From NCBI RefSeq assembly GCF_013009075.1, contig NZ_CP053108.1:2994517-3058516 (forward strand): a stretch of DNA of 64,000 bases, given 5' to 3'. The position numbers were made by a program, and so were the translations under genes. The stretch comes from Halomonas sp. TA22. Lineage in GTDB: Bacteria > Pseudomonadota > Gammaproteobacteria > Pseudomonadales > Halomonadaceae. This document shows positions 1 through 64,000 of the stretch, in pieces. The notes below the pieces were generated by a model, which was given only the letters and a program-made list of their open reading frames with translations, did no database searches and was not told the DNA's origin. Within the stretch, counting starts at the first letter, position 1. Each line of letters starts with the position of its first letter.

Positions 1-1
1 G

Positions 2-2494
2 GGGATGCTCGAATCCCGCGACGCCATGGTGCGCTTCCTCAACCTGATTGCCGGCGAGCCCGATATCTCGCGGGTCCCGATCATGATCGACTCCTCCAAG
101 TGGGAGATCATCGAGGCGGGCCTTAAGTGCGTACAGGGCAAATGTGTGGTCAACTCGATTTCGCTCAAGGAGGGTGAAGCCGTCTTCCGTCAACAGGCGA
201 CCGCCTGTCGGCGCTTCGGCGCCGCCGTGGTGGTCATGGCCTTCGACGAGGATGGCCAGGCCGACACCTTTGCGCGCAAGACCGAGATCTGCGAGCGCGC
301 CTACCGGCTGCTGGTCGACGAGATCGGCTTCCCGGCGGAAGACATCATCTTCGACCCCAATATCTTCGCCATCGCCACCGGCATCGACGAGCACAACAAC
401 TACGCCGTCGACTTCATCGAGGCCACCCAGTGGATTCGCAAGCACCTGCCCCATGCGATGCTCTCGGGAGGCGTCTCCAATGTGTCGTTCTCGTTTCGTG
501 GCAACAATCCGGTTCGCGAGGCGATTCACTCGGTCTTTCTCTATCATGCGATACGTGCCGGCCTGACCATGGGGATCGTCAATGCCGGCCAGCTCGCTGT
601 CTATGACGACCTGCCCGCCGAGCTACGCGACGCCGTCGAGGATGTCGTGCTCAATCGCCGCGATGACGGCACCGAACGGCTGCTGGAGATCGCCGACAAG
701 TACAAGGGTGACGGCAGCAGCGCGGAGAAGAAGGAGGATCTCGAGTGGCGAGGATGGGAGGTCGAAAAGCGCATCGAGCATGCCCTGGTCAAGGGCGTGA
801 CCGCCTTTATCGAGGCGGATACCGAGGAGGCGCGCGCCAAGGCTGCTCGCCCCATCGAAGTGATCGAAGGACCGCTGATGGACGGCATGAACGTGGTCGG
901 TGATCTGTTCGGTGCCGGCAAGATGTTCCTGCCCCAGGTAGTCAAGTCGGCCCGCGTCATGAAGCAGGCCGTAGCCTACCTGATTCCCTACATCGAGGCG
1001 GAGAAGCGCGAGCTCTCTACAGAAGATCAGCAGGCCAAGGGCAAGATCGTCATGGCCACGGTCAAGGGGGACGTCCACGACATCGGCAAGAATATCGTCG
1101 GCGTAGTTCTTCAGTGCAATAACTACGACGTGATCGATCTTGGTGTGATGGTGCCGGCCGAGAAGATCCTGCAGACGGCACGCGACGAGAAGGCCGATAT
1201 CATTGGCCTCTCCGGCTTGATCACCCCTTCGCTGGACGAGATGGTGCATGTCGCCAAGGAGATGCAGCGCCAAGGATTCGACCTACCCCTGCTGATCGGT
1301 GGCGCGACCACCTCGAAGGCGCATACCGCCGTCAAGATCGAGCCGCAGTACGACCACCCGGTCATCTATGTCACCGACGCCTCCCGTGCAGTGGGCGTGG
1401 CTAGCCGGCTGCTCGCCCCCAATCTCAAGGAAGCCTACGTCGCCGAGATTCGCCAGGAGTACCAGGGTGTACGCGAGCGCAATGCCAAGCGTCGCCCCAA
1501 GGCCGCCGATCTCGACTACGAACAGGCGCGCAAGCGCCGTTTCCGCACCGACTGGGCGAGTTACACCCCACCCAAGCCTACCTTCACCGGGCTCAAGGTC
1601 TTCGACGACTACGATATCCAGGAACTGGTCGAGCGCATCGACTGGACGCCCTTCTTCATGAGCTGGCAGCTAGCCGGCAAGTATCCGAAGATACTCGACG
1701 ATAAGGTGGTCGGCGAGGCCGCACGCAATTTGTTCGCCGATGCTCAGACGATGCTCAAGACGCTGGTCGACGAGAAGCATATCCAGGCGCGCGGCGTGAT
1801 CGGCCTATGGCCGGCGAACAGTGTCGACGACGACGTCATCGAGGTCTACGCTGACGAGACGCGCCAGGATATCGTGCATCGACTTCATCATATCCGTCAG
1901 CAGATGACCAAGAATCGCGACGGCATCTGTTACAGCCTTGCCGATTTCATCGCCCCCAAGGAGAGTGGTAAGCCAGACTGGATTGGCGGATTTGCGGTGA
2001 CGACCGGGCACGGGGTCGATGAGCTGACCAAACGCTACGAAGCCGCCGGCGACGACTACAATGCCATCATGGTACAGGCCCTGACCGACCGGCTTGCCGA
2101 GGCCTTCGCCGAACGCATCCATGAGCGTGTACGCAAGGAGTTTTGGGGCTATGCTCCACAGGAGAGTCTCGACAATGATTCCCTGATCGCCGAGAAGTAT
2201 CAGGGTATCCGCCCCGCTCCCGGCTATCCGGCCTGTCCCGACCACACCGAGAAGGCGACGTTGTTCCGCCTGCTCGATGCCGAACGCAACAGCGGTCTCG
2301 TCCTGACCGAGAACTTCGCCATGTGGCCGGCGGCAGCCGTCTCGGGTTGGTACTTCTCGCATCCGCAATCGAAGTACTTCTCTACCGGGAAGATCACCCG
2401 GGACCAGGTCGAAGCACTGGCCGAACGCAAGCAGATGCCGCTCGGCGAGCTGGAGCGCTGGCTGTCGCCGGTGCTCTCCTACGATGCGGATTGA
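2..2494 (+). CDS. metH: Cobalamin-dependent methionine synthase, 5'-truncated by window edge
   Basis: Transfers a methyl group from methyl-tetrahydrofolate to homocysteine through methylcobalamin in the cytoplasm. The visible 830 codons correspond to roughly the last two thirds of a protein of about 1,230 residues, so about 400 N-terminal residues (the homocysteine domain and part of the folate domain) lie outside the window. In order one sees the rest of the pterin-binding domain ([11 protein letters not shown]), the B12 cap, the B12-binding Rossmann domain with the DVHDIGKN motif (His codon at 1076, the cobalt ligand in this family) and the C-terminal AdoMet reactivation domain. The frame is intact to the stop. 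The first ATG at position 5 is internal, not the start. A 150 bp gap separates it from cysI, so they are probably separate units. Confidence 0.97.
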
Positions 2495-2558
2495 ATGCCT
2501 GCCGGGGCTTGTCCTTGGCCGTTCTTCATAACAGTTTCTTAATTTTCTATGATCATTT

Positions 2559-2573
2559 ATTCTTTCAAAGAAT
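2559..2573. promoter_or_regulatory. Inverted repeat in the cysI upstream region
   Basis: ATTCTTT-C-AAAGAAT is a perfect inverted repeat with 7 bp arms. It sits in an unusually AT-rich patch (about 2525-2580) in the 150 bp gap between metH and cysI, otherwise GC-rich DNA. Sulfite reductase genes are commonly controlled by the LysR regulator CysB, which binds AT-rich elements upstream of the promoter, so this patch is a reasonable place for the cysI promoter and its activator site. No clear consensus -35/-10 pair was identified. Confidence 0.3.
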
Positions 2574-2644
2574 ATAGGAAGAGGAGTATCTTGCTCACCA
2601 AGCCAGTACTCCTTCATTCGCCCCGACTAGCAGGACACTCCTGA

Positions 2645-4300
2645 ATGTATCGGTACGACACTTACGATCAGACGCTCGTCGACGAGCGCGTTGCCCAATT
2701 CCGTGACCAGATGGACCGCTATCTGGGTGGGCGTCTGCCGGAAGAGGAATTCCGTCCGCTGCGCCTGCAGAACGGCCTCTATATCCAGAAGCATGCGCCG
2801 ATGCTGCGCATCGCCATCCCCTACGGCATGCTCTCGAGCCGCCAGTTGCGAGCACTGGGTGAAATCACGCGTCGCTACGACCGGGGTTACGGGCACTTCA
2901 CCACGCGCCAGAACCTGCAACTCAACTGGCCGAAGCTCGAGGATATCCCCGACATCCTCGGCGAGCTCGCCCAGGTGCAGATGCACGCCATTCAGACCAG
3001 CGGCAACTGCATCCGTAATACCACCAGCGACCAGTTCGCCGGGATCGCCCAGGATGAAGTCGAGGATCCCCGCCCTTGGTGCGAGCTGATTCGCCAGTGG
3101 TCGACGCTGCATCCCGAGTTCGCCTATCTGCCGCGCAAGTTCAAGATCGCAGTGAGTGGCGCCGCCGAGGATCGCGCCGCCATCCAGGTGCATGATATTG
3201 GCCTGCGCCTGTGGCACAACGAGAATGGCGAGCTGCGCTTCCGCGTACTGGCCGGGGGTGGACTTGGTCGCACGCCGATGATCGGTGACGTGGTGCGCGA
3301 GGATCTCCCCTGGCAGCATCTGCTCACCTATCTGGAAGCGTGCGTTCGCGTCTATAACCAGTTTGGCCGCCGTGACAACAAGTTCAAGGCGCGCATCAAG
3401 ATTCTGGTCAAGGCGTTGGGCATCGAGGAGTATCGTCGACGCGTCGACGCCGAGTGGGCGCACCTCAAGGATGGCTCGCAGACCCTCAACCAGGCTGCCG
3501 TGGATACCGCGCGCGCGCACTTCATCGAGCCTGAACGTCGCGAGATTGCAGAGCAGGCGATTGCCGACTTCGAACGCCTGCGCGGCGAGAATCGCGCCTT
3601 CTCGCGCTTCGTGACCAATAACGTCAGCGGCCACAAGGTGCCAGGCTACAAGGCCGTCACTCTCTCGCTCAAGCGTCGCGAGCATGCCCCCGGCGACATC
3701 ACTGCCGATCAGATGGACACGGTGGCCGAGCTTGCCGATCGTTACAGCTTCGGCGAGCTACGTGTCACTCACGAGCAGAACCTGGTGCTTTCCGATGTCG
3801 CCGTCGATGAGATCGAGGCGTTGTGGCAGGAACTCGAAGCGCTCGGCATGGCGAACCCTACGGTAGGTACGCTCAACGACATCATCTGCTGTCCGGGAGG
3901 CGACTACTGCAGCCTCGCCAATGCAGTCTCGATTCCCATCGCTCAGGCGCTGCAGGAGCGCTTCGAAGATCTCGATTTCCTCTACGACCTGGGGCCACTC
4001 GACCTCAACATCTCGGGGTGCATGAACGCCTGCGGTCATCATCACGTAGGGCATATCGGCATTCTAGGCGTCGACAAGAAGGGTGAAGAGTATTACCAGA
4101 TCTCGTTGGGCGGCAATGCCACTGACGACGCCTCGCTGGGCAAGATTCTCGGCCCCTCCTTCTACCGCGAAGACGTGCCGGACGTCGTCGACAAGGTGCT
4201 CAAGGTCTATGTCGAACAGCGCCATGAAGATGAGCGCTTCCTCGACACCTACCGCCGCATCGGCCTGAAGCCCTTCAAGGAGCGCGTTTATGCCAAATGA
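2645..4300 (+). CDS. cysI: Assimilatory sulfite reductase, hemoprotein (sirohaem/4Fe-4S)
   Basis: Reduces sulfite to sulfide with six electrons for cysteine synthesis. The 551 residues match the Pseudomonas-type sulfite/nitrite reductase in length and in its opening (MYRYDTYDQ). The ferredoxin-like half carries the arginine-rich substrate region (YDRGYGHFTTRQNLQ). The C-terminal half carries the cluster and sirohaem cysteines as CPGGDYC (C-x5-C) and CMNAC (C-x3-C). Its end overlaps the next gene (DUF934) by 11 bp, which points to translational coupling. No flavoprotein subunit (cysJ) is adjacent, as expected for this type, which probably takes electrons from ferredoxin or another donor. Confidence 0.95.
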   Translation: MYRYDTYDQTLVDERVAQFRDQMDRYLGGRLPEEEFRPLRLQNGLYIQKHAPMLRIAIPYGMLSSRQLRALGEITRRYDRGYGHFTTRQNLQLNWPKLEDIPDILGELAQVQMHAIQTSGNCIRNTTSDQFAGIAQDEVEDPRPWCELIRQWSTLHPEFAYLPRKFKIAVSGAAEDRAAIQVHDIGLRLWHNENGELRFRVLAGGGLGRTPMIGDVVREDLPWQHLLTYLEACVRVYNQFGRRDNKFKARIKILVKALGIEEYRRRVDAEWAHLKDGSQTLNQAAVDTARAHFIEPERREIAEQAIADFERLRGENRAFSRFVTNNVSGHKVPGYKAVTLSLKRREHAPGDITADQMDTVAELADRYSFGELRVTHEQNLVLSDVAVDEIEALWQELEALGMANPTVGTLNDIICCPGGDYCSLANAVSIPIAQALQERFEDLDFLYDLGPLDLNISGCMNACGHHHVGHIGILGVDKKGEEYYQISLGGNATDDASLGKILGPSFYREDVPDVVDKVLKVYVEQRHEDERFLDTYRRIGLKPFKERVYAK

Positions 4301-4829
4301 TATCGACGCCGAGCCGCAATTCGTACTCGAGCGTACCAAGACCTTGATCAAGCTGGGGCAGCCCGAGGAGAACACCTGGGTCCTGTCGAGAAGCGAAGAC
4401 GCGCTTCCACAGGAACGGCCTGCCATCGTGCCCGTCTCGCTATGGCTTGAGCACGGTGATCAGAGTGAGCTTGCGCCTTGGCTTGCAAGCGACGCCGAAC
4501 TCTCAGCAGAGCTCGTCGAGCGCCTTGCCAAGGCGCCGCTGATCGCGATCGACTTCCCCACCTTCAACGATGGCCGGGGCTATACGCTGGCGAGGCTGCT
4601 AAGAGAGCGTTTTGGGTACCAAGGAGAAGTGCGTGCCATTGGCGATGTGCTGGTCGATCAGCTCTACTACATGAGTCGCTGTGGCTTCGATGCCTTGGCG
4701 CTTCGTGAAGATCAGCGACTGGACGATGCCCTGCGCGCCCTGGGTGCCTTCAGCGTCAGCTATCAACCGGGTGTCGATATCAATGAGGCACTTTTCGAGA
4801 GACGCCTGCGAGAGTCCAACCCAGGCTGA
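4290..4829 (+). CDS. DUF934 protein, sulfite reductase partner
   Basis: A 179-residue protein of the DUF934 family, whose members are almost always encoded directly after a Pseudomonas-type cysI. Its start overlaps the end of cysI. The hallmark central stretch IDFPTFNDGRGY is present and is followed by LARLLRERFGY. The C-terminal half contains the conserved GFDALALRED region. The biochemical role is not established. The fixed gene order suggests it helps sulfite reductase, for example in electron delivery or assembly. It has no signal peptide or membrane segment, so it is cytoplasmic. Confidence 0.9.
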   Translation: MPNDIDAEPQFVLERTKTLIKLGQPEENTWVLSRSEDALPQERPAIVPVSLWLEHGDQSELAPWLASDAELSAELVERLAKAPLIAIDFPTFNDGRGYTLARLLRERFGYQGEVRAIGDVLVDQLYYMSRCGFDALALREDQRLDDALRALGAFSVSYQPGVDINEALFERRLRESNPG

Positions 4830-4854
4830 TCTTCGCAAGTCGTGCCAGAAGTTA

Positions 4855-4876
4855 AACGCCCGGTCTGCCGGGCGTT
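4855..4876. terminator. Bidirectional terminator between DUF934 and the Smr gene
   Basis: AACGCCCGG-TCTG-CCGGGCGTT forms a perfect 9 bp stem with a 4-base loop. It lies 25 bp after the DUF934 stop and before the convergent smrA stop at 4913. The T-run after the stem is short (ATT), so termination strength is uncertain, but position and symmetry fit a shared terminator. Confidence 0.75.
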
Positions 4877-4912
4877 ATTGTGATAGCCCCCCTGCTCCCA
4901 AGCCTCTGCTCG

Positions 4913-5500
4913 TCAGCCCCGCCGTTTCTGCTGGCGCTCACGGTTGCGCGCCCTCGCCCGCTCCGATTTCCTGAGCATCACGTAGGTGGCGCCAAGGCCC
5001 CCATGCGCGGGCTGTGCCGATGAGTACGCCTGCACCTCCTCGAATTGACAGAGCCACTTGGCAAGGTAGGAGCGCAGGACGTTCGCCGGGCTCTCGGTTT
5101 CACGGCCTCGGCCATGCACGATCAACAAACTGCGAAGCTCATGTTGGTGAGCTTCACGGATAAAGGCAAACAGTTCGCGACGACACTCATGCAGTGGCCG
5201 TTTCAGGAGATGCAGGCGCGCTTCGGGAGGGTAACCGCCATGGCGCAAACGCTCGAGCACACCGGTCTGAATGCCATCGTGACGGTACTCGATAGGATCG
5301 TGTGCACCGATGAGATCGACGAAATCATCGGAGAGAAAATTGTCTTCACCCGCCATCGCCTGAGCGCGTTCGCGCCTGGCCAGCTGAGCCTCGCTTGGCA
5401 TGCGACGGCGGCTCGCCCCGGTGTCTGCCCTGCCGCGGCCGCGCGATACAGGCTCCACGTCTCCCACCAGTGTCCGAAAGCTCACTTCGTCCTGATTCAT
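4913..5500 (-). CDS. smrA: Smr-domain protein, SmrA (YdaL) type
   Basis: A 195-residue protein whose last ~90 residues form an Smr domain: LHLLKRPLHECRREL, then IVHGRGR, then GGLGATYVMLRK. The usual LDLHG motif is replaced by LHLLK, as in the E. coli SmrA group rather than the SmrB/RqcU group. Smr domains are nucleases linked to nicking DNA or to cleaving mRNA at stalled ribosomes. The N-terminal half is charged and resembles other SmrA proteins. The start at 5500 was chosen because GGAG lies 7 bases upstream. The open frame runs further upstream to 5584, but without a ribosome site. Confidence 0.85.
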   Translation of the reverse strand: MNQDEVSFRTLVGDVEPVSRGRGRADTGASRRRMPSEAQLARRERAQAMAGEDNFLSDDFVDLIGAHDPIEYRHDGIQTGVLERLRHGGYPPEARLHLLKRPLHECRRELFAFIREAHQHELRSLLIVHGRGRETESPANVLRSYLAKWLCQFEEVQAYSSAQPAHGGLGATYVMLRKSERARARNRERQQKRRG

Positions 5501-5647
5501 GACGCGGCTCCTTACTTGTCTAGCTTGCGTTCCAAGCTCTGATGATAGCAAACCGGTCAAGGGTTCGCTGTTTCCCCTTGCCAAGCTATGACAGCATAGT
5601 AAGCGATTGAATTCCCGACTCCACGAAGCCAGACAAGGAAGACGTCG

Positions 5648-6061
5648 ATGCGTAGCACAAGGCGTGCGTTATGGGTACTGGTAGCGCTGGCACTACTATT
5701 GGCCGGCTATCTTTGGGTGACTATGCTCAGCCCTTTCACCTACTCTCGCCCCGATCATCTGGCGGAGATCACGGAAGGTCAGCATGAGGTGTTCGTCTAT
5801 GGCACGCTGCGCTATGCATCCGTGCGTTGGGTGGTCTATGGTCGAGCGGGCGATCCCGAGGAGGCGCGACTGCCAGGATATCGTCGTGAAGGACTCGATC
5901 TGGCGAGGGAAGAGAATGCTTATGTCGAAGGATTGCTGCTCGAAGTGGATGAGCAGGAGTTGGCACGTCTGGATCGCTACGAGCGACTGGGGATACGCTA
6001 TCGACGCGAGTTGTTAGTGCTTGAAAATGGCAATATGGCGTGGGTTTATCTCAGGCTGTAA
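5648..6061 (+). CDS. Membrane-anchored gamma-glutamylcyclotransferase-like protein
   Basis: A 137-residue protein with one N-terminal hydrophobic segment (about residues 8-27) followed by a gamma-glutamylcyclotransferase/AIG2-like fold. The family substrate loop FVYGTLR is clear (residues ~49-55), and LDRYE supplies the conserved acidic residue. The hydrophobic segment suggests it is anchored in the inner membrane or exported, which is unusual for a cytosolic-type GGCT fold. The substrate is unknown, and gamma-glutamyl peptides are only a family-level guess. The start is supported by AAGGAAG 7-8 bases upstream. It is divergent from smrA. Confidence 0.75.
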   Translation: MRSTRRALWVLVALALLLAGYLWVTMLSPFTYSRPDHLAEITEGQHEVFVYGTLRYASVRWVVYGRAGDPEEARLPGYRREGLDLAREENAYVEGLLLEVDEQELARLDRYERLGIRYRRELLVLENGNMAWVYLRL

Positions 6062-6191
6062 TCGATTGGGCACAAAATAAGATAACGGTATAACTCTAGA
6101 GCGGTATCGGCATTTGCCCTTGTGGCCCCCACTCAGGACCTACTACAATGCTTCGCAATTGCTTGATTTAGCAACTATCAAGGCAACAACG

Positions 6192-7188
<997 letters not shown>

Positions 7189-7189
<1 letters not shown>

Positions 7190-7581
7190 TGCGCCAGCTC
7201 TTCGAAGAGTGGGAAACGCGGCATGGCCTGGATCGGCTCACCGAGCGCTCACGACAGGCAGTGCTCGCCGGCTATATCGCACTGCTGATCCTGCTCACGT
7301 ACGGTGGGCTCAACGTGCATAGCGTTCAGGAGGGAGGCTTCACTCCCGTATTGGTAAGGGTGTTGCCGTTGATCCTGTTTCTGCCTTCGATTATGGGCCG
7401 CCGACCGCGGGGCCATGCTTGGCTTGCCTTTGTCAGTCTTCTCTATTTCATGCAGGGGGTGATGATCGCCACACTCCCGGGACAGGCACTGCTCGGCCTG
7501 CTCGAGATCGCCGCCTCCCTGACCCTGTTTGCCGGCAGCACGTGCTATGCCCGTTTTCGCAGTCGTCAGCAGCGTCAATAG
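7189..7581 (+). CDS. DUF2069 inner-membrane protein
   Basis: A 130-residue protein with four predicted transmembrane helices (about residues 27-43, 52-70, 77-95 and 98-115). It carries the DUF2069 hallmark RRPRGHAWLAFVSLLYFMQG between the second and third helices. The function is unknown. The family is widespread in gammaproteobacteria and is typically found next to a wrbA-like gene, as here. Its ATG overlaps the wrbA stop by one base, so translation is likely coupled. Confidence 0.88.
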
Positions 7582-7685
7582 CGCGGTCGTCACCGGGAAA
7601 CCGGCATGAGATCAAGGTCGATGAAGATAGCGGTTGAGCCTTCTCCTTGTAGCGGCGAAGATGTAAAGAAATTCAGGAGGTCATC

Positions 7686-8324
7686 ATGGTACGAGACATC
7701 GCTGATATAAGACGCGACTACGAGGGCGGACGTCTCGACGCGGCCACCACCCCCGCTTCGCCGCTTCCCCTGTTTCAGGAGTGGTTGAAGCTTGCGATGC
7801 AGGACGAAGCCGACGCCACCGCCATGACTCTGGCGACCGTCGATAGCCAGGGCCTGCCGCACGCACGCATCGTTCTGCTCAAGGGCTGTGAAGAGACCGG
7901 GATGGTGTTCTACACCAATTATCACAGCCACAAGGGGAGCGAACTGGCCAATGTGCCGCATGCCGCCCTGGTCTTCTGGTGGCCGTCGCAATCGCGTCAG
8001 GTACGTATCGAAGGCAGAGTCGAACAGGTGCCTGCCCAGGAGTCCGACAGTTACTTCTCTCGCCGCCCGCGTGGCAGCCAGCTGGGCGCCTGGATCGCCA
8101 CTCAGAGCGTGGAGATACCCGACCGGCAGTGGCTCGAGGAGCGACAGAAGCGCTATGAGCAGGTCTATTCGGAACAGGATATCACCCGGCCCGCGCATTG
8201 GGGCGGCTATCGCCTAGTGCCGGAGATGGTCGAGTTCTGGCAAGGGCAGCCCGATCGCCTGCACGACCGGATCCGCTACCAGCTGCGCGACGAGCAGTGG
8301 TCCAAGTTTCGCCTCTCTCCCTGA
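7686..8324 (+). CDS. pdxH: Pyridoxine/pyridoxamine 5'-phosphate oxidase
   Basis: Oxidises pyridoxine and pyridoxamine phosphates to pyridoxal 5'-phosphate using FMN and oxygen, the last step of vitamin B6 synthesis and salvage. The 212 residues match E. coli PdxH (218). Diagnostic blocks are RIVLLKG (FMN contact), FYTNYHSHKGSEL, RPRGSQLGAW and the C-terminal HWGGYRLVP with its conserved Arg. A strong ribosome site (AGGAGG) precedes the ATG. It has its own 104 bp upstream gap and is convergent with the acyltransferase gene downstream. Confidence 0.97.
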   Translation: MVRDIADIRRDYEGGRLDAATTPASPLPLFQEWLKLAMQDEADATAMTLATVDSQGLPHARIVLLKGCEETGMVFYTNYHSHKGSELANVPHAALVFWWPSQSRQVRIEGRVEQVPAQESDSYFSRRPRGSQLGAWIATQSVEIPDRQWLEERQKRYEQVYSEQDITRPAHWGGYRLVPEMVEFWQGQPDRLHDRIRYQLRDEQWSKFRLSP

Positions 8325-8381
8325 GTTCCCTCCCATCGGCATCGGTCGCATCGCCTGTATCGGATGATGCGCCGATCCCTA

Positions 8382-11129
8382 CTAGTCCAAGGCGCTCTCC
8401 AGACGCAGACGCTGCCAGTCGCTGGTCGGCTCGTTGAGCGGCAGGGTCACGTCCATCACCTGCTCCTCCATGTTGTAGCGCAGCCGGAAGCCAAGGTGTT
8501 TCATCAAGTTTCGCATGGGGAAATTGTCTGCCATTACCTTGCCGAACATCTCAAGCGTCCCCACCCCCTTGCAGTAGCGGATCATCTTGTTCATGAGCAG
8601 GCTGCCAAGCCCCTGCCCCTGCATGTCGTCGCGAATGATGATCGAGAACTCGGTGCGGATATTGTCCGGGTCATTCCAGACTCGCACCACCCCCAGCATC
8701 TGTCGGCTGCCATCGTCGCGCTCATGCTCGGCAATGAACGCCATCTGCCGGTCGTAATTGATCTGCGCCAGCATCGAGAGGTCGCGCTTGGTGAGATCGG
8801 CCTTGTGATGAAAGTATCTGAATCGAATGCTCTCCTCGGAGAGTTGAGTATGAAACGCAGTGATCAGCGGCGCGTCCTCGGCGCGGATCGGCCGTACCTC
8901 GACGTTCATGCCGTTCTTGAGCGTGATCCACTCCCTGAGCTCTTCGGGATAGGGCATGATCGCGTGACGGGCAGGCGTCCCCAGGTCCATGGCGAAGTCC
9001 ACCGCCACCACGCCATCGCGGTTGAGCAGCACCGGATTGAGCTCCAGCCCCTTGAGCGCCGGCAGGTCGGAGGCCATCTGGGAAAGCTTGACCAGCAACT
9101 GACAGATACGCTGAAAATCCCGCTCGGGATCGCGGGAGTGTTCGCGTATCAGCTTGGCGGCGTGGGTACTCGACACCAGGTCATTGGCCAGCGTCATGTT
9201 GAGCGGCGGCAGTGCGACGTGCCGGTCGGCCAGTACGTTGACCTTGTAGCCGCCGATACCGAACACGATCACTGGGCCGAAGACGGGATCGCGCGTGATA
9301 CCGGCACACAACTGCATGGAGTTCTTGCCGCGCTGCATCCCCTGCAGGCAGTACTCGTGGATCACGATGTCCGGCTGCCTTTGGTGGACCTGCTCGCTCA
9401 GCCGCCGCACCGCATCGGCCACTTGCTGCGGGGTGACGAGATCTTGGATCAGCCCCCCCGAGAGCCGGTGAGGGTGGCGGCGATAGCGAAACGGCATGCA
9501 ATTGTTCTCGTGTACTACCTTCAGCGCCATGCCTTCGCTGAACTCGATCGCTGCGCTGGCCCCCTCCTCGGGTGTCGTCACGTACTGGCTCGATGCAGTG
9601 GGGATACCGTATGCTGCCAGTACCTGAGCGATCTCTGAGTGGGTAAGCGACTCCCGCCCCGCCTCCCGCGCCTTGTCGATCAGACCATGGCAGCGCGCCC
9701 GAATCTCGGCCGAGGTGGCAAATGGCAGACTTGGCGGCGTCTCCTGCAGCAGCGTCTGCACGCGCTGGTAATTGACCATGTGCATGAAGGCCTTGACTGC
9801 CTTCTCCGGCGAAGTGTAGGTCGGAATACCGGCCAGGTTGCTCTCGTGACGTGCCGACAACGCCTCCTCCAGCCCCATCCAACTGGTCAGCAGATTGCGC
9901 TTGAAGCGCTTGCGATTGGCGACGATCGCCTCCGCGGTGATCTTCGACGGCGCCTGACGCGTCGGTGCATGCACCACCAGCACCGCATCCACCCCCGGAT
10001 CCGCGGCCACCACCTCCAGTACATCGACCATCTTCTCCGGCGTGGCATTGCCACTGAGATCGACGGGATTGCGCCCAGGCAACGTCATGTCGACATCGCG
10101 ACGCTGCAGCGCCCGACGCGTCACCTCGGAAAACTCGGCAAGCTTGCCCCCCGCGATAATCAGCTTGTCGATGGCCAGCATCGCCGGCCCCAGCCCGTTG
10201 GAGACGATGGCGAGTCGATCGCCGCGCAATGGTTTCATCCGCGACAGCGTCTCGAGGGCATCGAACAGCTCGTCCGAGTCATCGACGCGTACCACTCCGG
10301 CGCGAGCCAGCGCCGCATCGAAGATCACGTCGCGATTGGCGATTCCCGGCGTGGGCGCAATGCCGGAGATATCCGATTCGGGCGTGCGCCCGCTCTTGAT
10401 CGCCAGCACCAGGCGATGGCGGGACGCCTCGCGCAGTGCGGTCATCAGGTGCTGAGCATCGTGGGAGTGTTCGAGGTGCAGCAGGATCGCCTGGGTCGGC
10501 GCGTACTGGTTGATATAGTCGATCAGGTCGGGCAACAGCACATCGACGCTGTCGCCCAGCGTGACCAAGTGCGAGAAGCCGATGCCCCGGCCCGCTGCCC
10601 AGTCGATCATGGCACTGCCGAGCATCCCCGACTGGCCGAGATAGGCCACCTTGCCTGGCTTGACGGGCTGACTTGCATAGGAGGCATTGAGCTTGCGCCC
10701 CGGCACGATCAAGCCCATGCACTCCGGTCCCAGCACCCGGATGCCGCTGCGCCTTGCGGCCTGAAGCATGCGTTCGCGAATCGAGCGCCCCTCCTGCGCG
10801 GGATCATCGAGATAGGAGCCTCCGGTCAGCACCAGGGTGGCCTTGACCCCAAGGTTGCCAAGCTGCTCGATCAGCCTGGGCACGCTTCGCACCGGTGAGC
10901 AGATGATCGCCAGATCGGGCACCTCCGGCAGGTCGTCGACGCGCCTGACGCACGTCTGACCGAATACCGTGGCATAGCCCTTGGGATTGACCGCCCATAC
11001 TTGGCCGGGGAACCCCGCCTCCTGCACATTGCGCAGTACCAGCCCGCCCAGGGAGTTGGGCTTTTCCGATGCGCCAATCACCGCCAGGGTGCGGGGCTCG
11101 AAGAAGTGACGTAGAAATCGCGTGCCCAC
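8382..11129 (-). CDS. patZ: PatZ-like protein lysine acetyltransferase (acyl-CoA synthetase/GNAT fusion)
   Basis: A 915-residue two-part protein. The first ~740 residues resemble NDP-forming acyl-CoA synthetases: a CoA-binding Rossmann domain (AVIGASEKPNSLGG), ligase domains, and an ATP-grasp region starting around LTHSEIAQVLAAYGIP. The last ~170 residues are a GNAT domain with the acetyl-CoA loop QGQGLGSLL. This is the architecture of E. coli PatZ and Salmonella Pat, which acetylate a lysine of acetyl-CoA synthetase and other enzymes. The GTG at 11129 is taken as the start because AGGAGA lies five bases upstream. An in-frame ATG at 11159 lacks a ribosome site. It is divergent from a deacetylase-family gene 103 bp away. 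Confidence 0.92.
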   Translation of the reverse strand: MGTRFLRHFFEPRTLAVIGASEKPNSLGGLVLRNVQEAGFPGQVWAVNPKGYATVFGQTCVRRVDDLPEVPDLAIICSPVRSVPRLIEQLGNLGVKATLVLTGGSYLDDPAQEGRSIRERMLQAARRSGIRVLGPECMGLIVPGRKLNASYASQPVKPGKVAYLGQSGMLGSAMIDWAAGRGIGFSHLVTLGDSVDVLLPDLIDYINQYAPTQAILLHLEHSHDAQHLMTALREASRHRLVLAIKSGRTPESDISGIAPTPGIANRDVIFDAALARAGVVRVDDSDELFDALETLSRMKPLRGDRLAIVSNGLGPAMLAIDKLIIAGGKLAEFSEVTRRALQRRDVDMTLPGRNPVDLSGNATPEKMVDVLEVVAADPGVDAVLVVHAPTRQAPSKITAEAIVANRKRFKRNLLTSWMGLEEALSARHESNLAGIPTYTSPEKAVKAFMHMVNYQRVQTLLQETPPSLPFATSAEIRARCHGLIDKAREAGRESLTHSEIAQVLAAYGIPTASSQYVTTPEEGASAAIEFSEGMALKVVHENNCMPFRYRRHPHRLSGGLIQDLVTPQQVADAVRRLSEQVHQRQPDIVIHEYCLQGMQRGKNSMQLCAGITRDPVFGPVIVFGIGGYKVNVLADRHVALPPLNMTLANDLVSSTHAAKLIREHSRDPERDFQRICQLLVKLSQMASDLPALKGLELNPVLLNRDGVVAVDFAMDLGTPARHAIMPYPEELREWITLKNGMNVEVRPIRAEDAPLITAFHTQLSEESIRFRYFHHKADLTKRDLSMLAQINYDRQMAFIAEHERDDGSRQMLGVVRVWNDPDNIRTEFSIIIRDDMQGQGLGSLLMNKMIRYCKGVGTLEMFGKVMADNFPMRNLMKHLGFRLRYNMEEQVMDVTLPLNEPTSDWQRLRLESALD

Positions 11130-11232
11130 CGGTCTCTCCTCACAAGGGGTTGTGACCATGTGTACGACTTATTGACACTGTCATGCAAGGTCGCAAGAAG
11201 TCTAAGGTCAATCATCCTCGCTGGAGTCTACG

Positions 11233-12180
11233 ATGATTACCTCCTACATCACCCATCCACGATGCCTGGATCACCACATGGGGCCCGAGCATCCTGAGAG
11301 CCCGCTGCGACTCGAGGCGATCCGGGCCCGGCTGTCGCTGGCCGGCATTCTGCAGCAGACCATGCAGTCCGAGGCGAAGCCCGCCACCGACGAGCAGCTG
11401 GCGCGTGTGCATCCCGTGCGTCATCTCCAGTCGCTGGGCAAGTGCGTGCCCGAGCAGGGCATCGTCGCCATCGACGAGGGGGACACCATGATGAACCCGC
11501 ACAGCTTGGAGGCGGCCAAAGTCGCCGCGGGCGCCGTCATCAGCGGAGTGAACCAGGTCTACCGGCACCAGGCCGACAATGTCTTCTGTGCCGTGCGGCC
11601 CCCGGGACACCATGCCGAAGCCACCGATGCCATGGGCTTCTGCTTCTACAACAACATCGCCGTGGGGGCGGCGCACGCACGAGCACAGTACGGTGCCCGC
11701 CGCATCGCCATCCTCGACTTCGATGTGCATCAGTGCAATGGCACCGTCGACATCTTCAAGGATGACCCGGAGATCCTGATCTGTACCAGTTATCAATTCC
11801 CTTTCTACCCCTGGCGCTATCTACGCAGCGAGAGCCATAACGTCATCAATACGCCGCTTGCGGCGGGTACCGACAGCGCCACCTTTCGCCAGGCCATCGA
11901 GGAGGATTGGCTCCCCGCCCTGCACGGCTTCAAGCCGGACCTGGTACTGGTGTCGGCGGGTTTCGACGCCCACCGCGAGGACCCCATGGCCGAGCTCTGC
12001 CTCGAGGATGAGGACTTCTATTGGGTCACCCGTCTGGCCATGGAGATCGCCGCCCTCTATGCCGACAATCGCTTGGTATCGGTACTCGAGGGGGGATATG
12101 ACCCCATCGCACTGGGGCGCTGCGCCGAGGCGCACGTAAGAGCCTTACTTGGTCAGCCGTTCGATGATGGCGTTTCCTGA
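11233..12180 (+). CDS. Histone deacetylase-family zinc hydrolase
   Basis: A 315-residue member of the arginase/deacetylase fold. Diagnostic pieces are GPEHPESPLRLEAI at the N-terminus, the catalytic His pair in RPPGHHAEA (about residues 117-125), the zinc-binding block DFDVHQCNGT (about residue 162), SAGFDAHREDP (a zinc-ligand Asp) and the catalytic Tyr in EGGYDP. Such enzymes remove acyl groups from lysines, polyamines or acetoin-pathway proteins. The second half of the zinc block reads HQCNG where HHGNG is usual. Divergent placement next to the PatZ-like acetyltransferase suggests it reverses that modification. TGGAG precedes the start. Confidence 0.88.
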   Translation: MITSYITHPRCLDHHMGPEHPESPLRLEAIRARLSLAGILQQTMQSEAKPATDEQLARVHPVRHLQSLGKCVPEQGIVAIDEGDTMMNPHSLEAAKVAAGAVISGVNQVYRHQADNVFCAVRPPGHHAEATDAMGFCFYNNIAVGAAHARAQYGARRIAILDFDVHQCNGTVDIFKDDPEILICTSYQFPFYPWRYLRSESHNVINTPLAAGTDSATFRQAIEEDWLPALHGFKPDLVLVSAGFDAHREDPMAELCLEDEDFYWVTRLAMEIAALYADNRLVSVLEGGYDPIALGRCAEAHVRALLGQPFDDGVS

Positions 12181-12262
12181 GCCGCGAAAATCACCTTACC
12201 CACGCCTTGTCGAGACCCTTGCGATTTCAAGTACTCTGCGGGCGGGATATGATAAGTTAACG

Positions 12263-12274
12263 GGAAATGTTTCC
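12263..12274. promoter_or_regulatory. Inverted repeat upstream of the XRE-cupin gene
   Basis: GGAAA-TG-TTTCC is a perfect inverted repeat 14 bp before the start codon of the XRE-cupin regulator. A second CTATAG palindrome overlaps it on the right. The position, close to the start codon, would suit autorepression by the encoded regulator. This is inference from symmetry and location only. Confidence 0.35.
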
Positions 12275-12288
12275 TATAGTGAACCGCA

Positions 12289-12915
12289 ATGAGCATAACC
12301 GATCAGGAAACGGCCCTACGTATCGCCGATGGCCGCAAGCCCTTTGTCGAGCCGCTGCGTCTTGGCGAGCGCCTCAAGGAGATCCGCCTGGCCAACCACT
12401 GGACGCTGGAGGATGTCAGCCAGCGCACCGGCCTTGCACGCTCCACGCTCTCCAAGATCGAGAACGATCAGATTTCTCCCACCTTCACAGCCGTTCAGAA
12501 GCTGATCGGCGGACTGGGTATCGACCTTCCGCAGCTGCTCACCGCACCCAAGGCCCAGAGTCGCACCCTGGGGCGTCGCGACCTGACGCTGGTCGGCGAG
12601 GGCAAGCGCCACCCCACGCCTACCTACGAGCATGAGCTGCTCTCTTGGCAACTCGCCCAGAAACGCATGATCCCCTTCAAGACCATCGTTCGGGCGCGCC
12701 GCTTCGATGAGTTCAGCGAATGGGTGCGCCACGACGGCGAGGAGTTCCTGATCGTGCTCGAGGGCGAGATCCTGCTCTACACCGAGTTCTACGAGCCATT
12801 GCGTCTCGGTCGTGGCGATAGCATCTATTTCGACAGCGACATGGGCCACGCCTTGGTTTCGGTCAGCGATGAGGACGCTGTGGTGCTCTCGGTGTGCACT
12901 CCCGGCGATAGCTGA
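12289..12915 (+). CDS. XRE-family transcription regulator with cupin sensor domain
   Basis: A 208-residue DNA-binding protein. A helix-turn-helix of the XRE type lies at about residues 26-80 (LGERLKEIRLANHWTLEDVSQRTGLARSTLSKIEN). The C-terminal half is a small-molecule-binding cupin (FSEWVRHDGEEFLIVLEGEI, ending GDSIYFDSDMGHALVSV). Regulators of this build control amino acid, polyamine and sulfur utilisation genes. The effector here cannot be read from sequence. It is convergent with fdhD (9 bp between stops) and lies 108 bp after the deacetylase gene, so it may have its own promoter. Confidence 0.88.
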   Translation: MSITDQETALRIADGRKPFVEPLRLGERLKEIRLANHWTLEDVSQRTGLARSTLSKIENDQISPTFTAVQKLIGGLGIDLPQLLTAPKAQSRTLGRRDLTLVGEGKRHPTPTYEHELLSWQLAQKRMIPFKTIVRARRFDEFSEWVRHDGEEFLIVLEGEILLYTEFYEPLRLGRGDSIYFDSDMGHALVSVSDEDAVVLSVCTPGDS

Positions 12916-12924
12916 AGCGACAGA

Positions 12925-13761
12925 TCAGCGGTCGCCCGGACGACGCTCGGGAATCGCATCGAGCTCGAGACGATGGGGAGCACCGATGGCCTGGAAATGC
13001 CGGCCCTTGGCCCGCGCCACCAGCAATACTCCGAAGCGTTCGGCGAGCTCCACCCCTTTCTGGGTGACGCCGGAGCGCGAAATCAGCACGGCGATGCCCA
13101 TCTGGGCCACCTTGAGCACCATCTCCGAAGTCAAGCGACCGGTGGTATAGAAGATATCGGCGTGTGACGTGCCGCTCTGCTCGAGCCACTGCCGCCCGGC
13201 CAGGGTGTCCACCGCGTTGTGGCGTCCTACGTCCTCGACGAAATCGAGCACTTCATCCTGGCGACAGAGAGCGCACCCATGCACCGCCCCGGCACTGCGG
13301 TAGGTCTCGTTGCAGCTGCCAAGATGATTGAGCAGACGGTAGAGCACCGACTGCCTGAGCAGCGTCGCGGGCAACGGCGCAAGCCCGGTGCTCTCCAGCA
13401 GACGCCCGAACACGGTGCCCTGCCCACAACCGGTGGTCACGGTGCGACTCCCCAGTCGCTCCTCGAGATCGGCGGGCAACCGGCGTGTCACCACCGCAGC
13501 GGCTTCCACCTCCCAGTCCACCTGCACCGCGACCAGATCCTCCCTTTCATTAAGTAGTCCCTGATTGCGCAAGTAGCCCACCACCAGCGCTTCAGGCTCT
13601 GCACCAAGCGTCATCAGGGTGACGATCTCGCGCTTGTTGAGATAGAGCGTCAGCGCCCGTTCGGCGGCAATTGCCTGGCGGCGCGTCTCGCCATACTCAT
13701 CGACCACCTCGATTTCGAGGGTGGTGGGCAGGCGCGCCCGACTCAAGCTGATGGCGGACAT
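12925..13761 (-). CDS. fdhD: Formate dehydrogenase accessory sulfurtransferase FdhD
   Basis: Transfers sulfur from the cysteine desulfurase IscS to the molybdenum cofactor so that formate dehydrogenase becomes active. The 278 residues match E. coli FdhD (277). The working C-x2-C pair is seen as HGCALC (Cys163 and Cys166). Other family blocks are YLNKREIV, VGYLRNQGLL, DVGRHNAVD and YTTGRLTSEM. The start is supported by GGGAG about 8 bases upstream. It is transcribed away from the formate dehydrogenase operon, so one divergent control region of about 95 bp serves both. Confidence 0.97.
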   Translation of the reverse strand: MSAISLSRARLPTTLEIEVVDEYGETRRQAIAAERALTLYLNKREIVTLMTLGAEPEALVVGYLRNQGLLNEREDLVAVQVDWEVEAAAVVTRRLPADLEERLGSRTVTTGCGQGTVFGRLLESTGLAPLPATLLRQSVLYRLLNHLGSCNETYRSAGAVHGCALCRQDEVLDFVEDVGRHNAVDTLAGRQWLEQSGTSHADIFYTTGRLTSEMVLKVAQMGIAVLISRSGVTQKGVELAERFGVLLVARAKGRHFQAIGAPHRLELDAIPERRPGDR

Positions 13762-13856
13762 GTAAAAGACTCCCTATTCGCGGTTTTGACGGCTTGACCA
13801 TCATCCCATCGCTGTCGCTTACTGTCTGCCCTTTCCAAGACCATCCGGGGACCATC

Positions 13857-14285
13857 ATGTCGAGTGCCAGTCTTCGCCACTTGAGCCTCACCCTGGCGGG
13901 CGAGAACAAGACCGTCAACGGCTTCACGCTGATGCAGTGGCGCATCGCCCACTTCGCCCCTGGCGAACAGGGGCCCTACGTGCTCGATCTGCAGCTCTAC
14001 ATGACCGAGCGCACCGCCTACCGCTTCAACCTCAACTCCTCGAGTCCGCGCCTGTTCGTACGCTGCGGCTTCACCGGACGAGCGCCGGTGCCGGACGCCA
14101 TTACCGCAAGCCAGGATGTGGCCGCCGCGTGGATGGATGGTGAGCAGCAGGTACTCGAAACGCCCATGCCGATGGCGCTCCAGGTATGGATCGAGGCCTA
14201 TCTTGCCCATCACGGCGAAGGCCCCGACCCTGGCCGCAAGAAGAAGCGCAAGGGCGCCGGACGCGCGCGTGAGGATCAGCCATGA
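13857..14285 (+). CDS. DUF3305 protein of the formate dehydrogenase cluster
   Basis: A 142-residue protein with no recognised catalytic motif. The central region (WRIAHFAPGEQGPYVLDLQLYMTERTAYRFNL) and the PRLFVRC block are typical of DUF3305, a family found next to DUF3306 and formate dehydrogenase genes. The last ~20 residues are strongly basic (GRKKKRKGAGRAR), possibly a contact with the acidic DUF3306 partner or nucleic acid. No signal peptide or membrane span is seen. It overlaps the DUF3306 gene by 4 bp. The start at 13857 fits the family; the frame extends to a TTG at 13794, which was not used. Confidence 0.8.
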   Translation: MSSASLRHLSLTLAGENKTVNGFTLMQWRIAHFAPGEQGPYVLDLQLYMTERTAYRFNLNSSSPRLFVRCGFTGRAPVPDAITASQDVAAAWMDGEQQVLETPMPMALQVWIEAYLAHHGEGPDPGRKKKRKGAGRAREDQP

Positions 14286-14902
14286 CGCGCGCCGACACCC
14301 CCTTCAACCGTTGGTCGCTGCGCAAGCGCGGGCTCGACAACTCGGATGCCAAGCCTGACTCGCACGAGCGCGCTGGCATGGCTGACGACACCGCCGAGCA
14401 GCTGCCTGAAGAACATGGGGCATCAGCGCCGGAGCCGATCCGGGAGGCCGGGAGCAGGACGGAAGAGATCGACGCGCCTCCCCCCGAGGGGAGCCTCGAT
14501 CACACCCTGCCCGACCCCGACAGCCTCGGTCCCGGAGCCGATTTCAAGGGATATCTGGTGCCGGGCGTCAGCGCCGCGCTCAAGCGCCGAGCACTCAGGC
14601 GCCTCTACACCACCGGCAACTACAACGTTCGCGATGGGCTTGACGACTACGACCTTGACTACAGCCAGATGGGCAAGCTTTCGGTCACGGCCAGTGCAAG
14701 CGTGCGCCAGTGGGGAAAGAAGGCCCTCGAAACATTCGAGGAGCGGGCGCACGCCCAGCCCCGAGGCGATGAGCAGTCGGCTGACGAATGCCCATGCGAT
14801 GCGATGCCATCTGGCACAAGCGAGGAAGACAAGGTATCCTCCCCGCGCCGCACGGCCGGGATGTCAGGAGAAGAGTCACACAAGAATGACTCAAGCACCT
14901 GA
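14282..14902 (+). CDS. DUF3306 protein of the formate dehydrogenase cluster
   Basis: A 206-residue protein of family DUF3306. It opens with the FNRWSLRKRG block. A long low-complexity acidic stretch rich in Glu, Pro and Ala follows (about residues 20-85). The conserved part ends RALRRLYTTGNYNVRDGLDDYDLDY. It has no metal-binding cysteine motif, signal peptide or membrane span. The role is unknown; consistent pairing with DUF3305 and a formate dehydrogenase suggests a maturation or assembly factor. Start and stop of the two DUF genes overlap as ATGA, implying coupled translation. Confidence 0.8.
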   Translation: MTRADTPFNRWSLRKRGLDNSDAKPDSHERAGMADDTAEQLPEEHGASAPEPIREAGSRTEEIDAPPPEGSLDHTLPDPDSLGPGADFKGYLVPGVSAALKRRALRRLYTTGNYNVRDGLDDYDLDYSQMGKLSVTASASVRQWGKKALETFEERAHAQPRGDEQSADECPCDAMPSGTSEEDKVSSPRRTAGMSGEESHKNDSST

Positions 14903-15036
14903 AACTTCGGCCGATATCAGTTGCAGTAGAGGCGATTAGACTAACGGGGCATTTGCCTGAGCCAGCATTCGGCCAACACTGCATCACTGAGTCATACCTA
15001 TAACAACGACATGACCGATCTGACCGATGAGAAGAC

Positions 15037-16734
15037 ATGAACCAACCTATCGCGTCACCCTCGCAGGGTTCGCAACACAATCGACTCGCCCGGACGGCTG
15101 CTCTTAGCAAGGTTTCCTGGCCTGTCAATCTCTCCCCCGCTACGGTCAGTTACCAGAGCCTGGGCCATTTGCTGATCATCGGCGGCGACGTCGAGTGCCG
15201 CACTGCACTGGCGGCCCTGCAAGGAGCCGAGACCGAACTGACATCGGTCACGCTGCTGCTCGACTCAGCGTCAGTTGGCTCTCAGGATCGGGACGTGCCG
15301 GGCGTGGCCAGCTATCGCATCGATATGGCCCGCCAAGGCATCGCCATTCGCGGTTATCTCGGTTGCTTCGAGGTCGAGCTCTCCCATGAGGGAGCCCCGG
15401 TCAATCTGGCCAAGGCAGTTCTCTCCCGCGATTACTTCGACCTGATCCTGGATCTTGGCAAGCATCCTTGCCTGACGCTCGAGCTGCCGCCGCCAGGTTA
15501 TTTCGCCTGTCAGTTCGGCACACCGGCCTATACCGAGGCACTGGCCGCGCTGCCCGAACACATCGGCGAATTCGACAAGCCCAAGTATTTTCATATCGAT
15601 CACGACATCTGCGCGCATGATGGACGCGGCCAGCGCGGCTGCACCCGCTGCCTGGAGGTGTGCCCCGCAGACGCCATCGCCAGCCGCCAGAAGCGCATCG
15701 AAGCGTGGATCGAGATTGACCCGTTCCTTTGCCATGGCGCGGGCAGCTGTACTACTGCCTGCCCTACCGGCGCCATCCAGTACCGGCTGCCGGAGCCGCA
15801 CGCCCAGCAAGATTACGCGGCACGCCTGATCGAGGCCTATCGCGAATCGGGCGGTACACAGCCAGTCGTGCGCTTCGTCGAGCGCGCCTATCTGGACGAG
15901 GAGCTACCGCCCCCCGCCGGGCATATACTGGATATCCCGCTCGAGGAGCTTGGCGCGGCCGGGCTCGACCATTGGCTCGGCGCCCTGGCCGATGGCGCCT
16001 GCGAGGTGCGCGTGCAATGGGGGGCAAACCTGCCGGGAAGCATGATCGCACTGCTTGACGATCAGCTGGCCCAGGCCCGGACGATTCTCGATGCGCTCGG
16101 CCTCGAAGCAGGCCGCTTGACCACACTCGATGCCGGCGACAGCGAGCGACGCGACGAACTGCCAGCATTCAACGCGCTGCCCTCACGCTCGCGCAGCGCC
16201 AAGGCGGCGCACGGCAAGCGTGCCCGGCTCAACGATACCCTGGCCAGCCTCACCGCGGCTGGCCACCTCGATGCCCAACGCCATGGCATGCCCGACGGTG
16301 CGCCGTTTGGCGCAGTGGTCGTCGACAACGCCGCTTGCACGCTGTGCATGAGCTGTGTCTCGATCTGTCCCACGAAGGCGCTTGGCGGTGGCAAGGACAA
16401 GCCCCTGCTCAGCTTCCTCGAGGCCGACTGCGTGCAGTGCGGGCTGTGCGCCAGTGCCTGTCCCGAGGATGCCATCGCACTCATGCCGGGCTTCCTGGCC
16501 GCACCGCAACGCCTCGAGCGCCAGATCTGCAAGGAGGAGGCGGCATTCGAGTGCATCGTCTGCAGCAAGCCCTTCGCCACCGTCAGCACCATTGCCAGCA
16601 TCAAGGCCAAGCTGGCCGCACACCCCTACTTCGCTGGCGATGCCATGGCACGCCTGGAGATGTGCGAGGACTGTCGCGTCAAGGATGTCTGGCACGAGAT
16701 GGCTCGCAATCCCGACGCGCAACTGAAGGTATAG
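15037..16734 (+). CDS. Multi-cluster 4Fe-4S ferredoxin of the formate dehydrogenase operon
   Basis: A 565-residue cytoplasmic iron-sulfur protein. Two cluster motifs lie near the middle (CTRCLEVCP preceded by an upstream Cys, then CHGAGSCTTACP). Two more lie near residues 430-480 (CTLCMSCVSICP and CVQCGLCASACP), so up to four 4Fe-4S clusters are likely. The C-terminus has two further CxxC pairs (CIVC and CEDC, about residues 508-550) that may bind zinc or another metal. The N-terminal ~180 residues include a Rossmann-like stretch (LLIIGGDVECRTALAAL) and are specific to this family. It probably shuttles electrons or assists assembly of the dehydrogenase; the exact partner is unknown. Confidence 0.85.
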   Translation: MNQPIASPSQGSQHNRLARTAALSKVSWPVNLSPATVSYQSLGHLLIIGGDVECRTALAALQGAETELTSVTLLLDSASVGSQDRDVPGVASYRIDMARQGIAIRGYLGCFEVELSHEGAPVNLAKAVLSRDYFDLILDLGKHPCLTLELPPPGYFACQFGTPAYTEALAALPEHIGEFDKPKYFHIDHDICAHDGRGQRGCTRCLEVCPADAIASRQKRIEAWIEIDPFLCHGAGSCTTACPTGAIQYRLPEPHAQQDYAARLIEAYRESGGTQPVVRFVERAYLDEELPPPAGHILDIPLEELGAAGLDHWLGALADGACEVRVQWGANLPGSMIALLDDQLAQARTILDALGLEAGRLTTLDAGDSERRDELPAFNALPSRSRSAKAAHGKRARLNDTLASLTAAGHLDAQRHGMPDGAPFGAVVVDNAACTLCMSCVSICPTKALGGGKDKPLLSFLEADCVQCGLCASACPEDAIALMPGFLAAPQRLERQICKEEAAFECIVCSKPFATVSTIASIKAKLAAHPYFAGDAMARLEMCEDCRVKDVWHEMARNPDAQLKV

Positions 16735-16738
16735 CCGT

Positions 16739-17395
16739 ATGAGTCAAGCTTCCGACCCTCTCGCTTCTGAGCCTCTCGTATCGCGGATTGATGACGACAG
16801 CGACGCCCTGCGTGCCGATATCTATCGATTGCTAGCACGCCTGCTGGTCGCGCCACCCGACCTAGAACTGCTGACTTTCGTCGCAGGCCTTGTGGCCGAT
16901 AAGGAGCCAGGCCCCCTGGCGAGCGCCTGGTCGGCGCTCGCCAGTGCGGCGAGCCAGGCACGGCTCGAGTCAATTGAGCGCGCGCATTTTCAGCATCTGG
17001 TAGGCGTCGTCCAGGGCGACGTGGTGCCCTACGCCTCCTGGTACCTCAAAGGAACGCTGATGGATGAGCCGCTGATCGCGATTCGTAGCGATCTGCGCAG
17101 GCTGGGGCTCGAGCGCAGCGAGCAGACCAAGGACCCCGAAGACCATATCGTCGCCCTGTGGGAAACCATGAGCTGGGTGATCGAGCATCGCCCCCACGAA
17201 CAGGCCCATTTCTTCGACACCCACCTTGCCCCTTGGGCCGAACGCCTGATGGGCGATCTGGTACAAGTCGACACCCCTTTCTACGCCCGGCTGGGCCAGT
17301 TGGGTCAGGCCTTCATGGCCAGCGAACATGAGCGTTTTGCCGATCGGTCGCCTGTGCATGCTTACGAGCCTCACTCCAAGCACGTCCAGCGCTAG
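16739..17395 (+). CDS. TorD/DmsD-family molybdoenzyme chaperone
   Basis: A 218-residue, mostly helical protein of the TorD family. These chaperones bind the TAT signal of a molybdoenzyme, hold it back from export and help insert the cofactor. Family traits seen are YRLLARLLVAPPD near the N-terminus, YASWYLKGTLMDEP, and the EDHI block (DPEDHIVALWETMSWVI). The presumed client is the TAT-dependent FdhA encoded 300 bp downstream. It follows the ferredoxin gene by only 4 bp, so it is in the same operon. Confidence 0.88.
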   Translation: MSQASDPLASEPLVSRIDDDSDALRADIYRLLARLLVAPPDLELLTFVAGLVADKEPGPLASAWSALASAASQARLESIERAHFQHLVGVVQGDVVPYASWYLKGTLMDEPLIAIRSDLRRLGLERSEQTKDPEDHIVALWETMSWVIEHRPHEQAHFFDTHLAPWAERLMGDLVQVDTPFYARLGQLGQAFMASEHERFADRSPVHAYEPHSKHVQR

Positions 17396-17436
17396 CAACG
17401 AAACGAACAAAGAAGAACATGAGAGGAGACCCTGAC

Positions 17437-17667
17437 ATGCCTGACAACCACCATCCCGAACAACACGGCTCAGAAGAGCACAACCCCGAACGCCGCCGTT
17501 TCCTGCGAGCCCTTGGCATGGGCACCGCCGCGGCCGGCGTAGGCGTGGCCATCGGCCACGTCACCCTGGCCCAGGCCGATGCCCCCCAGCAGGAGCCCCA
17601 GGATGAGTCGCTGCGCTATCGGGAAAGCGACCATATCCGAGCCTACTACGCCACCCTGCGTGACTGA
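17437..17667 (+). CDS. Formate dehydrogenase region TAT-target mini-protein
   Basis: A 76-residue protein whose first 50 residues are a twin-arginine export signal (RRRFLRALG at 19-27, then a hydrophobic run GMGTAAAGVGVAIG). Only ~25-35 residues would remain after cleavage, ending SLRYRESDHIRAYYATLRD. It matches the small TAT-targeted proteins that occur just upstream of fdhA in this type of cluster. It has no cofactor motif, so it may be a structural subunit of the periplasmic enzyme, or remain anchored by its uncleaved signal. AGGAG lies 8 bases before the chosen ATG. It sits 35 bp before fdhA. Confidence 0.85.
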   Translation: MPDNHHPEQHGSEEHNPERRRFLRALGMGTAAAGVGVAIGHVTLAQADAPQQEPQDESLRYRESDHIRAYYATLRD

Positions 17668-17702
17668 CGTTTTCGCGGATTCCCGTCAAGAGGAACATAT
17701 AC

Positions 17703-20555
17703 ATGCGTTTAACTCGTAAGCAAGATATGCTCGCGAAGGCCGGCCTGGGCATCTCCCGGCGTCAGTTCCTGCAGCGCAGCGGTGCCGCCACTGGCGGCCT
17801 TGCCGCTGTCGGCTTCATGGGTAATTCCATGGTGCGCCCCGTCGAGGCGGCTGGTAAAACACTGGTTTCCGACGCCCCGATCGAGACCAAGCGCACCATC
17901 TGCTCGCACTGCTCGGTGGGCTGCGGGGTCTATGCCGAGGTCCAGGAAGGGGTCTGGACCAAGCAGCAACCCGCCTTCGACCACCCGATCAACCGTGGCG
18001 CGCACTGCGCCAAGGGCGCCTCGCTGCGTCAGCACGGCCACTCCACCCGCCGCCTCAAGTACCCGATGAAACTGGTCGCCGGTGAGTGGCAGCGCATGAG
18101 CTGGGAAGACGCCATCGACGAGATCGGCGACAAGCTGCTCGAACTGCGCGAGCAGCACGGCCCCGACAGCGTCTACTGGCTCGGCTCGGCCAAGTTCAGC
18201 AACGAACAGGCCTATTTCATGCGCAAGCTGGCCTCGCTGTGGGGCACCAACAATACCGACCACCAGGCACGCATCTGCCACTCCACCACCGTTGCCGGCG
18301 TGGCCAACACCTGGGGTTACGGAGCGATGACCAACTCGCTCAACGACATGCACAACAGCCGTGCGATCATCCTGATCGGCTCCAACCCCTCCGAGGCCCA
18401 CCCGGTGGCGATGCAGCACGTGCTGATCGCCAAGGAGCGCAGTAACGCCGAGATAATCGTCGTCGATCCCCGCTTCACCCGCACCGCCGCCAAGGCCACC
18501 CAATACGTGCGCATCCGTCCCGGCTCGGACGTGGCCTACGTCTGGGGCCTGCTGTGGCACATCTTCGAGAATAGCTGGGAAGACCGCGAATACATCGAGC
18601 AGCGGGTCTATGGCATGGACGAGATCCGGGCCGAGGTGGCACAGTTCACCCCCGAGGTGGTCGAGGAGATCACCGGGGTGCCGGAAAGCGTGATGTTCGA
18701 CACCGCCAAGCGCCTGGCCGACAACCGCCCCGGCTGCGTGGTGTGGTGCATGGGCGGCACCCAGCACACCACCGGCAACAACAACACCCGCGCCTACTGC
18801 ATCCTCGAGCTGGCGCTGGGCAACATCGGCAAGTCCGGCGGCGGCGCCAACATCTTCCGCGGCCACGACAACGTGCAGGGCGCCACCGATCTGGGTCTGG
18901 GCAGCGACTCCCTGCCCGGCTACTACGGCCTCGCCGAGGGCGCCTGGCAACACTGGGCCAAGGTATGGGACGTCGACTACGAGTGGATCAAGAACCGCTT
19001 CGACGATACCGAATATGCCGACGGCAAGCCGATGTACACCAACGGCATCACCGTGTCGCGCTGGGTCGACGGCGTGCTCGAGGAGGACGAGAACATCTCC
19101 CAGCGCACCGCCCTCAAGGCGATGTTCTACTGGGGTCATGCGGTCAACTCCCAGACTCGCGGCCCGGAAATGAAGAAGGCCATGAGCAAGCTCGACATGA
19201 TGGTGATCGTCGATCCCTACCCGACCGTCGCCTCCGTCATGCACGACCGTACCGACGGCGTCTACCTGCTGCCGGCCGCCACCCAGTTCGAGACCACCGG
19301 CAGCGTCACCGCCACCAACCGCTCGATCCAGTGGCGCGACCAGGTCATCGAGCCGATGTTCGAGTCCAAGCCCGATCACGAGATCATGTATCTCTTCGCC
19401 AAGAAGCTCGGCTTCGCCGACGAGATGGTCAAGAACATCCAGGTCGACGGCAACGAGCCGCTGATCGAGGACATCCTGCGCGAGATCAACCGCGGGATGT
19501 GGACGGTGGGCTACACTGGCCAGAGCCCGGAACGCCTCAAGGAGCACCAGAAGAACTGGCACACCTTCAGCTTCGAGCACCTGCGTGCCGAAGGCGGCCC
19601 CGCCGACGGCGACTACTACGGCCTGCCGTGGCCGTGCTGGGGCACGCCCGAGATCCGTCACCCCGGCTCGCCCAACCTCTACGACACCAGCGTCCCGGTC
19701 AAGGATGGCGGCATGGGCTTCCGCGCCCGCTTCGGCATCGAACGTAACGGTGTCTCGCTGCTCGCCGACGGCTCGGCTCCGATCGAGTCCGAGCTCGATG
19801 ACGGTTATCCGGAGTTTACCGACCAGTTGCTCAAGGATCTCGGCTGGTGGGACGACCTGACCGACGAGGAGAAGGCCGCCGCCGAAGGCGAGAACTGGAA
19901 GACCGACATGTCGGGCGGCATTCAGCGCGTGGCCATCGAGCACGGCTGCACGCCGCACGGCAACGCCAAGGCGCGCTGCGTGGTGTGGACCTTCCCCGAC
20001 GAGGTGCCCAAGCACCGCGAGCCGCTCTACACCACCCGCCGCGATCTGGTCGAGAAGTACCCCACCTGGGACGACTTCTCCTCGATCATGCGCCTGCCGA
20101 CGCTCTACAGAAGCATCCAGGAGCGCGACACCTCCCGCGACTTCCCGATCATCCTCACCTCGGGCCGTCTGGTCGAGTACGAGGGGGGCGGTGAGGAGAC
20201 CCGTTCCATGTCGTGGCTGGCCGAGCTGCAGCAGGAGATGTTCGTCGAGATCAACCCCGCCAACGCCAACGACATCGGCATTCGCGATGGCGACCAGGTA
20301 TGGGTCGAGGGACCCGAGGGCGGCCGCGTCCTGGTCAAGGCGCTGGTCACGCCGCGCGTCGATCGCAACGTGGCGTTCATGCCTTTCCACTTCGGCGGCG
20401 TTTTCCAGGGCGAGAGCCTGCACGACCGCTACCCGGAAGGCACGGCGCCCTATGTACTGGGCGAATCGGTGAACATCGCCACCACCTACGGCTACGACCC
20501 GGTGACCTTGATGCAGGAAACCAAGTGCACCGTCTGCCGTATCGAGCGCGCCTGA
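17703..20555 (+). CDS. fdhA: Formate dehydrogenase catalytic subunit, molybdopterin, TAT-exported
   Basis: Oxidises formate to carbon dioxide on the periplasmic side. The 950 residues begin with a TAT signal (SRRQFLQRSG at 18-27). A 4Fe-4S motif follows (Cys67, Cys70, Cys74, Cys102). The active-site block is DHQARICHSTTVAG, where Cys192 takes the place of the selenocysteine found in E. coli FdnG. Bis-MGD binding regions and the C-terminal molybdopterin dinucleotide-binding domain are complete (ILTSGRLVEYEGGGEETRS and following). It is smaller than FdnG (1,015). FdhB and FdhC follow, and a dedicated chaperone and FdhD are encoded nearby. Confidence 0.96.
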   Translation: MRLTRKQDMLAKAGLGISRRQFLQRSGAATGGLAAVGFMGNSMVRPVEAAGKTLVSDAPIETKRTICSHCSVGCGVYAEVQEGVWTKQQPAFDHPINRGAHCAKGASLRQHGHSTRRLKYPMKLVAGEWQRMSWEDAIDEIGDKLLELREQHGPDSVYWLGSAKFSNEQAYFMRKLASLWGTNNTDHQARICHSTTVAGVANTWGYGAMTNSLNDMHNSRAIILIGSNPSEAHPVAMQHVLIAKERSNAEIIVVDPRFTRTAAKATQYVRIRPGSDVAYVWGLLWHIFENSWEDREYIEQRVYGMDEIRAEVAQFTPEVVEEITGVPESVMFDTAKRLADNRPGCVVWCMGGTQHTTGNNNTRAYCILELALGNIGKSGGGANIFRGHDNVQGATDLGLGSDSLPGYYGLAEGAWQHWAKVWDVDYEWIKNRFDDTEYADGKPMYTNGITVSRWVDGVLEEDENISQRTALKAMFYWGHAVNSQTRGPEMKKAMSKLDMMVIVDPYPTVASVMHDRTDGVYLLPAATQFETTGSVTATNRSIQWRDQVIEPMFESKPDHEIMYLFAKKLGFADEMVKNIQVDGNEPLIEDILREINRGMWTVGYTGQSPERLKEHQKNWHTFSFEHLRAEGGPADGDYYGLPWPCWGTPEIRHPGSPNLYDTSVPVKDGGMGFRARFGIERNGVSLLADGSAPIESELDDGYPEFTDQLLKDLGWWDDLTDEEKAAAEGENWKTDMSGGIQRVAIEHGCTPHGNAKARCVVWTFPDEVPKHREPLYTTRRDLVEKYPTWDDFSSIMRLPTLYRSIQERDTSRDFPIILTSGRLVEYEGGGEETRSMSWLAELQQEMFVEINPANANDIGIRDGDQVWVEGPEGGRVLVKALVTPRVDRNVAFMPFHFGGVFQGESLHDRYPEGTAPYVLGESVNIATTYGYDPVTLMQETKCTVCRIERA

Positions 20556-20580
20556 CACCGACGAGACTAAAAATACGACA

Positions 20581-20603
20581 CGGAGCGGGTGACGCCCGCT
20601 CCG
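20581..20603 (+). other. Intercistronic hairpin between fdhA and fdhB
   Basis: CGGAGCGGG-TGACG-CCCGCTCCG is a perfect 9 bp stem in the 64 bp gap between fdhA and fdhB. It has no T-run, and the fdhB ribosome site (GAGGAG) follows within 10 bases. This looks like an mRNA-stabilising or expression-tuning hairpin rather than a terminator. Confidence 0.6.
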
Positions 20604-20619
20604 CGCCGAGGAGAATACC

Positions 20620-21255
20620 ATGGCCCAAATGAAGTTCATGTGCGATGCCGAGCGCTGCATCGAGTGCAACGGCTGCGTGACCGCCTGCAAGAACGCCAAT
20701 GATGTCGAATGGGGCATCCAGCGTCGCCGCGTCGTCACGCTCAACGACGGCGAGCCGACCGAGGTTTCCATCTCGGTGGCCTGCATGCACTGCGACGACG
20801 CGCCGTGCATGGCCGTCTGCCCCACCGACTGCTTCTACAAGACCGACGACGGCATCGTGCTGCACGACAAGGATCTGTGCATCGGTTGCGGTTACTGCCT
20901 GTATGCCTGCCCATTCGGCGCGCCGCAGTTTCCCAAGACGAACGCCTTCGGCGAACGCGGCAAGATGGACAAGTGCACCTTCTGTGCCGGCGGCCCCGCC
21001 GATTCCAAGGAAGAGGAGTACGAGAAGTACGGCTCCAACCGTATCGCCGAAGGCAAGTTGCCACTGTGCGCCGAGATGTGCTCGACCAAGGCGCTGCTCG
21101 CCGGCGACGCCCAGACGGTGGCCGACATCTTCCGCGAGCGCGTCGTACAGCGTGGCCACAAGGATGGTGCCTGGTCCCAGGTTAGCCGCCCCGGCCCTGA
21201 CACTGCCGCGTATTCCATGGACAATCTGGCCTACGATGCCACCCGCCAAGGGTAA
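20620..21255 (+). CDS. fdhB: Formate dehydrogenase beta subunit, four 4Fe-4S clusters
   Basis: A 211-residue electron-transfer subunit linking FdhA to the cytochrome b subunit. Cysteine motifs for four clusters are visible: CIECNGCVTACK, CMHCDDAPCMAVCP, CIGCGYCLYACP and CTFC with CAEMC. It is shorter than E. coli FdnH (294) and lacks the C-terminal membrane helix, so it must be held to the membrane through FdhC. It has no signal of its own and is presumably carried through the TAT pore together with FdhA. A GAGGAG ribosome site precedes it, and fdhC follows after 9 bp. Confidence 0.95.
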   Translation: MAQMKFMCDAERCIECNGCVTACKNANDVEWGIQRRRVVTLNDGEPTEVSISVACMHCDDAPCMAVCPTDCFYKTDDGIVLHDKDLCIGCGYCLYACPFGAPQFPKTNAFGERGKMDKCTFCAGGPADSKEEEYEKYGSNRIAEGKLPLCAEMCSTKALLAGDAQTVADIFRERVVQRGHKDGAWSQVSRPGPDTAAYSMDNLAYDATRQG

Positions 21256-21264
21256 GGAGGCTCC

Positions 21265-22338
21265 ATGTCCGTGTTAGCAAGTGTGTCAAGGCTTGCCGCG
21301 CCAGCTCTCTGGCGGCTGGTAGCCATGGCTCTGCTCTTGGTGCTGGCCCTTGGGGCAAGCACTCAGGCGCAGGCGCAGTCTGCCGATCCCGAGCGCGAGA
21401 TCGGCACCGCCATGCCTGGAATCAATGCCGATATCTGGCGCCAGGTCAGAAGCGGCGAGGTCAACGAGAGCTTTCGTGACTCCCGTCATGACTCCACCTA
21501 CAACCTGATCAACACGAGCGGCCAGACCTGGCGCATCATCCGCAACCGCTGGGTCTCGCCCTTCGGACTGATCGCGGTGGGCGGCATGATCGCTGTCATC
21601 ACGCTCTTCTACCTGGTGATCGGCAGCAAGAAGCTCGGCGAACCGCGCACCGGCCGCAAGCTGCTGCGCTGGACGGTGCTGGAGCGTTCGCTGCACTGGA
21701 CGATGGCCACGCTATTCATCGTCCTGGCGCTGACGGGCCTGAACCTGCTCTACGGCAAGTTCGTGTTCCGGCCGCTGTTCGGCGATGCCATCTGGGCCAC
21801 GATGATCTCGTTGTCGAAGGTCTCGCACAACTACCTCGGCCCGCTCTTCGGCGTCCTGCTGATCATCGTGCTCGCCAAGTTCTTCAAGCACAACCTGCCG
21901 AAGAAGCACGATATCACTTGGATCAAGAAGGGTGGCGGGATGGTCGGCAAGGCCCACGTCGATGCCGGCTTCGCCAACGCCGGTGAGAAGCTGTGGTACT
22001 GGATACTGGCCACGGCAGGCCTAGCGGTGATCGCAAGCGGTCTGGTGCTCGACTTCCCCAATTTCGGCCAAAGCCGCGACACCATGCAGTGGGCCAACGT
22101 GATCCACGCCGTGAGCGCCCTGGGTCTGACCGCCATGGCCCTAGGCCATATTTATATCGGCACCATCGGCAGCGAAGGCTCGCTCGAGGGAATGGCCACC
22201 GGCTACGTCGACGAAACCTGGGCCAAGGAGCATCACAACCTATGGTATGAGGAGGTCAAGGATCGCGCGGTCGACGAGGCCGAACTGACGAACCGGCAAT
22301 CTGGATTGGACGATAGTGCCGCCCAGCGACCCGGCTAA
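21265..22338 (+). CDS. fdhC: Formate dehydrogenase gamma subunit, cytochrome b556
   Basis: A 357-residue membrane subunit that passes electrons to quinone. An N-terminal signal-like helix (about residues 15-37) is followed by a ~60-residue periplasmic stretch and then further transmembrane helices (about 95-117, 147-167, 185-208, 245-265 and 278-303). Candidate haem-ligand histidines lie in SLHWTMAT, VSHNYLG, VIHAVSA and LGHIYIG, matching the di-haem b gamma-subunit family. It is longer than E. coli FdnI (217) because of the N-terminal extension, a trait of this subgroup. AAGGAGG precedes the start. A strong terminator follows. Confidence 0.92.
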   Translation: MSVLASVSRLAAPALWRLVAMALLLVLALGASTQAQAQSADPEREIGTAMPGINADIWRQVRSGEVNESFRDSRHDSTYNLINTSGQTWRIIRNRWVSPFGLIAVGGMIAVITLFYLVIGSKKLGEPRTGRKLLRWTVLERSLHWTMATLFIVLALTGLNLLYGKFVFRPLFGDAIWATMISLSKVSHNYLGPLFGVLLIIVLAKFFKHNLPKKHDITWIKKGGGMVGKAHVDAGFANAGEKLWYWILATAGLAVIASGLVLDFPNFGQSRDTMQWANVIHAVSALGLTAMALGHIYIGTIGSEGSLEGMATGYVDETWAKEHHNLWYEEVKDRAVDEAELTNRQSGLDDSAAQRPG

Positions 22339-22356
22339 GCACACCGAACGCCTTTC

Positions 22357-22385
22357 GACACCGCCCACGGGCGGTGTCTTTTGTT
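22357..22385 (+). terminator. Rho-independent terminator after fdhC
   Basis: GACACCGCC-CACG-GGCGGTGTC (9 bp perfect stem) is followed directly by TTTTGTT, 19 bp after the fdhC stop. This is a textbook intrinsic terminator that ends the formate dehydrogenase operon before the DUF1244-moaB-moeA unit. Confidence 0.92.
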
Positions 22386-22420
22386 ATGCTTGGGCCGACG
22401 CTCTTTCCGAGGAAATTCTC

Positions 22421-22738
22421 ATGCAACATCTTGACGATGCCACACGTACCGAACTGGAAGCGGCCGCCTTTCGCCACCTGCTCAAACATCTCGATGCCAA
22501 CAAGGACGTGCAGAACATCGACCTGATGATCCTGGCCGACTTCTGCCGCAACTGCCTCTCGAAGTGGCTGGTGGCCGCCGCCGAGGAGCGTGGCGCCGAA
22601 CTCGACTACGAGACAGCACGCGAACATGTCTATGGCATGCCCTACAGCGAGTGGAAGGTTCACCACCAAGCGCCGGCGACTCCCGAACAGCTCGCCACCC
22701 TCGACGCTCGCCAGCAACGCAAGAAGGAGCAGGCATGA
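22421..22738 (+). CDS. DUF1244 protein
   Basis: A 105-residue soluble protein of family DUF1244. The conserved core is VQNIDLMILADFCRNCLSKW, with an RNCL cysteine pair, followed by YGMPYSEWK. Its structure class is helical and its function is unknown. It overlaps moaB by 4 bp (ATGA), and moaB in turn overlaps moeA, so the three form one translationally coupled unit. GAGGAA precedes the chosen ATG at 22421. The frame continues upstream through the terminator and is not coding there. Confidence 0.88.
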   Translation: MQHLDDATRTELEAAAFRHLLKHLDANKDVQNIDLMILADFCRNCLSKWLVAAAEERGAELDYETAREHVYGMPYSEWKVHHQAPATPEQLATLDARQQRKKEQA

Positions 22739-23265
22739 GCGCGGATCCCGGCGCCTTCGTCCCGCTCAGCATTGCCGTGCTGACGGTTTCCGACACGCGC
22801 AGCGAAGAGACGGATCGCAGCGGCCAGTCGCTCGTCGAAAGACTTGAGAGTGCCGGACACCGCCTGGCCGACAAGCGCATCGTCATCGATGACGTCTACC
22901 GCATTCGCGCCCAGGTCTCGGCCTGGATCGCCGATCCGGCGGTTCAGGTGATCCTGACTACCGGCGGCACCGGCTTCACCGGCCGCGACTCCACCCCGGA
23001 GGCAGTCTCGGTACTGCTAGACAAGCGCATCGAAGGCTTCGGTGAGCTGTTTCGCCAGCTCTCCTTCCAGGAGATCGGTAGCTCGACCATCCAGAGCCGC
23101 TGCCTGGGGGGCTTTGCCAATGCCACCGTGGTGTTCTGTTTGCCCGGCTCCACCGGCGCCTGTCGCACTGCCTGGGATGGCATCCTGCGCGAACAGCTCG
23201 ACAGCCGTCACAAGCCCTGCAACTACGCTAACCTGGTCATTCCCGGGCGGGGGCAGCATGGCTGA
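22735..23265 (+). CDS. moaB: Molybdenum cofactor biosynthesis protein B
   Basis: A 176-residue MogA/MoaB-fold protein that adenylylates molybdopterin before metal insertion, or supports that step. The family blocks are complete: [57 protein letters not shown], and a final [21 protein letters not shown] precedes the ATG. It overlaps DUF1244 upstream and moeA downstream (8 bp). Its place between formate dehydrogenase and moeA indicates cofactor supply for the molybdoenzymes of this region. Confidence 0.95.
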
Positions 23266-24502
23266 ACAAGTGCTTGAGATAGGCGATGATAAAGGCCATG
23301 AGCTGCGCCCCATCGACGCGGCGCTTCACGCCATGCTGTCGGGACTCACCACGCTCCCCGGCCAGACGATAGCCCTCGACCAGGCCGGCGAGCGTATCCT
23401 GGCGCAGCCCTTGATCGCGCAGCTCGATGTCCCGGCGTTCGACAATAGCGCGATGGATGGCTATGCGTTACGCGCCGCCGACGCGGGCCAAGCGCTACCA
23501 GTCTCGCAACGCGTCGCGGCCGGTCAATCGGCCACTCCACTCGCCCTTGGGACTTGTGCACGCATCTTCACCGGTGGCGAACTCCCCCCTGGGGCGGATT
23601 GCGTGGTGATGCAGGAGCGTGTCGAGCGCCAGGCAGACCGAGCAGTGATACCCGCCGGCATCCCCATCGGCGAGAATGTGCGTCGGCGTGGACGCGACGT
23701 GAGCGCCGGAACGACGCTGCTCCCCGCCGGCACGCAGCTCAATGCTGCAGCGCTTGGCCATATCGCAGGCCAGGGATTCACTGACGTCACGGTCGTGCGC
23801 AAGCCGCGTATCGCCCTGCTCTCCACCGGCGACGAGATCGTCGATCCCGGCACGCCCCTCGCCCCGGGCCAGATCTACAACTCCAATCGGCCCATGCTCA
23901 AGCAGCTGCTCGAACGCTTCGGCACCGAGGTAGTGATGACCGAACGCGTGAGGGATGATTTCGACGCCACCTGCGAGATTTTCCGCCAGGCGGCCTCCCT
24001 AGCCGACGTGGTGGTCTCCACGGGGGGCGTGAGCGTCGGCGAGGAGGATCACGTCAAGGCGGCAGTCGAGCGACTGGGAAACCTCGACCTGTGGCGCCTG
24101 GCGATACGGCCCGGCAAGCCGCTTGCCATTGGTCGCCTCATCTCTGCCCAGGGTGGCGAGGTGCGTTTCGTCGGCCTGCCAGGCAATCCTGTCTCCACTT
24201 ATGTCGGCGCCTGGCTGTTCCTGCGTCCGCTGATCGGCGCCCTGCTCGGCTGCCCGAGCATGGCATCACTGCCGCACCTCACGGCGCGCAGCGACTTTAC
24301 CACCCAGACCCAGGCTCGACAGCACTACATGCGAGTCGCGCTCAGCTTCGACGAGACAGGAATGAAAGCCAGCGCCTTTCGCGACCAGAACTCTGGTGTA
24401 CTCTCCTCCTGCATTCAGGCCGATGCCCTGGCGGTGATACCTCCCAATAGCGAGATCGTGCCAGGCGACATGCTTGCGTGTTTATGGCTGGTGGAGCATT
24501 GA
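23258..24502 (+). CDS. moeA: Molybdopterin molybdenumtransferase
   Basis: Inserts molybdate into adenylylated molybdopterin. The 414 residues match E. coli MoeA (411). Signature blocks are FDNSAMDGYALR near residue 60, GELPPGADCVVMQE, RRRGRDVSAGTTLL, LSTGDEIVDPG, STGGVSVGEEDHVK and the final LPGNPVSTYV. The ATG at 23258 overlaps the moaB stop by 8 bp. The frame extends upstream inside moaB and is not used there. It is convergent with acpH, with 15 bp between the stops. Confidence 0.96.
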   Translation: MAEQVLEIGDDKGHELRPIDAALHAMLSGLTTLPGQTIALDQAGERILAQPLIAQLDVPAFDNSAMDGYALRAADAGQALPVSQRVAAGQSATPLALGTCARIFTGGELPPGADCVVMQERVERQADRAVIPAGIPIGENVRRRGRDVSAGTTLLPAGTQLNAAALGHIAGQGFTDVTVVRKPRIALLSTGDEIVDPGTPLAPGQIYNSNRPMLKQLLERFGTEVVMTERVRDDFDATCEIFRQAASLADVVVSTGGVSVGEEDHVKAAVERLGNLDLWRLAIRPGKPLAIGRLISAQGGEVRFVGLPGNPVSTYVGAWLFLRPLIGALLGCPSMASLPHLTARSDFTTQTQARQHYMRVALSFDETGMKASAFRDQNSGVLSSCIQADALAVIPPNSEIVPGDMLACLWLVEH

Positions 24503-24517
24503 TCGTGCATTAACGGG

Positions 24518-25081
24518 TCAGGCGACGCCCAGTTCATCATACAACGAGGGCCAGAGTCGCTGGAAAGCCGCTTCCAGTGCGAGATAGTCGTGATCCAGCC
24601 AGGGGGCGAGTTCGGCTAGCCGATTGGGACCCGAGAGACGTCGTCCGATGCCACTGATGGCTCGGCAAGTAAAGGCGAAATCGGCGTAGCCGCGCAACCA
24701 GTCCTGCTCCACCAGTATCGGCATCATCGCGGCCAGCCGGGATGGTGCCCGGCGCTTGCCGAGCAGCGCATAGCAGCGCTCTATCAGGACGTGATGCTCA
24801 TCGTGTGTGGCCAGTTTTCGCGCCAGGAAGTGATCCCACAACAGATCGAGGGCGATGGGGGCGTAGCGCCTCAGCCCGGGAGGCGCGCGACACAGCACCT
24901 CGCGTACCACTGGGTGTGAATCGACCCGTGCATCCACCAGGCGGTGATGGCGAATGCCGTCGGCGATCTCAGCCTCCCAGGCCGAGAGATCGCTCCCCTT
25001 CACTCCATCGGCGATCAGATTGCCGTACAGGAAGTCATCACTGCCACCATGGGCAAGCCAGGCGTGAGCGAGGAAGTTCAT
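24518..25081 (-). CDS. acpH: Acyl carrier protein phosphodiesterase
   Basis: Removes the phosphopantetheine arm from holo-ACP. The 187 residues match the AcpH family (DUF479). The N-terminus MNFLAHAWLA and GNLIADGVKG are characteristic, with the metal-binding HHRLVDARVDSHP and LLWDHFLAR blocks following. It is last in the minus-strand tus operon, starting 7 bases after the tusE stop, with AAGGA upstream. No functional link between AcpH and sulfur relay is known. Confidence 0.9.
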   Translation of the reverse strand: MNFLAHAWLAHGGSDDFLYGNLIADGVKGSDLSAWEAEIADGIRHHRLVDARVDSHPVVREVLCRAPPGLRRYAPIALDLLWDHFLARKLATHDEHHVLIERCYALLGKRRAPSRLAAMMPILVEQDWLRGYADFAFTCRAISGIGRRLSGPNRLAELAPWLDHDYLALEAAFQRLWPSLYDELGVA

Positions 25082-25088
25082 CTGTCCT

Positions 25089-25442
25089 TCACAGGCAGTT
25101 GGCGGGTTTGGGAAGCCCAGCCAGCCGTGCCGCCACCTTGGCCGGACTCTCCGGGAACAACCGCATCAGATGAAGTGACTTGCCCTTCTCCGGCCCCAGC
25201 GCCTGGCTCACCGCCTTGACCAGCGGGCGCATCGCAGGCGCCATCTCATAGCGAGCATAGAAATCGCGCAACACCTCGATCACCTCCCAATGCTCCTCGG
25301 TCAGAGTGCGTGACTCCTCTTCGGCTAGCCGGCTGGCGACCTGAGGCGTCCAGTCACTGAGATCGATCAAGTAACCTTCGGTATCCAAAGCCACCTTTTG
25401 ATTGTCTATAATTAGATAACGGTATATTTCTGTCGATGCCAT
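25089..25442 (-). CDS. tusE: Sulfur relay protein TusE (DsrC family)
   Basis: Accepts sulfur from TusBCD and passes it to MnmA for 2-thiouridine formation at the tRNA wobble position. The 117 residues end PANCL with the penultimate Cys116 that carries the persulfide in this family. The LSDWTPQVASRLAEEE and LTEEHWEVIEVLRDFY blocks are typical. The start at 25442 overlaps the tusB stop as TGATG. A longer in-frame start at 25451 lies inside tusB and is less likely. Confidence 0.94.
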   Translation of the reverse strand: MASTEIYRYLIIDNQKVALDTEGYLIDLSDWTPQVASRLAEEESRTLTEEHWEVIEVLRDFYARYEMAPAMRPLVKAVSQALGPEKGKSLHLMRLFPESPAKVAARLAGLPKPANCL

Positions 25443-25732
25443 CAGAACCAACTCACCGTCTTGTCCGCCTCTTCCGTCAATGTCACGAAACCATCGACAT
25501 CCACTACCATGACATCGGGATCGCAGCGCCCCTCTAGGCCGCGCGCGGCGAGATCTTCGCGCAGCGCATACAGACGCCCCTTGAGTTCCTCGAAGTGGCG
25601 TACCATCTGGGGTAGCGCCCCCTGAACGCCATCTTCGATCAGCAACAGCCGATCCTGCGGGCCCATGGCGCCAAGTACCTGCTGATAGACCCGGCTCGAG
25701 GTCGGCGAGCGGTTGAGCGTATGTAGAATCAT
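25442..25732 (-). CDS. tusB: Sulfur relay protein TusB (DsrH family)
   Basis: A 96-residue small subunit of the TusBCD hexamer that relays sulfur from TusA to TusE for tRNA thiolation. The MILHTLNRSP opening and the LLLIEDGV block are characteristic of the family. The cysteine pattern differs from DsrH: only one Cys is seen, in GRCDPDV. It follows tusC with a 37 bp gap and overlaps the start of tusE. Confidence 0.9.
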   Translation of the reverse strand: MILHTLNRSPTSSRVYQQVLGAMGPQDRLLLIEDGVQGALPQMVRHFEELKGRLYALREDLAARGLEGRCDPDVMVVDVDGFVTLTEEADKTVSWF

Positions 25733-25769
25733 GGGCGCCCTCTTCGTGTGTCCAGGTCCATCATGTCAA

Positions 25770-26165
25770 TTAGAAGTTGAGTACCAGCAGGTGGCAGCGC
25801 AACGCCTGGGCCATCTCAACCGACGATACCGGCCGCACCGGCACGAACAGATCCTCGCGGTCCAGTCCGTATGCCGTCAGCGCATCGGCATCGACAAGCA
25901 GCGTCTCGATATCGTACATGCCCAGCATCTCGATCACCGGATGGGTACCCTTCTGCCCGAGGGCACCAGCACCCTGTTCCGTCAGTAGCGACAACACCCC
26001 CTCGCCGCTGAAAAGCAGCGTGACGTCGCGGCCGAAGGCGGCAGCCACTAGGGCAACGTCGAGACCCTCCTTCAACCAGCTGCTGCCATGCGGCGCATGG
26101 CGCAGGATCATCAGCAGATCGCCTGCCAGTGTTGGTGCATCACCCTGCTCGGTCGCGTCACTCAT
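25770..26165 (-). CDS. tusC: Sulfur relay protein TusC (DsrF family)
   Basis: A 131-residue subunit of the TusBCD complex. The family block RHAPHGSSWLKEGLDVALVAAAFGRDVTLLFSGEGV lies near residues 22-57. It is somewhat longer than E. coli TusC (119) at the N-terminus. GGTGAG precedes the ATG. It lies 12 bp after tusD in the order tusD-tusC-tusB-tusE, the usual gammaproteobacterial arrangement. Confidence 0.92.
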   Translation of the reverse strand: MSDATEQGDAPTLAGDLLMILRHAPHGSSWLKEGLDVALVAAAFGRDVTLLFSGEGVLSLLTEQGAGALGQKGTHPVIEMLGMYDIETLLVDADALTAYGLDREDLFVPVRPVSSVEMAQALRCHLLVLNF

Positions 26166-26177
26166 GGCTCACCATCG

Positions 26178-26570
26178 TCACGGAGAAAAGGTAATCAAGC
26201 GGTCATGAGTCAGGCCCGCCTCCACCAACTGCCCAAGGCCAGTAAGCTCGAACGGCGCCTCGAGGCTAAAGCCCTGCTTGCCATGGCGCGCCGCCTCTCG
26301 CTCGTCGAGAAGGCCGCGGCGCAGGCCGGCGGCAATGCATACCTGCAGTGACGTGCCATGCTTGTCGTGCAGGCGGCGCCAGCCGTCGACCAGATGCGGC
26401 TCGTCCTGGGGAGGCGCGGCCAGGCGAGCCGCGTTGTAGACACCATCATGATAGAAGAAAACCGTCTCCAGCCGATGGCCGCGGGCGATTAGGGCATCGG
26501 CGAAGCGCAATGCCGAATGCGACGCCTGGTGACTATAGGGTGCCCCTTGGACCAGTAAGGCATAGCGCAT
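26178..26570 (-). CDS. tusD: Sulfur relay protein TusD (DsrE family)
   Basis: A 130-residue subunit that receives the sulfur from TusA. The active-site Cys78 is present in LQVCIAAGLRRG, the same position as in E. coli TusD. The opening MRYALLVQGAPY and FFYHDGVYNA are family traits. The ATG at 26570 was chosen because AGGA lies about 7 bases upstream and homology begins there; the frame extends nine codons further. It is first in the tusDCBE-acpH operon. Confidence 0.94.
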   Translation of the reverse strand: MRYALLVQGAPYSHQASHSALRFADALIARGHRLETVFFYHDGVYNAARLAAPPQDEPHLVDGWRRLHDKHGTSLQVCIAAGLRRGLLDEREAARHGKQGFSLEAPFELTGLGQLVEAGLTHDRLITFSP

Positions 26571-26600
26571 GGTGATTCCTCGACGGCCTGTCCACAAACG

Positions 26601-26628
26601 CGATGGCCCCGCCGAGGCGGGGCCATCG
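26601..26628 (-). terminator. Terminator after yccA
   Basis: A 28-base near-perfect palindrome (CGATGGCCCCGCC, two-base centre, GGCGGGGCCATCG) lies 15 bp downstream of the yccA stop on the minus strand and ahead of tusD. On the minus strand it is followed by TTTG, a weak T-run. It most likely ends the yccA transcript. Confidence 0.75.
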
Positions 26629-26643
26629 ATCCAGCGTTACCTA

Positions 26644-27312
26644 TCAATCGCTGTTCATGATACCCAGCAGCGACAGCAGGCTGATGAACAAGTTGTAGAT
26701 CGAGACGTAGAGCGTGATGGTAGCGAGAATGTAGTTGGTCTCGCCGGCGCGATGAACGATCTCACTGGTCTGGAAGAGAATCGCCGCGGAGGCGAACAGC
26801 ACGAAGCCAGCCGATACCGCCAGCGACAGCGTGGGAATGTTGAAGACCAGTGCCGCGACCATGGCCAGGATCAGCACGATGGCACCCGCCATCAGGAAGT
26901 TGCCCAGGAAGCTGAAGTCCTTCTTGGTCACCAGCGCCACGGCGGATAGGCCAATGAAGGTCGCACCGGTCATCGCCAGCGCCGTCATGATCAGTGCCGA
27001 GCCGTTGGGCAGCGTCAGATAGGCGCTGAGGATCGGTCCGAGGGTGAAGCCCATGAAACCGGTGAAAGCGAACGTCGCCAGCAGGCCTGCAGCCGAGTTG
27101 GCGGTCTTGTGGACCAGGAACATCAGCCCGTACGCACCAATGAAGAAGACGAAGATGTTCAGCCGCTCGATGCCCATGGCCATGGAGGCCCCGGCGGTCA
27201 CCGCGGAGAACAGTAGAGTCATCGCCAGCAGGCCGTAAGTGTTGCGCAGGACCTTATTGGTGCTGACGGCACTCGCCTGATGATGTGTGACATGAGATTC
27301 TTGATAAGCCAT
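26644..27312 (-). CDS. yccA: Bax inhibitor-1 family membrane protein, YccA-like
   Basis: A 222-residue inner-membrane protein with seven hydrophobic helices and the acidic C-terminus GIMNSD. The core (NTYGLLAMTLLFSAVTAGASM, then ATFAFTGFMGFTLGPIL) is typical of BI-1/YccA. E. coli YccA is a substrate and modulator of the FtsH protease, and other members leak calcium. The length equals E. coli YccA (219). The start at 27312 has GGGAG 8 bases upstream. The frame runs on to 27459 without support. Confidence 0.93.
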   Translation of the reverse strand: MAYQESHVTHHQASAVSTNKVLRNTYGLLAMTLLFSAVTAGASMAMGIERLNIFVFFIGAYGLMFLVHKTANSAAGLLATFAFTGFMGFTLGPILSAYLTLPNGSALIMTALAMTGATFIGLSAVALVTKKDFSFLGNFLMAGAIVLILAMVAALVFNIPTLSLAVSAGFVLFASAAILFQTSEIVHRAGETNYILATITLYVSIYNLFISLLSLLGIMNSD

Positions 27313-27444
27313 CGATCGATGCTCCCTGTATTTGTCTATCGTGCAGTGGACAAGAATGCCGCCTGAGAGAGGCGGGTGCAATACCCAGCTACCAACGCTT
27401 TGAACGTCAGCACGCCTCGAGAGTTCCCAAAGCGGCACCGCGAG

Positions 27445-27459
27445 TTGACGAAACGTCAA
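27445..27459. promoter_or_regulatory. Inverted repeat between hrpB and yccA
   Basis: TTGACG-AAA-CGTCAA is a perfect inverted repeat touching the hrpB stop and 133 bp before the yccA start. It resembles an FNR-type box but has one base too many between half-sites, so FNR binding is unlikely. It may be part of the yccA promoter region or bind another regulator. Confidence 0.3.
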
Positions 27460-29939
27460 CGTTGGCGCGAGCCTATTTGCCGGGTTCGGGCCGTCGCCTC
27501 GGCGCTTAGCGGATCCTCAGGCCAGGGGTGCTTGGGGTAGCGGCCACGCATCTCCTTGCGCACCTCGAAATAGCCATTGCTCCAGAAGCCCGCCAGATCC
27601 CGGGTGACCTGTAGCGGTCGCCGAGCCGGCGAGAGAAGATGAATGACCACCGTCACCCGCCCCTCCACCAAGCGTGGCGTTTGCGCCAGACCAAAGAGTT
27701 CCTGCAACTTGACCGCAAGCACCGGCTCGCCGTTGCGATAGTCGAGGCGAATACGCGCACCGCTGGGCACCGCCAGGTGGGTGGGGGCCAGCAGATCGAG
27801 GCGTTGGCGCAGTGGCCAGGCGAGCCGATCGAGTAATGGCCGGGTCAGGGGAAGTCGATCGATCGCCTCCAGCCGGGTGATGCCATCCAGGTGCGGAGCG
27901 AGCCACTCCTCCAGGTCGTTCAGCAGAGCGCTCATCGACCAGTCGGGCCATGGCTCCTCTTTGTCGCCAAGCTCACCTCGCACCAGCGCCACGCGCCCCA
28001 GCAGTTGCTGCGCTTCTTCATCCAATATCAAGCTACCCCGCTTGCGCAGTGCCGCCAGCAGTGCGGTGCGCACCGCCTGTTCGGGAAGACGAGCCAGTGG
28101 GCGCCGCTCCAGCACCAACTCACCCAGGCAGCGTACCTCCTCACCCTGCAGCCGCCCCTCTCGCTCCGACCACTCGATTCGCGCACGCCACAGCGTGGTA
28201 TCGGGAAGTAACGATGCCAGGCGCGCTAGATGCAACTGCGCCGCCCGATGGACAGTGGCCTGGGTCGCGTCACCATCAAGCTCCACTGCCACCAGTGCTT
28301 CGGCATGCGCCAGCGGATGCGACTCGGGCAGTACCGCTTGACCGCCACCGGCAAGCTTGAAGCGCCCAGGCTCGAGACGCAATGCCACTCGCTCCGGATA
28401 GGCTAGCGCCAGCAATTCTCCAAGCGGCGCCAGGCTTGTCACATCGAGTGGGCAACCGGCGCGCGTCGCCAAGCGCTGAGCATCACGGTACCACTGCCCC
28501 TCCTCGCCCTGGGCTCGGGCCTGGGGGCGATTTGCCAGGAGCGCGGCCAGATCGCGTTCATGACCACCTCGCTGCCCTACTCCCCGGCTCTCCAACAGCG
28601 CCACCAGCCAGCAGGCAAGTGGCAGCGCGTCGAACTCACCAGCACGTTCGAGCAGCAGCGCCAGGCGCGGATGGGACGGCCAGCGCGAGCAGCGTGCGCC
28701 CAGCCGCGTGAGAGCATGATCGGTGCCCAGCACCCCCAGGCGCTTCAACAACTCACTCCCTGCCTCGAAGCCCGCGACTGGCGGTGGGGTAACCCAGGCT
28801 AGCTGCCCTGGCTCCTTGACGCCCCAGCGTGCCAGCTCGAATGCCAGGCCAGCCAGGTCAGTCTGCAGGATTTCGGGCTCGCCATGGGCTGGCAGAGGCT
28901 GCTCCTCGGGCCACAACCGATAACAGTGCCCGGGTCCCTGGCGACCGGCACGCCCACGTCGCTGGTCAGCACTGGCGCGATTGATACGCCGTGTGGTCAG
29001 CCGCGTCAGTCCCGAGCGCGCCCGGTACTCGGGCACCCGTTCGAAGCCGCTGTCGATGACCACCCGCACACCGTCCACGGTGACGCTCGACTCAGCAATT
29101 GCCGTGGCCAGCACCACGCGCCGGCCGCCTGAGGAGTTGGCGCGCAGCGCTCGCTGCTGCTCCTCCAGCGGCAGGCGCCCATGCAGTTCGAACAGCTTCA
29201 CCTCGCTTGGCAGCCCTTGCAGCGCACGGGCCAGACGGCGAATCTCGGCGACACCGGGCACTAAGACGAGCAGGTCGCCGTCGTGCCTGGTCAGAGCCTC
29301 TTGCACCACTCGGGCCTGCTGGCGGATCTCCGACTCTCGACTCGTCAGGGCTCGATAGTGGGTCTCGACCGGGTAGGCGCGTCCCGCACAGTCGATCAAT
29401 GGTGTCGACTCGCCAAGCACCGTGCGTAATGAAGCGACATCCAGGGTGGCCGACATCACCAGCAAGCGCAGCTCCTCGCGCAGCCCCGCCTGAACGTCCA
29501 GCGCCAGTGCCAGTCCCAGGTCGGCCTCGAGACTGCGTTCATGAAACTCATCGAAGATGATGCCGGTCACGCCCTCAAGCATCGGATCGTCCTGCAGCAT
29601 GCGCGTCAGCACGCCCTGGGTGACCACCTCCAGACGTGTCTCTGGCCCCACCCGGCTCTCTGCGCGTACGCGATAGCCGATCCTATCGCCGACCCGCTCA
29701 CCGAGTGTCTCGGCCATGAAGCGTGCGGCCAGTCGCGCGGCGACACGGCGTGGTTCAAGCAATAACAGCCTGCCCCTACCTCCGATGCCCTGGCACCAAG
29801 GCTCGTCGAGCAGTGCCAGAGGAACTCGGGTGGTCTTGCCAGCGCCAGGTGCGGCCACCAGCACTACCCGTGAGTGATGAATCAGCGCTTGGCGAATCGC
29901 CTCGAGCTGGCCATCGATCGGCAGGGCTGCCTCTGTCAT
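27456..29939 (-). CDS. hrpB: ATP-dependent helicase HrpB
   Basis: An 827-residue DExH-box helicase close in length to E. coli HrpB (809). Walker A is APGAGKTT (about 30-37), the DExH box is DEFH (130-133), motif III is SAT, and motif VI reads QRRGRAGR. The HrpB-specific C-terminal domain ends with PLQVTRDLAGFWSNGYFEVRKEMRGRYPKHPWPEDP. It is presumed to act on RNA or DNA-RNA hybrids, though its physiological role is poorly defined. The start at 29939 has GGGGGTGA 7 bases upstream. It is divergent from arsR. Confidence 0.96.
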   Translation of the reverse strand: MTEAALPIDGQLEAIRQALIHHSRVVLVAAPGAGKTTRVPLALLDEPWCQGIGGRGRLLLLEPRRVAARLAARFMAETLGERVGDRIGYRVRAESRVGPETRLEVVTQGVLTRMLQDDPMLEGVTGIIFDEFHERSLEADLGLALALDVQAGLREELRLLVMSATLDVASLRTVLGESTPLIDCAGRAYPVETHYRALTSRESEIRQQARVVQEALTRHDGDLLVLVPGVAEIRRLARALQGLPSEVKLFELHGRLPLEEQQRALRANSSGGRRVVLATAIAESSVTVDGVRVVIDSGFERVPEYRARSGLTRLTTRRINRASADQRRGRAGRQGPGHCYRLWPEEQPLPAHGEPEILQTDLAGLAFELARWGVKEPGQLAWVTPPPVAGFEAGSELLKRLGVLGTDHALTRLGARCSRWPSHPRLALLLERAGEFDALPLACWLVALLESRGVGQRGGHERDLAALLANRPQARAQGEEGQWYRDAQRLATRAGCPLDVTSLAPLGELLALAYPERVALRLEPGRFKLAGGGQAVLPESHPLAHAEALVAVELDGDATQATVHRAAQLHLARLASLLPDTTLWRARIEWSEREGRLQGEEVRCLGELVLERRPLARLPEQAVRTALLAALRKRGSLILDEEAQQLLGRVALVRGELGDKEEPWPDWSMSALLNDLEEWLAPHLDGITRLEAIDRLPLTRPLLDRLAWPLRQRLDLLAPTHLAVPSGARIRLDYRNGEPVLAVKLQELFGLAQTPRLVEGRVTVVIHLLSPARRPLQVTRDLAGFWSNGYFEVRKEMRGRYPKHPWPEDPLSAEATARTRQIGSRQR

Positions 29940-29956
29940 CGAATTGTCACCCCCTT

Positions 29957-29997
29957 TCATATACGATGTACCATATATATTGCTTACCACATATCAC
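29957..29997. promoter_or_regulatory. AT-rich divergent control region of arsR and hrpB
   Basis: This short AT-rich segment of the 73 bp hrpB-arsR gap contains three CATAT repeats (TCATATAC, CCATATAT, ACATATCA) at 29959, 29972 and 29989. ArsR-type repressors bind AT-rich imperfect repeats overlapping their own promoter. The location fits an ArsR operator, but no exact consensus or -35/-10 pair could be assigned. Confidence 0.45.
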
Positions 29998-30012
29998 TGA
30001 TCGGAGTAGGCC

Positions 30013-30363
30013 GTGAGCGAGAACGCCACCCAGTTCTTCAAGTGCCTGGCCGACGAGACGCGTCTGTCGATCCTGTTGTTGATCCAGGCCGAGGAGGAGC
30101 TCTGCGTGTGTGAATTCATCCATGTGCTCGACGCCTCCCAGCCGAAGATATCGCGCCATCTTGCCCAGTTGCGCAGCTGCGAGCTGGTGGCAGATCGCCG
30201 TCAGGGTCAATGGGTCTACTACCGTCTGCACCCCGAGTTGCCTGGCTGGGCACGGAACGTCCTCGAGAGCACTGCCAAGGGGTGCAAGAGCATCGTCGCC
30301 GAAATGCAGCGCAACCTGGACCGCATGGACAACCGCCCCGAACGCCGCAGCACCTGCTGCTGA
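30013..30363 (+). CDS. arsR: Arsenic-responsive ArsR-family repressor
   Basis: A 116-residue winged-helix repressor. The As(III)-binding motif ELCVCEF (Cys31 and Cys33) sits at the start of the recognition region, followed by [15 protein letters not shown] Cys-Cys pair ends the protein. It begins with GTG at 30013, with GGAG 7 bases upstream. It lies 52 bp before the arsenic-type GAPDH and arsJ genes, which it should derepress when arsenite is present. Confidence 0.93.
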
Positions 30364-30415
30364 GCGCCCCGTATCGAGTATCGCTTCGTCCGACAACTCA
30401 TCCAAGGAGGTTCAC

Positions 30416-31441
30416 ATGACCCTCAAGATCGGCATCAACGGCTTCGGTCGCATCGGCCGCCTGGCGCTGCGCTCAGGCTGGCAGCGCGACGACGTCGAAT
30501 TCGTTCAGATCAACGACCCGGGCGGCGACACGGCCACCCTCGCCCATCTGCTGGAGTTCGACTCGGTGCATGGCCATTGGGATGCGGGTAGCGGAGATGG
30601 TATCACGGCCGAACCGCACGCCCTGATCGTTGCGGGCAAGCGAATCGCCTGCAGTGCCAACCGCGAGATTGGCGACAGCGACTGGTCCGGCTGCGATATG
30701 GTGATCGAGGCCTCCGGCAAGATGAAGACCAGGGAGAAGCTACAGGCCTATCTGGACCAAGGCGTGAAGCGAGTGGTAGTCAGTGCGCCGATCAAGGAAG
30801 AGGGGGTGCTCAACGTAGTAATGGGCGTCAACGATCATCTCTTCGACCCCGCCAGCCACCCTATAGTGACTGCCGCGAGCTGCACTACCAACTGCCTGGC
30901 GCCAGTGGTCAAGGTGATCCTCGAGAAACTCGGCATCCGCCACGGCTCGATGACCACCATCCACGACATCACCAATACCCAGGTGATTCTCGACGCTCCG
31001 AGTTCTTCACAAAAGCCGGATCTGCGCCGCTCACGGGCCTGCGGCATGAGCCTGATTCCCACCACCACCGGTTCGGCCAAGGCGATCGGCGCCATCTTCC
31101 CGGAACTCGAGGGCAAGCTGAACGGCCATGCGGTACGCGTGCCACTGGCCAACGCCTCACTCACTGACATGGTCTTCGAAGTCGAGCGCGAGACCAGCGC
31201 AGACGAGGTCAACGCCCTGCTCAAGGAGGCGGCGCAAGGCGAGCTTGCCGGCATCCTGGGCTTTGAAGAGCGCCCGCTGGTGTCGATCGACTACCGCAGC
31301 GACCCGCGCAGCGCCATCGTCGATGCCCTCTCGACCATGGTCGTGGCCGGTACCCAGGTCAAGATCTACGCCTGGTACGACAACGAGTACGGCTATGCCA
31401 ACCGAACCGTGGAGCTGGCCGCCAAGGTCGGCAAGGCCTGA
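30416..31441 (+). CDS. ArsJ-associated glyceraldehyde-3-phosphate dehydrogenase
   Basis: A 341-residue GAPDH with the NAD-binding start [12 protein letters not shown] and catalytic Cys156 in ASCTTNC. GAPDHs encoded between arsR and arsJ use arsenate in place of phosphate and produce 1-arseno-3-phosphoglycerate, which ArsJ exports before it breaks down. The gene pair confers arsenate resistance without reduction to arsenite. AAGGAGG precedes the ATG. The arsJ start follows the stop by 2 bases. A housekeeping role is less likely because of this context. Confidence 0.93.
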
Positions 31442-31443
31442 CC

Positions 31444-32682
31444 ATGCTCACGTGTCTCGCCCGGCTCCCCCACGAGGTGCGTCAGTACTTGCTGGTGACC
31501 ACTAACTACTGGGCGTTCACGCTTACCGACGGCGCCCTGCGCATGCTGGTGGTGCTGCACTTTCATCAGCTCGGGTATACCGCGCTCGAAGTGGCGCTGC
31601 TGTTTCTGTTCTACGAGTTCTTCGGCGTGGTGACCAACCTGGTCGGCGGATGGCTCGGTGCCAGGCTGGGGCTCAATCGCACCATGAACCTCGGCCTTGG
31701 TCTGCAGATCGTGGCGCTGGCGATGCTGCTGGTTCCCGCCGCCTGGCTGTCGGTCGCGTGGGTGATGGCAGCCCAGGCACTCTCCGGCATCGCCAAGGAT
31801 CTCAACAAGATGAGTGCCAAGAGTGCGATCAAGACGCTGGTCCCGGCGGGAGGCGGCAACAACGCGCTCTACCGCTGGGTCGCCCTGCTCACCGGGTCGA
31901 AGAATGCGCTCAAGGGGGTAGGGTTCTTCCTGGGAGGGCTGCTGCTGTCGCTGGCCGGGTTTCGCGGCGCGGTGCTGCTCATGGCAGCGATGTTGTGCGC
32001 CGTGCTGGGACTCTCGTTGTGGCGTATGGGTGGCGAGCTGGGCCGCGCCAAGGTCAAACCCAAGTTCCGTGAGATCCTCTCCAAGAGCCGCGCGATAAAC
32101 GTGCTCTCCGCAGCGCGCATGTTCCTGTTTGGCGCACGCGATGTATGGTTCGTCGTCGCCCTGCCGGTGTTTCTGGCCAGCGACTTCGGCTGGGACCACT
32201 GGCGCGTAGGGGCGTTCCTCGCCGCCTGGGTGATCGCCTATGGCGGCGTGCAGGCGATCGCCCCGCGCATTACCGGCACCCGCCACGCCGGGCGTGGCGC
32301 CGCCATCGGCTGGGCAGCGGCGTTGGCGGCACTCCCGGCGATCATCGCCCTGGGCCTCGCCTGGCAACCGGGGCTCTTCCTGCTCGGCGGGCTGATACTG
32401 TTCGGGGCACTGTTCGCGATCAATTCGAGCCTGCACAGCTACCTGATCGTGGCGATGGCACGAGAGGACGGCGTCTCGCTGGATGTCGGTTTCTATTATA
32501 TGGCCAATGCCATGGGTCGGCTGATCGGCACGCTGCTCTCGGGCTGGATCTATATGACCGCTGGCCTCGCCGCCTGCCTGTGGGTCTCCTCGGCGATGCT
32601 GGCGGTGACGTTGGCGATCTCGTTTGCGCTACCACGAAGCGAGGCCTCGACAGCCATGACGAAATCGCCGCTGGTGAAATGA
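31444..32682 (+). CDS. arsJ: Organoarsenical efflux permease ArsJ (MFS)
   Basis: A 412-residue major-facilitator protein with about twelve hydrophobic segments. It exports 1-arseno-3-phosphoglycerate. Family-typical stretches are NYWAFTLTDGALRMLVVLHFH near the N-terminus and SGIAKDLNKMSAKSAIK in the cytoplasmic loop after helix 4. It directly follows the arsenic-type GAPDH. No arsB, acr3 or arsH gene is present, so this operon handles arsenate by the arseno-phosphoglycerate route only. It is convergent with the TetR gene. Confidence 0.94.
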   Translation: MLTCLARLPHEVRQYLLVTTNYWAFTLTDGALRMLVVLHFHQLGYTALEVALLFLFYEFFGVVTNLVGGWLGARLGLNRTMNLGLGLQIVALAMLLVPAAWLSVAWVMAAQALSGIAKDLNKMSAKSAIKTLVPAGGGNNALYRWVALLTGSKNALKGVGFFLGGLLLSLAGFRGAVLLMAAMLCAVLGLSLWRMGGELGRAKVKPKFREILSKSRAINVLSAARMFLFGARDVWFVVALPVFLASDFGWDHWRVGAFLAAWVIAYGGVQAIAPRITGTRHAGRGAAIGWAAALAALPAIIALGLAWQPGLFLLGGLILFGALFAINSSLHSYLIVAMAREDGVSLDVGFYYMANAMGRLIGTLLSGWIYMTAGLAACLWVSSAMLAVTLAISFALPRSEASTAMTKSPLVK

Positions 32683-32692
32683 ACCGGACGAT

Positions 32693-33322
32693 TCATCTCA
32701 CGCCGCACCCCTTGAGGATCACCCGGCAAAGGAAATCGGTGATGCGCCGGTAATCCTCATCGCCCAAATGTTGGCGGCCGGTAATGCCGAGCACCTGCGG
32801 CTCGAAGTCGGCATAGTGCTGCGTCGCCGACCAGATCAGGAAGATCAGCCATATCGGGTCGACCGGATCCATCAACCCGCGCTCGGCCCACTGCTCGAAG
32901 ATCTCGGCGCGGGCCTCTACCCAGTCGCGCAGCTCGCCCTGCAGATACTCTGCCAGGAAAGGTGCGCCACCAAGTATCTCGGCGGCAAACAAGCGCGAGC
33001 CTTGGGGGTGGTCGCGGGTCAGCTGCATCTTGCTGCGAATGAAGGCTTCAAGCACCTCGGCGGGGTCATCATCGACGCTGATATCGTCGAGCATGACGTT
33101 CCAGCGCGCCATCATCCGCTCGAGCAGTGTCACATAGAGCTTTCGCTTGCTGCCGACGTAGTAGAGCACGTTGGACTTCGGCAGCCCGGCCGCTTCGGCG
33201 ATCGCCTGCACACTCGCACCTCGGTAGCCGTGGCAAGCGAATACCCGCTCTGCCGCCTCGAGAATGGCCTTCTCGTTGCGCAGTCGCGTACGCGTCGCAT
33301 CGGCTGTTCCCATCGATGTCAT
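32693..33322 (-). CDS. TetR-family regulator, RutR-like
   Basis: A 209-residue repressor with an N-terminal helix-turn-helix (AERVFACHGYRGASVQAIAEAAGLPKSNVLYYV). Its C-terminal ligand domain resembles E. coli RutR closely: SRLFAAEILGGAPFL, DPVDPIWLIFLIWSATQHYADF. RutR senses uracil/thymine and controls pyrimidine and purine turnover. Here the gene is divergent from xdhABC, and a near-exact RutR box lies between them, so it probably controls purine breakdown. The start is ambiguous between 33322 and 33313; neither has a strong ribosome site. Confidence 0.88.
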   Translation of the reverse strand: MTSMGTADATRTRLRNEKAILEAAERVFACHGYRGASVQAIAEAAGLPKSNVLYYVGSKRKLYVTLLERMMARWNVMLDDISVDDDPAEVLEAFIRSKMQLTRDHPQGSRLFAAEILGGAPFLAEYLQGELRDWVEARAEIFEQWAERGLMDPVDPIWLIFLIWSATQHYADFEPQVLGITGRQHLGDEDYRRITDFLCRVILKGCGVR

Positions 33323-33464
33323 AAGCTCGGACTCTGAAAGGGAAAGCCTAAGCTTGCCGTAGCCCCCCTCACCCTGCAATGGGCAGCCAGGCGGTAATGT
33401 GCAAGTACGGGCTGAGTCTTCTCAGACTTGCACTTTCAACGCACTTGGGCCAGGATTTCGAGAG

Positions 33465-33480
33465 TTGACCATTTGGTCAG
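33465..33480. promoter_or_regulatory. RutR-type operator upstream of xdhA
   Basis: TTGACCA-TT-TGGTCAG matches the E. coli RutR consensus TTGACCA-N2-TGGTCAA at 13 of the 14 defined positions. It lies 77 bp upstream of xdhA and 143 bp from the start of the RutR-like gene. It is the obvious binding site for that regulator. A 9-base direct repeat TCAGACTTG occurs at 33422 and again at 33477, overlapping the operator's right end. Confidence 0.8.
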
Positions 33481-33556
33481 ACTTGACTGTTGCGTCGTCT
33501 CCTTCGACCTTCAAACAATCACTATTCGAATAATAGCCAAGCTGGCGGGCCCCTTG

Positions 33557-35020
33557 ATGATCGATTTCCACCTCAATGGCAGACGTCACTGCGCCGATGT
33601 CGCGCCAGACCTGAGTCTGCTCGAACTGCTGCGCACCCACCTCAACCAGACCGGTACCAAGGAAGGATGCGCCTCGGGCGATTGCGGCGCCTGCACCGTC
33701 GCCATCGGCGAGCCCGATGACGAGGGCAGGCTCATCTACCAGACGGCCAACGCCTGTATCGTCCCGGCGCATCAGGTGCATGGCTGCCATCTGGTCACGG
33801 TCGAGGGGCTAGCTCGCGGAGATGCCCTACATCCCGCCCAGGCCGCGATGGTCGAGTGTCACGCCAGCCAGTGCGGCTTCTGTACTCCGGGTATCGTCAT
33901 GTCGCTGTTCACGCTGCATGAAGCGCAGCGTCACCAGCCGGCACCGCTTACCCAGGAGCGCCTGGAGGCGACCCTGGGCGGCAACCTGTGTCGTTGCACC
34001 GGCTACCGTCCGATCCGCGATGCGGCACTGTCGATGGAGCACCACCCCGACACCCATCCGCTGTGGGCCGACGATCCGGAATTGCCGATCAAGGTGGCTC
34101 GGCTGCACCAGGCACCGAGCCCCGAACACGCCTTCCAGGGACGCTATGGCGTGCCCCGAAGCCTCGAGGAATTGCGTGAGTTCAAGCGCGTCCGCCCGCA
34201 GGCACGGCTGGTCGCAGGCGCCACCGACTTGTGGCTCGAATCCACTCAGCAGCTCAAGGTGCTGGACGACATCATCGATGTCCGCCAAGTGCCCGAACTC
34301 ACCGCCATCGAGGAGACCGACGAGGGGTGGTGGATCGGTGCCGCCGTGACGCTGAGCCGTCTCGAAACGCTGCTGGAGACTCACTTCCCCGCCTTCGCGC
34401 ACCTGCTGCACCGCTTCGCCTCGCAGCAGATTCGCAACCGTGCCACCCTGGGTGGCAACATCGCCAATGCTTCGCCCATCGGCGACTCGCCTCCGGTGCT
34501 GCTGGCGCTCGATGCCCATCTGCGGCTCGACGGGGCGCAAGGGGAGCGAGAGCTGCCCTTGAACGACTTCTTCCTCGATTACCGCGTTACGGCACTCGAG
34601 GAGAGCGAGTTCATCCGCGCCATCTTTTTGCCCCGCCGCGACGACACCCAGGCGCTCAAGGTGTGGAAGCTCTCCAAGCGCCGTGAGGATGACATCTCCG
34701 CGGTGCTGGCGGCCTTCGCCTGGCGTCTAGAAGAGGGTGTCATGCGTGACGTTCGCCTCGCCTTTGGCGGCATGGCGGCGATTCCCCGTCGTGCGCCCGA
34801 CGCCGAAGCGGCCCTGGAGGGCATGCCTCCAAGCCGCGAGGCCTTCGAAGCCGCCAAGGCGGCACTGCGCGGCGAGCTCCAGCCATTGAGCGACGTCCGC
34901 GGCTCCGCCGAGTATCGCCTGTTGGCCGCTTGCAACCTGCTCGAGCGCCTGCGCCTGGTACTCGCCGTCTCACAAGACAACCGCGACTCGGAGGTGATGC
35001 TCGATGCGTACGCTCACTGA
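33557..35020 (+). CDS. xdhA: Xanthine dehydrogenase small subunit (2Fe-2S/FAD)
   Basis: A 487-residue subunit that moves electrons from the molybdenum site through two 2Fe-2S clusters to FAD and NAD. The first cluster cysteines are Cys38, 43, 46 and 67; the second are Cys106, 109, 145 and 147 (CGFC and CRC). The FAD domain begins near residue 175 and contains ATLGGNIANASPIGDSPP. The ATG at 33557 was chosen because homology begins at MIDFHLNG; the frame extends upstream over the operator without support. It overlaps xdhB by 17 bp. Confidence 0.95.
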   Translation: MIDFHLNGRRHCADVAPDLSLLELLRTHLNQTGTKEGCASGDCGACTVAIGEPDDEGRLIYQTANACIVPAHQVHGCHLVTVEGLARGDALHPAQAAMVECHASQCGFCTPGIVMSLFTLHEAQRHQPAPLTQERLEATLGGNLCRCTGYRPIRDAALSMEHHPDTHPLWADDPELPIKVARLHQAPSPEHAFQGRYGVPRSLEELREFKRVRPQARLVAGATDLWLESTQQLKVLDDIIDVRQVPELTAIEETDEGWWIGAAVTLSRLETLLETHFPAFAHLLHRFASQQIRNRATLGGNIANASPIGDSPPVLLALDAHLRLDGAQGERELPLNDFFLDYRVTALEESEFIRAIFLPRRDDTQALKVWKLSKRREDDISAVLAAFAWRLEEGVMRDVRLAFGGMAAIPRRAPDAEAALEGMPPSREAFEAAKAALRGELQPLSDVRGSAEYRLLAACNLLERLRLVLAVSQDNRDSEVMLDAYAH

Positions 35021-37439
35021 TATCGACGCAGACTCGGCCAAGGCGCGCCGGGAGCAGACCGGGCGCAACAAGGGCGACGGTCCACTGGCCCGCGAAGCGG
35101 AAATACCGCACACCCAGCATGGCAGCGCCGGCCACGGCTACAAGCACGAAAGCGCCGTCAAGCATGTCACCGGTCGTGCCGCCTATATCGATGATCTACC
35201 GGCCCCCGCCGACACGTTGCATGTCGCTGTCGGCCTCTCGCCGGTCGCCCATGGCAGGCTAACCCGGCTGGACCTGGAGCAGGCGAGACGCGCCCCCGGG
35301 GTAGTGGAGGCGATCACCTTCATCGATATTCCCGGCCATACCGACATAGGCCCGGTCTTCGCCGGCGATCCGCTGTTCGTCGATGACGAGATCAGCTATG
35401 TCGGCCAGACGCTGTTCGCGGTTGCCGCAGTGAGTTACCGCGCGGCTCGGCTGGCAGTGAGGGAGGCCATCGTCGAGATCGATGAGCAGTCAGCGAGTCT
35501 CGATCCCGTCGCCGCGGCCGAGCGCGAGGAGTTCGTTCGCCCCACCCACGTGCAGGGAAGCGATACCTGGCAAGCCGCTCTGGATGAGGCGGCACACGTG
35601 CTCGAGGGCGAGCAGTTCGTGGGTGGGCAGGAGCACTTATACCTCGAGGGGCAGGCTTGCCTGGTCACACCCACCGAGGATGAAGGGGTGATCGTCTACA
35701 CCTCGAATCAGCACCCCAGCGAGACCCAGAAGCTGGTCGCCGAGGTGCTCGACATCCCCTTCCATGCGGTGACCGTGGAAACGCGGCGCATGGGCGGCGG
35801 CTTCGGTGGCAAGGAGACCCAGGCTTCACCCTGGACCTGCATCGCCGCCATCGTCGCCCGCCGCACCGGACGTAGTGTGCGACTGCGGCTGCCCCGCGCC
35901 GAGGACATGCGCGCCACCGGCAAGCGCCACCCCTTCCATAACCGCTACCGGCTCGGCTTCGATGCGCAGGGCGTGCTGCTGGGGGGCGACTTGACCCTGA
36001 TCGGCGATTGCGGCTTCTCGCCGGATCTCTCCGAGGCGATCGTCGACCGGGCCATGTTCCATGCCGACAACGCCTACTCGTTGGGCCAGGCACGCGTCAC
36101 TGGCCATCGTGCCAGGACGCATAAAGCCTCCAATACTGCCTTTCGCGGTTTCGGCGGCCCTCAGGGCATGATGCTCATCGAAGCCGCCATGGACGACATC
36201 GCTCGCCGCATCGGTGAGGACCCGCTTACCGTGCGCAAGCGCAACTTCTATCGCACAGGTCGTGATGTCACCCATTACGGTCAGCGCGTCGAGCAGCTTT
36301 CGCTGCTTCACGACCTAGTCGCGCAGCTCGAGGCTACGAGCGACTACTGGGCGCGACGCCGGGCAATCACCGACTTCAATGCCAGAAGCCCGATCGTCAA
36401 GAAGGGGCTTGCCCTGACCCCGGTGAAGTTCGGCATCTCGTTCACCGCCCAGCATCTCAACCAGGCCGGTGCGCTGCTGCACGTCTATACCGATGGCAGC
36501 GTGATGATCAACCACGGTGGCACCGAGATGGGACAGGGGCTGCACACCAAGATCTGCCAGGTGGTGGCACGGGAGCTGGGGCTGGATATCAAGCAGGTGC
36601 GCATCACCGCCACACGCACCGACAAGGTGCCCAACACCTCGCCCACCGCTGCCTCCAGCGGTGCCGACCTCAACGGCCAGGCGGCCCGCGACGCCGCCGC
36701 CAGACTGCGCGAGCGGCTGCTCGACTTCGCCGCCAGCCACTTCTACCAGGACGAAGGGGGGCTCGACCGCGAGGCGATGCGCCTGGAGCGGGGCTACCTG
36801 GTCGTCGACAGCGGCGATGAGAGCAGACGCATTGGCTGGGGCGAGCTGGTCCAGGCTGCCTATCTGGGGCGCATCTCGCTCTCGGAAAAGGGCTTCTACT
36901 CGACTCCCCTTATCCACTACGACCGCACCACCGCCAAGGGGCGCCCCTTCTACTACTATGCCTATGGCGCGGCAGTGAGCGAGGTGGCGGTGGACACGCT
37001 GACGGGCGAGTATCAGGTTACCCGCGTCGACATCCTGCATGACGTGGGCGATTCGTTGAATAGCGCCATCGATATCGGCCAGGTCGAGGGCGGCTTCATC
37101 CAGGGCATGGGCTGGCTGACCTGCGAGGAACTCAAGTGGAACGACGCGGGACGCCTGCTCAGCGACGGCCCGTCGACCTACAAGATTCCCGCCTTCGGCG
37201 ATCTACCGTCGGTATTCAACGTCGAGCTGATGCAGGGCCACCCCAACTCCCAAGCCAGCATTTACCGCTCCAAGGCCGTGGGCGAGCCACCCTTCATGCT
37301 GGGAATTTCAGTGTGGTCGGCGCTGCGCGATGCGCTTGCCAGCCTCGCCGACTATCGCCAGAGCCCCCCGCTCGATACGCCGGCCACCCCGGAGCGGGTG
37401 TTGATGGCCGCCGAGGCGTTGCGCCATGCCCGCCCCTGA
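35004..37439 (+). CDS. xdhB: Xanthine dehydrogenase large subunit (molybdopterin)
   Basis: An 811-residue catalytic subunit that hydroxylates hypoxanthine and xanthine to urate. The region around GGGFGGKETQ (about residue 265) contacts the molybdopterin, and TAFRGFGGPQGM near residue 375 holds the Arg that positions purine substrates. MGQGLHTKI and the final VGEPPFMLG, containing the catalytic Glu, are intact. GGAGGTG lies 8 bases before the start. Together with XdhA and XdhC it forms a standard XdhABC unit, and it overlaps xdhC by 14 bp. Confidence 0.96.
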   Translation: MRTLTDIDADSAKARREQTGRNKGDGPLAREAEIPHTQHGSAGHGYKHESAVKHVTGRAAYIDDLPAPADTLHVAVGLSPVAHGRLTRLDLEQARRAPGVVEAITFIDIPGHTDIGPVFAGDPLFVDDEISYVGQTLFAVAAVSYRAARLAVREAIVEIDEQSASLDPVAAAEREEFVRPTHVQGSDTWQAALDEAAHVLEGEQFVGGQEHLYLEGQACLVTPTEDEGVIVYTSNQHPSETQKLVAEVLDIPFHAVTVETRRMGGGFGGKETQASPWTCIAAIVARRTGRSVRLRLPRAEDMRATGKRHPFHNRYRLGFDAQGVLLGGDLTLIGDCGFSPDLSEAIVDRAMFHADNAYSLGQARVTGHRARTHKASNTAFRGFGGPQGMMLIEAAMDDIARRIGEDPLTVRKRNFYRTGRDVTHYGQRVEQLSLLHDLVAQLEATSDYWARRRAITDFNARSPIVKKGLALTPVKFGISFTAQHLNQAGALLHVYTDGSVMINHGGTEMGQGLHTKICQVVARELGLDIKQVRITATRTDKVPNTSPTAASSGADLNGQAARDAAARLRERLLDFAASHFYQDEGGLDREAMRLERGYLVVDSGDESRRIGWGELVQAAYLGRISLSEKGFYSTPLIHYDRTTAKGRPFYYYAYGAAVSEVAVDTLTGEYQVTRVDILHDVGDSLNSAIDIGQVEGGFIQGMGWLTCEELKWNDAGRLLSDGPSTYKIPAFGDLPSVFNVELMQGHPNSQASIYRSKAVGEPPFMLGISVWSALRDALASLADYRQSPPLDTPATPERVLMAAEALRHARP

Positions 37440-38277
37440 TATGCCTTGGCACACCGCTCTGGATCGCTTGCAGCGCGAGGCAATCCCACACGCCCTGGCA
37501 AGCGTGGTCGGGGCAGCAGGCTCCACGCCGCGCGAACCCGGCGCCAAGATGGTGATCACCGCCGATCAGGTATACGACACCTTGGGCGGCGGCACTTTCG
37601 AGTTTCAGGTGATCGATGTCGCCCGCACCGCACTGGCTCGTCACGAGCAAGGTCCGCGGCTAGAGGCATTCTCCCTGGGCGGACGCAGCGGCCAGTGTTG
37701 TGGCGGCTTCGTCAATGTGCTGATCGAGGTGTTTGCCGGCGCCGAGATGCACGTCGCGCTATTCGGTGCCGGCCATGTCGGTCAAGCGCTGGTCGGCCTA
37801 TTCGCCCCACTGCCATGGCGGCTAAGCTGGTTCGACAGTCGCGCGGGGGCCTTTCCCGAGCACTTGGTGCAGCAACCCAGGCTTAGCTGCCGACGGTGTA
37901 TCGATCCAGCAGAATCGGTGGCAAGCCTGCCCGGCAGCTGCCATGCGCTGGTGATGACCCACGATCACGGCGAGGACCGGGCGCTGATCGATGCCCTGCT
38001 CAGGCGCGGCGATTGCGCCTCCATCGGCCTGATAGGCTCGGTGAGCAAATGGTCCAGCTTTCAGCGCCGCTTGCACGATATGGGCCACGAGCAGGCAAGA
38101 CTCGACACAGTGCGTTGCCCCATTGGCATTGCTGGCGCCCAGGGCAAGCGTCCTTACGAAATCGCGCTGGCGGTTGCCGCCGAGCTGCTGACGCTCAAGC
38201 CGGGCGTCGACAAGCGCGAGCGCCGCGGTGTGCCCGCCGAGACGCTACGCCAGACCTTTACCCCTTCGTCGAGCTGA
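37426..38277 (+). CDS. xdhC: Xanthine dehydrogenase accessory protein XdhC
   Basis: A 283-residue factor that binds molybdenum cofactor, sees to its sulfuration and inserts it into XdhB. It has the N-terminal CoxI-type region (SVVGAAGSTPREPGAKMVI), a QCCGG motif near residue 90, and a Rossmann domain beginning HVALFGAGHVGQAL. The chosen ATG overlaps the end of xdhB. A second ATG at 37441 directly follows the xdhB stop and would remove only five residues. Confidence 0.93.
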   Translation: MPAPDMPWHTALDRLQREAIPHALASVVGAAGSTPREPGAKMVITADQVYDTLGGGTFEFQVIDVARTALARHEQGPRLEAFSLGGRSGQCCGGFVNVLIEVFAGAEMHVALFGAGHVGQALVGLFAPLPWRLSWFDSRAGAFPEHLVQQPRLSCRRCIDPAESVASLPGSCHALVMTHDHGEDRALIDALLRRGDCASIGLIGSVSKWSSFQRRLHDMGHEQARLDTVRCPIGIAGAQGKRPYEIALAVAAELLTLKPGVDKRERRGVPAETLRQTFTPSSS

Positions 38278-38313
38278 TTGCCGCCTCGAACAAACGAATC
38301 TAGGAGTGAATCC

Positions 38314-39627
38314 ATGACAGATACGCGTATCCTGCGCGGCCCCGTGCTGAGCTTTGTCGACGACCCCGGCGAGGAGGACCGCCCAGCCGAGGGCAGCGTG
38401 CTCTACCTCGAGGATGGCGCGGTGTGGATCAACGATGGCGTGATCCACGCCGTCGGCGACTACCGCGAGCTGGCCGCGCGTCTGCCCGAGGGGGTCGACG
38501 TCATCGACTACTCGGGCAAGCTGATCATGCCCGGTTTCATCGATAGCCATGTGCATTACGTGCAACTCGATATCATGGCCTCCTACGGGCGCCAGCTGCT
38601 CGACTGGCTCAATACCTACACCTTCCCCGAGGAGTGCCGCTTCGCCGAACGCGCCCATGCCGAGGATGTCGCCGAGGCCTTTCTCGACGAGCAGTTGCGG
38701 GCGGGCACGACCACCGCTCAGGTGTTCTGCACCTCGCATCCGGTCTCGGTGGAGAGCTTCTTCGCCGCCGCCCACCGTCGCGGCCTGCGCATGCTGGCAG
38801 GCAAGGTGATGATGGATCGCCACGCCCCGGCGGCCCTTACCGACACCGTGGAGAGTGGTGTACGCGACAGCGAGCGGCTGATCGGCGAGTGGCATGGCAA
38901 GGGGCGGCTAGGCTACAGCCTGACGCCGCGCTTCGCCCCCACTTCTACTCCCGAGCAGCTCGATGCCGTGGGCGGCATGCTGCGCAATGCGCCTGACCTG
39001 CACCTGCAGACGCACCTCTCCGAGAACCGGGGCGAGATCGAGTGGGTCGCAAAGCTCTATCCCGATGCTCCCGACTACTTGGGCGTCTATGAACGTTACG
39101 GTCTGGTCGGCCCGCGCAGCACCTTCGCCCATGGCATTCACCTGACGCAGGAGATGCGCCAGCGGCTGGCCTCGGCGGGAGCCAACATCGCCTTCTGCCC
39201 AACCTCCAATCTGTTTCTGGGCAGCGGCCTGTTCGATCGCCTGGCCTGTCGCGAGGCGGGACTCAACGTCACCCTGGCGAGCGACGTCGGCGGCGGCACC
39301 AACCTCTCGAGTTTTGCCACCCTTTCTGCCGCCTATCAGGTCGGCCAGTTGCTCGACCAGCCACTGACTGCCTGGCAGGGCTTCTACCGCCTGACGCTTG
39401 GCAATGCCCGCGCGCTGCATCTCGACCGCCACATCGGCTCACTGCGTGAAGGCCATGAAGCCGACATCGTGGTCCTCGATCCGCAGGCCACGCCCCTGCT
39501 GGCACGGCGCACCGCACGTACCGCAAGCCTCGATGAGCTGCTGTTCGCGCTGATGATCCTTGGCGATGACCGCACGATATTCGCCACCTGGGCCAATGGC
39601 CGCTGCGTGCATCAGCGCGACGGCTGA
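38314..39627 (+). CDS. guaD: Guanine deaminase
   Basis: Converts guanine to xanthine, the substrate of XdhAB. The 437 residues match E. coli GuaD (439). Zinc-site motifs are the HxH in GFIDSHVHYVQ (about residue 80), the central His in LQTHLSEN, the next in FAHGIHL and the Asp in LASDVGGGTNLS. AGGAG precedes the ATG at 38314. It follows xdhC by 36 bp, completing an xdhABC-guaD operon that probably lies under the RutR-like repressor. It is convergent with the M20 hydrolase, with 1 bp between stops. Confidence 0.95.
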   Translation: MTDTRILRGPVLSFVDDPGEEDRPAEGSVLYLEDGAVWINDGVIHAVGDYRELAARLPEGVDVIDYSGKLIMPGFIDSHVHYVQLDIMASYGRQLLDWLNTYTFPEECRFAERAHAEDVAEAFLDEQLRAGTTTAQVFCTSHPVSVESFFAAAHRRGLRMLAGKVMMDRHAPAALTDTVESGVRDSERLIGEWHGKGRLGYSLTPRFAPTSTPEQLDAVGGMLRNAPDLHLQTHLSENRGEIEWVAKLYPDAPDYLGVYERYGLVGPRSTFAHGIHLTQEMRQRLASAGANIAFCPTSNLFLGSGLFDRLACREAGLNVTLASDVGGGTNLSSFATLSAAYQVGQLLDQPLTAWQGFYRLTLGNARALHLDRHIGSLREGHEADIVVLDPQATPLLARRTARTASLDELLFALMILGDDRTIFATWANGRCVHQRDG

Positions 39628-39628
39628 G

Positions 39629-40885
39629 TCATCCCGCCCAGCGGCACAGGAACAGCGCATAGGTCTTCAGGGTATGGCGGATCGACTCGATCTCGACACA
39701 CTCGTCGACGCCATGGATGCGCTGTGCCACCGGCCCATAGCAGGTACCGGCCACACCGGCAGCGACATGGAAGGCGCGCAGGTCGGTGGTGCAGGTGGAG
39801 AGGTAGTGGCCAGGTTCGCTGTCGGTCAGCGAACGGTGGCACTGCGCCAGCAGCTGCACACCCGGGCTCTCCAGATCGACCAGATGCCCCTCGGAGCGGA
39901 AGCCGTGAAACTCGATGCGCGGGGGCGTGGCATCGCTGCCCAGCGCCTCATGGGCCTGCAGCACACAACGCCTTATCTGCTCCATTACCGTTTCGGGCGA
40001 GACATCCGGGGCGAAGCCGAAGCGCCCTTCAAGCAGCGCGTGCGCCGGCACGCTCGAGGCCCAGTTGCCCCCTTCGATGCGCCCGATATTGAGATTGAAA
40101 GGGTGCGTCAGGCCATCGTATGGTGGGGTGCGGGGGGCGGTATTGAGCTCCTCCTCGAGTGCCTTGAGCGCCGGGATCAGGGCCTGGAGACGCTCGATGG
40201 CGCTGCTGCCCGCCGAAGTGTCCAGCACATGCGCAGGCACGCCGTCGACGCGAATGCGAAAGCGGATGACACCGATCTGGCCAGTGTAGATCTGTGCACC
40301 GAAGGGCTCGGGTATCAGCACGAAATCACCGGCCAGGCCTCGGTTGACGCAGGCCAGGGCGCCATTGCCGGTGCACTCCTCCTCGATCACCGCCTGCAGC
40401 GTCAGGGGAAAGTCGAGCGTCTCGCCGGCCTGGCGATATGCATGCACCGCCATCACCATCGCGGCAATTCCCGCCTTCATGTCGCCGGCGCCACGCCCAT
40501 ACAACCAGCCGTCGCACTCCCACGGCTCCCAGGGTGGGCGAGTCCACATATCGATGGGCTCGGCCGGCACCACATCGAGGTGACCATTGAAGACAAGATG
40601 CGGCTTTGGCGAGTCAGGGTTGAGGCGCGCCACCACGTTGAAGCGGCCAGCGTTGGACCATTCGACCGGAGCATGGTGGGGATTGCGATAGAGTTCAGGG
40701 TCGTCGAGAGGAACGTGCTCGACCGGCAGTCCCAGTCGTTCGAACCACTTTTGCATGACCGCCAGTGCACCGTGCTCACGACCCAGCACGCTGTATTCGG
40801 CGATCAATTCGCGCAGCACGGTCAGCGTGTCGTCGAAGCACGCATCGCACTGCGCCAGCACGCGTTGCTCTCTCTGGTTAAGCAT
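39629..40885 (-). CDS. M20-family metallohydrolase (ArgE/DapE-like deacylase)
   Basis: A 418-residue di-zinc hydrolase. Visible catalytic features are FNGHLDVVP (zinc His and catalytic-loop Asp, about residue 100), GRGAGDMKAG (bridging Asp), IEEECTGNGA (catalytic Glu) and a late zinc His in QRIHGVDE. Family members cleave N-acetyl, N-formyl or N-succinyl amides, or dipeptides. The substrate is unknown, but cotranscription with a GntR regulator and a divergent peptide-type importer suggests it acts on an imported N-acyl or peptide-like compound. AGGAGG precedes the start, which overlaps the end of the regulator gene by 8 bp. Confidence 0.88.
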   Translation of the reverse strand: MLNQREQRVLAQCDACFDDTLTVLRELIAEYSVLGREHGALAVMQKWFERLGLPVEHVPLDDPELYRNPHHAPVEWSNAGRFNVVARLNPDSPKPHLVFNGHLDVVPAEPIDMWTRPPWEPWECDGWLYGRGAGDMKAGIAAMVMAVHAYRQAGETLDFPLTLQAVIEEECTGNGALACVNRGLAGDFVLIPEPFGAQIYTGQIGVIRFRIRVDGVPAHVLDTSAGSSAIERLQALIPALKALEEELNTAPRTPPYDGLTHPFNLNIGRIEGGNWASSVPAHALLEGRFGFAPDVSPETVMEQIRRCVLQAHEALGSDATPPRIEFHGFRSEGHLVDLESPGVQLLAQCHRSLTDSEPGHYLSTCTTDLRAFHVAAGVAGTCYGPVAQRIHGVDECVEIESIRHTLKTYALFLCRWAG

Positions 40886-41561
40886 GTCCCCCCTCCTTTT
40901 CCGAGATTCCCTTGACCACGAAGTCGCGCGCCACGCCGATATGGAAATCGACCGCCTCGCGACACTGTCGCGCATCGCCGCTGGCCAGGGCCTCCACCAG
41001 CGCCCAGTGGCAGGTAGCGATGGTATCCGGGTCCTGGTGCGTCCGCCCGATCAGCGCAATGCATAGCCGCAGTTCGTGGGAGAGTTCCTCGAAGACCTTG
41101 AGCAGACGCTGATTGCCGGCAAATTCGATCACCATGCGGTGAAAGTTGAGGTCCTCCTCGATCTTGAGGCTGTCGTCGTTCTCCTGTGCGACCTCGCACA
41201 TCATCTCGACCTGGCGACTGAGCGCATCGTGCATCGCCGGGGTGAAGTGCCCGATCAGCAATTGAAAGGCATGACGCTCCAGGCATAGACGCAGATCGAA
41301 CACGTCGACCAGATCCGTACTGTCGAGCTTCCTGACGAAGAATCCTCGACGCGGCCTGGAGATCAGAAGACCACGGCTCTCGAGCAGACGTGCCGCCTCG
41401 CGCACTGGCGCCCGGCTGATGCCGAGGTCGCGCGATATCTGCACTTCGGAGAGACGCTCGCCGGGCTGAAAGCGCCGGGCGATGATCGACTCGGTGAGAT
41501 AGTCCGTCACCTGTGCCACAAGGTTGTATTGCTGGATGCCGGCAAAGGGCTCGTTTCGCAT
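40878..41561 (-). CDS. GntR-family regulator, FCD (FadR-like) subgroup
   Basis: A 227-residue regulator with an N-terminal winged helix (LSEVQISRDLGISRAPVREAARLLESRGLL) and an all-helical FCD ligand domain (VFDLRLCLERHAFQLL, EDLNFHRMVIEFAGNQRL, final REAVDFHIGVARDFV). The His and Asp residues typical of metal-assisted carboxylate binding in FCD domains are present, so the effector is likely an organic acid or amino acid derivative. It is cotranscribed with the M20 hydrolase and divergent from the ABC importer genes, which it presumably controls. Confidence 0.92.
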   Translation of the reverse strand: MRNEPFAGIQQYNLVAQVTDYLTESIIARRFQPGERLSEVQISRDLGISRAPVREAARLLESRGLLISRPRRGFFVRKLDSTDLVDVFDLRLCLERHAFQLLIGHFTPAMHDALSRQVEMMCEVAQENDDSLKIEEDLNFHRMVIEFAGNQRLLKVFEELSHELRLCIALIGRTHQDPDTIATCHWALVEALASGDARQCREAVDFHIGVARDFVVKGISEKEGGHA

Positions 41562-41621
41562 ACGGAAGATCTCGTCAACGCCATGTCAGTTCTGATTGAG
41601 AGTATGACGCATCTCGGTTCA

Positions 41622-41644
41622 TGTCGACCGTCGGCTGTCGACAG
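41622..41644. promoter_or_regulatory. Candidate GntR operator: paired TGTCGAC elements
   Basis: TGTCGAC occurs at 41622-41628 and again at 41636-41642, one and a half helical turns apart. The second copy lies within the perfect palindrome CTGTCGACAG. Both sit in the 143 bp gap between the divergent GntR gene and the ABC substrate-binding gene. This is the most symmetrical element there and the best candidate binding site for the regulator, though no consensus for this protein is known. Confidence 0.45.
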
Positions 41645-41704
41645 CTTGGGGAGGCGCTGCTATGGTCAAAGACGAGCAGCATTCAGTCCAACCAAAAACA
41701 ACGG

Positions 41705-43264
41705 ATGAAGGACATGAAAACACCACTAGTCGCCGCCATGGCGTCTCTCGCCCTTGTCTCAACCTCTGCCCTTGCCGAACCCAAGTCGGGGGGAGTGATC
41801 AATACCATCATCCAGCCCGAGCCGCCGGGACTGGTGCTGGGCATGGTCCAGAACGATCCCACCCGCAAGGTGGCCGGCAATATCTACGAGGGGCTGCTGC
41901 GTTACGACACCGATCTCGAGCCAATGCCGCAGCTGGCCGAGTCCTGGGAGATCAGCGACGACGGCCTGACCTATACCTTCCACCTGCGCGAAGGGGTGAC
42001 CTGGCACGACGGCGAGCCCTTCACCTCCGCCGATGCGAAATTCTCCATCGACGAGTTCCATCGCGAGCTCAACCCCAGCGCTCGTGCGGTGCTCGAGCAT
42101 GTCGAGAGCATCGAAACGCCGGACGACCACACCATCGTCTTCACCCTCGAGCAGCCCTTCGGCCCCTTCATGCTCTCCTTCGAGGCCGGCACCTTCACCA
42201 TGGTGCCCAAGCATGTCTATGAAGGCACCGACTACCGCGACAACGACGCCAATAGTCACCCGATCGGCACCGGCCCGTTCAAGTTCGACAACTGGGAGCG
42301 CGGCACGGTCATCCAGCTGGTGCGCAACGACGACTACTACGAGGAGAACCTCCCCTATCTCGATGGCATCAATTGGCACATCATTCCCGATGGCGCCTCC
42401 CGTGCCGTGGCCTTCGAGAACGGCACCGTCGATGTACTGCCCAATGGCACCGTGGAGAATTTCGACATCCCGCGCCTCTCGGCCATGGACAACACCTGCA
42501 TGACCGAGGAGGGCAACGAGTACTTCAGCCCCTTCGCCATGCTATGGATGAACAATCGCGAGGGGCCAACCTCCGACAAACGCTTCCGCCAGGCGGTGAT
42601 GTACGCCATGGATCGCGAATTCGCTCGCGACGTGTTGTGGAATGGCTTGGGCGAAGTTCCACTCTCGGCATTCGGCTCCAATGCGCGCTTCCAGCATGAC
42701 GGCCTGGAGCCCTACGACCACGACCCCGAGCGCGCTCGTGAACTGCTCGAGGAGATGGGCTACGACGGCGAGGAGGTGAGACTGCTGCCGATTCCCTACG
42801 GCGAGACCTGGGTTCGCTGGGCCGAAGCGGTGCAGCAGAACCTGAGCGAGGTGGGCATCAACGTACGCACCCAATCCACCGACGTGGGCGGCTGGAACCA
42901 GCGCCTGGGCGAGTGGGACTACGACCTGGCCTTCACCTATCTCTACCAGTACGGCGACCCGGCACTGGGCATATCGCGGACCTACCTCTCAAGCAACATC
43001 GAGCGAGGCTCACCCTGGAATAACGTCGAGGGCTACGAAAACGCGCGTGTCGACGAGCTCTTCGAGTCGGCGGCCACCGCCTTCCCCGACGAGGAGCGTG
43101 AAGCGCTCTACCGCGAGGTGCAGGAGATCCTCCATGAAGACGTTCCGGTGGGCTGGCTGATGGAGCTCGGCTTCCCGACCCTCTACCGGTGCGACGTGCA
43201 GAACCTGGTCACTTCGGGGGTGGGGGTCAACGATGGCTTCAAGGACGCCTGGCTCGATCGCTGA
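41705..43264 (+). CDS. ABC transporter substrate-binding protein, peptide/nickel type
   Basis: A 519-residue exported binding protein of the DppA/OppA (SBP family 5) class. A Sec signal (about residues 1-24, ending STSALA) precedes mature EPKSGGVINT. Family blocks are NIYEGLLRYDTDLEPMPQLAESWEIS, FHLREGVTWHDGEPFTSAD, HPIGTGPFKF and VRQAVMYAMDRE-like RFRQAVMYAMDRE. The ligand class may be peptides, modified amino acids, nickel chelates or glycosides and cannot be fixed from sequence. The start is uncertain between 41705 and 41714; the latter has a ribosome site too close to be used. Confidence 0.9.
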   Translation: MKDMKTPLVAAMASLALVSTSALAEPKSGGVINTIIQPEPPGLVLGMVQNDPTRKVAGNIYEGLLRYDTDLEPMPQLAESWEISDDGLTYTFHLREGVTWHDGEPFTSADAKFSIDEFHRELNPSARAVLEHVESIETPDDHTIVFTLEQPFGPFMLSFEAGTFTMVPKHVYEGTDYRDNDANSHPIGTGPFKFDNWERGTVIQLVRNDDYYEENLPYLDGINWHIIPDGASRAVAFENGTVDVLPNGTVENFDIPRLSAMDNTCMTEEGNEYFSPFAMLWMNNREGPTSDKRFRQAVMYAMDREFARDVLWNGLGEVPLSAFGSNARFQHDGLEPYDHDPERARELLEEMGYDGEEVRLLPIPYGETWVRWAEAVQQNLSEVGINVRTQSTDVGGWNQRLGEWDYDLAFTYLYQYGDPALGISRTYLSSNIERGSPWNNVEGYENARVDELFESAATAFPDEEREALYREVQEILHEDVPVGWLMELGFPTLYRCDVQNLVTSGVGVNDGFKDAWLDR

Positions 43265-43290
43265 TCGACGCTTGACGGTGTGACGACCAG

Positions 43291-43308
43291 GGGCGGCGCT
43301 AGCCGCCC
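43291..43308 (+). other. Intercistronic hairpin after the binding-protein gene
   Basis: GGGCGGC-GCTA-GCCGCCC forms a perfect 7 bp stem in the 74 bp gap between the substrate-binding gene and the first permease gene. No T-run follows. Hairpins here commonly stabilise the upstream mRNA so that the binding protein is made in excess over the membrane parts. Confidence 0.6.
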
Positions 43309-43338
43309 TTCCTCCCCTAGGCAGCCAGAGGCTCTCGC

Positions 43339-44316
43339 ATGCTCTATGCCAGACTGATTGCGATGCGGCTGTTCAAGGCCGTGATCGTGCTGTTCCTTAT
43401 CATCATCTTCAACTTCTTCCTGATCCAGATGGCACCGGGCGATCCTGCCGCCATCATGGCTGGCGAGGCGGGCGCCACCGACGAGCAGTTCCTGATGCAG
43501 CTGCGCGAGCGCTTCGGCCTCGACCAACCCCTCTATGTGCAGCTGTGGCGCTACGTGTCGGGGGTGGCCATGCTCGATTTCGGCTACTCCTATCGCCAGC
43601 AGATGCCGGTACTCGACCTGATCCTGGCCCGCTTGCCCGCCACCCTGCTGCTGACCGGCACCGCCTTCGTCCTGTCGCTGGCCCTGGGCATCGCTGCCGG
43701 TTCGCTGGCCGCGGCACGCGTCAAGAAGGTCTCGGGCTCGCTGATCATGGCACTGGCCCTGGTGTTCTACGCCACCCCGCTGTTCTGGATCGCACTGATG
43801 GCAGTGGTGCTGTTCTCGGTAACTCTGGGCTGGCTGCCCGCCTACGGCATGTATACGGTGGGCGCCGGCCATACCGGGTTTGCGCTGGTACTCGACGTGG
43901 CCAAGCATCTGGTACTGCCCGCCACCACCCTGGGCCTGTTCTTCATGGCCGTCTATACCCGTATGACCCGTGCCTCGATGCTCGAGGCCGCCCAGCAGGA
44001 CTACGTCAAGACCGCGCGAGCCAAGGGTCTCAAGCCCGGTGTGATCCAGCGTCGCCACGTGCTGCGCAACGCCCTGCTGCCGATCATCACCCTCGCCGGT
44101 CTGCAGGCCGGCCAGATGGTCGGCGGCGCGATCCTCACCGAAACCGTCTTTGCCTGGCCCGGCATCGGCCGGCTGATGTACGAGGCGCTGCAGCAGCGCG
44201 ACTACAACCTGCTGCTGGGCATCTTTTTCTTCTCGGCGGCACTGGTGATCGTCTTCAACATCATTACCGATCTGGTCTATCGCCTGGCCGATCCGCGCAT
44301 CAAGGAGACGTCATGA
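43339..44316 (+). CDS. ABC transporter permease, DppB type
   Basis: A 325-residue inner-membrane permease with six or seven hydrophobic helices. The ATPase-contact loop is clear: EAAQQDYVKTARAKGLKPGVIQRRHVLRNALLP. The NFFLIQMAPGDPA segment near the N-terminus is typical of the DppB/OppB class. It overlaps the second permease gene by 4 bp (ATGA). With the binding protein, second permease and fused ATPase it forms a complete importer. Confidence 0.94.
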   Translation: MLYARLIAMRLFKAVIVLFLIIIFNFFLIQMAPGDPAAIMAGEAGATDEQFLMQLRERFGLDQPLYVQLWRYVSGVAMLDFGYSYRQQMPVLDLILARLPATLLLTGTAFVLSLALGIAAGSLAAARVKKVSGSLIMALALVFYATPLFWIALMAVVLFSVTLGWLPAYGMYTVGAGHTGFALVLDVAKHLVLPATTLGLFFMAVYTRMTRASMLEAAQQDYVKTARAKGLKPGVIQRRHVLRNALLPIITLAGLQAGQMVGGAILTETVFAWPGIGRLMYEALQQRDYNLLLGIFFFSAALVIVFNIITDLVYRLADPRIKETS

Positions 44317-45146
44317 ACTTCTTCACCCGCTTCGCCCAGAATCGCGGTGCCCTGATCGGGCTCATCATCCTGGTCACTATCATCGTGATGGCGCTCCTGG
44401 CCCCGCTGCTCTATCCCGAGTCGCCGTGGCGCATGGTGCAGCGCCCGTTCCTGCCGCCCATGGAGGTGGAAGGCTTTCCACTCGGCACCGACACCATGGG
44501 GCGCAACGTCGCCGCCGGGCTGATGCATGGCGCCTGGGTCTCACTGCTGATCGGACTGGTCTCGACCACGGTGGCACTAGCCATCGGCGTGCCGCTGGGC
44601 GCCATCGCCGGCTACTATGGAGGCCTGATCGATGACCTGCTGATGCGCTTCACCGAGTTCTTCCAGACCATTCCCAATTTCGCGCTGGCCATCGTACTGG
44701 TGGCGATCATGCAGCCCAGCGTGACCTCGATCGTGCTGGCCATCGCCATCGTCAGCTGGCCACCGGTGGCGCGACTGGTACGCGCGGAGTTCATGTCGCT
44801 GCGCAATCGCGAATATGTCGAGGCGGCGCGACTCGTCGGCCAGACCAACCGCACCATCATTCTGCGACAGATCCTGCCCAACACGCTTTCGCCGATCATC
44901 GTGCTCGCCTCGCTGATGGTAGCCACCGCCATACTGCTCGAATCGTCGCTCTCCTTCCTCGGTCTTGGCGATCCCAACGTGATGTCCTGGGGCTACATGA
45001 TCGGCGCGGCACGTACGGTGATCCGCCAGGCCTGGTGGCTGAGCTTCTTCCCCGGGCTTGCGATCCTGCTCACCGTGCTTGCGCTCAATCTTGTCGGCGA
45101 GGGTCTTGACGATGCCCTGAACCCCAAGCTGGCTCGCGAGCGCTAG
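44313..45146 (+). CDS. ABC transporter permease, DppC type
   Basis: A 277-residue partner permease with about six helices. The DppC/OppC traits are an N-terminal helix followed by HPLGTD-like FPLGTDTMGRNV, and the ATPase-contact loop REYVEAARLVGQTNRTIILRQILPN. The ATG overlaps the stop of the DppB-type gene, so the two are translationally coupled. The ATPase gene follows after 20 bp. Confidence 0.94.
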   Translation: MNFFTRFAQNRGALIGLIILVTIIVMALLAPLLYPESPWRMVQRPFLPPMEVEGFPLGTDTMGRNVAAGLMHGAWVSLLIGLVSTTVALAIGVPLGAIAGYYGGLIDDLLMRFTEFFQTIPNFALAIVLVAIMQPSVTSIVLAIAIVSWPPVARLVRAEFMSLRNREYVEAARLVGQTNRTIILRQILPNTLSPIIVLASLMVATAILLESSLSFLGLGDPNVMSWGYMIGAARTVIRQAWWLSFFPGLAILLTVLALNLVGEGLDDALNPKLARER

Positions 45147-45166
45147 GCGTACAGGAGAGAATAACC

Positions 45167-46783
45167 ATGAACGAATCCGTACTCAGCATTCGTGGCCTGA
45201 GCCTGGCACTGCCCAAGGGGGCCGATCGGGAGTATGCCGTCGAGGAGGTCAGCTACGAGGTCGAGCGTGGCGAGATCATGTGCGTGGTGGGAGAATCCGG
45301 CTCCGGCAAGTCGATGGCCGCCAACGCCGTGATGGGGCTGCTGCCCAAGGGAGTGCGCGCCACCGCCGGCGAAGTGATGTTCGCTGGCCAGGACCTGCTC
45401 ACCCTGACTGAAAAGCAGCATCGCGAGCTACGCGGCCTGCGCATCGGCATGATCTTTCAGGAGCCAATGACCGCCCTGAACCCGCTGATGCGCGTCGGCG
45501 CCCAGATTGGCGAAGTGTTCGAGGCGCACGGTAAATACCGAAGCCGGGAGCGCCAGGAGAAGGCGCTGGCCCTTCTCGAGGAAGTGGGCATTCCCCAACC
45601 CGACAAGGCGATTCGCGCCTATCCCTTCGAGCTCTCCGGCGGCCAGCGTCAGAGAGTGATGATCGCCATGGCACTGGCACTGGAGCCGGAGCTGCTGATC
45701 GCCGACGAGCCTACCACTGCACTCGACGTCACCACCCAGGCGCAGATTCTGCATCTGATCCAGGCGCTGCAGCGTCGCCGCGGCATGTCGGTGATGTTCA
45801 TCACCCATGATTTCGGCGTGGTCGCCGAAATCGCCAACCGCGTCTGTGTCATGCGTTACGGCAGGATCGTCGAGCTTGGTCCGGCCCGTGACGTGCTTGA
45901 TAATCCCCAGCATGAATACACGCGCTCCCTGATCGAGGCGATACCCAGCAACGTGATTCCCCAGGCGAGCAAGCAAGCGAGGCCGGCCCCACTGCTCGAG
46001 GTGAACGGACTGCAGAAGGTGTTCCGCTCCCGCGGCGGGCTCTTCAAGCCCTCCCGCGAAGTGCATGCGCTAAACGAAGTCTCCTTTACCCTGGCACCGG
46101 GCGAGACGGTGGGCATCGTCGGCGAATCCGGCTCCGGCAAGTCGACGCTTGGGCGCTGCGTGGTGCGCCTCGAGCGCCCCGACAGCGGGTCGCTCTCGCT
46201 CTCGGGCATCGACCTCTCCGCACTCAAGGGCGATGAGCTGCGCCGCGAGCGTAGGCGCGTGCAGATGATCTTCCAGGACCCCTACGCCTCGCTCAACCCA
46301 CGTACGCGCATCGGTATGGCGATCGCCCAAGGACCGATCGCCAATGGCACGCCAAGGCGTGAGGCACTCAAGCAGGCCGGCGAGCTGCTCGATCTGGTCG
46401 GGCTGGGTGCGGCGGCCGCGGATCGTTTTCCCCATGAGTTCTCGGGTGGGCAGCGCCAGCGTATCGGCATCGCTCGGGCATTGGCGCTCGAGCCCGAATT
46501 GATCGTGGCCGATGAGGCGGTATCGGCGCTCGATGTGTCGATCCAGGCGCAGATTCTCGACCTGCTCGAAGAGCTCAAGCGCAAGCTCTCGCTATCGCTG
46601 CTGTTCATTACCCATGACCTGCGGGTCGCTGCACAGATCTGCGACCGCATCATCGTCATGCAACATGGCCGCATCGTCGAGCAGGGGACCGCTCAAGAGG
46701 TCTTCCTGTCGCCAAAGGAGGCCTATACACGCCAGCTGCTCGATGCCATACCCGGCCGCGAGCATGAACCCGCGCTGACCTAG
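45167..46783 (+). CDS. Fused tandem ABC ATPase (DppD-DppF type)
   Basis: A 538-residue cytoplasmic ATPase in which the two usual subunits are fused. Each half has Walker A (GESGSGKS at about 43 and again near 320), an LSGGQRQR or FSGGQRQR signature, Walker B (LLIADEPTT and LIVADEAVS) and a switch His (ITHDF, ITHDL). The linker contains the [16 protein letters not shown] tail typical of DppD. Fusion removes the need for a separate dppF gene and completes the importer. Confidence 0.95.
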
Positions 46784-46822
46784 CGGCAGTCGGTGCGGCC
46801 GAGCAATGAGGAAACGCCACGC

Positions 46823-48250
46823 ATGCAAGCACTGTTGAACGAAATCCTGGAGGTTGTCGGTCCTACCGGTTTACTGATCGGCGAGGCCGTCAGCCAGCGC
46901 CAGGTAGATTGGATGACAGGGATCCCCTGCCGAGCCGGCGCCATCGTGCGGCCCGCCAGCACCGAGGCTCTCTCCCAAGTGATGAGGCTGTGCCATGCCG
47001 CACGGCAGCCAGTGGTGACCCACGGCGGTGTGACCGGCCTGGTACATGGAGGAGAGGCATCGCCACAGGAGATCGTCATCTCCCTGGAGCGGATGAACGC
47101 CATCGAGGCAGTCGATGTGGTGGGCGGCACGCTTACCGTTCAGGCAGGTGCGCCGCTGCAGAAGGTGCAGGAAGCCGCCGAGGCCCGGGGCATGCAGTTT
47201 CCGCTGGATCTCGGCGCCCGTGGCTCGTGCACCATTGGCGGCAATATCGCCACTAACGCCGGAGGTACGCGTGTCATCCTCTACGGCATGATGCGCCAGC
47301 AGGTACTCGGCCTGGAGGCCGTGCTCGCCGATGGCAGCGTGATAAGCTCGCTCAATCGCATGCTCAAGAACAATGCCGGCTACGACCTCAAGCAGCTGTT
47401 CATCGGCAGTGAAGGAACGCTGGGCATCGTCACCCGCGCGGTGCTGAAGCTACAGCCCATGACGACCAGCGCCCAGACGGCACTGGTTGCCGTGCCCTCC
47501 TTCGAAGCCTTGACCGGGTTGTTGCAGGCCATGCGCCATCGACTCGGCGGTCAACTGAGCGCCTTCGAGGTGATGTGGCAAAGTCACTACCGCCTGCTCA
47601 CCGAGGAGAGCGGACGGCACGCAGCGCCGATCTCCACCGAGTATCCCTACTATGCGATCATCGAAGCGCAGGGCGTCGACGACGAGCGTGAGGCGCGACA
47701 ATTCAACCAGGCGCTTGAGAGTGCATTCGAGGCGGGAGTGGTCAGCGATGCCGTCGTGGCCCAGTCCGAGACCCAGCGCCAAGGATTATGGGCGATCCGC
47801 GAGGATATCGAAGGGCTGATCCAAGGGCTCGCACCACTCTTCACCTTCGATATCAGCCTACCCATTCCGGACATGCAGGCGTACGTCGATCAACTCGAAA
47901 AACAGCTCCATTCACGCTGGCCGCAACGCGGGCGCATGGTGGTGTTCGGCCATCTCGGCGATGGCAACCTGCACCTATCGGTCAGCGTGGGCAGCGGCGA
48001 TCGGGAGAGCCGACGAGCGGTGGAGCAGCTGGTCTATTCTCCCCTCTCCGAGCTGGGAGGTTCGGTCTCCGCCGAGCACGGCATCGGCCTCGAGAAACGC
48101 GACTATCTGGCGCTGAGCCGTACTCCGGAGGAGATCTCGTTGATGCGCCTGCTCAAGCAGGCGCTCGACCCCTTCGCGCTGCTCAATCGCCACAAGGTGC
48201 TGGGCCCGAGCGAGGAGCCGGTGCAAACCACGAATGAACGATCAATATGA
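46823..48250 (+). CDS. FAD-linked oxidoreductase, D-2-hydroxyacid dehydrogenase (GlcD) family
   Basis: A 475-residue VAO-fold flavoprotein. The FAD-binding half contains VTHGGVTGLVHGGEA and CTIGGNIATNAGGTRVILYG; the C-terminal half has the family marks FGHLGDGNLHLS and AEHGIGLEK. Relatives oxidise D-lactate, glycolate or D-2-hydroxyglutarate to the 2-oxo acid and pass electrons to quinone or ETF. It lies 39 bp after the ABC ATPase and overlaps the aminotransferase gene by 4 bp, suggesting the 2-oxo acid product is a shared intermediate. The start at 46823 has GAGGAA ten bases upstream; an in-frame GTG at 46793 is possible. Confidence 0.9.
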   Translation: MQALLNEILEVVGPTGLLIGEAVSQRQVDWMTGIPCRAGAIVRPASTEALSQVMRLCHAARQPVVTHGGVTGLVHGGEASPQEIVISLERMNAIEAVDVVGGTLTVQAGAPLQKVQEAAEARGMQFPLDLGARGSCTIGGNIATNAGGTRVILYGMMRQQVLGLEAVLADGSVISSLNRMLKNNAGYDLKQLFIGSEGTLGIVTRAVLKLQPMTTSAQTALVAVPSFEALTGLLQAMRHRLGGQLSAFEVMWQSHYRLLTEESGRHAAPISTEYPYYAIIEAQGVDDEREARQFNQALESAFEAGVVSDAVVAQSETQRQGLWAIREDIEGLIQGLAPLFTFDISLPIPDMQAYVDQLEKQLHSRWPQRGRMVVFGHLGDGNLHLSVSVGSGDRESRRAVEQLVYSPLSELGGSVSAEHGIGLEKRDYLALSRTPEEISLMRLLKQALDPFALLNRHKVLGPSEEPVQTTNERSI

Positions 48251-49383
48251 TAGCTGAGGACAGAAGCGACATGCCCCGTTTTCCCGACCACTTGCTCGGC
48301 GCAGGCCCCCACAACCCGTTCCCCGGCATCAAGGTGCTTGAGCGACGCCTGGGCAAGGAGATCCCCCATCGGCTGGGCTCGAACGAAGGGCTTGACATGC
48401 CTCACGCCGCGCTGCGTGCCCACTTCGGCGACGCCATGGTCGAGCATGTCTACTGCTATGGCGATGCCGAGGCACTGGGCGTACGCCAGCGCCTAAGCGA
48501 ACAATTGGACATCTCCCTCGACGCCCTGCTGGTCGATGCTGGCGCCGACAGCCTCATCGCCCTTGCGCTGCGCACCCTGGCGCCCATTGGCAGCACCGTG
48601 GTCAGTGCCAGCGGCACCTATCCGACCTTCGCCTATTTCGCCCGGGGTCAGGGGTGCCGGCTGGTGGAGGTCGCCTATCAAGAGGCGCCCGGCCTGCTGG
48701 CGCCCGACCTGGAAGCGCTGATCGAGGCGGCCCACCAGGAACGGGCCGCACTGGTCTACCTGGCCAACCCCGACAATCCCAGCGGCCATTTGCATGATGA
48801 CGCGGCCATACGCCGCCTGCGCGCCGAGTTGCCGGATAAGTGCTGGCTGCTGCTCGACGAGGCCTATCACGACTTTCGCGACGATGCTGCAAGCCCCTTC
48901 AGCCGCGAGGTGCTACCCGGCGTGATCCGCCTGCGCACGCTCTCCAAGGCGCATGGGCTGGCGGGGTTGAGAGTCGGCTACGCCATCGCCGAACCCGCTA
49001 CCCTGGCGATGATGATGAAAGTGCGCATCCACTATGCGGTCTCGACGCTATCGCTGGCCGCCGCCGAGGTGGTACTCGACCATCCCGAGGAGAGCCGCGC
49101 CCATGTCGAGAGCGTGATCGAGCGGCGCGAGCGTCTCGCCAACCACTTTCTTCAGCTCGGTGCCGATGTGCTGCCCAGTGCCACCAACTTCATCGGCCTG
49201 CGACTGCCCGATGCCCAGCTTGCAAGCCAGATCCATACCGAGCTGCTGGAGGCAGGCAGCTTGATCAGCCGCCCCGCCAATCCCGCGCTGGGGCATATCC
49301 TGCGCATCACGGCGGTGGAGGATGCGCTGCGGCCAGGTCGCCTCAAGGCACTGGAAGAGACGCTCGACAAGCTATCCCGCTGA
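48247..49383 (+). CDS. PLP aminotransferase, class I/II (HisC-like)
   Basis: A 378-residue fold-type I aminotransferase. It has the VYCYGDAEALGVRQRLSE lead, a LANPDNPSG block for PLP, LLLDEAYHDF (Asp to the pyridine nitrogen), and the Schiff-base Lys in LRTLSKAHGLAGLRVGYA. It resembles histidinol-phosphate aminotransferase, but its operon is catabolic and no his genes are nearby, so a different amino donor or acceptor is likely. The ATG overlaps the preceding stop as ATGA. An internal ATG at 48271 with GAGGA upstream is an alternative start. Confidence 0.88.
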   Translation: MIAEDRSDMPRFPDHLLGAGPHNPFPGIKVLERRLGKEIPHRLGSNEGLDMPHAALRAHFGDAMVEHVYCYGDAEALGVRQRLSEQLDISLDALLVDAGADSLIALALRTLAPIGSTVVSASGTYPTFAYFARGQGCRLVEVAYQEAPGLLAPDLEALIEAAHQERAALVYLANPDNPSGHLHDDAAIRRLRAELPDKCWLLLDEAYHDFRDDAASPFSREVLPGVIRLRTLSKAHGLAGLRVGYAIAEPATLAMMMKVRIHYAVSTLSLAAAEVVLDHPEESRAHVESVIERRERLANHFLQLGADVLPSATNFIGLRLPDAQLASQIHTELLEAGSLISRPANPALGHILRITAVEDALRPGRLKALEETLDKLSR

Positions 49384-49410
49384 TCGAAACCGGCATACCG
49401 ACAAACGAAA

Positions 49411-49438
49411 ACAGGGTGAGCATCGCTGCTCACCCTGT
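49411..49438. terminator. Bidirectional terminator between aminotransferase and peroxidase genes
   Basis: ACAGGGTGAGCA-TCGC-TGCTCACCCTGT is a perfect 12 bp stem between two convergent genes. On the minus strand it is followed by TTTCGTTTG, a usable T-run; on the plus strand by GTCGTTT. It should end both the ABC/aminotransferase transcript and the peroxidase transcript. Confidence 0.88.
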
Positions 49439-49462
49439 GTCGTTTACTGCGTCAGACGAGTG

Positions 49463-50485
49463 TCACTCGCTCGCTTCGGTCTCGAACGGCACCGGGCGCG
49501 GCGTATCGGCAGTTGACGGGGGCAGCGTCGGAAGTGCGAAGGCCGGCTGCTCGCCAGTCAAGGTACGCTGGAAGGCGACCAGCTGCTCGAGTTGCTCCTC
49601 ATCGAGCTGACGGCCAAGCTGCAGGGTCGCCATGATGTCGGTGGCTTCTTCCAGCGTCCAGTAGGCGCCATCGTGGAAGTACGGGTAGGTGAGCTCGACG
49701 TTACGCAGCGTCGGCACCTTGAAGGACATGCGATCGCGATCCAGGCCGGTGACCTCGAAACGCCCCTGGGACGGATTGTTGGTCATGTACTCCTCGAACA
49801 CGCCCATGCGCTGGAAGGAGGTACCGCCTACCGCAGGGCCATGGTGACAGCCGGCACAGCCGATCTGCTTGAAGAGCTCATAACCGGCCAGCTCCTGCTC
49901 GGTAATGGCCGCGTCATCACCCAGCAACCACTGATCGAAGCGCGAGTTGGGCGTGACCAGCGTCTCCTCGAACTCGGCGATGGCGTCGGTCACCTCATCG
50001 ATGGTGATCTCTTCGCTACCGTAGATATCGGCAAACAATTGACGATACTCGGGAATCGACTGGATAACGTCGATCGCCAGCACGTGGGTGGAGGCCATCT
50101 CCATGGGGTTGGCAATCGGACCAGCCGCCTGCTCCTGCAGCGTCTCGGCACGACCATCCCAGAACTGTGCCATGAAGAGACTGGAGTTGAGCACTGTCGG
50201 TGAATTGATCGGCCCCTCCTGCCAATGGTGGCCAATCGAGGTCGGCAGGTTGTCGCTGCCACCCATGCTCAGGTTGTGACATGAGTTACAAGAGATGAAC
50301 CCTGAACGCGACAGACGCGGGTCAAAGAACAGCTTCTTGCCAAGCTCGACCTTGAGGGGCTCGTCGGATACATAAGGCTCGATCGGCTTGATCGGTTCGC
50401 TGGCCACACGATCGGCGAGTACCGGGCCAGCCAGCCCCGCCCCCACACCCATGACCAGAGCCATTCCCCAGACGGTTGATTTCAT
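49463..50485 (-). CDS. Periplasmic dihaem cytochrome c peroxidase
   Basis: A 340-residue exported protein with a Sec signal (about residues 1-24, VLA cleavage). Two c-type haem motifs are present: CNSCH (Cys66-His70) and CAGCH (Cys210-His214). The family stretches GKKLFFDPRLS, SPTVLNSSLFMAQFWDGRA and VPTLRNVELTYPYFHDG place it with bacterial cytochrome c peroxidases, which reduce hydrogen peroxide with electrons from cytochrome c. GGGAG precedes the ATG. An FNR-like box at good spacing upstream suggests induction at low oxygen. Confidence 0.93.
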   Translation of the reverse strand: MKSTVWGMALVMGVGAGLAGPVLADRVASEPIKPIEPYVSDEPLKVELGKKLFFDPRLSRSGFISCNSCHNLSMGGSDNLPTSIGHHWQEGPINSPTVLNSSLFMAQFWDGRAETLQEQAAGPIANPMEMASTHVLAIDVIQSIPEYRQLFADIYGSEEITIDEVTDAIAEFEETLVTPNSRFDQWLLGDDAAITEQELAGYELFKQIGCAGCHHGPAVGGTSFQRMGVFEEYMTNNPSQGRFEVTGLDRDRMSFKVPTLRNVELTYPYFHDGAYWTLEEATDIMATLQLGRQLDEEQLEQLVAFQRTLTGEQPAFALPTLPPSTADTPRPVPFETEASE

Positions 50486-50557
50486 TTTACTCTCCCTTGC
50501 TAGTCAAGTGGGGATTTTCCCCGGCAACCTTCTTCAGGTTTGCTTAATACTTGTTCC

Positions 50558-50563
50558 ATTATG
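50558..50563 (-). promoter_or_regulatory. Putative -10 of the cytochrome c peroxidase promoter
   Basis: Read on the minus strand this is CATAAT. Its distance from the FNR-like box centred at 50591.5 places that box at about -41 relative to the expected start near 50551, the normal position for FNR class II activation. No good -35 is present, as expected for such promoters. Confidence 0.55.
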
Positions 50564-50584
50564 GGAGCTAACCAAGCCCAGGTT

Positions 50585-50598
50585 TTGACGTTCGTCAA
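50585..50598. promoter_or_regulatory. FNR/ANR-like box upstream of the peroxidase gene
   Basis: TTGAC-GTTC-GTCAA is a perfect inverted repeat with the 14 bp length and 4-base centre of the FNR consensus TTGAT-N4-ATCAA, differing only by a symmetrical T to C change at the inner half-site positions. It lies 100 bp before the peroxidase start codon, and peroxidases of this class are FNR/ANR-controlled in pseudomonads. Confidence 0.65.
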
Positions 50599-50623
50599 TT
50601 CTTGGGCCGAAACAGACCTATTA

Positions 50624-51628
50624 TCAGACTTCCTCAACGACCCGGTCGAGCTCGGCCAGCAACTGCTTGCGTCGCGACTCCTCCATGAAGGCCACCTCGA
50701 TGGCGTTACGTGCCAGATCGGCGAAGACCTCCTTCGACCAAGAGAAGCCACGGTAACAAGCTAGATAATTTTCCAGCACGCCGCCACCGAAGTACGCCGG
50801 ATCGTCGGAGTTGAGGGTAACCACAAGGCCCGCCTCGAGCAGCTTAGGCAACGGATGCTCCTCGATGCGCTTGACCACCTTCAGGCGCACATTGGAGAGC
50901 GGGCAGACCGTCAGCGGAATACGCTCGCGGCGTAGGCGCTCCACCAGGGATGGGTCCTCGAGGCAGCGTACGCCGTGGTCGATGCGACAGACGTTCAGCA
51001 GATCCAGGGCCTCGCTGATATAGGCGGCCGGCCCCTCCTCTCCGGCGTGCGCCGCCCGGGGAATGCTCAACTGGCGGGCACGGGTGAACAGCTCGACGAA
51101 GCGCGAGGGCGGGTTGTTGCGCTCGGCACTGTCGAGACCGATCGCATCGAGCATCTCCCAGTAGGGAGCCGCCTGCTCGAAGACGCGCATCGCCTCATCG
51201 GCGGGGCGGTCGCGCAGGAAACTCATGATCAGCGCGGTGGACATGCCGTACTCGCGCTCAGCGTGCCGCCGAGCCCGGCTTAGCCCTTCAAGCTGGGTAT
51301 CCAGGCTTATTCCCCGCGCGAGGTGAGCCTGGGGATCGAAGGAGAGTTCGATGTGCACGACGCCCTCGTCATGGGCGCGCCGGAAATAGTCCATGGCCAG
51401 GTCATAGAAATCCATCGAGGTCCTGAGCACCGCCATGCCTTGGTAATAGAGATCGAGAAAAGATTGCAGATCCTCGAACTCGTAGGCGGCACGCACTGCC
51501 TCCACCGAGTCATAGGGCAGCGCGATCCCGTTGCGCTCGGCCAGTGCGAACATCAGCTCTGGCTCTAGGGACCCTTCGATATGCAAATGCAGTTCCGCCT
51601 TGGGCAGACGCTTGAGAAACTCCTTCAT
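50624..51628 (-). CDS. Adenine (or adenosine) deaminase
   Basis: A 334-residue metal-dependent deaminase. Zinc ligands are His14 and His16 (AELHLHIEGSLEP), the His in AAHAGEEGP and the Asp pair in LNSDDPAYFGGG. Other family blocks are CRIDHGVRCLED and PLSNVRLKVV. The bacterial subgroup with HAGEEG and NSDDPAYFGG includes enzymes shown to prefer adenine over adenosine, giving hypoxanthine for xanthine dehydrogenase. Substrate choice remains an inference. GGTGGAG precedes the start. It lies between the cyd operon and the peroxidase gene on the same strand, with gaps of 75 and 138 bp. Confidence 0.9.
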   Translation of the reverse strand: MKEFLKRLPKAELHLHIEGSLEPELMFALAERNGIALPYDSVEAVRAAYEFEDLQSFLDLYYQGMAVLRTSMDFYDLAMDYFRRAHDEGVVHIELSFDPQAHLARGISLDTQLEGLSRARRHAEREYGMSTALIMSFLRDRPADEAMRVFEQAAPYWEMLDAIGLDSAERNNPPSRFVELFTRARQLSIPRAAHAGEEGPAAYISEALDLLNVCRIDHGVRCLEDPSLVERLRRERIPLTVCPLSNVRLKVVKRIEEHPLPKLLEAGLVVTLNSDDPAYFGGGVLENYLACYRGFSWSKEVFADLARNAIEVAFMEESRRKQLLAELDRVVEEV

Positions 51629-51703
51629 GGCTTACTCCACCTCGATTGCATTCCTCATCCTGCGATATTTTGCCTAGCCACGTAAAGCGTTGAATCACAG
51701 AAA

Positions 51704-53422
51704 CTATTCCTCACCAATCAACTTTCCATCGACGAGCGTCAATTGCCTTGTGATGCCGGGCAGTGAGGGGTGAGTGGGGTCCAGTTGATGCACGAGATAA
51801 AGCACAGTACGTCCCGCCAGCCAGTGATCGAGACGCGCTGCGATACGCGCCGCCAGCGGGGTATCCAAGCCGGAGAAGGGTTCATCGAGGATGATCACGG
51901 GAGCATCCAATAGCAGGATTCTTGCCAGCCCCAGGCGACGCGCCTGACCACCGGAAAGCTGCCTGCCCCCTTCCCCTACCGAGGTAGCGAGCTGTTGGGG
52001 CAAGGCGCGCGCCCACTCTGCCAACTCGACGAGTTCCAGCGCTTGCCACAACGCATTGTCGCTGGTATCGGCTCGGGCAAGGCGCAGGTTGGAGGCGATA
52101 CTCTCCTGGAACAGCTCGACCCGCTGGGTGAGAAAACCGATACGCAAACGCAGCGCATCCGAAGAGAGCATGCGCACGTCGATGTCATCCACGCACACCT
52201 CACCGCGCTGCGGGTCCAGCAGTCTCGTCAACAGGTGAGCCACACTACTCTTGCCGGCTCCCGACGCCCCCAGCAGCGCAATACGCTCACCACGCTCTAC
52301 CGTAAAGGAGATGTCGTCCAGGGCCGGCGTCAGGGCATCGGGATAGTGCAGTGAAACGCCCTTCAGGGCGAGCCTGGCAGGTTGCCGGGCCATCGCCTGT
52401 GGAGTGGCCGTCTGAGCAATGGCGCTGCGTGACTGCCCCAGCGTATTGAGCCGCCGCGCTGCCGCGCGGGTTGCGCCGAGCTGAGTGAACGCCGCAGGCA
52501 GCATGGCAAAGGCTTCGCCAAGGGCCAGCACGGCCAATGGCATCATCACCATCACGGGCCCCGAGAGGGCAGCCGCACTATACGCCAGTGCCGCCAGCCA
52601 TAGCGCCAGGAGCATGCCAAGCCCAATGCCGAGCCCCACCAGGGCATTGCCCAGAGCCGTGACCTGGCCAAGCCTCAGCTGATCCCGATACAGCAGCGAT
52701 TGATGCTGCTCGAGACGCTGGCGGTGGGTCGCCAGCGCGCCATAGCCGCGCAGTTCGGCAAGCCCCTGCAAATGCTCGATGGTATGGGCACGCAGGTGGT
52801 CGAGGGTAGCGACGCGCCGCTGGCTGGCATGCATGCCTAGCCACGCCTGCCCCGCTATCAGCCAGGCCCACAGCACAAGCATCGCCGCGCCCACCACGAG
52901 GCTCGTCACTGTCTCGAAGATACCGAGCAGCAGTGCAACGCCGAGCAGCGCCAGCAGCGCCACCAAGGGCGGCGCCATCAAGCGCAGGTAGAGGCTATCC
53001 ATGGTATCGATATCCGCCGTCAGGCGGTTGAGCCACTCGCTGGCACGGCGCTTGGAAAGCGTATGGGCATCGAGCCTTGCAAGCACGCGGAACATGCCGC
53101 CACGCAGGTCGGCCAATAGCCGTAGCACCGTATCGTGGTTGTAGACCCGCTCGAGATAGCGCGACACGGTGCGTGTCACGGCGAAGAAACGGATGCCACC
53201 GCCAGGCACGTAGACATCCAAACTGGCGGCGACGCCCGCTGCCAGCAGCGCGCCGGTCAACGCCGTGGCGGTAATGAACCATCCCGATAACGCCAACAGA
53301 CCGACAGCTGACGCTACCGTCAACGCGAGCAGCACGGCTCCGACGATCAAGCGACCGCGACGACGTGCCAGCAGCGCAAGCCAGGGACGCAGCTCGCGTC
53401 GCAAGGAGGTCAAAAAGGTCAT
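51704..53422 (-). CDS. cydC: Thiol exporter ABC transporter subunit CydC
   Basis: A 572-residue half-transporter with six N-terminal helices and a C-terminal ATPase: Walker A GASGAGKSS, signature LSGGQARRLGLARILLL and Walker B ILDEPFSGLD. With CydD it exports glutathione and cysteine to the periplasm, needed for assembly of the bd-type oxidase and c-type cytochromes. Its ATG overlaps the cydD stop (4 bp). It is last in the cydABDC operon. Confidence 0.95.
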   Translation of the reverse strand: MTFLTSLRRELRPWLALLARRRGRLIVGAVLLALTVASAVGLLALSGWFITATALTGALLAAGVAASLDVYVPGGGIRFFAVTRTVSRYLERVYNHDTVLRLLADLRGGMFRVLARLDAHTLSKRRASEWLNRLTADIDTMDSLYLRLMAPPLVALLALLGVALLLGIFETVTSLVVGAAMLVLWAWLIAGQAWLGMHASQRRVATLDHLRAHTIEHLQGLAELRGYGALATHRQRLEQHQSLLYRDQLRLGQVTALGNALVGLGIGLGMLLALWLAALAYSAAALSGPVMVMMPLAVLALGEAFAMLPAAFTQLGATRAAARRLNTLGQSRSAIAQTATPQAMARQPARLALKGVSLHYPDALTPALDDISFTVERGERIALLGASGAGKSSVAHLLTRLLDPQRGEVCVDDIDVRMLSSDALRLRIGFLTQRVELFQESIASNLRLARADTSDNALWQALELVELAEWARALPQQLATSVGEGGRQLSGGQARRLGLARILLLDAPVIILDEPFSGLDTPLAARIAARLDHWLAGRTVLYLVHQLDPTHPSLPGITRQLTLVDGKLIGEE

Positions 53423-55125
53423 TTTGATGCCTCCACAATCTGGCCCTGCTCCAGCCTGATGACCCGCGTGGCCATGGCCATCAAGGCCGGGTGATGCGTG
53501 GCAACGACCAAGGTGCGCCCCTCCTCGAGCAGTACCTTGAGCGCCTCGATCACACGGGCTTCGCTGTGGTGATCGAGACTCGCCGTCGGCTCGTCGAGCA
53601 GTACCAGCCTGGCCGGCGATAGAAACACCCGAGCCAGGGCCAAACGCTGGGCCTGGCCACCGGAGAGCCCCACCCCACGCTCCCCCACCGAGGTGGCCAA
53701 GCCTTGAGGCAAGCGCGCCATCAACTCACCGAGGGAGGCCTTCTCCAGCGCCTCGTGTAGCTGCGCGTCGCCGGTATCGGGCGATGCCAGACGCAGGTTG
53801 TCGGCAATGGTTCCCTGGACGATCAACGGACGCTGGTCCATCCAGGCGAATCCCCGCGGCGAGGCCACCGTCACCTGACCGCTCTCGGGCGCCACGAAAC
53901 CAGCAATTACCTGCAGCAGAGTCGACTTTCCGGCCCCGGATGGCCCGGTAAGCGCCAAAATGGCTCCATGGGGCAGCGTTAGATCGAGCGGCCCAAGTAC
54001 TCGGCCACGCCCGGCATGCGACACGCAGACGTCGCTCAGCCGCACCATGATGGACTCGTCTACGCGCGTGGCCTCTCCTTGCGCCACGACACAGGGCACC
54101 GTTGGAGGCGCCTCGGGCAACGGCTCGTTGAGAAGCGCCACCAAGCCATCGGCAGCGCCAAGGGCCGCGGCACGATCATGATAGTGCTGCGACAGGGTGC
54201 GCAGCGGCTGAAAGAACTCAGGCGCCAGCAGCAGGATCAACAACCCGCTGAACAGAGTGAGCTCCGGCGAGGGGCCATAATCGATATATCCAAGCAGCCC
54301 GAAACCGATGTAGATCGCCAAGACCGCAATCGCGATCGACGCGAAGAACTCAAGCACCGCGGAGGAGAGAAAGGCCAGGCGCAAGGTACGCATGCTGCGT
54401 TGACGGTAGTCATCGGCGGCGGCGAACACCTCCTCCCCCGCCTGAGCGGTACGGTTGAAGAGCTGCAGCGTGGTGATGCCGCGTACGCGATCCAGAAAAT
54501 GCCCGGCCAGCCGCGTTACGGCACCGAACTGCTCGCGATTGAGTCGCTCGGCCCCCATTCCCACCAAGGCCATGAAGAGAGGGATCAGAGGAGCGGAGAG
54601 CAGCAGGAAGATCGCCGCCAGCCAGTCGAGCATGAGCACCACGACAAGGATCACCAGCGGCAGCAGCAGTGCCAGTCGCAACTGCGGCAGAAAGCGGGCA
54701 AAGTATCCCTCCAGCGCCTCGACCTGTTCGACCAATTGCCCACCAAGTCCAGCACTGTGGCGACTCGCCAGACGCACCGGCCCCAGCGCCTCGAGATGAT
54801 CGAGCAGCGCATGCCTTGCCATGGTGCGAATCCTCAGACTGGTCTGCTGCGATAGCACCTCCTGGCACCATTGCGCCAGCGCCCGCAATACCAGCACAAG
54901 CACGAGTGCCGCAAAGCCCCATGCCAGCTCGAAGGGCGTCTTGCCCTCCACCAGTACCGCACTGATGATCCAGGCCAGCAACCCCATCTGGACAATCGTC
55001 GCCATGCCCACCACCAGACCGACCAGCATTGCCAAGCCAAGCAGGTGGCGCTGCTGGTCGGCCAGATCAGACAACCAGCGACGCGCGGTAAGGGACTCGG
55101 AGGCATCCTTGGACTTGCGCCCCAT
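53419..55125 (-). CDS. cydD: Thiol exporter ABC transporter subunit CydD
   Basis: A 568-residue half-transporter with an N-terminal six-helix membrane domain and a C-terminal ATPase. Walker A is GPSGAGKST, the signature LSGGQAQRLALARVFL, Walker B VLLDEPTASLD and the switch His in ATHHPAL. It pairs with CydC. It overlaps cydB by 4 bp at its start and cydC by 4 bp at its end, so the four cyd genes are translationally linked. Confidence 0.95.
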   Translation of the reverse strand: MGRKSKDASESLTARRWLSDLADQQRHLLGLAMLVGLVVGMATIVQMGLLAWIISAVLVEGKTPFELAWGFAALVLVLVLRALAQWCQEVLSQQTSLRIRTMARHALLDHLEALGPVRLASRHSAGLGGQLVEQVEALEGYFARFLPQLRLALLLPLVILVVVLMLDWLAAIFLLLSAPLIPLFMALVGMGAERLNREQFGAVTRLAGHFLDRVRGITTLQLFNRTAQAGEEVFAAADDYRQRSMRTLRLAFLSSAVLEFFASIAIAVLAIYIGFGLLGYIDYGPSPELTLFSGLLILLLAPEFFQPLRTLSQHYHDRAAALGAADGLVALLNEPLPEAPPTVPCVVAQGEATRVDESIMVRLSDVCVSHAGRGRVLGPLDLTLPHGAILALTGPSGAGKSTLLQVIAGFVAPESGQVTVASPRGFAWMDQRPLIVQGTIADNLRLASPDTGDAQLHEALEKASLGELMARLPQGLATSVGERGVGLSGGQAQRLALARVFLSPARLVLLDEPTASLDHHSEARVIEALKVLLEEGRTLVVATHHPALMAMATRVIRLEQGQIVEASK

Positions 55126-55127
55126 GC

Positions 55128-56138
55128 TCAGTGGTAGCCCTCACCAACCCTGACCTTGCCGCGAAAGACCCAATAGGACCAGAAGGTGTAGCCGAGCACG
55201 AAAGGCAGCACGAAGAGCACGCCAATCAGCAGGAAGAGCTGCGAACCCGGCGCTGATGCGGCATCCCAGATGGTGTAATCCGGCGGCACGATCATCGGCC
55301 ACTTGCTTACCACCAGACCCAGATAGGTGAACAGGAACATGCCGAGCGTGCCCAGGAAGGGAATCAGTTCGCGACGCTGCCTGACCGCCCAGAAGACGCT
55401 GAACATGCACAGCAGTGCCAGTGCCGGCAACACCCAGATCAGGCGAATGTGACCGAACCAGCGCTCCCAGACCACGGGATTGACGAAGGGGGTCCAGAAG
55501 CTGATGATCACGAAGATCACCAGCACCGCCAGCAGTAGCGGCAGAGTCAGCTTGTAGGCCCAGGCCTGAATGTAGCCTTCGGACTTCAGAATCAACCAGG
55601 TGGTCCCCAGCAGCGCATAGCCGATCATGATGCCGATGCCGGTCAGGATGGTGAATGGTGTCAACCACTCGAATGGCCCGCCGACAAAGACGCCATTCTC
55701 GGTATTGAAGCCTTGGATGTAGGTACCGACGACTGCCCCCTGGGCGAAGGCGGCGATTGCCGACCCCCAGCTGAAAGCCCGGTTCCACCAGCGTCGATTA
55801 CGCTGGTCACGGCGCGACTTGAAGCGTAGCTCGAAGGCCACGCCGCGAAACACCAACCCGGCGAGCATCAGAAATACGCCGATATAGAGCGCCGGCAAAA
55901 ATACCGAGTAGACCAGCGGAAAAGCGCCGAGCAGTCCGGCACCACCCAACACCAGCCAAGTCTCGTTGCCATCCCATACCGGCGCTACCGTGTTCATCAT
56001 CACATCTCGCGCATCTTCATCCGGGGCGAAGGGAAAAAGAATTCCAAGCCCCAGGTCGAAGCCATCCATGAGCACGTACATCATGATGCCAAAGCCAATG
56101 ATGAGTGCCCATATCACTGACAAATCGAATGTTTCCAT
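55128..56138 (-). CDS. cydB: Cytochrome bd-type ubiquinol oxidase subunit II
   Basis: A 336-residue membrane subunit with about eight helices. The CydB landmarks VLMDGFDLGLGILFPF and APVWDGNETWLVLGGAGLLGAFPLVYS are exact, and the C-terminal GYTFWSYWVFRGKV is typical. It starts 3 bases after the cydA stop. No cydX-like small gene lies between cydB and cydD. With the short-loop CydA it forms the oxidase that reduces oxygen to water at low oxygen or in the presence of cyanide or nitric oxide. Confidence 0.96.
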   Translation of the reverse strand: METFDLSVIWALIIGFGIMMYVLMDGFDLGLGILFPFAPDEDARDVMMNTVAPVWDGNETWLVLGGAGLLGAFPLVYSVFLPALYIGVFLMLAGLVFRGVAFELRFKSRRDQRNRRWWNRAFSWGSAIAAFAQGAVVGTYIQGFNTENGVFVGGPFEWLTPFTILTGIGIMIGYALLGTTWLILKSEGYIQAWAYKLTLPLLLAVLVIFVIISFWTPFVNPVVWERWFGHIRLIWVLPALALLCMFSVFWAVRQRRELIPFLGTLGMFLFTYLGLVVSKWPMIVPPDYTIWDAASAPGSQLFLLIGVLFVLPFVLGYTFWSYWVFRGKVRVGEGYH

Positions 56139-56141
56139 GAC

Positions 56142-57554
56142 TCAGCCCTCTCCCTTGGTCGGATTTTCGTCAAAGGGAATATCAGTTGCCGACCACGGCC
56201 GCTTGGGACTCTCGAAGTCGTCGACAAGCGCCTCCTCATCCTTATCCTTCATGCCATAGCGAATGACCCGGGTGAGGTAATAGGTTCCGGCATAGAAGAT
56301 CACGCCGTAGACCGACATGTAGCCGATGAGCGTGAACAGCGCCATGCCCCCGGTCAGCGACGGTGTCAAACCCTCGGCATGGGTGACCATGCCGTAGACA
56401 AGCCAGGGCGCACGGCCCGACTCGGTAGTGACCCAACCCGCCAGCACGGCAATGAAAGGCGCGACGGACATCAGCCTGAGCAGCTGCAGATAGGGGCGGG
56501 ATTCATAGAGCTTGCCGCCGCGGCGCAGCCACAGGCCGGCCAGCGACACGGCGATCATCAGCAGCCCCAGGCCCACCATCAGGCGGAACGACCAGAACAC
56601 CAGCCACACCGGTGGCTGCTCCTCGGGCGGTGCCTCGAGGATGCCGGGCACCTCGCCATACAGCTCATGGGTCAGGATCAAGCTCGCGAGATACGGTATC
56701 GCGATCTCGAAGCGGTTCTCCTGGCGCTGCTGATCCGGCCAGGCAAACAGCAAAAACGGCGCCCCTTCCAAGGTTTCCCAATTACCCTCCATGGCCGCCA
56801 GCTTGGTGGGTTGATACTCCAGGGTATTGAGGCCATGGAAATCGCCCATCAGCGCCTGGGAGGGGGTCAGCACCAGCAGCAGCCAAAGGCACATCGACAG
56901 CGCTTTCTTGTTGGCTTCGACATCCCGTCCGCGCAGCAGATACCAGGCACTCACGCCCGCCACCACGAAACCGCCGGTAATGAAGGATGCCAAGGCCATA
57001 TGCCCCAGGCGGAACGGGAAGGAGGGGTTGAAGATCGCCTCGCGCCAGGAGGTGACATGAAAGGTGCCATCCACCAGTTCAACCCCGGCGGGGGTATGCA
57101 GCCAGCTATTGGCGGAGAGGATCCAGAAGGTCGAGATGAAGGTGCCCAGCGCCACCATGCAGGCGGCGAAGAGATGCACGCCCTGGGGCACCCTGCCTCG
57201 CCCGAACAGCAGCACGCCGAGAAATGCCGCCTCGAGGAAGAACGCCGTGATGACCTCGTAGCTGAGCATGGGACCTATGAAGTTAGCGGCGGACTGCGAG
57301 AAATTGCTCCAGTTGGTGCCGAACTGGAACGACATCACGATGCCCGACACCACCCCCATGCCGAATACCACGGCAAATCCCTTGGTCCAGAAGATCGCCA
57401 GACGCTCCCAGGCCTGATTCCCGGTCTTGTAGAACAGCGCATGCAACAAGGCGATGTAGGACGCCAAACCGATCGTGAAAACCGGAAAAATGGCGTGAAA
57501 GGAGACTACGAACGCGAACTGAATTCGCGATAAAAGTAGCGGATCAAGCTCCAT
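56142..57554 (-). CDS. cydA: Cytochrome bd-type ubiquinol oxidase subunit I, short Q-loop (CioA-like)
   Basis: A 470-residue haem-bearing subunit. The haem-ligand His of SFHAIFPV and the conserved GRVPQGVHL and WLHTPAGVE regions are present. The quinol loop contains EYQPTKLAAMEG, but the following insertion of long-loop CydA (about 60 residues in E. coli, total 522) is missing: only some 20-25 residues separate IPYLASLILT from PPVWLVFWSFRLMVG. This is the CIO-type, often cyanide-insensitive form. The start at 57554 has GGGAGAG upstream. It is first in the cydABDC operon. Confidence 0.95.
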   Translation of the reverse strand: MELDPLLLSRIQFAFVVSFHAIFPVFTIGLASYIALLHALFYKTGNQAWERLAIFWTKGFAVVFGMGVVSGIVMSFQFGTNWSNFSQSAANFIGPMLSYEVITAFFLEAAFLGVLLFGRGRVPQGVHLFAACMVALGTFISTFWILSANSWLHTPAGVELVDGTFHVTSWREAIFNPSFPFRLGHMALASFITGGFVVAGVSAWYLLRGRDVEANKKALSMCLWLLLVLTPSQALMGDFHGLNTLEYQPTKLAAMEGNWETLEGAPFLLFAWPDQQRQENRFEIAIPYLASLILTHELYGEVPGILEAPPEEQPPVWLVFWSFRLMVGLGLLMIAVSLAGLWLRRGGKLYESRPYLQLLRLMSVAPFIAVLAGWVTTESGRAPWLVYGMVTHAEGLTPSLTGGMALFTLIGYMSVYGVIFYAGTYYLTRVIRYGMKDKDEEALVDDFESPKRPWSATDIPFDENPTKGEG

Positions 57555-57891
57555 ATCACTCTCCCTAATGGGGCTTAGCAGTTGATCGTCATCGCCGCCG
57601 ATGCGGAGGGGGCGGTGAATCACGAGCGCTTCCTGCGCAGGTGTCACCCACCTTGATTATCACTCGGGTTCGCCCAGGCGAACCGTTGCGCATTTCGATA
57701 CGGCAGATTTCAGGGTAGCAGCGCTTGCCGTCGAGAGCGTCGTCACGATGACCGACATCTCGGGACAAGCGTAGACTTTCGTCATGTTACGGAGATAACC
57801 ACTTGAATAGAAGGCAAGTTCGAGGCTCCCCCCTGTGTCGTGTCGTCGCATCTCTTGCCAGAGCCGCTTTTTGCTAAGCGCCAGGTTTATC
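57555..57891. other. 337 bp intergenic region upstream of cydA
   Basis: No credible gene is seen here. A 63-codon open frame on the minus strand (57660-57851) lacks a ribosome site and recognisable content. The region holds the presumed cydA promoter and an 18 bp palindrome (listed separately). A degenerate FNR-like sequence TTGATCGTCATCGC lies at 57582-57595, probably inside the leader. It also holds the downstream end of the antiporter transcript, with no convincing intrinsic terminator. Confidence 0.7.
57656..57684 (-). promoter_or_regulatory. Putative cydA promoter with overlapping palindromic operator
   Basis: Read on the minus strand, GATAAT (57661 to 57656) is a good -10. The perfect palindrome GGTTCGCC-CA-GGCGAACC (57667-57684) covers the -35 and spacer just upstream. 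A predicted start near 57649 leaves a leader of about 95 bases. The -35 itself (GGTTCG) is poor, so the palindrome may bind a regulator that governs the promoter. Assigned by symmetry and spacing only. Confidence 0.45.
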
Positions 57892-58872
57892 TCAAGCCTG
57901 CAGCACGGTACTCACCAAATAGCCACTATAGGCCAGGAAAAGGAGCAGCAATCCCCCGCCCTCCCAGCGGTTGATACGCCCAGGACGCCCATGCCAACCC
58001 ATGGCGAAAAAGGCCAGCAACAACGTCATCACTGCCATGACGACCCAGTCCCGCGTCAACACCTCGGCGCCGACGTCGATTGGGCTGATGACCCCAGCCA
58101 ATCCAACGACGGCCAGCGTATTGAAGAGATTCGAGCCGACCACATTACCCAGCACAAGGTCATGCTCGCCTCGACGCAGCGCACTGATCGAGGAGGCCAG
58201 CTCGGGCAAGGAGGTGCCGATCGCCACCACCGTCAGGCCGATGATGAGATCGCTGATGCCGAAGGCCTGGGCGATCTCCACCGCTCCCCACACCAGGATG
58301 CGCGAGCCGACGATCAGTAATCCCAGACCGATCAATGTCCATGTCAGCGCCCGCGGCAACGACATTGGCCTGACCTCCAGGCTCTCCTCCGTATCACTAC
58401 TCAGTGCATCCACACCAGCACCAGCTCGACGGCTCCTCCACAGGCTGAAGCCGATGAAAAGTGCAAGTAGGGTCAGCAGCACCCCCGCTTCACCAAGGCT
58501 GATAACGCCATCGCGTAACTGCCAGGCGGCAAGCAGGGTGGCTCCGCCCAGCACCGGCAGCTCCTGACGCAGGACCTGAGAGTGCACCGCCAGAGGCGAT
58601 AACAAGGCGACCAGTCCGAGAATCAGCCCTATATTGGTGATGTTCGAGCCATAGGCATTGCCGAGCGCCAGGCCGGGATTGCCTTGCGAGGCTGCCAGTG
58701 CCGATACCAACAGCTCCGGAGCCGAGGTGCCAAAACCTATCACCAGCATGCCGATCAATAATGGCGACAGGCCCAGATGCCGCGACGTGGCTGCGGCCCC
58801 CTCTACGAAACGCTCGGCGCTCCAGACCAACAGCACCAGACCCACCAGCATGGCCACTAGCGGCAATAGCAT
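57892..58872 (-). CDS. Calcium/sodium antiporter (CaCA family, YrbG-like)
   Basis: A 326-residue inner-membrane exchanger with about ten helices in two inverted repeats. Each repeat carries the ion-binding alpha motif: GFGTSAPELLVSALAA with GNAYGSNITNIGLILG, and AIGTSLPELASSISAL with GNVVGSNLFNTLAVVG. The length matches E. coli YrbG (325). The ATG at 58872 has AGGAGCG upstream. The frame continues far upstream over pqiA without meaning. It is divergent from pqiA. Confidence 0.93.
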   Translation of the reverse strand: MLLPLVAMLVGLVLLVWSAERFVEGAAATSRHLGLSPLLIGMLVIGFGTSAPELLVSALAASQGNPGLALGNAYGSNITNIGLILGLVALLSPLAVHSQVLRQELPVLGGATLLAAWQLRDGVISLGEAGVLLTLLALFIGFSLWRSRRAGAGVDALSSDTEESLEVRPMSLPRALTWTLIGLGLLIVGSRILVWGAVEIAQAFGISDLIIGLTVVAIGTSLPELASSISALRRGEHDLVLGNVVGSNLFNTLAVVGLAGVISPIDVGAEVLTRDWVVMAVMTLLLAFFAMGWHGRPGRINRWEGGGLLLLFLAYSGYLVSTVLQA

Positions 58873-58932
58873 CTTTTTAACGCTCCTGACAGGTTCATGA
58901 GTGGAAACGAAAAACACATTCGGCAACGAATG

Positions 58933-58960
58933 TTTAATTGCAGTGTCACAGTGGCATAAT
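58933..58960 (+). promoter_or_regulatory. Putative pqiABC promoter
   Basis: TTTAAT (58933-58938) and CATAAT (58955-58960) are separated by 16 bp in an AT-rich stretch between the divergent antiporter and pqiA. A start near 58967 would leave a short leader before the ATG at 58988. Confidence 0.45.
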
Positions 58961-58987
58961 GCCATGAGTAGGGTAATTCTCATCCCT

Positions 58988-60346
58988 ATGTTCACTTGCG
59001 CCAGGACGCCAATATTGCCCCCTGACCACCCGTTGACCGCCTCACATAGACCGTACGCGCAGGCGAGCTTCCAACGCATCTCGCGCCGGCGGCTACGCGC
59101 CTGCCATGAATGCGACCTGGTCGTATCGCTACCGCCGTTACGGGCCGGCGAGAAGGCTGACTGTCCACGTTGTGGGCATACCCTCGTCAAGCGGCACTTT
59201 CGTCCGGCCCAACGCAGCCTGGCCCTGGCGATCAGTGCTCTGATCGCCTTGATGATGGCCGTCTCCTTTCCTTTTGTCAGCTTCCAAGTTGGCGGCATCG
59301 GCAATCGCATCGAGCTCACCCAGACGGCGACCAGTCTCATCGGCTTCGATCAACCCCTGGTCGCCATCGGCGTGGCGTTGACCATCGTCGTACTGCCTGC
59401 CCTTTACCTGTGCGGCGTTATCTGGCTGCAGATCGGACTGCTGCAGAAAGACCCCCTGCCCTTCAGCCGCGGCATTGCTCGCTCCCTGGCGCACCTTCAT
59501 CCGTGGATGATGGCGGATGTCTTCATCATTGGCGCCCTGGTGAGCCTGATCAAGGTAGCCGGCATGGCCCAGATCGAGCTGGGACTGGCGTTCTGGGCCT
59601 TCTGCCTGTTTGCGATACTGCTGCTCTATACCACCCAATCCATTGACAGTGATTGGATGTGGTTCTCGTTGGCCGGTGAGCCATTGGCTCCCGAAGGCAC
59701 ACGCACTGGCGAGACCGCCCAGGCGCAGCAGATGACTGGCTGCCCCACCTGCGGCCTGGTCAATCGACTCTCGCCTGCGGGTCGCGGCCAGTGTCAACGC
59801 TGTGGCGAGCGTCTGCATGCCCGCCTGCCGCAAAGCTTGCAACGCACCTGGGCACTGCTGGCAGCATCGGTGATCATGTACATTCCTGCCAATCTTTACC
59901 CCATCATGACCACCACTACGCTGGGCCAGAGCACGCCCTCTACCATCATCGGTGGCGTGATAGAGCTTTGGCAGATGGGGGATTGGCCGGTGGCCGCCGT
60001 GATTTTCGTCGCCAGTGTCGTCGTACCGGTGGGGAAACTGCTGGCACTCGCCTGGCTCTGCCTGATGGTCGGTCGCAGTCATGAGCTGAAGGGCGTCACT
60101 CGTACCCGCCTCTATCGCATCACGGAATTCATCGGGCGCTGGTCGATGGTCGATGTCTTCGTGGTCGCCATGCTGGTGGCGCTGATTCGTGCCGGTGCCC
60201 TGATGTCCATCACACCCGGCCCCGCCGCGTTGGCCTTCGGTGCCGTCGTGGTACTCACCATGCTGGCCGCCACCACTTTCGACCCCCGCCTGATCTGGGA
60301 CAGCCCAAGCAGCAGGCCCGCCCGGAACGCGCAAGGAAACGTTTGA
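58988..60346 (+). CDS. pqiA: Intermembrane transport protein PqiA
   Basis: A 452-residue inner-membrane protein of the PqiABC lipid-transport system. It has two repeats, each a cytoplasmic CxxC-CxxC zinc-ribbon-like domain (CHEC with CPRC; CPTC with CQRC) followed by about four helices. E. coli PqiA (417) has the same plan. The start is uncertain: 58988 fits the predicted promoter, while an ATG at 58964 and a GTG at 58901 are in frame. The extra N-terminal ~40 residues are not conserved. Its stop touches the pqiB start. Confidence 0.9.
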   Translation: MFTCARTPILPPDHPLTASHRPYAQASFQRISRRRLRACHECDLVVSLPPLRAGEKADCPRCGHTLVKRHFRPAQRSLALAISALIALMMAVSFPFVSFQVGGIGNRIELTQTATSLIGFDQPLVAIGVALTIVVLPALYLCGVIWLQIGLLQKDPLPFSRGIARSLAHLHPWMMADVFIIGALVSLIKVAGMAQIELGLAFWAFCLFAILLLYTTQSIDSDWMWFSLAGEPLAPEGTRTGETAQAQQMTGCPTCGLVNRLSPAGRGQCQRCGERLHARLPQSLQRTWALLAASVIMYIPANLYPIMTTTTLGQSTPSTIIGGVIELWQMGDWPVAAVIFVASVVVPVGKLLALAWLCLMVGRSHELKGVTRTRLYRITEFIGRWSMVDVFVVAMLVALIRAGALMSITPGPAALAFGAVVVLTMLAATTFDPRLIWDSPSSRPARNAQGNV

Positions 60347-62016
60347 TGACAGAAGAACAAGCGACACGCCCTAGCCCTCAGCACAGCGCCAAGCGCAGGC
60401 GGCAAAATCGTCTATCGCCGATCTGGATCGTGCCGATTGTCGCCGCTCTGATCGGTCTGTGGCTGATCTATGACAACTACACCAGCCGAGGCACCGAGAT
60501 CACCCTGATCATGAGCAACGCCGAAGGCATCGAGGCGGGCAGCACATTGATCATGACGCGCAACGTCGAGATCGGTCGGGTGATCAGCGTGAGACTCTCC
60601 GACGATCTGCGCAGCACCGAGATCACCGCACGCATCATCCCCGATGCCGAGCGCATGCTGGTCGAGGATACGCGCTTCTGGGTGGTCAAACCGCGTATCG
60701 GTCGTGAAGGCATCAGCGGCTTGGGTACGGTGCTCTCCGGCGCCTACATTCAGTTGCAGCCTGGCGCGAGCGACACGCCACGCCGCGAGTACGAGGTTCT
60801 CGATCAACCACCTGTCGCACCCCAGGGTGCCGAAGGGTTGCGCATCAACCTGGCCAGTCAGCTAGGCAATTCACTGCGGGTGGGCGACCCCGTCACTTAC
60901 CAGGGTTATACGGTGGGCCGGGTAGAGGATGCCAGCTTCGATCCCGAGGAGCGACACATGCGCCACCGGCTTTTCATCGAGAGCCCCTATGACGTGCTGG
61001 TCACCGAAAGCACACGCTTCTGGTCGACCAGCGGCATCGATCTGCGCCTCGATTCGGAGGGCTTTCGCGTCAATGTCGAATCCCTGGAAGCACTGCTTGC
61101 CGGTGGCGTGACCTTCGGTGTTCCCGAGGATGTTCCCCCTGGCCCCCCCGTGGCAGCTGAAACCTACTTCAACCTCTATGCCGATGAGGAGGCTGCCAAA
61201 CAGGGTAGCTTCAATCACTATATCGAGTACGTGATGCTGATCGAGGATACCGTACGCGGCCTGTCGCGGGGTGCACCGGTTGAGTTTCGCGGTGTACGTA
61301 TCGGCACAGTGGCAAGCGTGCCGTGGAAATTCAGCGCCCCACAACCCGGGTCGCGCCAACGCTTCTCGATTCCGATATTGGTGCGTATCGAGCCACAGCG
61401 CCTCGCCACGGATAACGATACCCTGCCAAACATGGACGAGTGGGAGGAGCGCTTCGAGCGTCTCTTCGATCTTGGATTGCGGGCGTCGCTGAGAACCGGC
61501 AACCTGTTGACTCAGGCGCTCTATGTGGATCTCAACTTCCAGCGCGATCAGGCCGGTACCTATGTCCCGGAGACCTTCGAAGAGCGTAAGGTGTTCCCCA
61601 CCACGGCTGGCGGCTTTGCCCAGATCGAAGCCCAGGTGAGCGATCTACTCGAAAAGCTCAACGCACTTGAAGTCGAACCGATTCTCGCCGGGCTCGATCG
61701 CAACCTTTCCTCGTCGCAGGCCATGCTAGAGGAAATGCGTGAGCTGACCTCGAGCGTCCAGGCGATGCTCGATGATCCGGCGACCCGCGAAATGCCGCAG
61801 AACCTCAATAACACCATGGTCGAGCTGCGCCGAACGCTTGAAGGGTTCTCGCCAGACTCTGCCGCCTATCAGGAACTGACCCGCGCCATGGAGCGCCTGG
61901 AGAGTCTGATGCGCGACCTGCAACCGGCGGCTCGCACCCTGAGCGAACAGCCCAGCGCCCTGCTCTTCGAACAGCGCCGCGGCGAAGATCCGCAGCCCAG
62001 AGCGCCAAGGCAATGA
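60346..62016 (+). CDS. pqiB: Intermembrane transport protein PqiB (three MCE domains)
   Basis: A 556-residue protein with one N-terminal transmembrane helix (about 22-42) and three MCE domains in the periplasm (near residues 45-140, 160-260 and 285-400). The typical lines are SNAEGIEAGSTLIMTRNVEIGRV, LRVGDPVTYQGYTVGRV and LSRGAPVEFRGVRIGTV. A long helical C-terminus follows. In E. coli, stacked PqiB hexamers form a tube bridging the periplasm for lipid transport. The ATG at 60346 shares one base with the pqiA stop, and AAGGAAA precedes it. Confidence 0.95.
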   Translation: MTEEQATRPSPQHSAKRRRQNRLSPIWIVPIVAALIGLWLIYDNYTSRGTEITLIMSNAEGIEAGSTLIMTRNVEIGRVISVRLSDDLRSTEITARIIPDAERMLVEDTRFWVVKPRIGREGISGLGTVLSGAYIQLQPGASDTPRREYEVLDQPPVAPQGAEGLRINLASQLGNSLRVGDPVTYQGYTVGRVEDASFDPEERHMRHRLFIESPYDVLVTESTRFWSTSGIDLRLDSEGFRVNVESLEALLAGGVTFGVPEDVPPGPPVAAETYFNLYADEEAAKQGSFNHYIEYVMLIEDTVRGLSRGAPVEFRGVRIGTVASVPWKFSAPQPGSRQRFSIPILVRIEPQRLATDNDTLPNMDEWEERFERLFDLGLRASLRTGNLLTQALYVDLNFQRDQAGTYVPETFEERKVFPTTAGGFAQIEAQVSDLLEKLNALEVEPILAGLDRNLSSSQAMLEEMRELTSSVQAMLDDPATREMPQNLNNTMVELRRTLEGFSPDSAAYQELTRAMERLESLMRDLQPAARTLSEQPSALLFEQRRGEDPQPRAPRQ

Positions 62017-62033
62017 CCACAAGGAGACGCTCC

Positions 62034-62618
62034 ATGACCCACTCCCGTGCATGGCTGATGGTGCTGACACTAGCGCTGCTGGTAGGCTGCGCTGGCACAC
62101 CGAGCCCCAGTAACCGCTACACCCTGCCGAGCGAAAGCGTTGAGGCAACTCCTCTGGTCAGCGGCGCAACCCGCCACACGCTACTGCTCCGCCCGGTAAG
62201 GGTGGCGCACTACTTGAACAGCGATGGGATAATCCTGCAGCTTGATGACATCACCCTCAATCAGGCTCGCGAGCATCTCTGGGCCGAAGATATCTCCCGT
62301 CAGCTGGAGCGCGGCTTGCGCCAACGACTGAGCAGCCGACTACCCGATACGCGGGTGCTCGGCGATGGCACGCCTGACGCGGAAGCGCTCGTGCTGCGAG
62401 TCGATGTCGTACGCTTCCAAGGACACCATGACGGTTTCGCCGTCGCCAGCGGCGAGTGGCAGCTACGCAATCAGCGCGGCGAGCTACTGGCGCTGGAACC
62501 CTTCGAGGCCGTAACCGAGCTCGATGCGGATGGCTATCCGGCACTGGTCAGGGCGCTAGGACGCAGCTGGAGCCAGGTCGCCGACGGGATGGCCTCGCGC
62601 ATCGCCGGGTTACGCTAA
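62034..62618 (+). CDS. pqiC: Outer-membrane lipoprotein PqiC
   Basis: A 194-residue lipoprotein with signal and lipobox LALLVGC (Cys about residue 21), followed by the PqiC/YmbA domain ([50 protein letters not shown]). It is presumed to dock the PqiB tube to the outer membrane. The ATG at 62034 was chosen because AAGGAG lies 7-8 bases upstream; an ATG at 62013 overlapping the pqiB stop is the alternative. Confidence 0.92.
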
Positions 62619-62722
62619 CTCGGCGCCTTCCGACTTTTACTGCGCATCAACCATTTATCTGTCATCATAGGCAGCAACGGCACTTCATGGTCCCTTCTTG
62701 CCGTACCTGTCATCGTTTTTTC

Positions 62723-62776
62723 CACAGCCCAACCCGGGACTCGCGCCCTCTTCCAGAGGCGAGCGGCGGGGCTGTG
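62723..62776 (+). other. Structured leader hairpin before rhlE
   Basis: An outer 8 bp stem (CACAGCCC at 62723 with GGGCTGTG at 62769) encloses an inner stem (CTCGC at 62740 with GCGAG at 62759, plus CTC/GAG at 62748 and 62756 around a TTCCA loop). It ends five bases before the rhlE ribosome site (CGGAG, 62782-62786). A run of six Ts precedes it at 62716-62721. No T-run follows, so it is not a terminator. It is probably part of the rhlE 5' leader. Confidence 0.55.
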
Positions 62777-62791
62777 TTATCCGGAGCATTC

Positions 62792-64000
62792 ATGAGCTTT
62801 TCCGAACTTGGCCTGCGCGCCGAACTGTTGCGTGCGGTCGAAGAGCAGGGCTATACCATCCCTACCCCGATCCAGCGTCAAGCCATCCCTGCCGTGCTCA
62901 AGGGGGGCGACCTGCTGGCCAGTGCCCAGACCGGCACCGGCAAGACCGCCGGTTTCACGCTACCCCTGCTGCAACGCCTTGCTGACGGCCCTCGTCCCAA
63001 GACGCGCCAGATTCGCGCCCTGGTCCTGACGCCGACTCGCGAACTTGCCGCACAGATCGGCGAAAACGTCACTGCCTATGGCCGCTACCTCAAGTTGCGC
63101 TCGCACGTGATCTTCGGCGGTGTCGGTCAGCAGCCCCAGGTAGATGCCATCCGTCCGGGCCTCGACATTCTCGTCGCCACCCCGGGCCGTCTACTCGACC
63201 TTCATCAGCAGCGCCATGTCGATCTTTCGCAGGTCGAGACGCTGGTGCTCGATGAAGCCGACCGCATGCTGGACATGGGCTTCATCCACGACATCAAGAA
63301 GCTGCTGCGCCTGTTGCCGAGCAAACGACAGAACCTATTGTTCTCCGCGACCTTCTCCAACGAGATCCAGGCACTGGCCAATGGGTTGCTCGACAACCCC
63401 GCCATGATCGAAGTGGCACGCCGCAACACCACGGCGGAGCTCGTCGACCAGGCCATCTACCGCGTCGACCGCGAGCGGAAGCGCGAACTGCTGGCGCACC
63501 TGATCGAGCAGCATCAGTGGCACCAGGTGCTGGTCTTCACCCGCACCAAGCATGGTGCCAACCGTCTTGCCGAGCAGCTCTCCAAGCAGGAGATCCCGGC
63601 CATGGCGATTCACGGCAACAAGAGCCAGTCGGCACGTACCAAGGCGCTGGCGGCCTTCAAGGAGGGCAGTCTTCAGGTATTGGTGGCTACCGATATCGCC
63701 GCACGAGGCCTGGACATCAGCGAACTGCCGCATGTCGTCAATTTTGAACTGCCCAACGTCGCCGAGGATTATGTTCACCGTATTGGCCGTACCGGCCGGG
63801 CCGGCAGCGAAGGACAGGCAGTATCGCTGGTGTGTATCGATGAACATGGACTGCTTGCCGGCATCGAGAGACTGATCAAGCGCAATCTCGAGAAGCGTAT
63901 CGAACCGGGCTTCGAACCCGACCCCAACGTCAAGCCAGAACCAATCGAGAACGGCCGACGCGGCCAGAGCAAGGGAGGCCGTGGCAACGACTCGCGTCAG
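62792..64000 (+). CDS. rhlE: DEAD-box RNA helicase, RhlE-like, 3'-truncated by window edge
   Basis: The first 403 residues of a DEAD-box helicase; the frame is still open at the window end. The Q motif ([14 protein letters not shown]), Walker A (SAQTGTGKT), [12 protein letters not shown] ([13 protein letters not shown]), SAT (LLFSATF), ARGLDI and [10 protein letters not shown] are all present. The order and the basic tail beginning [12 protein letters not shown] fit RhlE, which acts on ribosome assembly and RNA turnover. CGGAG lies 5 bases before the ATG. The upstream leader is strongly structured. Confidence 0.94.

Follow-up and report, generated by a model that had tools for sequence, protein, structure and literature searches.

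The window, the whole stretch of 64,000 nt from the Halomonas sp. TA22 genome that was analysed, harbours a gene for a predicted RutR-like repressor of the TetR family, divergent from the genes xdhA, xdhB, xdhC and guaD, with a palindromic candidate operator in the region between them (Table 1). For the regulator gene, an additional in-frame ATG exists at position 33322. The coding sequences of xdhA and xdhB overlap by 17 bp and those of xdhB and xdhC by 14 bp, and xdhC and guaD are 36 bp apart. Because of this tight spacing, and since all four products score above the curated family cut-offs, xdhABC-guaD is likely to form a single transcript. The first-pass annotation had placed the box in the xdh promoter region, and the arrangement bears this out: an operator-like element lies between the gene of the RutR-like protein and xdhA, the first gene of the tight series. 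Beside guaD, positions 39629-43261 of the window contain the convergent gene of an M20 ArgE/DapE-type deacylase together with genes for a GntR/FCD regulator and a family-5 solute-binding protein.

Table 1. Features of the tetR-xdhA region in the window, and purine-linked loci outside the Halomonadaceae with a box ahead of xdhA or guaD.
Locus	Feature	Position	Strand	Remarks
Window	RutR-like TetR-family repressor (predicted), 206 aa, divergent from xdhA	32693..33313	-	PF08362 162.5 bits; TIGR03613 187.9 bits (cut-off 368)
Window	divergent tetR-xdhA intergenic region	33314..33556		243 bp
Window	candidate operator box TTGACCATTTGGTCAG	33465..33480		palindrome, 6/7 arm pairs symmetric
Window	xdhA, xanthine dehydrogenase small subunit	33557..35020	+	TIGR02963 542.8 bits (cut-off 467)
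Window	xdhB, molybdopterin-binding subunit	35004..37439	+	TIGR02965 1145.4 bits (cut-off 849.5)
Window	xdhC, accessory protein	37426..38277	+	TIGR02964 246.9 bits (cut-off 161.6)
Window	guaD, guanine deaminase	38314..39627	+	TIGR02967 545.6 bits (cut-off 375.4)
L095	two boxes	xdhA at 7015		1 mismatch each
L105	two boxes	xdhA at 9450		0 and 1 mismatch
L101	box	xdhA at 8750		2 mismatches
L196	box	between xdhA and divergent tetR		1 mismatch
L096	box	guaD at 3571		1 mismatch

The candidate operator box

The sequence TTGACCATTTGGTCAG was compared with TTGACCANNTGGTCAA, the operator consensus of E. coli RutR. Both agree at 13 of the 14 defined positions, with one mismatch, so that the near-perfect RutR operator annotated earlier is confirmed at exactly this position. 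In a passage of PMC10891134, the RutR site is described as "an approximately 16 bp palindromic sequence". The 3′ edge of the box is located 76 bp ahead of the xdhA ATG. Throughout the window it is the sole match to TTGACCANNTGGTCAA with fewer than three mismatches, and matches with up to three mismatches number 9 versus 1.4 expected. In 3000 dinucleotide shuffles of a 246-nt stretch (the tetR-xdhA gap plus start codon), a best match with at most one mismatch was never obtained; the best match had two mismatches in 6, three in 30 and four in 222 shuffles.

A scan for other copies of the box, proposed in the first-pass annotation, covered the genome of 3.73 Mb and revealed no further match with 0-1 mismatch. 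Two mismatches occur at 11 places, all of them within mechanically called open reading frames (ORFs) of at least 100 aa. Altogether, 318 places match with up to three mismatches; the one three-mismatch place that was inspected (204529) is intergenic and has no recognisable purine gene beside it. A multi-gene regulon in this genome was rejected on the grounds of the 11 places inside ORFs and of this single inspected three-mismatch place.

A consensus scan of the tetR-xdhA intergenic region detected no sigma-70-like promoter near or overlapping the box, and the idea of a sigma-70 promoter overlapping it was dropped. An inverted repeat, GTGCAAGT ... CTGAGTCTTCTCAG ... ACTTGCAC, is present at 33398-33433 of the window, with the start of tetR on one side and the box on the other.

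Conservation of the box in the Halomonadaceae

Conservation was determined for 66 tetR-xdhA loci (L010-L063, L076-L087) with 48 distinct intergenic sequences, all from Halomonadaceae according to the named records. These loci comprise the 30 top matches of one homology list, 24 loci from a second search and 12 hand-picked from further rows of the first list; L064 and L065, which are without xdhA, and the fragment L066 were dropped from the count. The box was found in all 48 sequences, with no mismatch in 10, one in 20, two in 9, three in 8 and four in one. Eight box positions are invariant, and the mean information amounts to 1.60 bits per box column versus 0.22 in the flanks. Taken singly, the nine boxes with three or four mismatches are weak, as shuffles of the window gap yielded at most three mismatches in 36 and at most four in 258 of 3000 cases.

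The rarity of the match, its absence from the shuffles, its conservation in all 48 intergenic sequences and the little conservation of the flanks allow us to regard the box with high confidence as the predicted operator of the adjacent RutR-like protein. The operator as such is ordinary.

An exact YTGACCANNTGGTCAR occurs in 71 of 151 genomes of the family. Among 30 such loci that were fetched (first match per genome), both tetR and xdhA are located at the site in 21; six of the other nine matches lie inside ORFs. In the family member L146, an exact RutR-type box, TTGACCAGATGGTCAA, was observed at 1501 (G044:C1:460500) between xseA and the IMP dehydrogenase gene, both checked for their families, and the same 16-mer occurs once in G045; a purine-synthesis target of the L146 box is possible. 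In L079, L082 and L083, a permease with 26-27% identity to RutG is encoded near the xdh-linked tetR and is possibly a purine permease.

Boxes at rut and pyd loci and outside the family

Outside the Halomonadaceae, 15 purine-linked loci were scanned for TGACCANNTGGTCA, which has 12 defined bases. A box with 0-2 mismatches ahead of xdhA or guaD is present in five of them (Table 1) and absent from the other ten. In L174 and L175, a one-mismatch box lies just past xdhC, and the best match in L088, L089, L090, L094, L100, L108, L173 and L177 has two or three mismatches. Pyd-type loci from other groups (L065 and L107) contain similar boxes as well, so that the core is common to a large part of the RutR family and the ligand cannot be read from the box alone. 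RutR-like genes beside a BMP-type solute-binding protein were noticed in L088, L089, L091 and L094, with an 8-oxoguanine deaminase also in L088, L089 and L094, which suggests clusters for purine or nucleoside uptake.

At rut-operon loci of the Halomonadaceae, a box near rutA shares its core with the xdh box. The outer bases deviate from those of the xdh box in L112, L115, L118 and L129, four of the six loci, for example AGGACCAAATGGTCCA, and agree with them in L111 and L131, where the box reads TTGACCCAAAGGTCAA. The view that rut boxes of the family always carry other outer bases had to be given up for these two loci, and the difference is a possible, not a general, basis for the insulation of paralogues. 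In the 12-14.5 kb surrounding the pyd-linked PF08362 gene (L067/L135), no full box was found and the sole one-mismatch core lies inside preA, so that an operator common to the pyd-linked paralogue was rejected.

Identity and phylogeny of the regulator

The regulator consists of a TetR_N domain (45.1 bits) and a YcdC-like C-terminal domain (PF08362), the composition expected of RutR. Its best sequence match in the PDB is 3loc (E 2.5e-44), a structure of E. coli RutR. When an AlphaFold2 model with a mean pLDDT of 91.7 was compared with eight RutR chains, which are 37-38% identical in sequence, TM-scores (by query) of 0.84-0.92 were obtained. This makes E. coli RutR the closest solved structure both by sequence and, for the predicted model, by fold. 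An operator of the type TTGACCANNTGGTCAA also lies next to the target, as for RutR. The earlier statement that the gene beside the box encodes a protein resembling RutR was thus well founded.

The further statement, that RutR itself has been assigned to xanthine dehydrogenase and guanine deaminase, is not supported. The protein remains below the curated RutR cut-offs of TIGR03613 (Table 1) and NF011584 (166.8 bits, cut-off 230). The TA22 genome encodes two PF08362 proteins, the second of which adjoins reductive pyrimidine genes, namely those for dihydropyrimidinase and PreA (both above cut-offs) and a GltD/PreT-type protein. As this pyd-linked paralogue is likewise under the RutR cut-offs (TIGR03613 168.2 bits, NF011584 142 bits), a low equivalog score was rejected as a mark of the xdh-linked paralogue alone. 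A rut neighbourhood is also lacking: xdhA stands beside the regulator gene in L010-L063 and L076-L087, with no match to RutA-RutF in these loci, which for L010-L039 cover merely about 1.5 kb per side.

A tree of 75 rows was calculated, for which one locus in four was taken from L011-L063 and duplicate rows were left out; it came with a long-branch warning and several unresolved forks. The xdh-divergent proteins form a single clade (support 99/98), all eight rut-labelled rows fall into a separate clade of 13 rows together with five others (100/99), and the pyd-labelled rows form a third (100/99). The xdh-divergent proteins are joined with 20 others from the order in a wider clade, the support of which (94/82) is just below the mark of the tool. 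These 20 include proteins encoded near xdhA, guaD or 8-oxoguanine deaminase genes; purine genes are their sole marked neighbours, with a purine marker in the fetched locus of ten and none in that of the other ten. RutR itself at xdh was therefore rejected on four counts, the equivalog cut-offs, the position outside the rut clade, the missing rut neighbourhood and the loss of the Tyr97 contact, and the regulator is regarded as a distinct paralogue.

The ligand pocket

According to a figure legend in PMC10891134, uracil is contacted in E. coli RutR by W77, Y97, W167, Q171 and by Q179 of the other monomer. The residues W77, W167, Q171 and Q179 are retained in the xdh-divergent, rut and pyd rows. 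In the TA22 regulator Tyr97 is replaced by Phe, which leaves four of the five uracil contacts and not the full set of RutR. The 49 distinct xdh-divergent proteins carry Phe (46) or Leu (3) and never Tyr at this position; Tyr97 is present in all 11 proteins of the rut clade and all 16 of the pyd clade. R76 and N78, which flank the uracil-stacking W77, are invariant in all 49 xdh-divergent proteins. For the wider clade, 69 rows were chosen by locus number following the tree, including rows outside it; position 78 is occupied by N (62), D (5) or E (2) in these proteins and by L (16), K (14), M (1) or V (1) in the remaining 32.

The prediction for position 78 was set beforehand, with prewritten thresholds, for a further draw of 160 genomes of the phylum, of which 36 had a PF08362 match. 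Of 56 places 43 were taken, in 40 regions, with the own family, three places already fetched and two weak matches excluded; markers were scored within about 8 kb, and some regions were shortened by contig ends. N, D or E at position 78 was found in five of six purine-linked and in none of 22 pyrimidine-linked proteins (Fisher p 6e-5), the exception being the purine-linked L187. The Fisher table leaves out the 15 of 43 proteins that have no marker neighbour (14 without N/D/E, one with). A single family accounts for four of the five positives, and this family and two of the genomes were already in the first set. N/D/E at position 78 is accordingly taken as a clade marker, not yet as a proven cause, and may go back to a shared single origin. 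Tyr97 is still present in 15 of the 69 wider-clade proteins and in each of the five positives from the further draw, so its loss does not extend to the wider clade in general and was rejected as a feature that would mark the purine-linked clade as a whole.

A set of PF08362 proteins (L167-L171, L187, L190) aligns with P-L/I-L at positions 76-78 and is without Trp77, with Tyr97, Trp167, Gln171 and Gln179 kept; in six of these seven cases neither a purine nor a pyrimidine marker is located in the vicinity, and the set perhaps reflects misalignment or a further branch. L195 and L204 align with A-V-L at the same positions.

For the TA22 regulator, the altered position 97 and the residue found at position 78 are indications of a purine ligand. 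The protein may nevertheless bind uracil or thymine, given that it retains four of the five uracil contacts.

Comparison with known systems

E. coli RutR (TetR family, PF08362), a sensor of uracil and thymine, and the TA22 regulator share the fold, the helix-turn-helix, the palindromic operator core, four of five uracil contacts and the divergent placement by the target operon. In contrast to RutR, the TA22 regulator adjoins xdhABC-guaD and not rut, shows about 38% identity and a sub-equivalog score, has Phe for Tyr97 together with R76 and N78, and belongs to another clade.

Regulators of xdh of the TetR type in Streptomyces coelicolor and of the LysR type in Cupriavidus necator are already known (PMC6627660, PMC7057948). 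The former, XdhR, is a TetR-family repressor of xdh, as predicted here for the TA22 protein, with ppGpp as reported ligand and GTP as a weaker one (PMC6627660, PMC7057948). The C. necator XdhR likewise regulates a xanthine dehydrogenase cluster and is inducible by xanthine (Km 13 uM, 16-fold), but as a LysR-type protein it belongs to an unrelated family (PMC7057948).

RutR regulons were predicted in 68 genomes of 13 groups with 10.9 genes on average and taxon-specific motif changes (Leyn et al. 2016, PMC5343134). In contrast to the xdh-linked box, pyrimidine catabolism is the only pathway with which the main text of that work connects these regulons, and "xdh" has no occurrence there; its supplement or RegPrecise may list xdh. 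RutR and xdhA or xanthine are both mentioned in PMC8743547, PMC4591121, PMC5493296 and PMC8556138, and are not linked in the passages found there. In the open-licence literature, supplements excluded, no paper was found which assigns a RutR-like regulator to xdh.

Proposed mechanism and alternative explanations

In the mechanism that we propose, a dimer of the regulator would bind the palindrome between the divergent genes and block transcription of xdhABC-guaD, and its own gene would probably be repressed as well. An accumulating purine catabolite would occupy the pocket equivalent to the uracil pocket of E. coli RutR, and the ligand-loaded repressor would leave the DNA, whereupon guanine and xanthine would be degraded. 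Xanthine shares with uracil the dione pattern of its six-membered ring, which is why it is our first guess for the ligand, followed by hypoxanthine, guanine or urate. The adjacent protein very likely represses xdhABC-guaD, and a purine is moderately favoured over a pyrimidine as its ligand. The reading as a whole, a local RutR-like repressor of xdhABC-guaD that is relieved by a purine and does not link pyrimidine to purine metabolism, we consider probable.

The main competitor is a regulator that senses uracil or thymine like E. coli RutR, by which the pyrimidine level would govern purine breakdown. It is unlikely, with a small but appreciable chance left to it because most uracil contacts (W77, W167, Q171, Q179) are kept, and it agrees with the match of the box to the E. 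coli consensus and with the fold of the predicted model, nearest to that of RutR. E. coli RutR itself, according to the abstract of PMC10891134, coordinates pyrimidine and purine metabolism. However, the xdh-linked proteins form a separate clade, Tyr97 is lost in 49 of 49 of them with R76 and N78 invariant beside W77, the second PF08362 protein of the genome is already located at reductive pyrimidine genes, and N/D/E at position 78 accompanies a purine context. A regulator answering to ppGpp or another guanine nucleotide alarm signal has its precedent in the TetR-family xdh repressor of S. coelicolor (described in PMC6627660, with the family from PMC7057948), but is improbable, as the conserved W77, W167, Q171 and Q179 speak for a small nucleobase pocket which should hardly fit a nucleotide.

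Two further explanations concern the box and not the pocket. In both PF08362 proteins of the genome position 52 is Lys and the recognition helices are similar, so the pyd-linked protein could be the main binder and provide a true pyrimidine input. This is very improbable in view of the merely one-mismatch core within preA around its own gene and the conservation of the box beside the xdh-linked gene; the differing outer bases of rutA-near boxes in four of six family loci count in the same direction, but not in L111 and L131. A functionless palindrome that arose by chance would fit the lack of a recognised promoter near the box, but its presence in 48 of 48 sequences and in none of 3000 shuffles reduces this explanation to a negligible level. 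The purine-relieved local repressor is hence the reading we prefer.

Beyond TA22, the RutR family may contain an unrecognised purine-sensing branch, spread over several families of proteobacteria, whose repressors are linked to xdhA, guaD or 8-oxoguanine deaminase genes. In such a branch the Trp sandwich and partly the operator core would be kept, and N, D or E after Trp77, in Halomonadaceae together with Phe or Leu for Tyr97, would turn the uracil pocket into one of the xanthine type; for this wider proposal we hold belief and doubt to be evenly balanced. If it is true, proteins annotated as RutR-like or simply as TetR would be repressors of purine catabolism, positions 76-78 and 97 would represent a directly testable switch by which one fold is set to sense pyrimidines or purines, and a compact purine-responsive promoter would be supplied.
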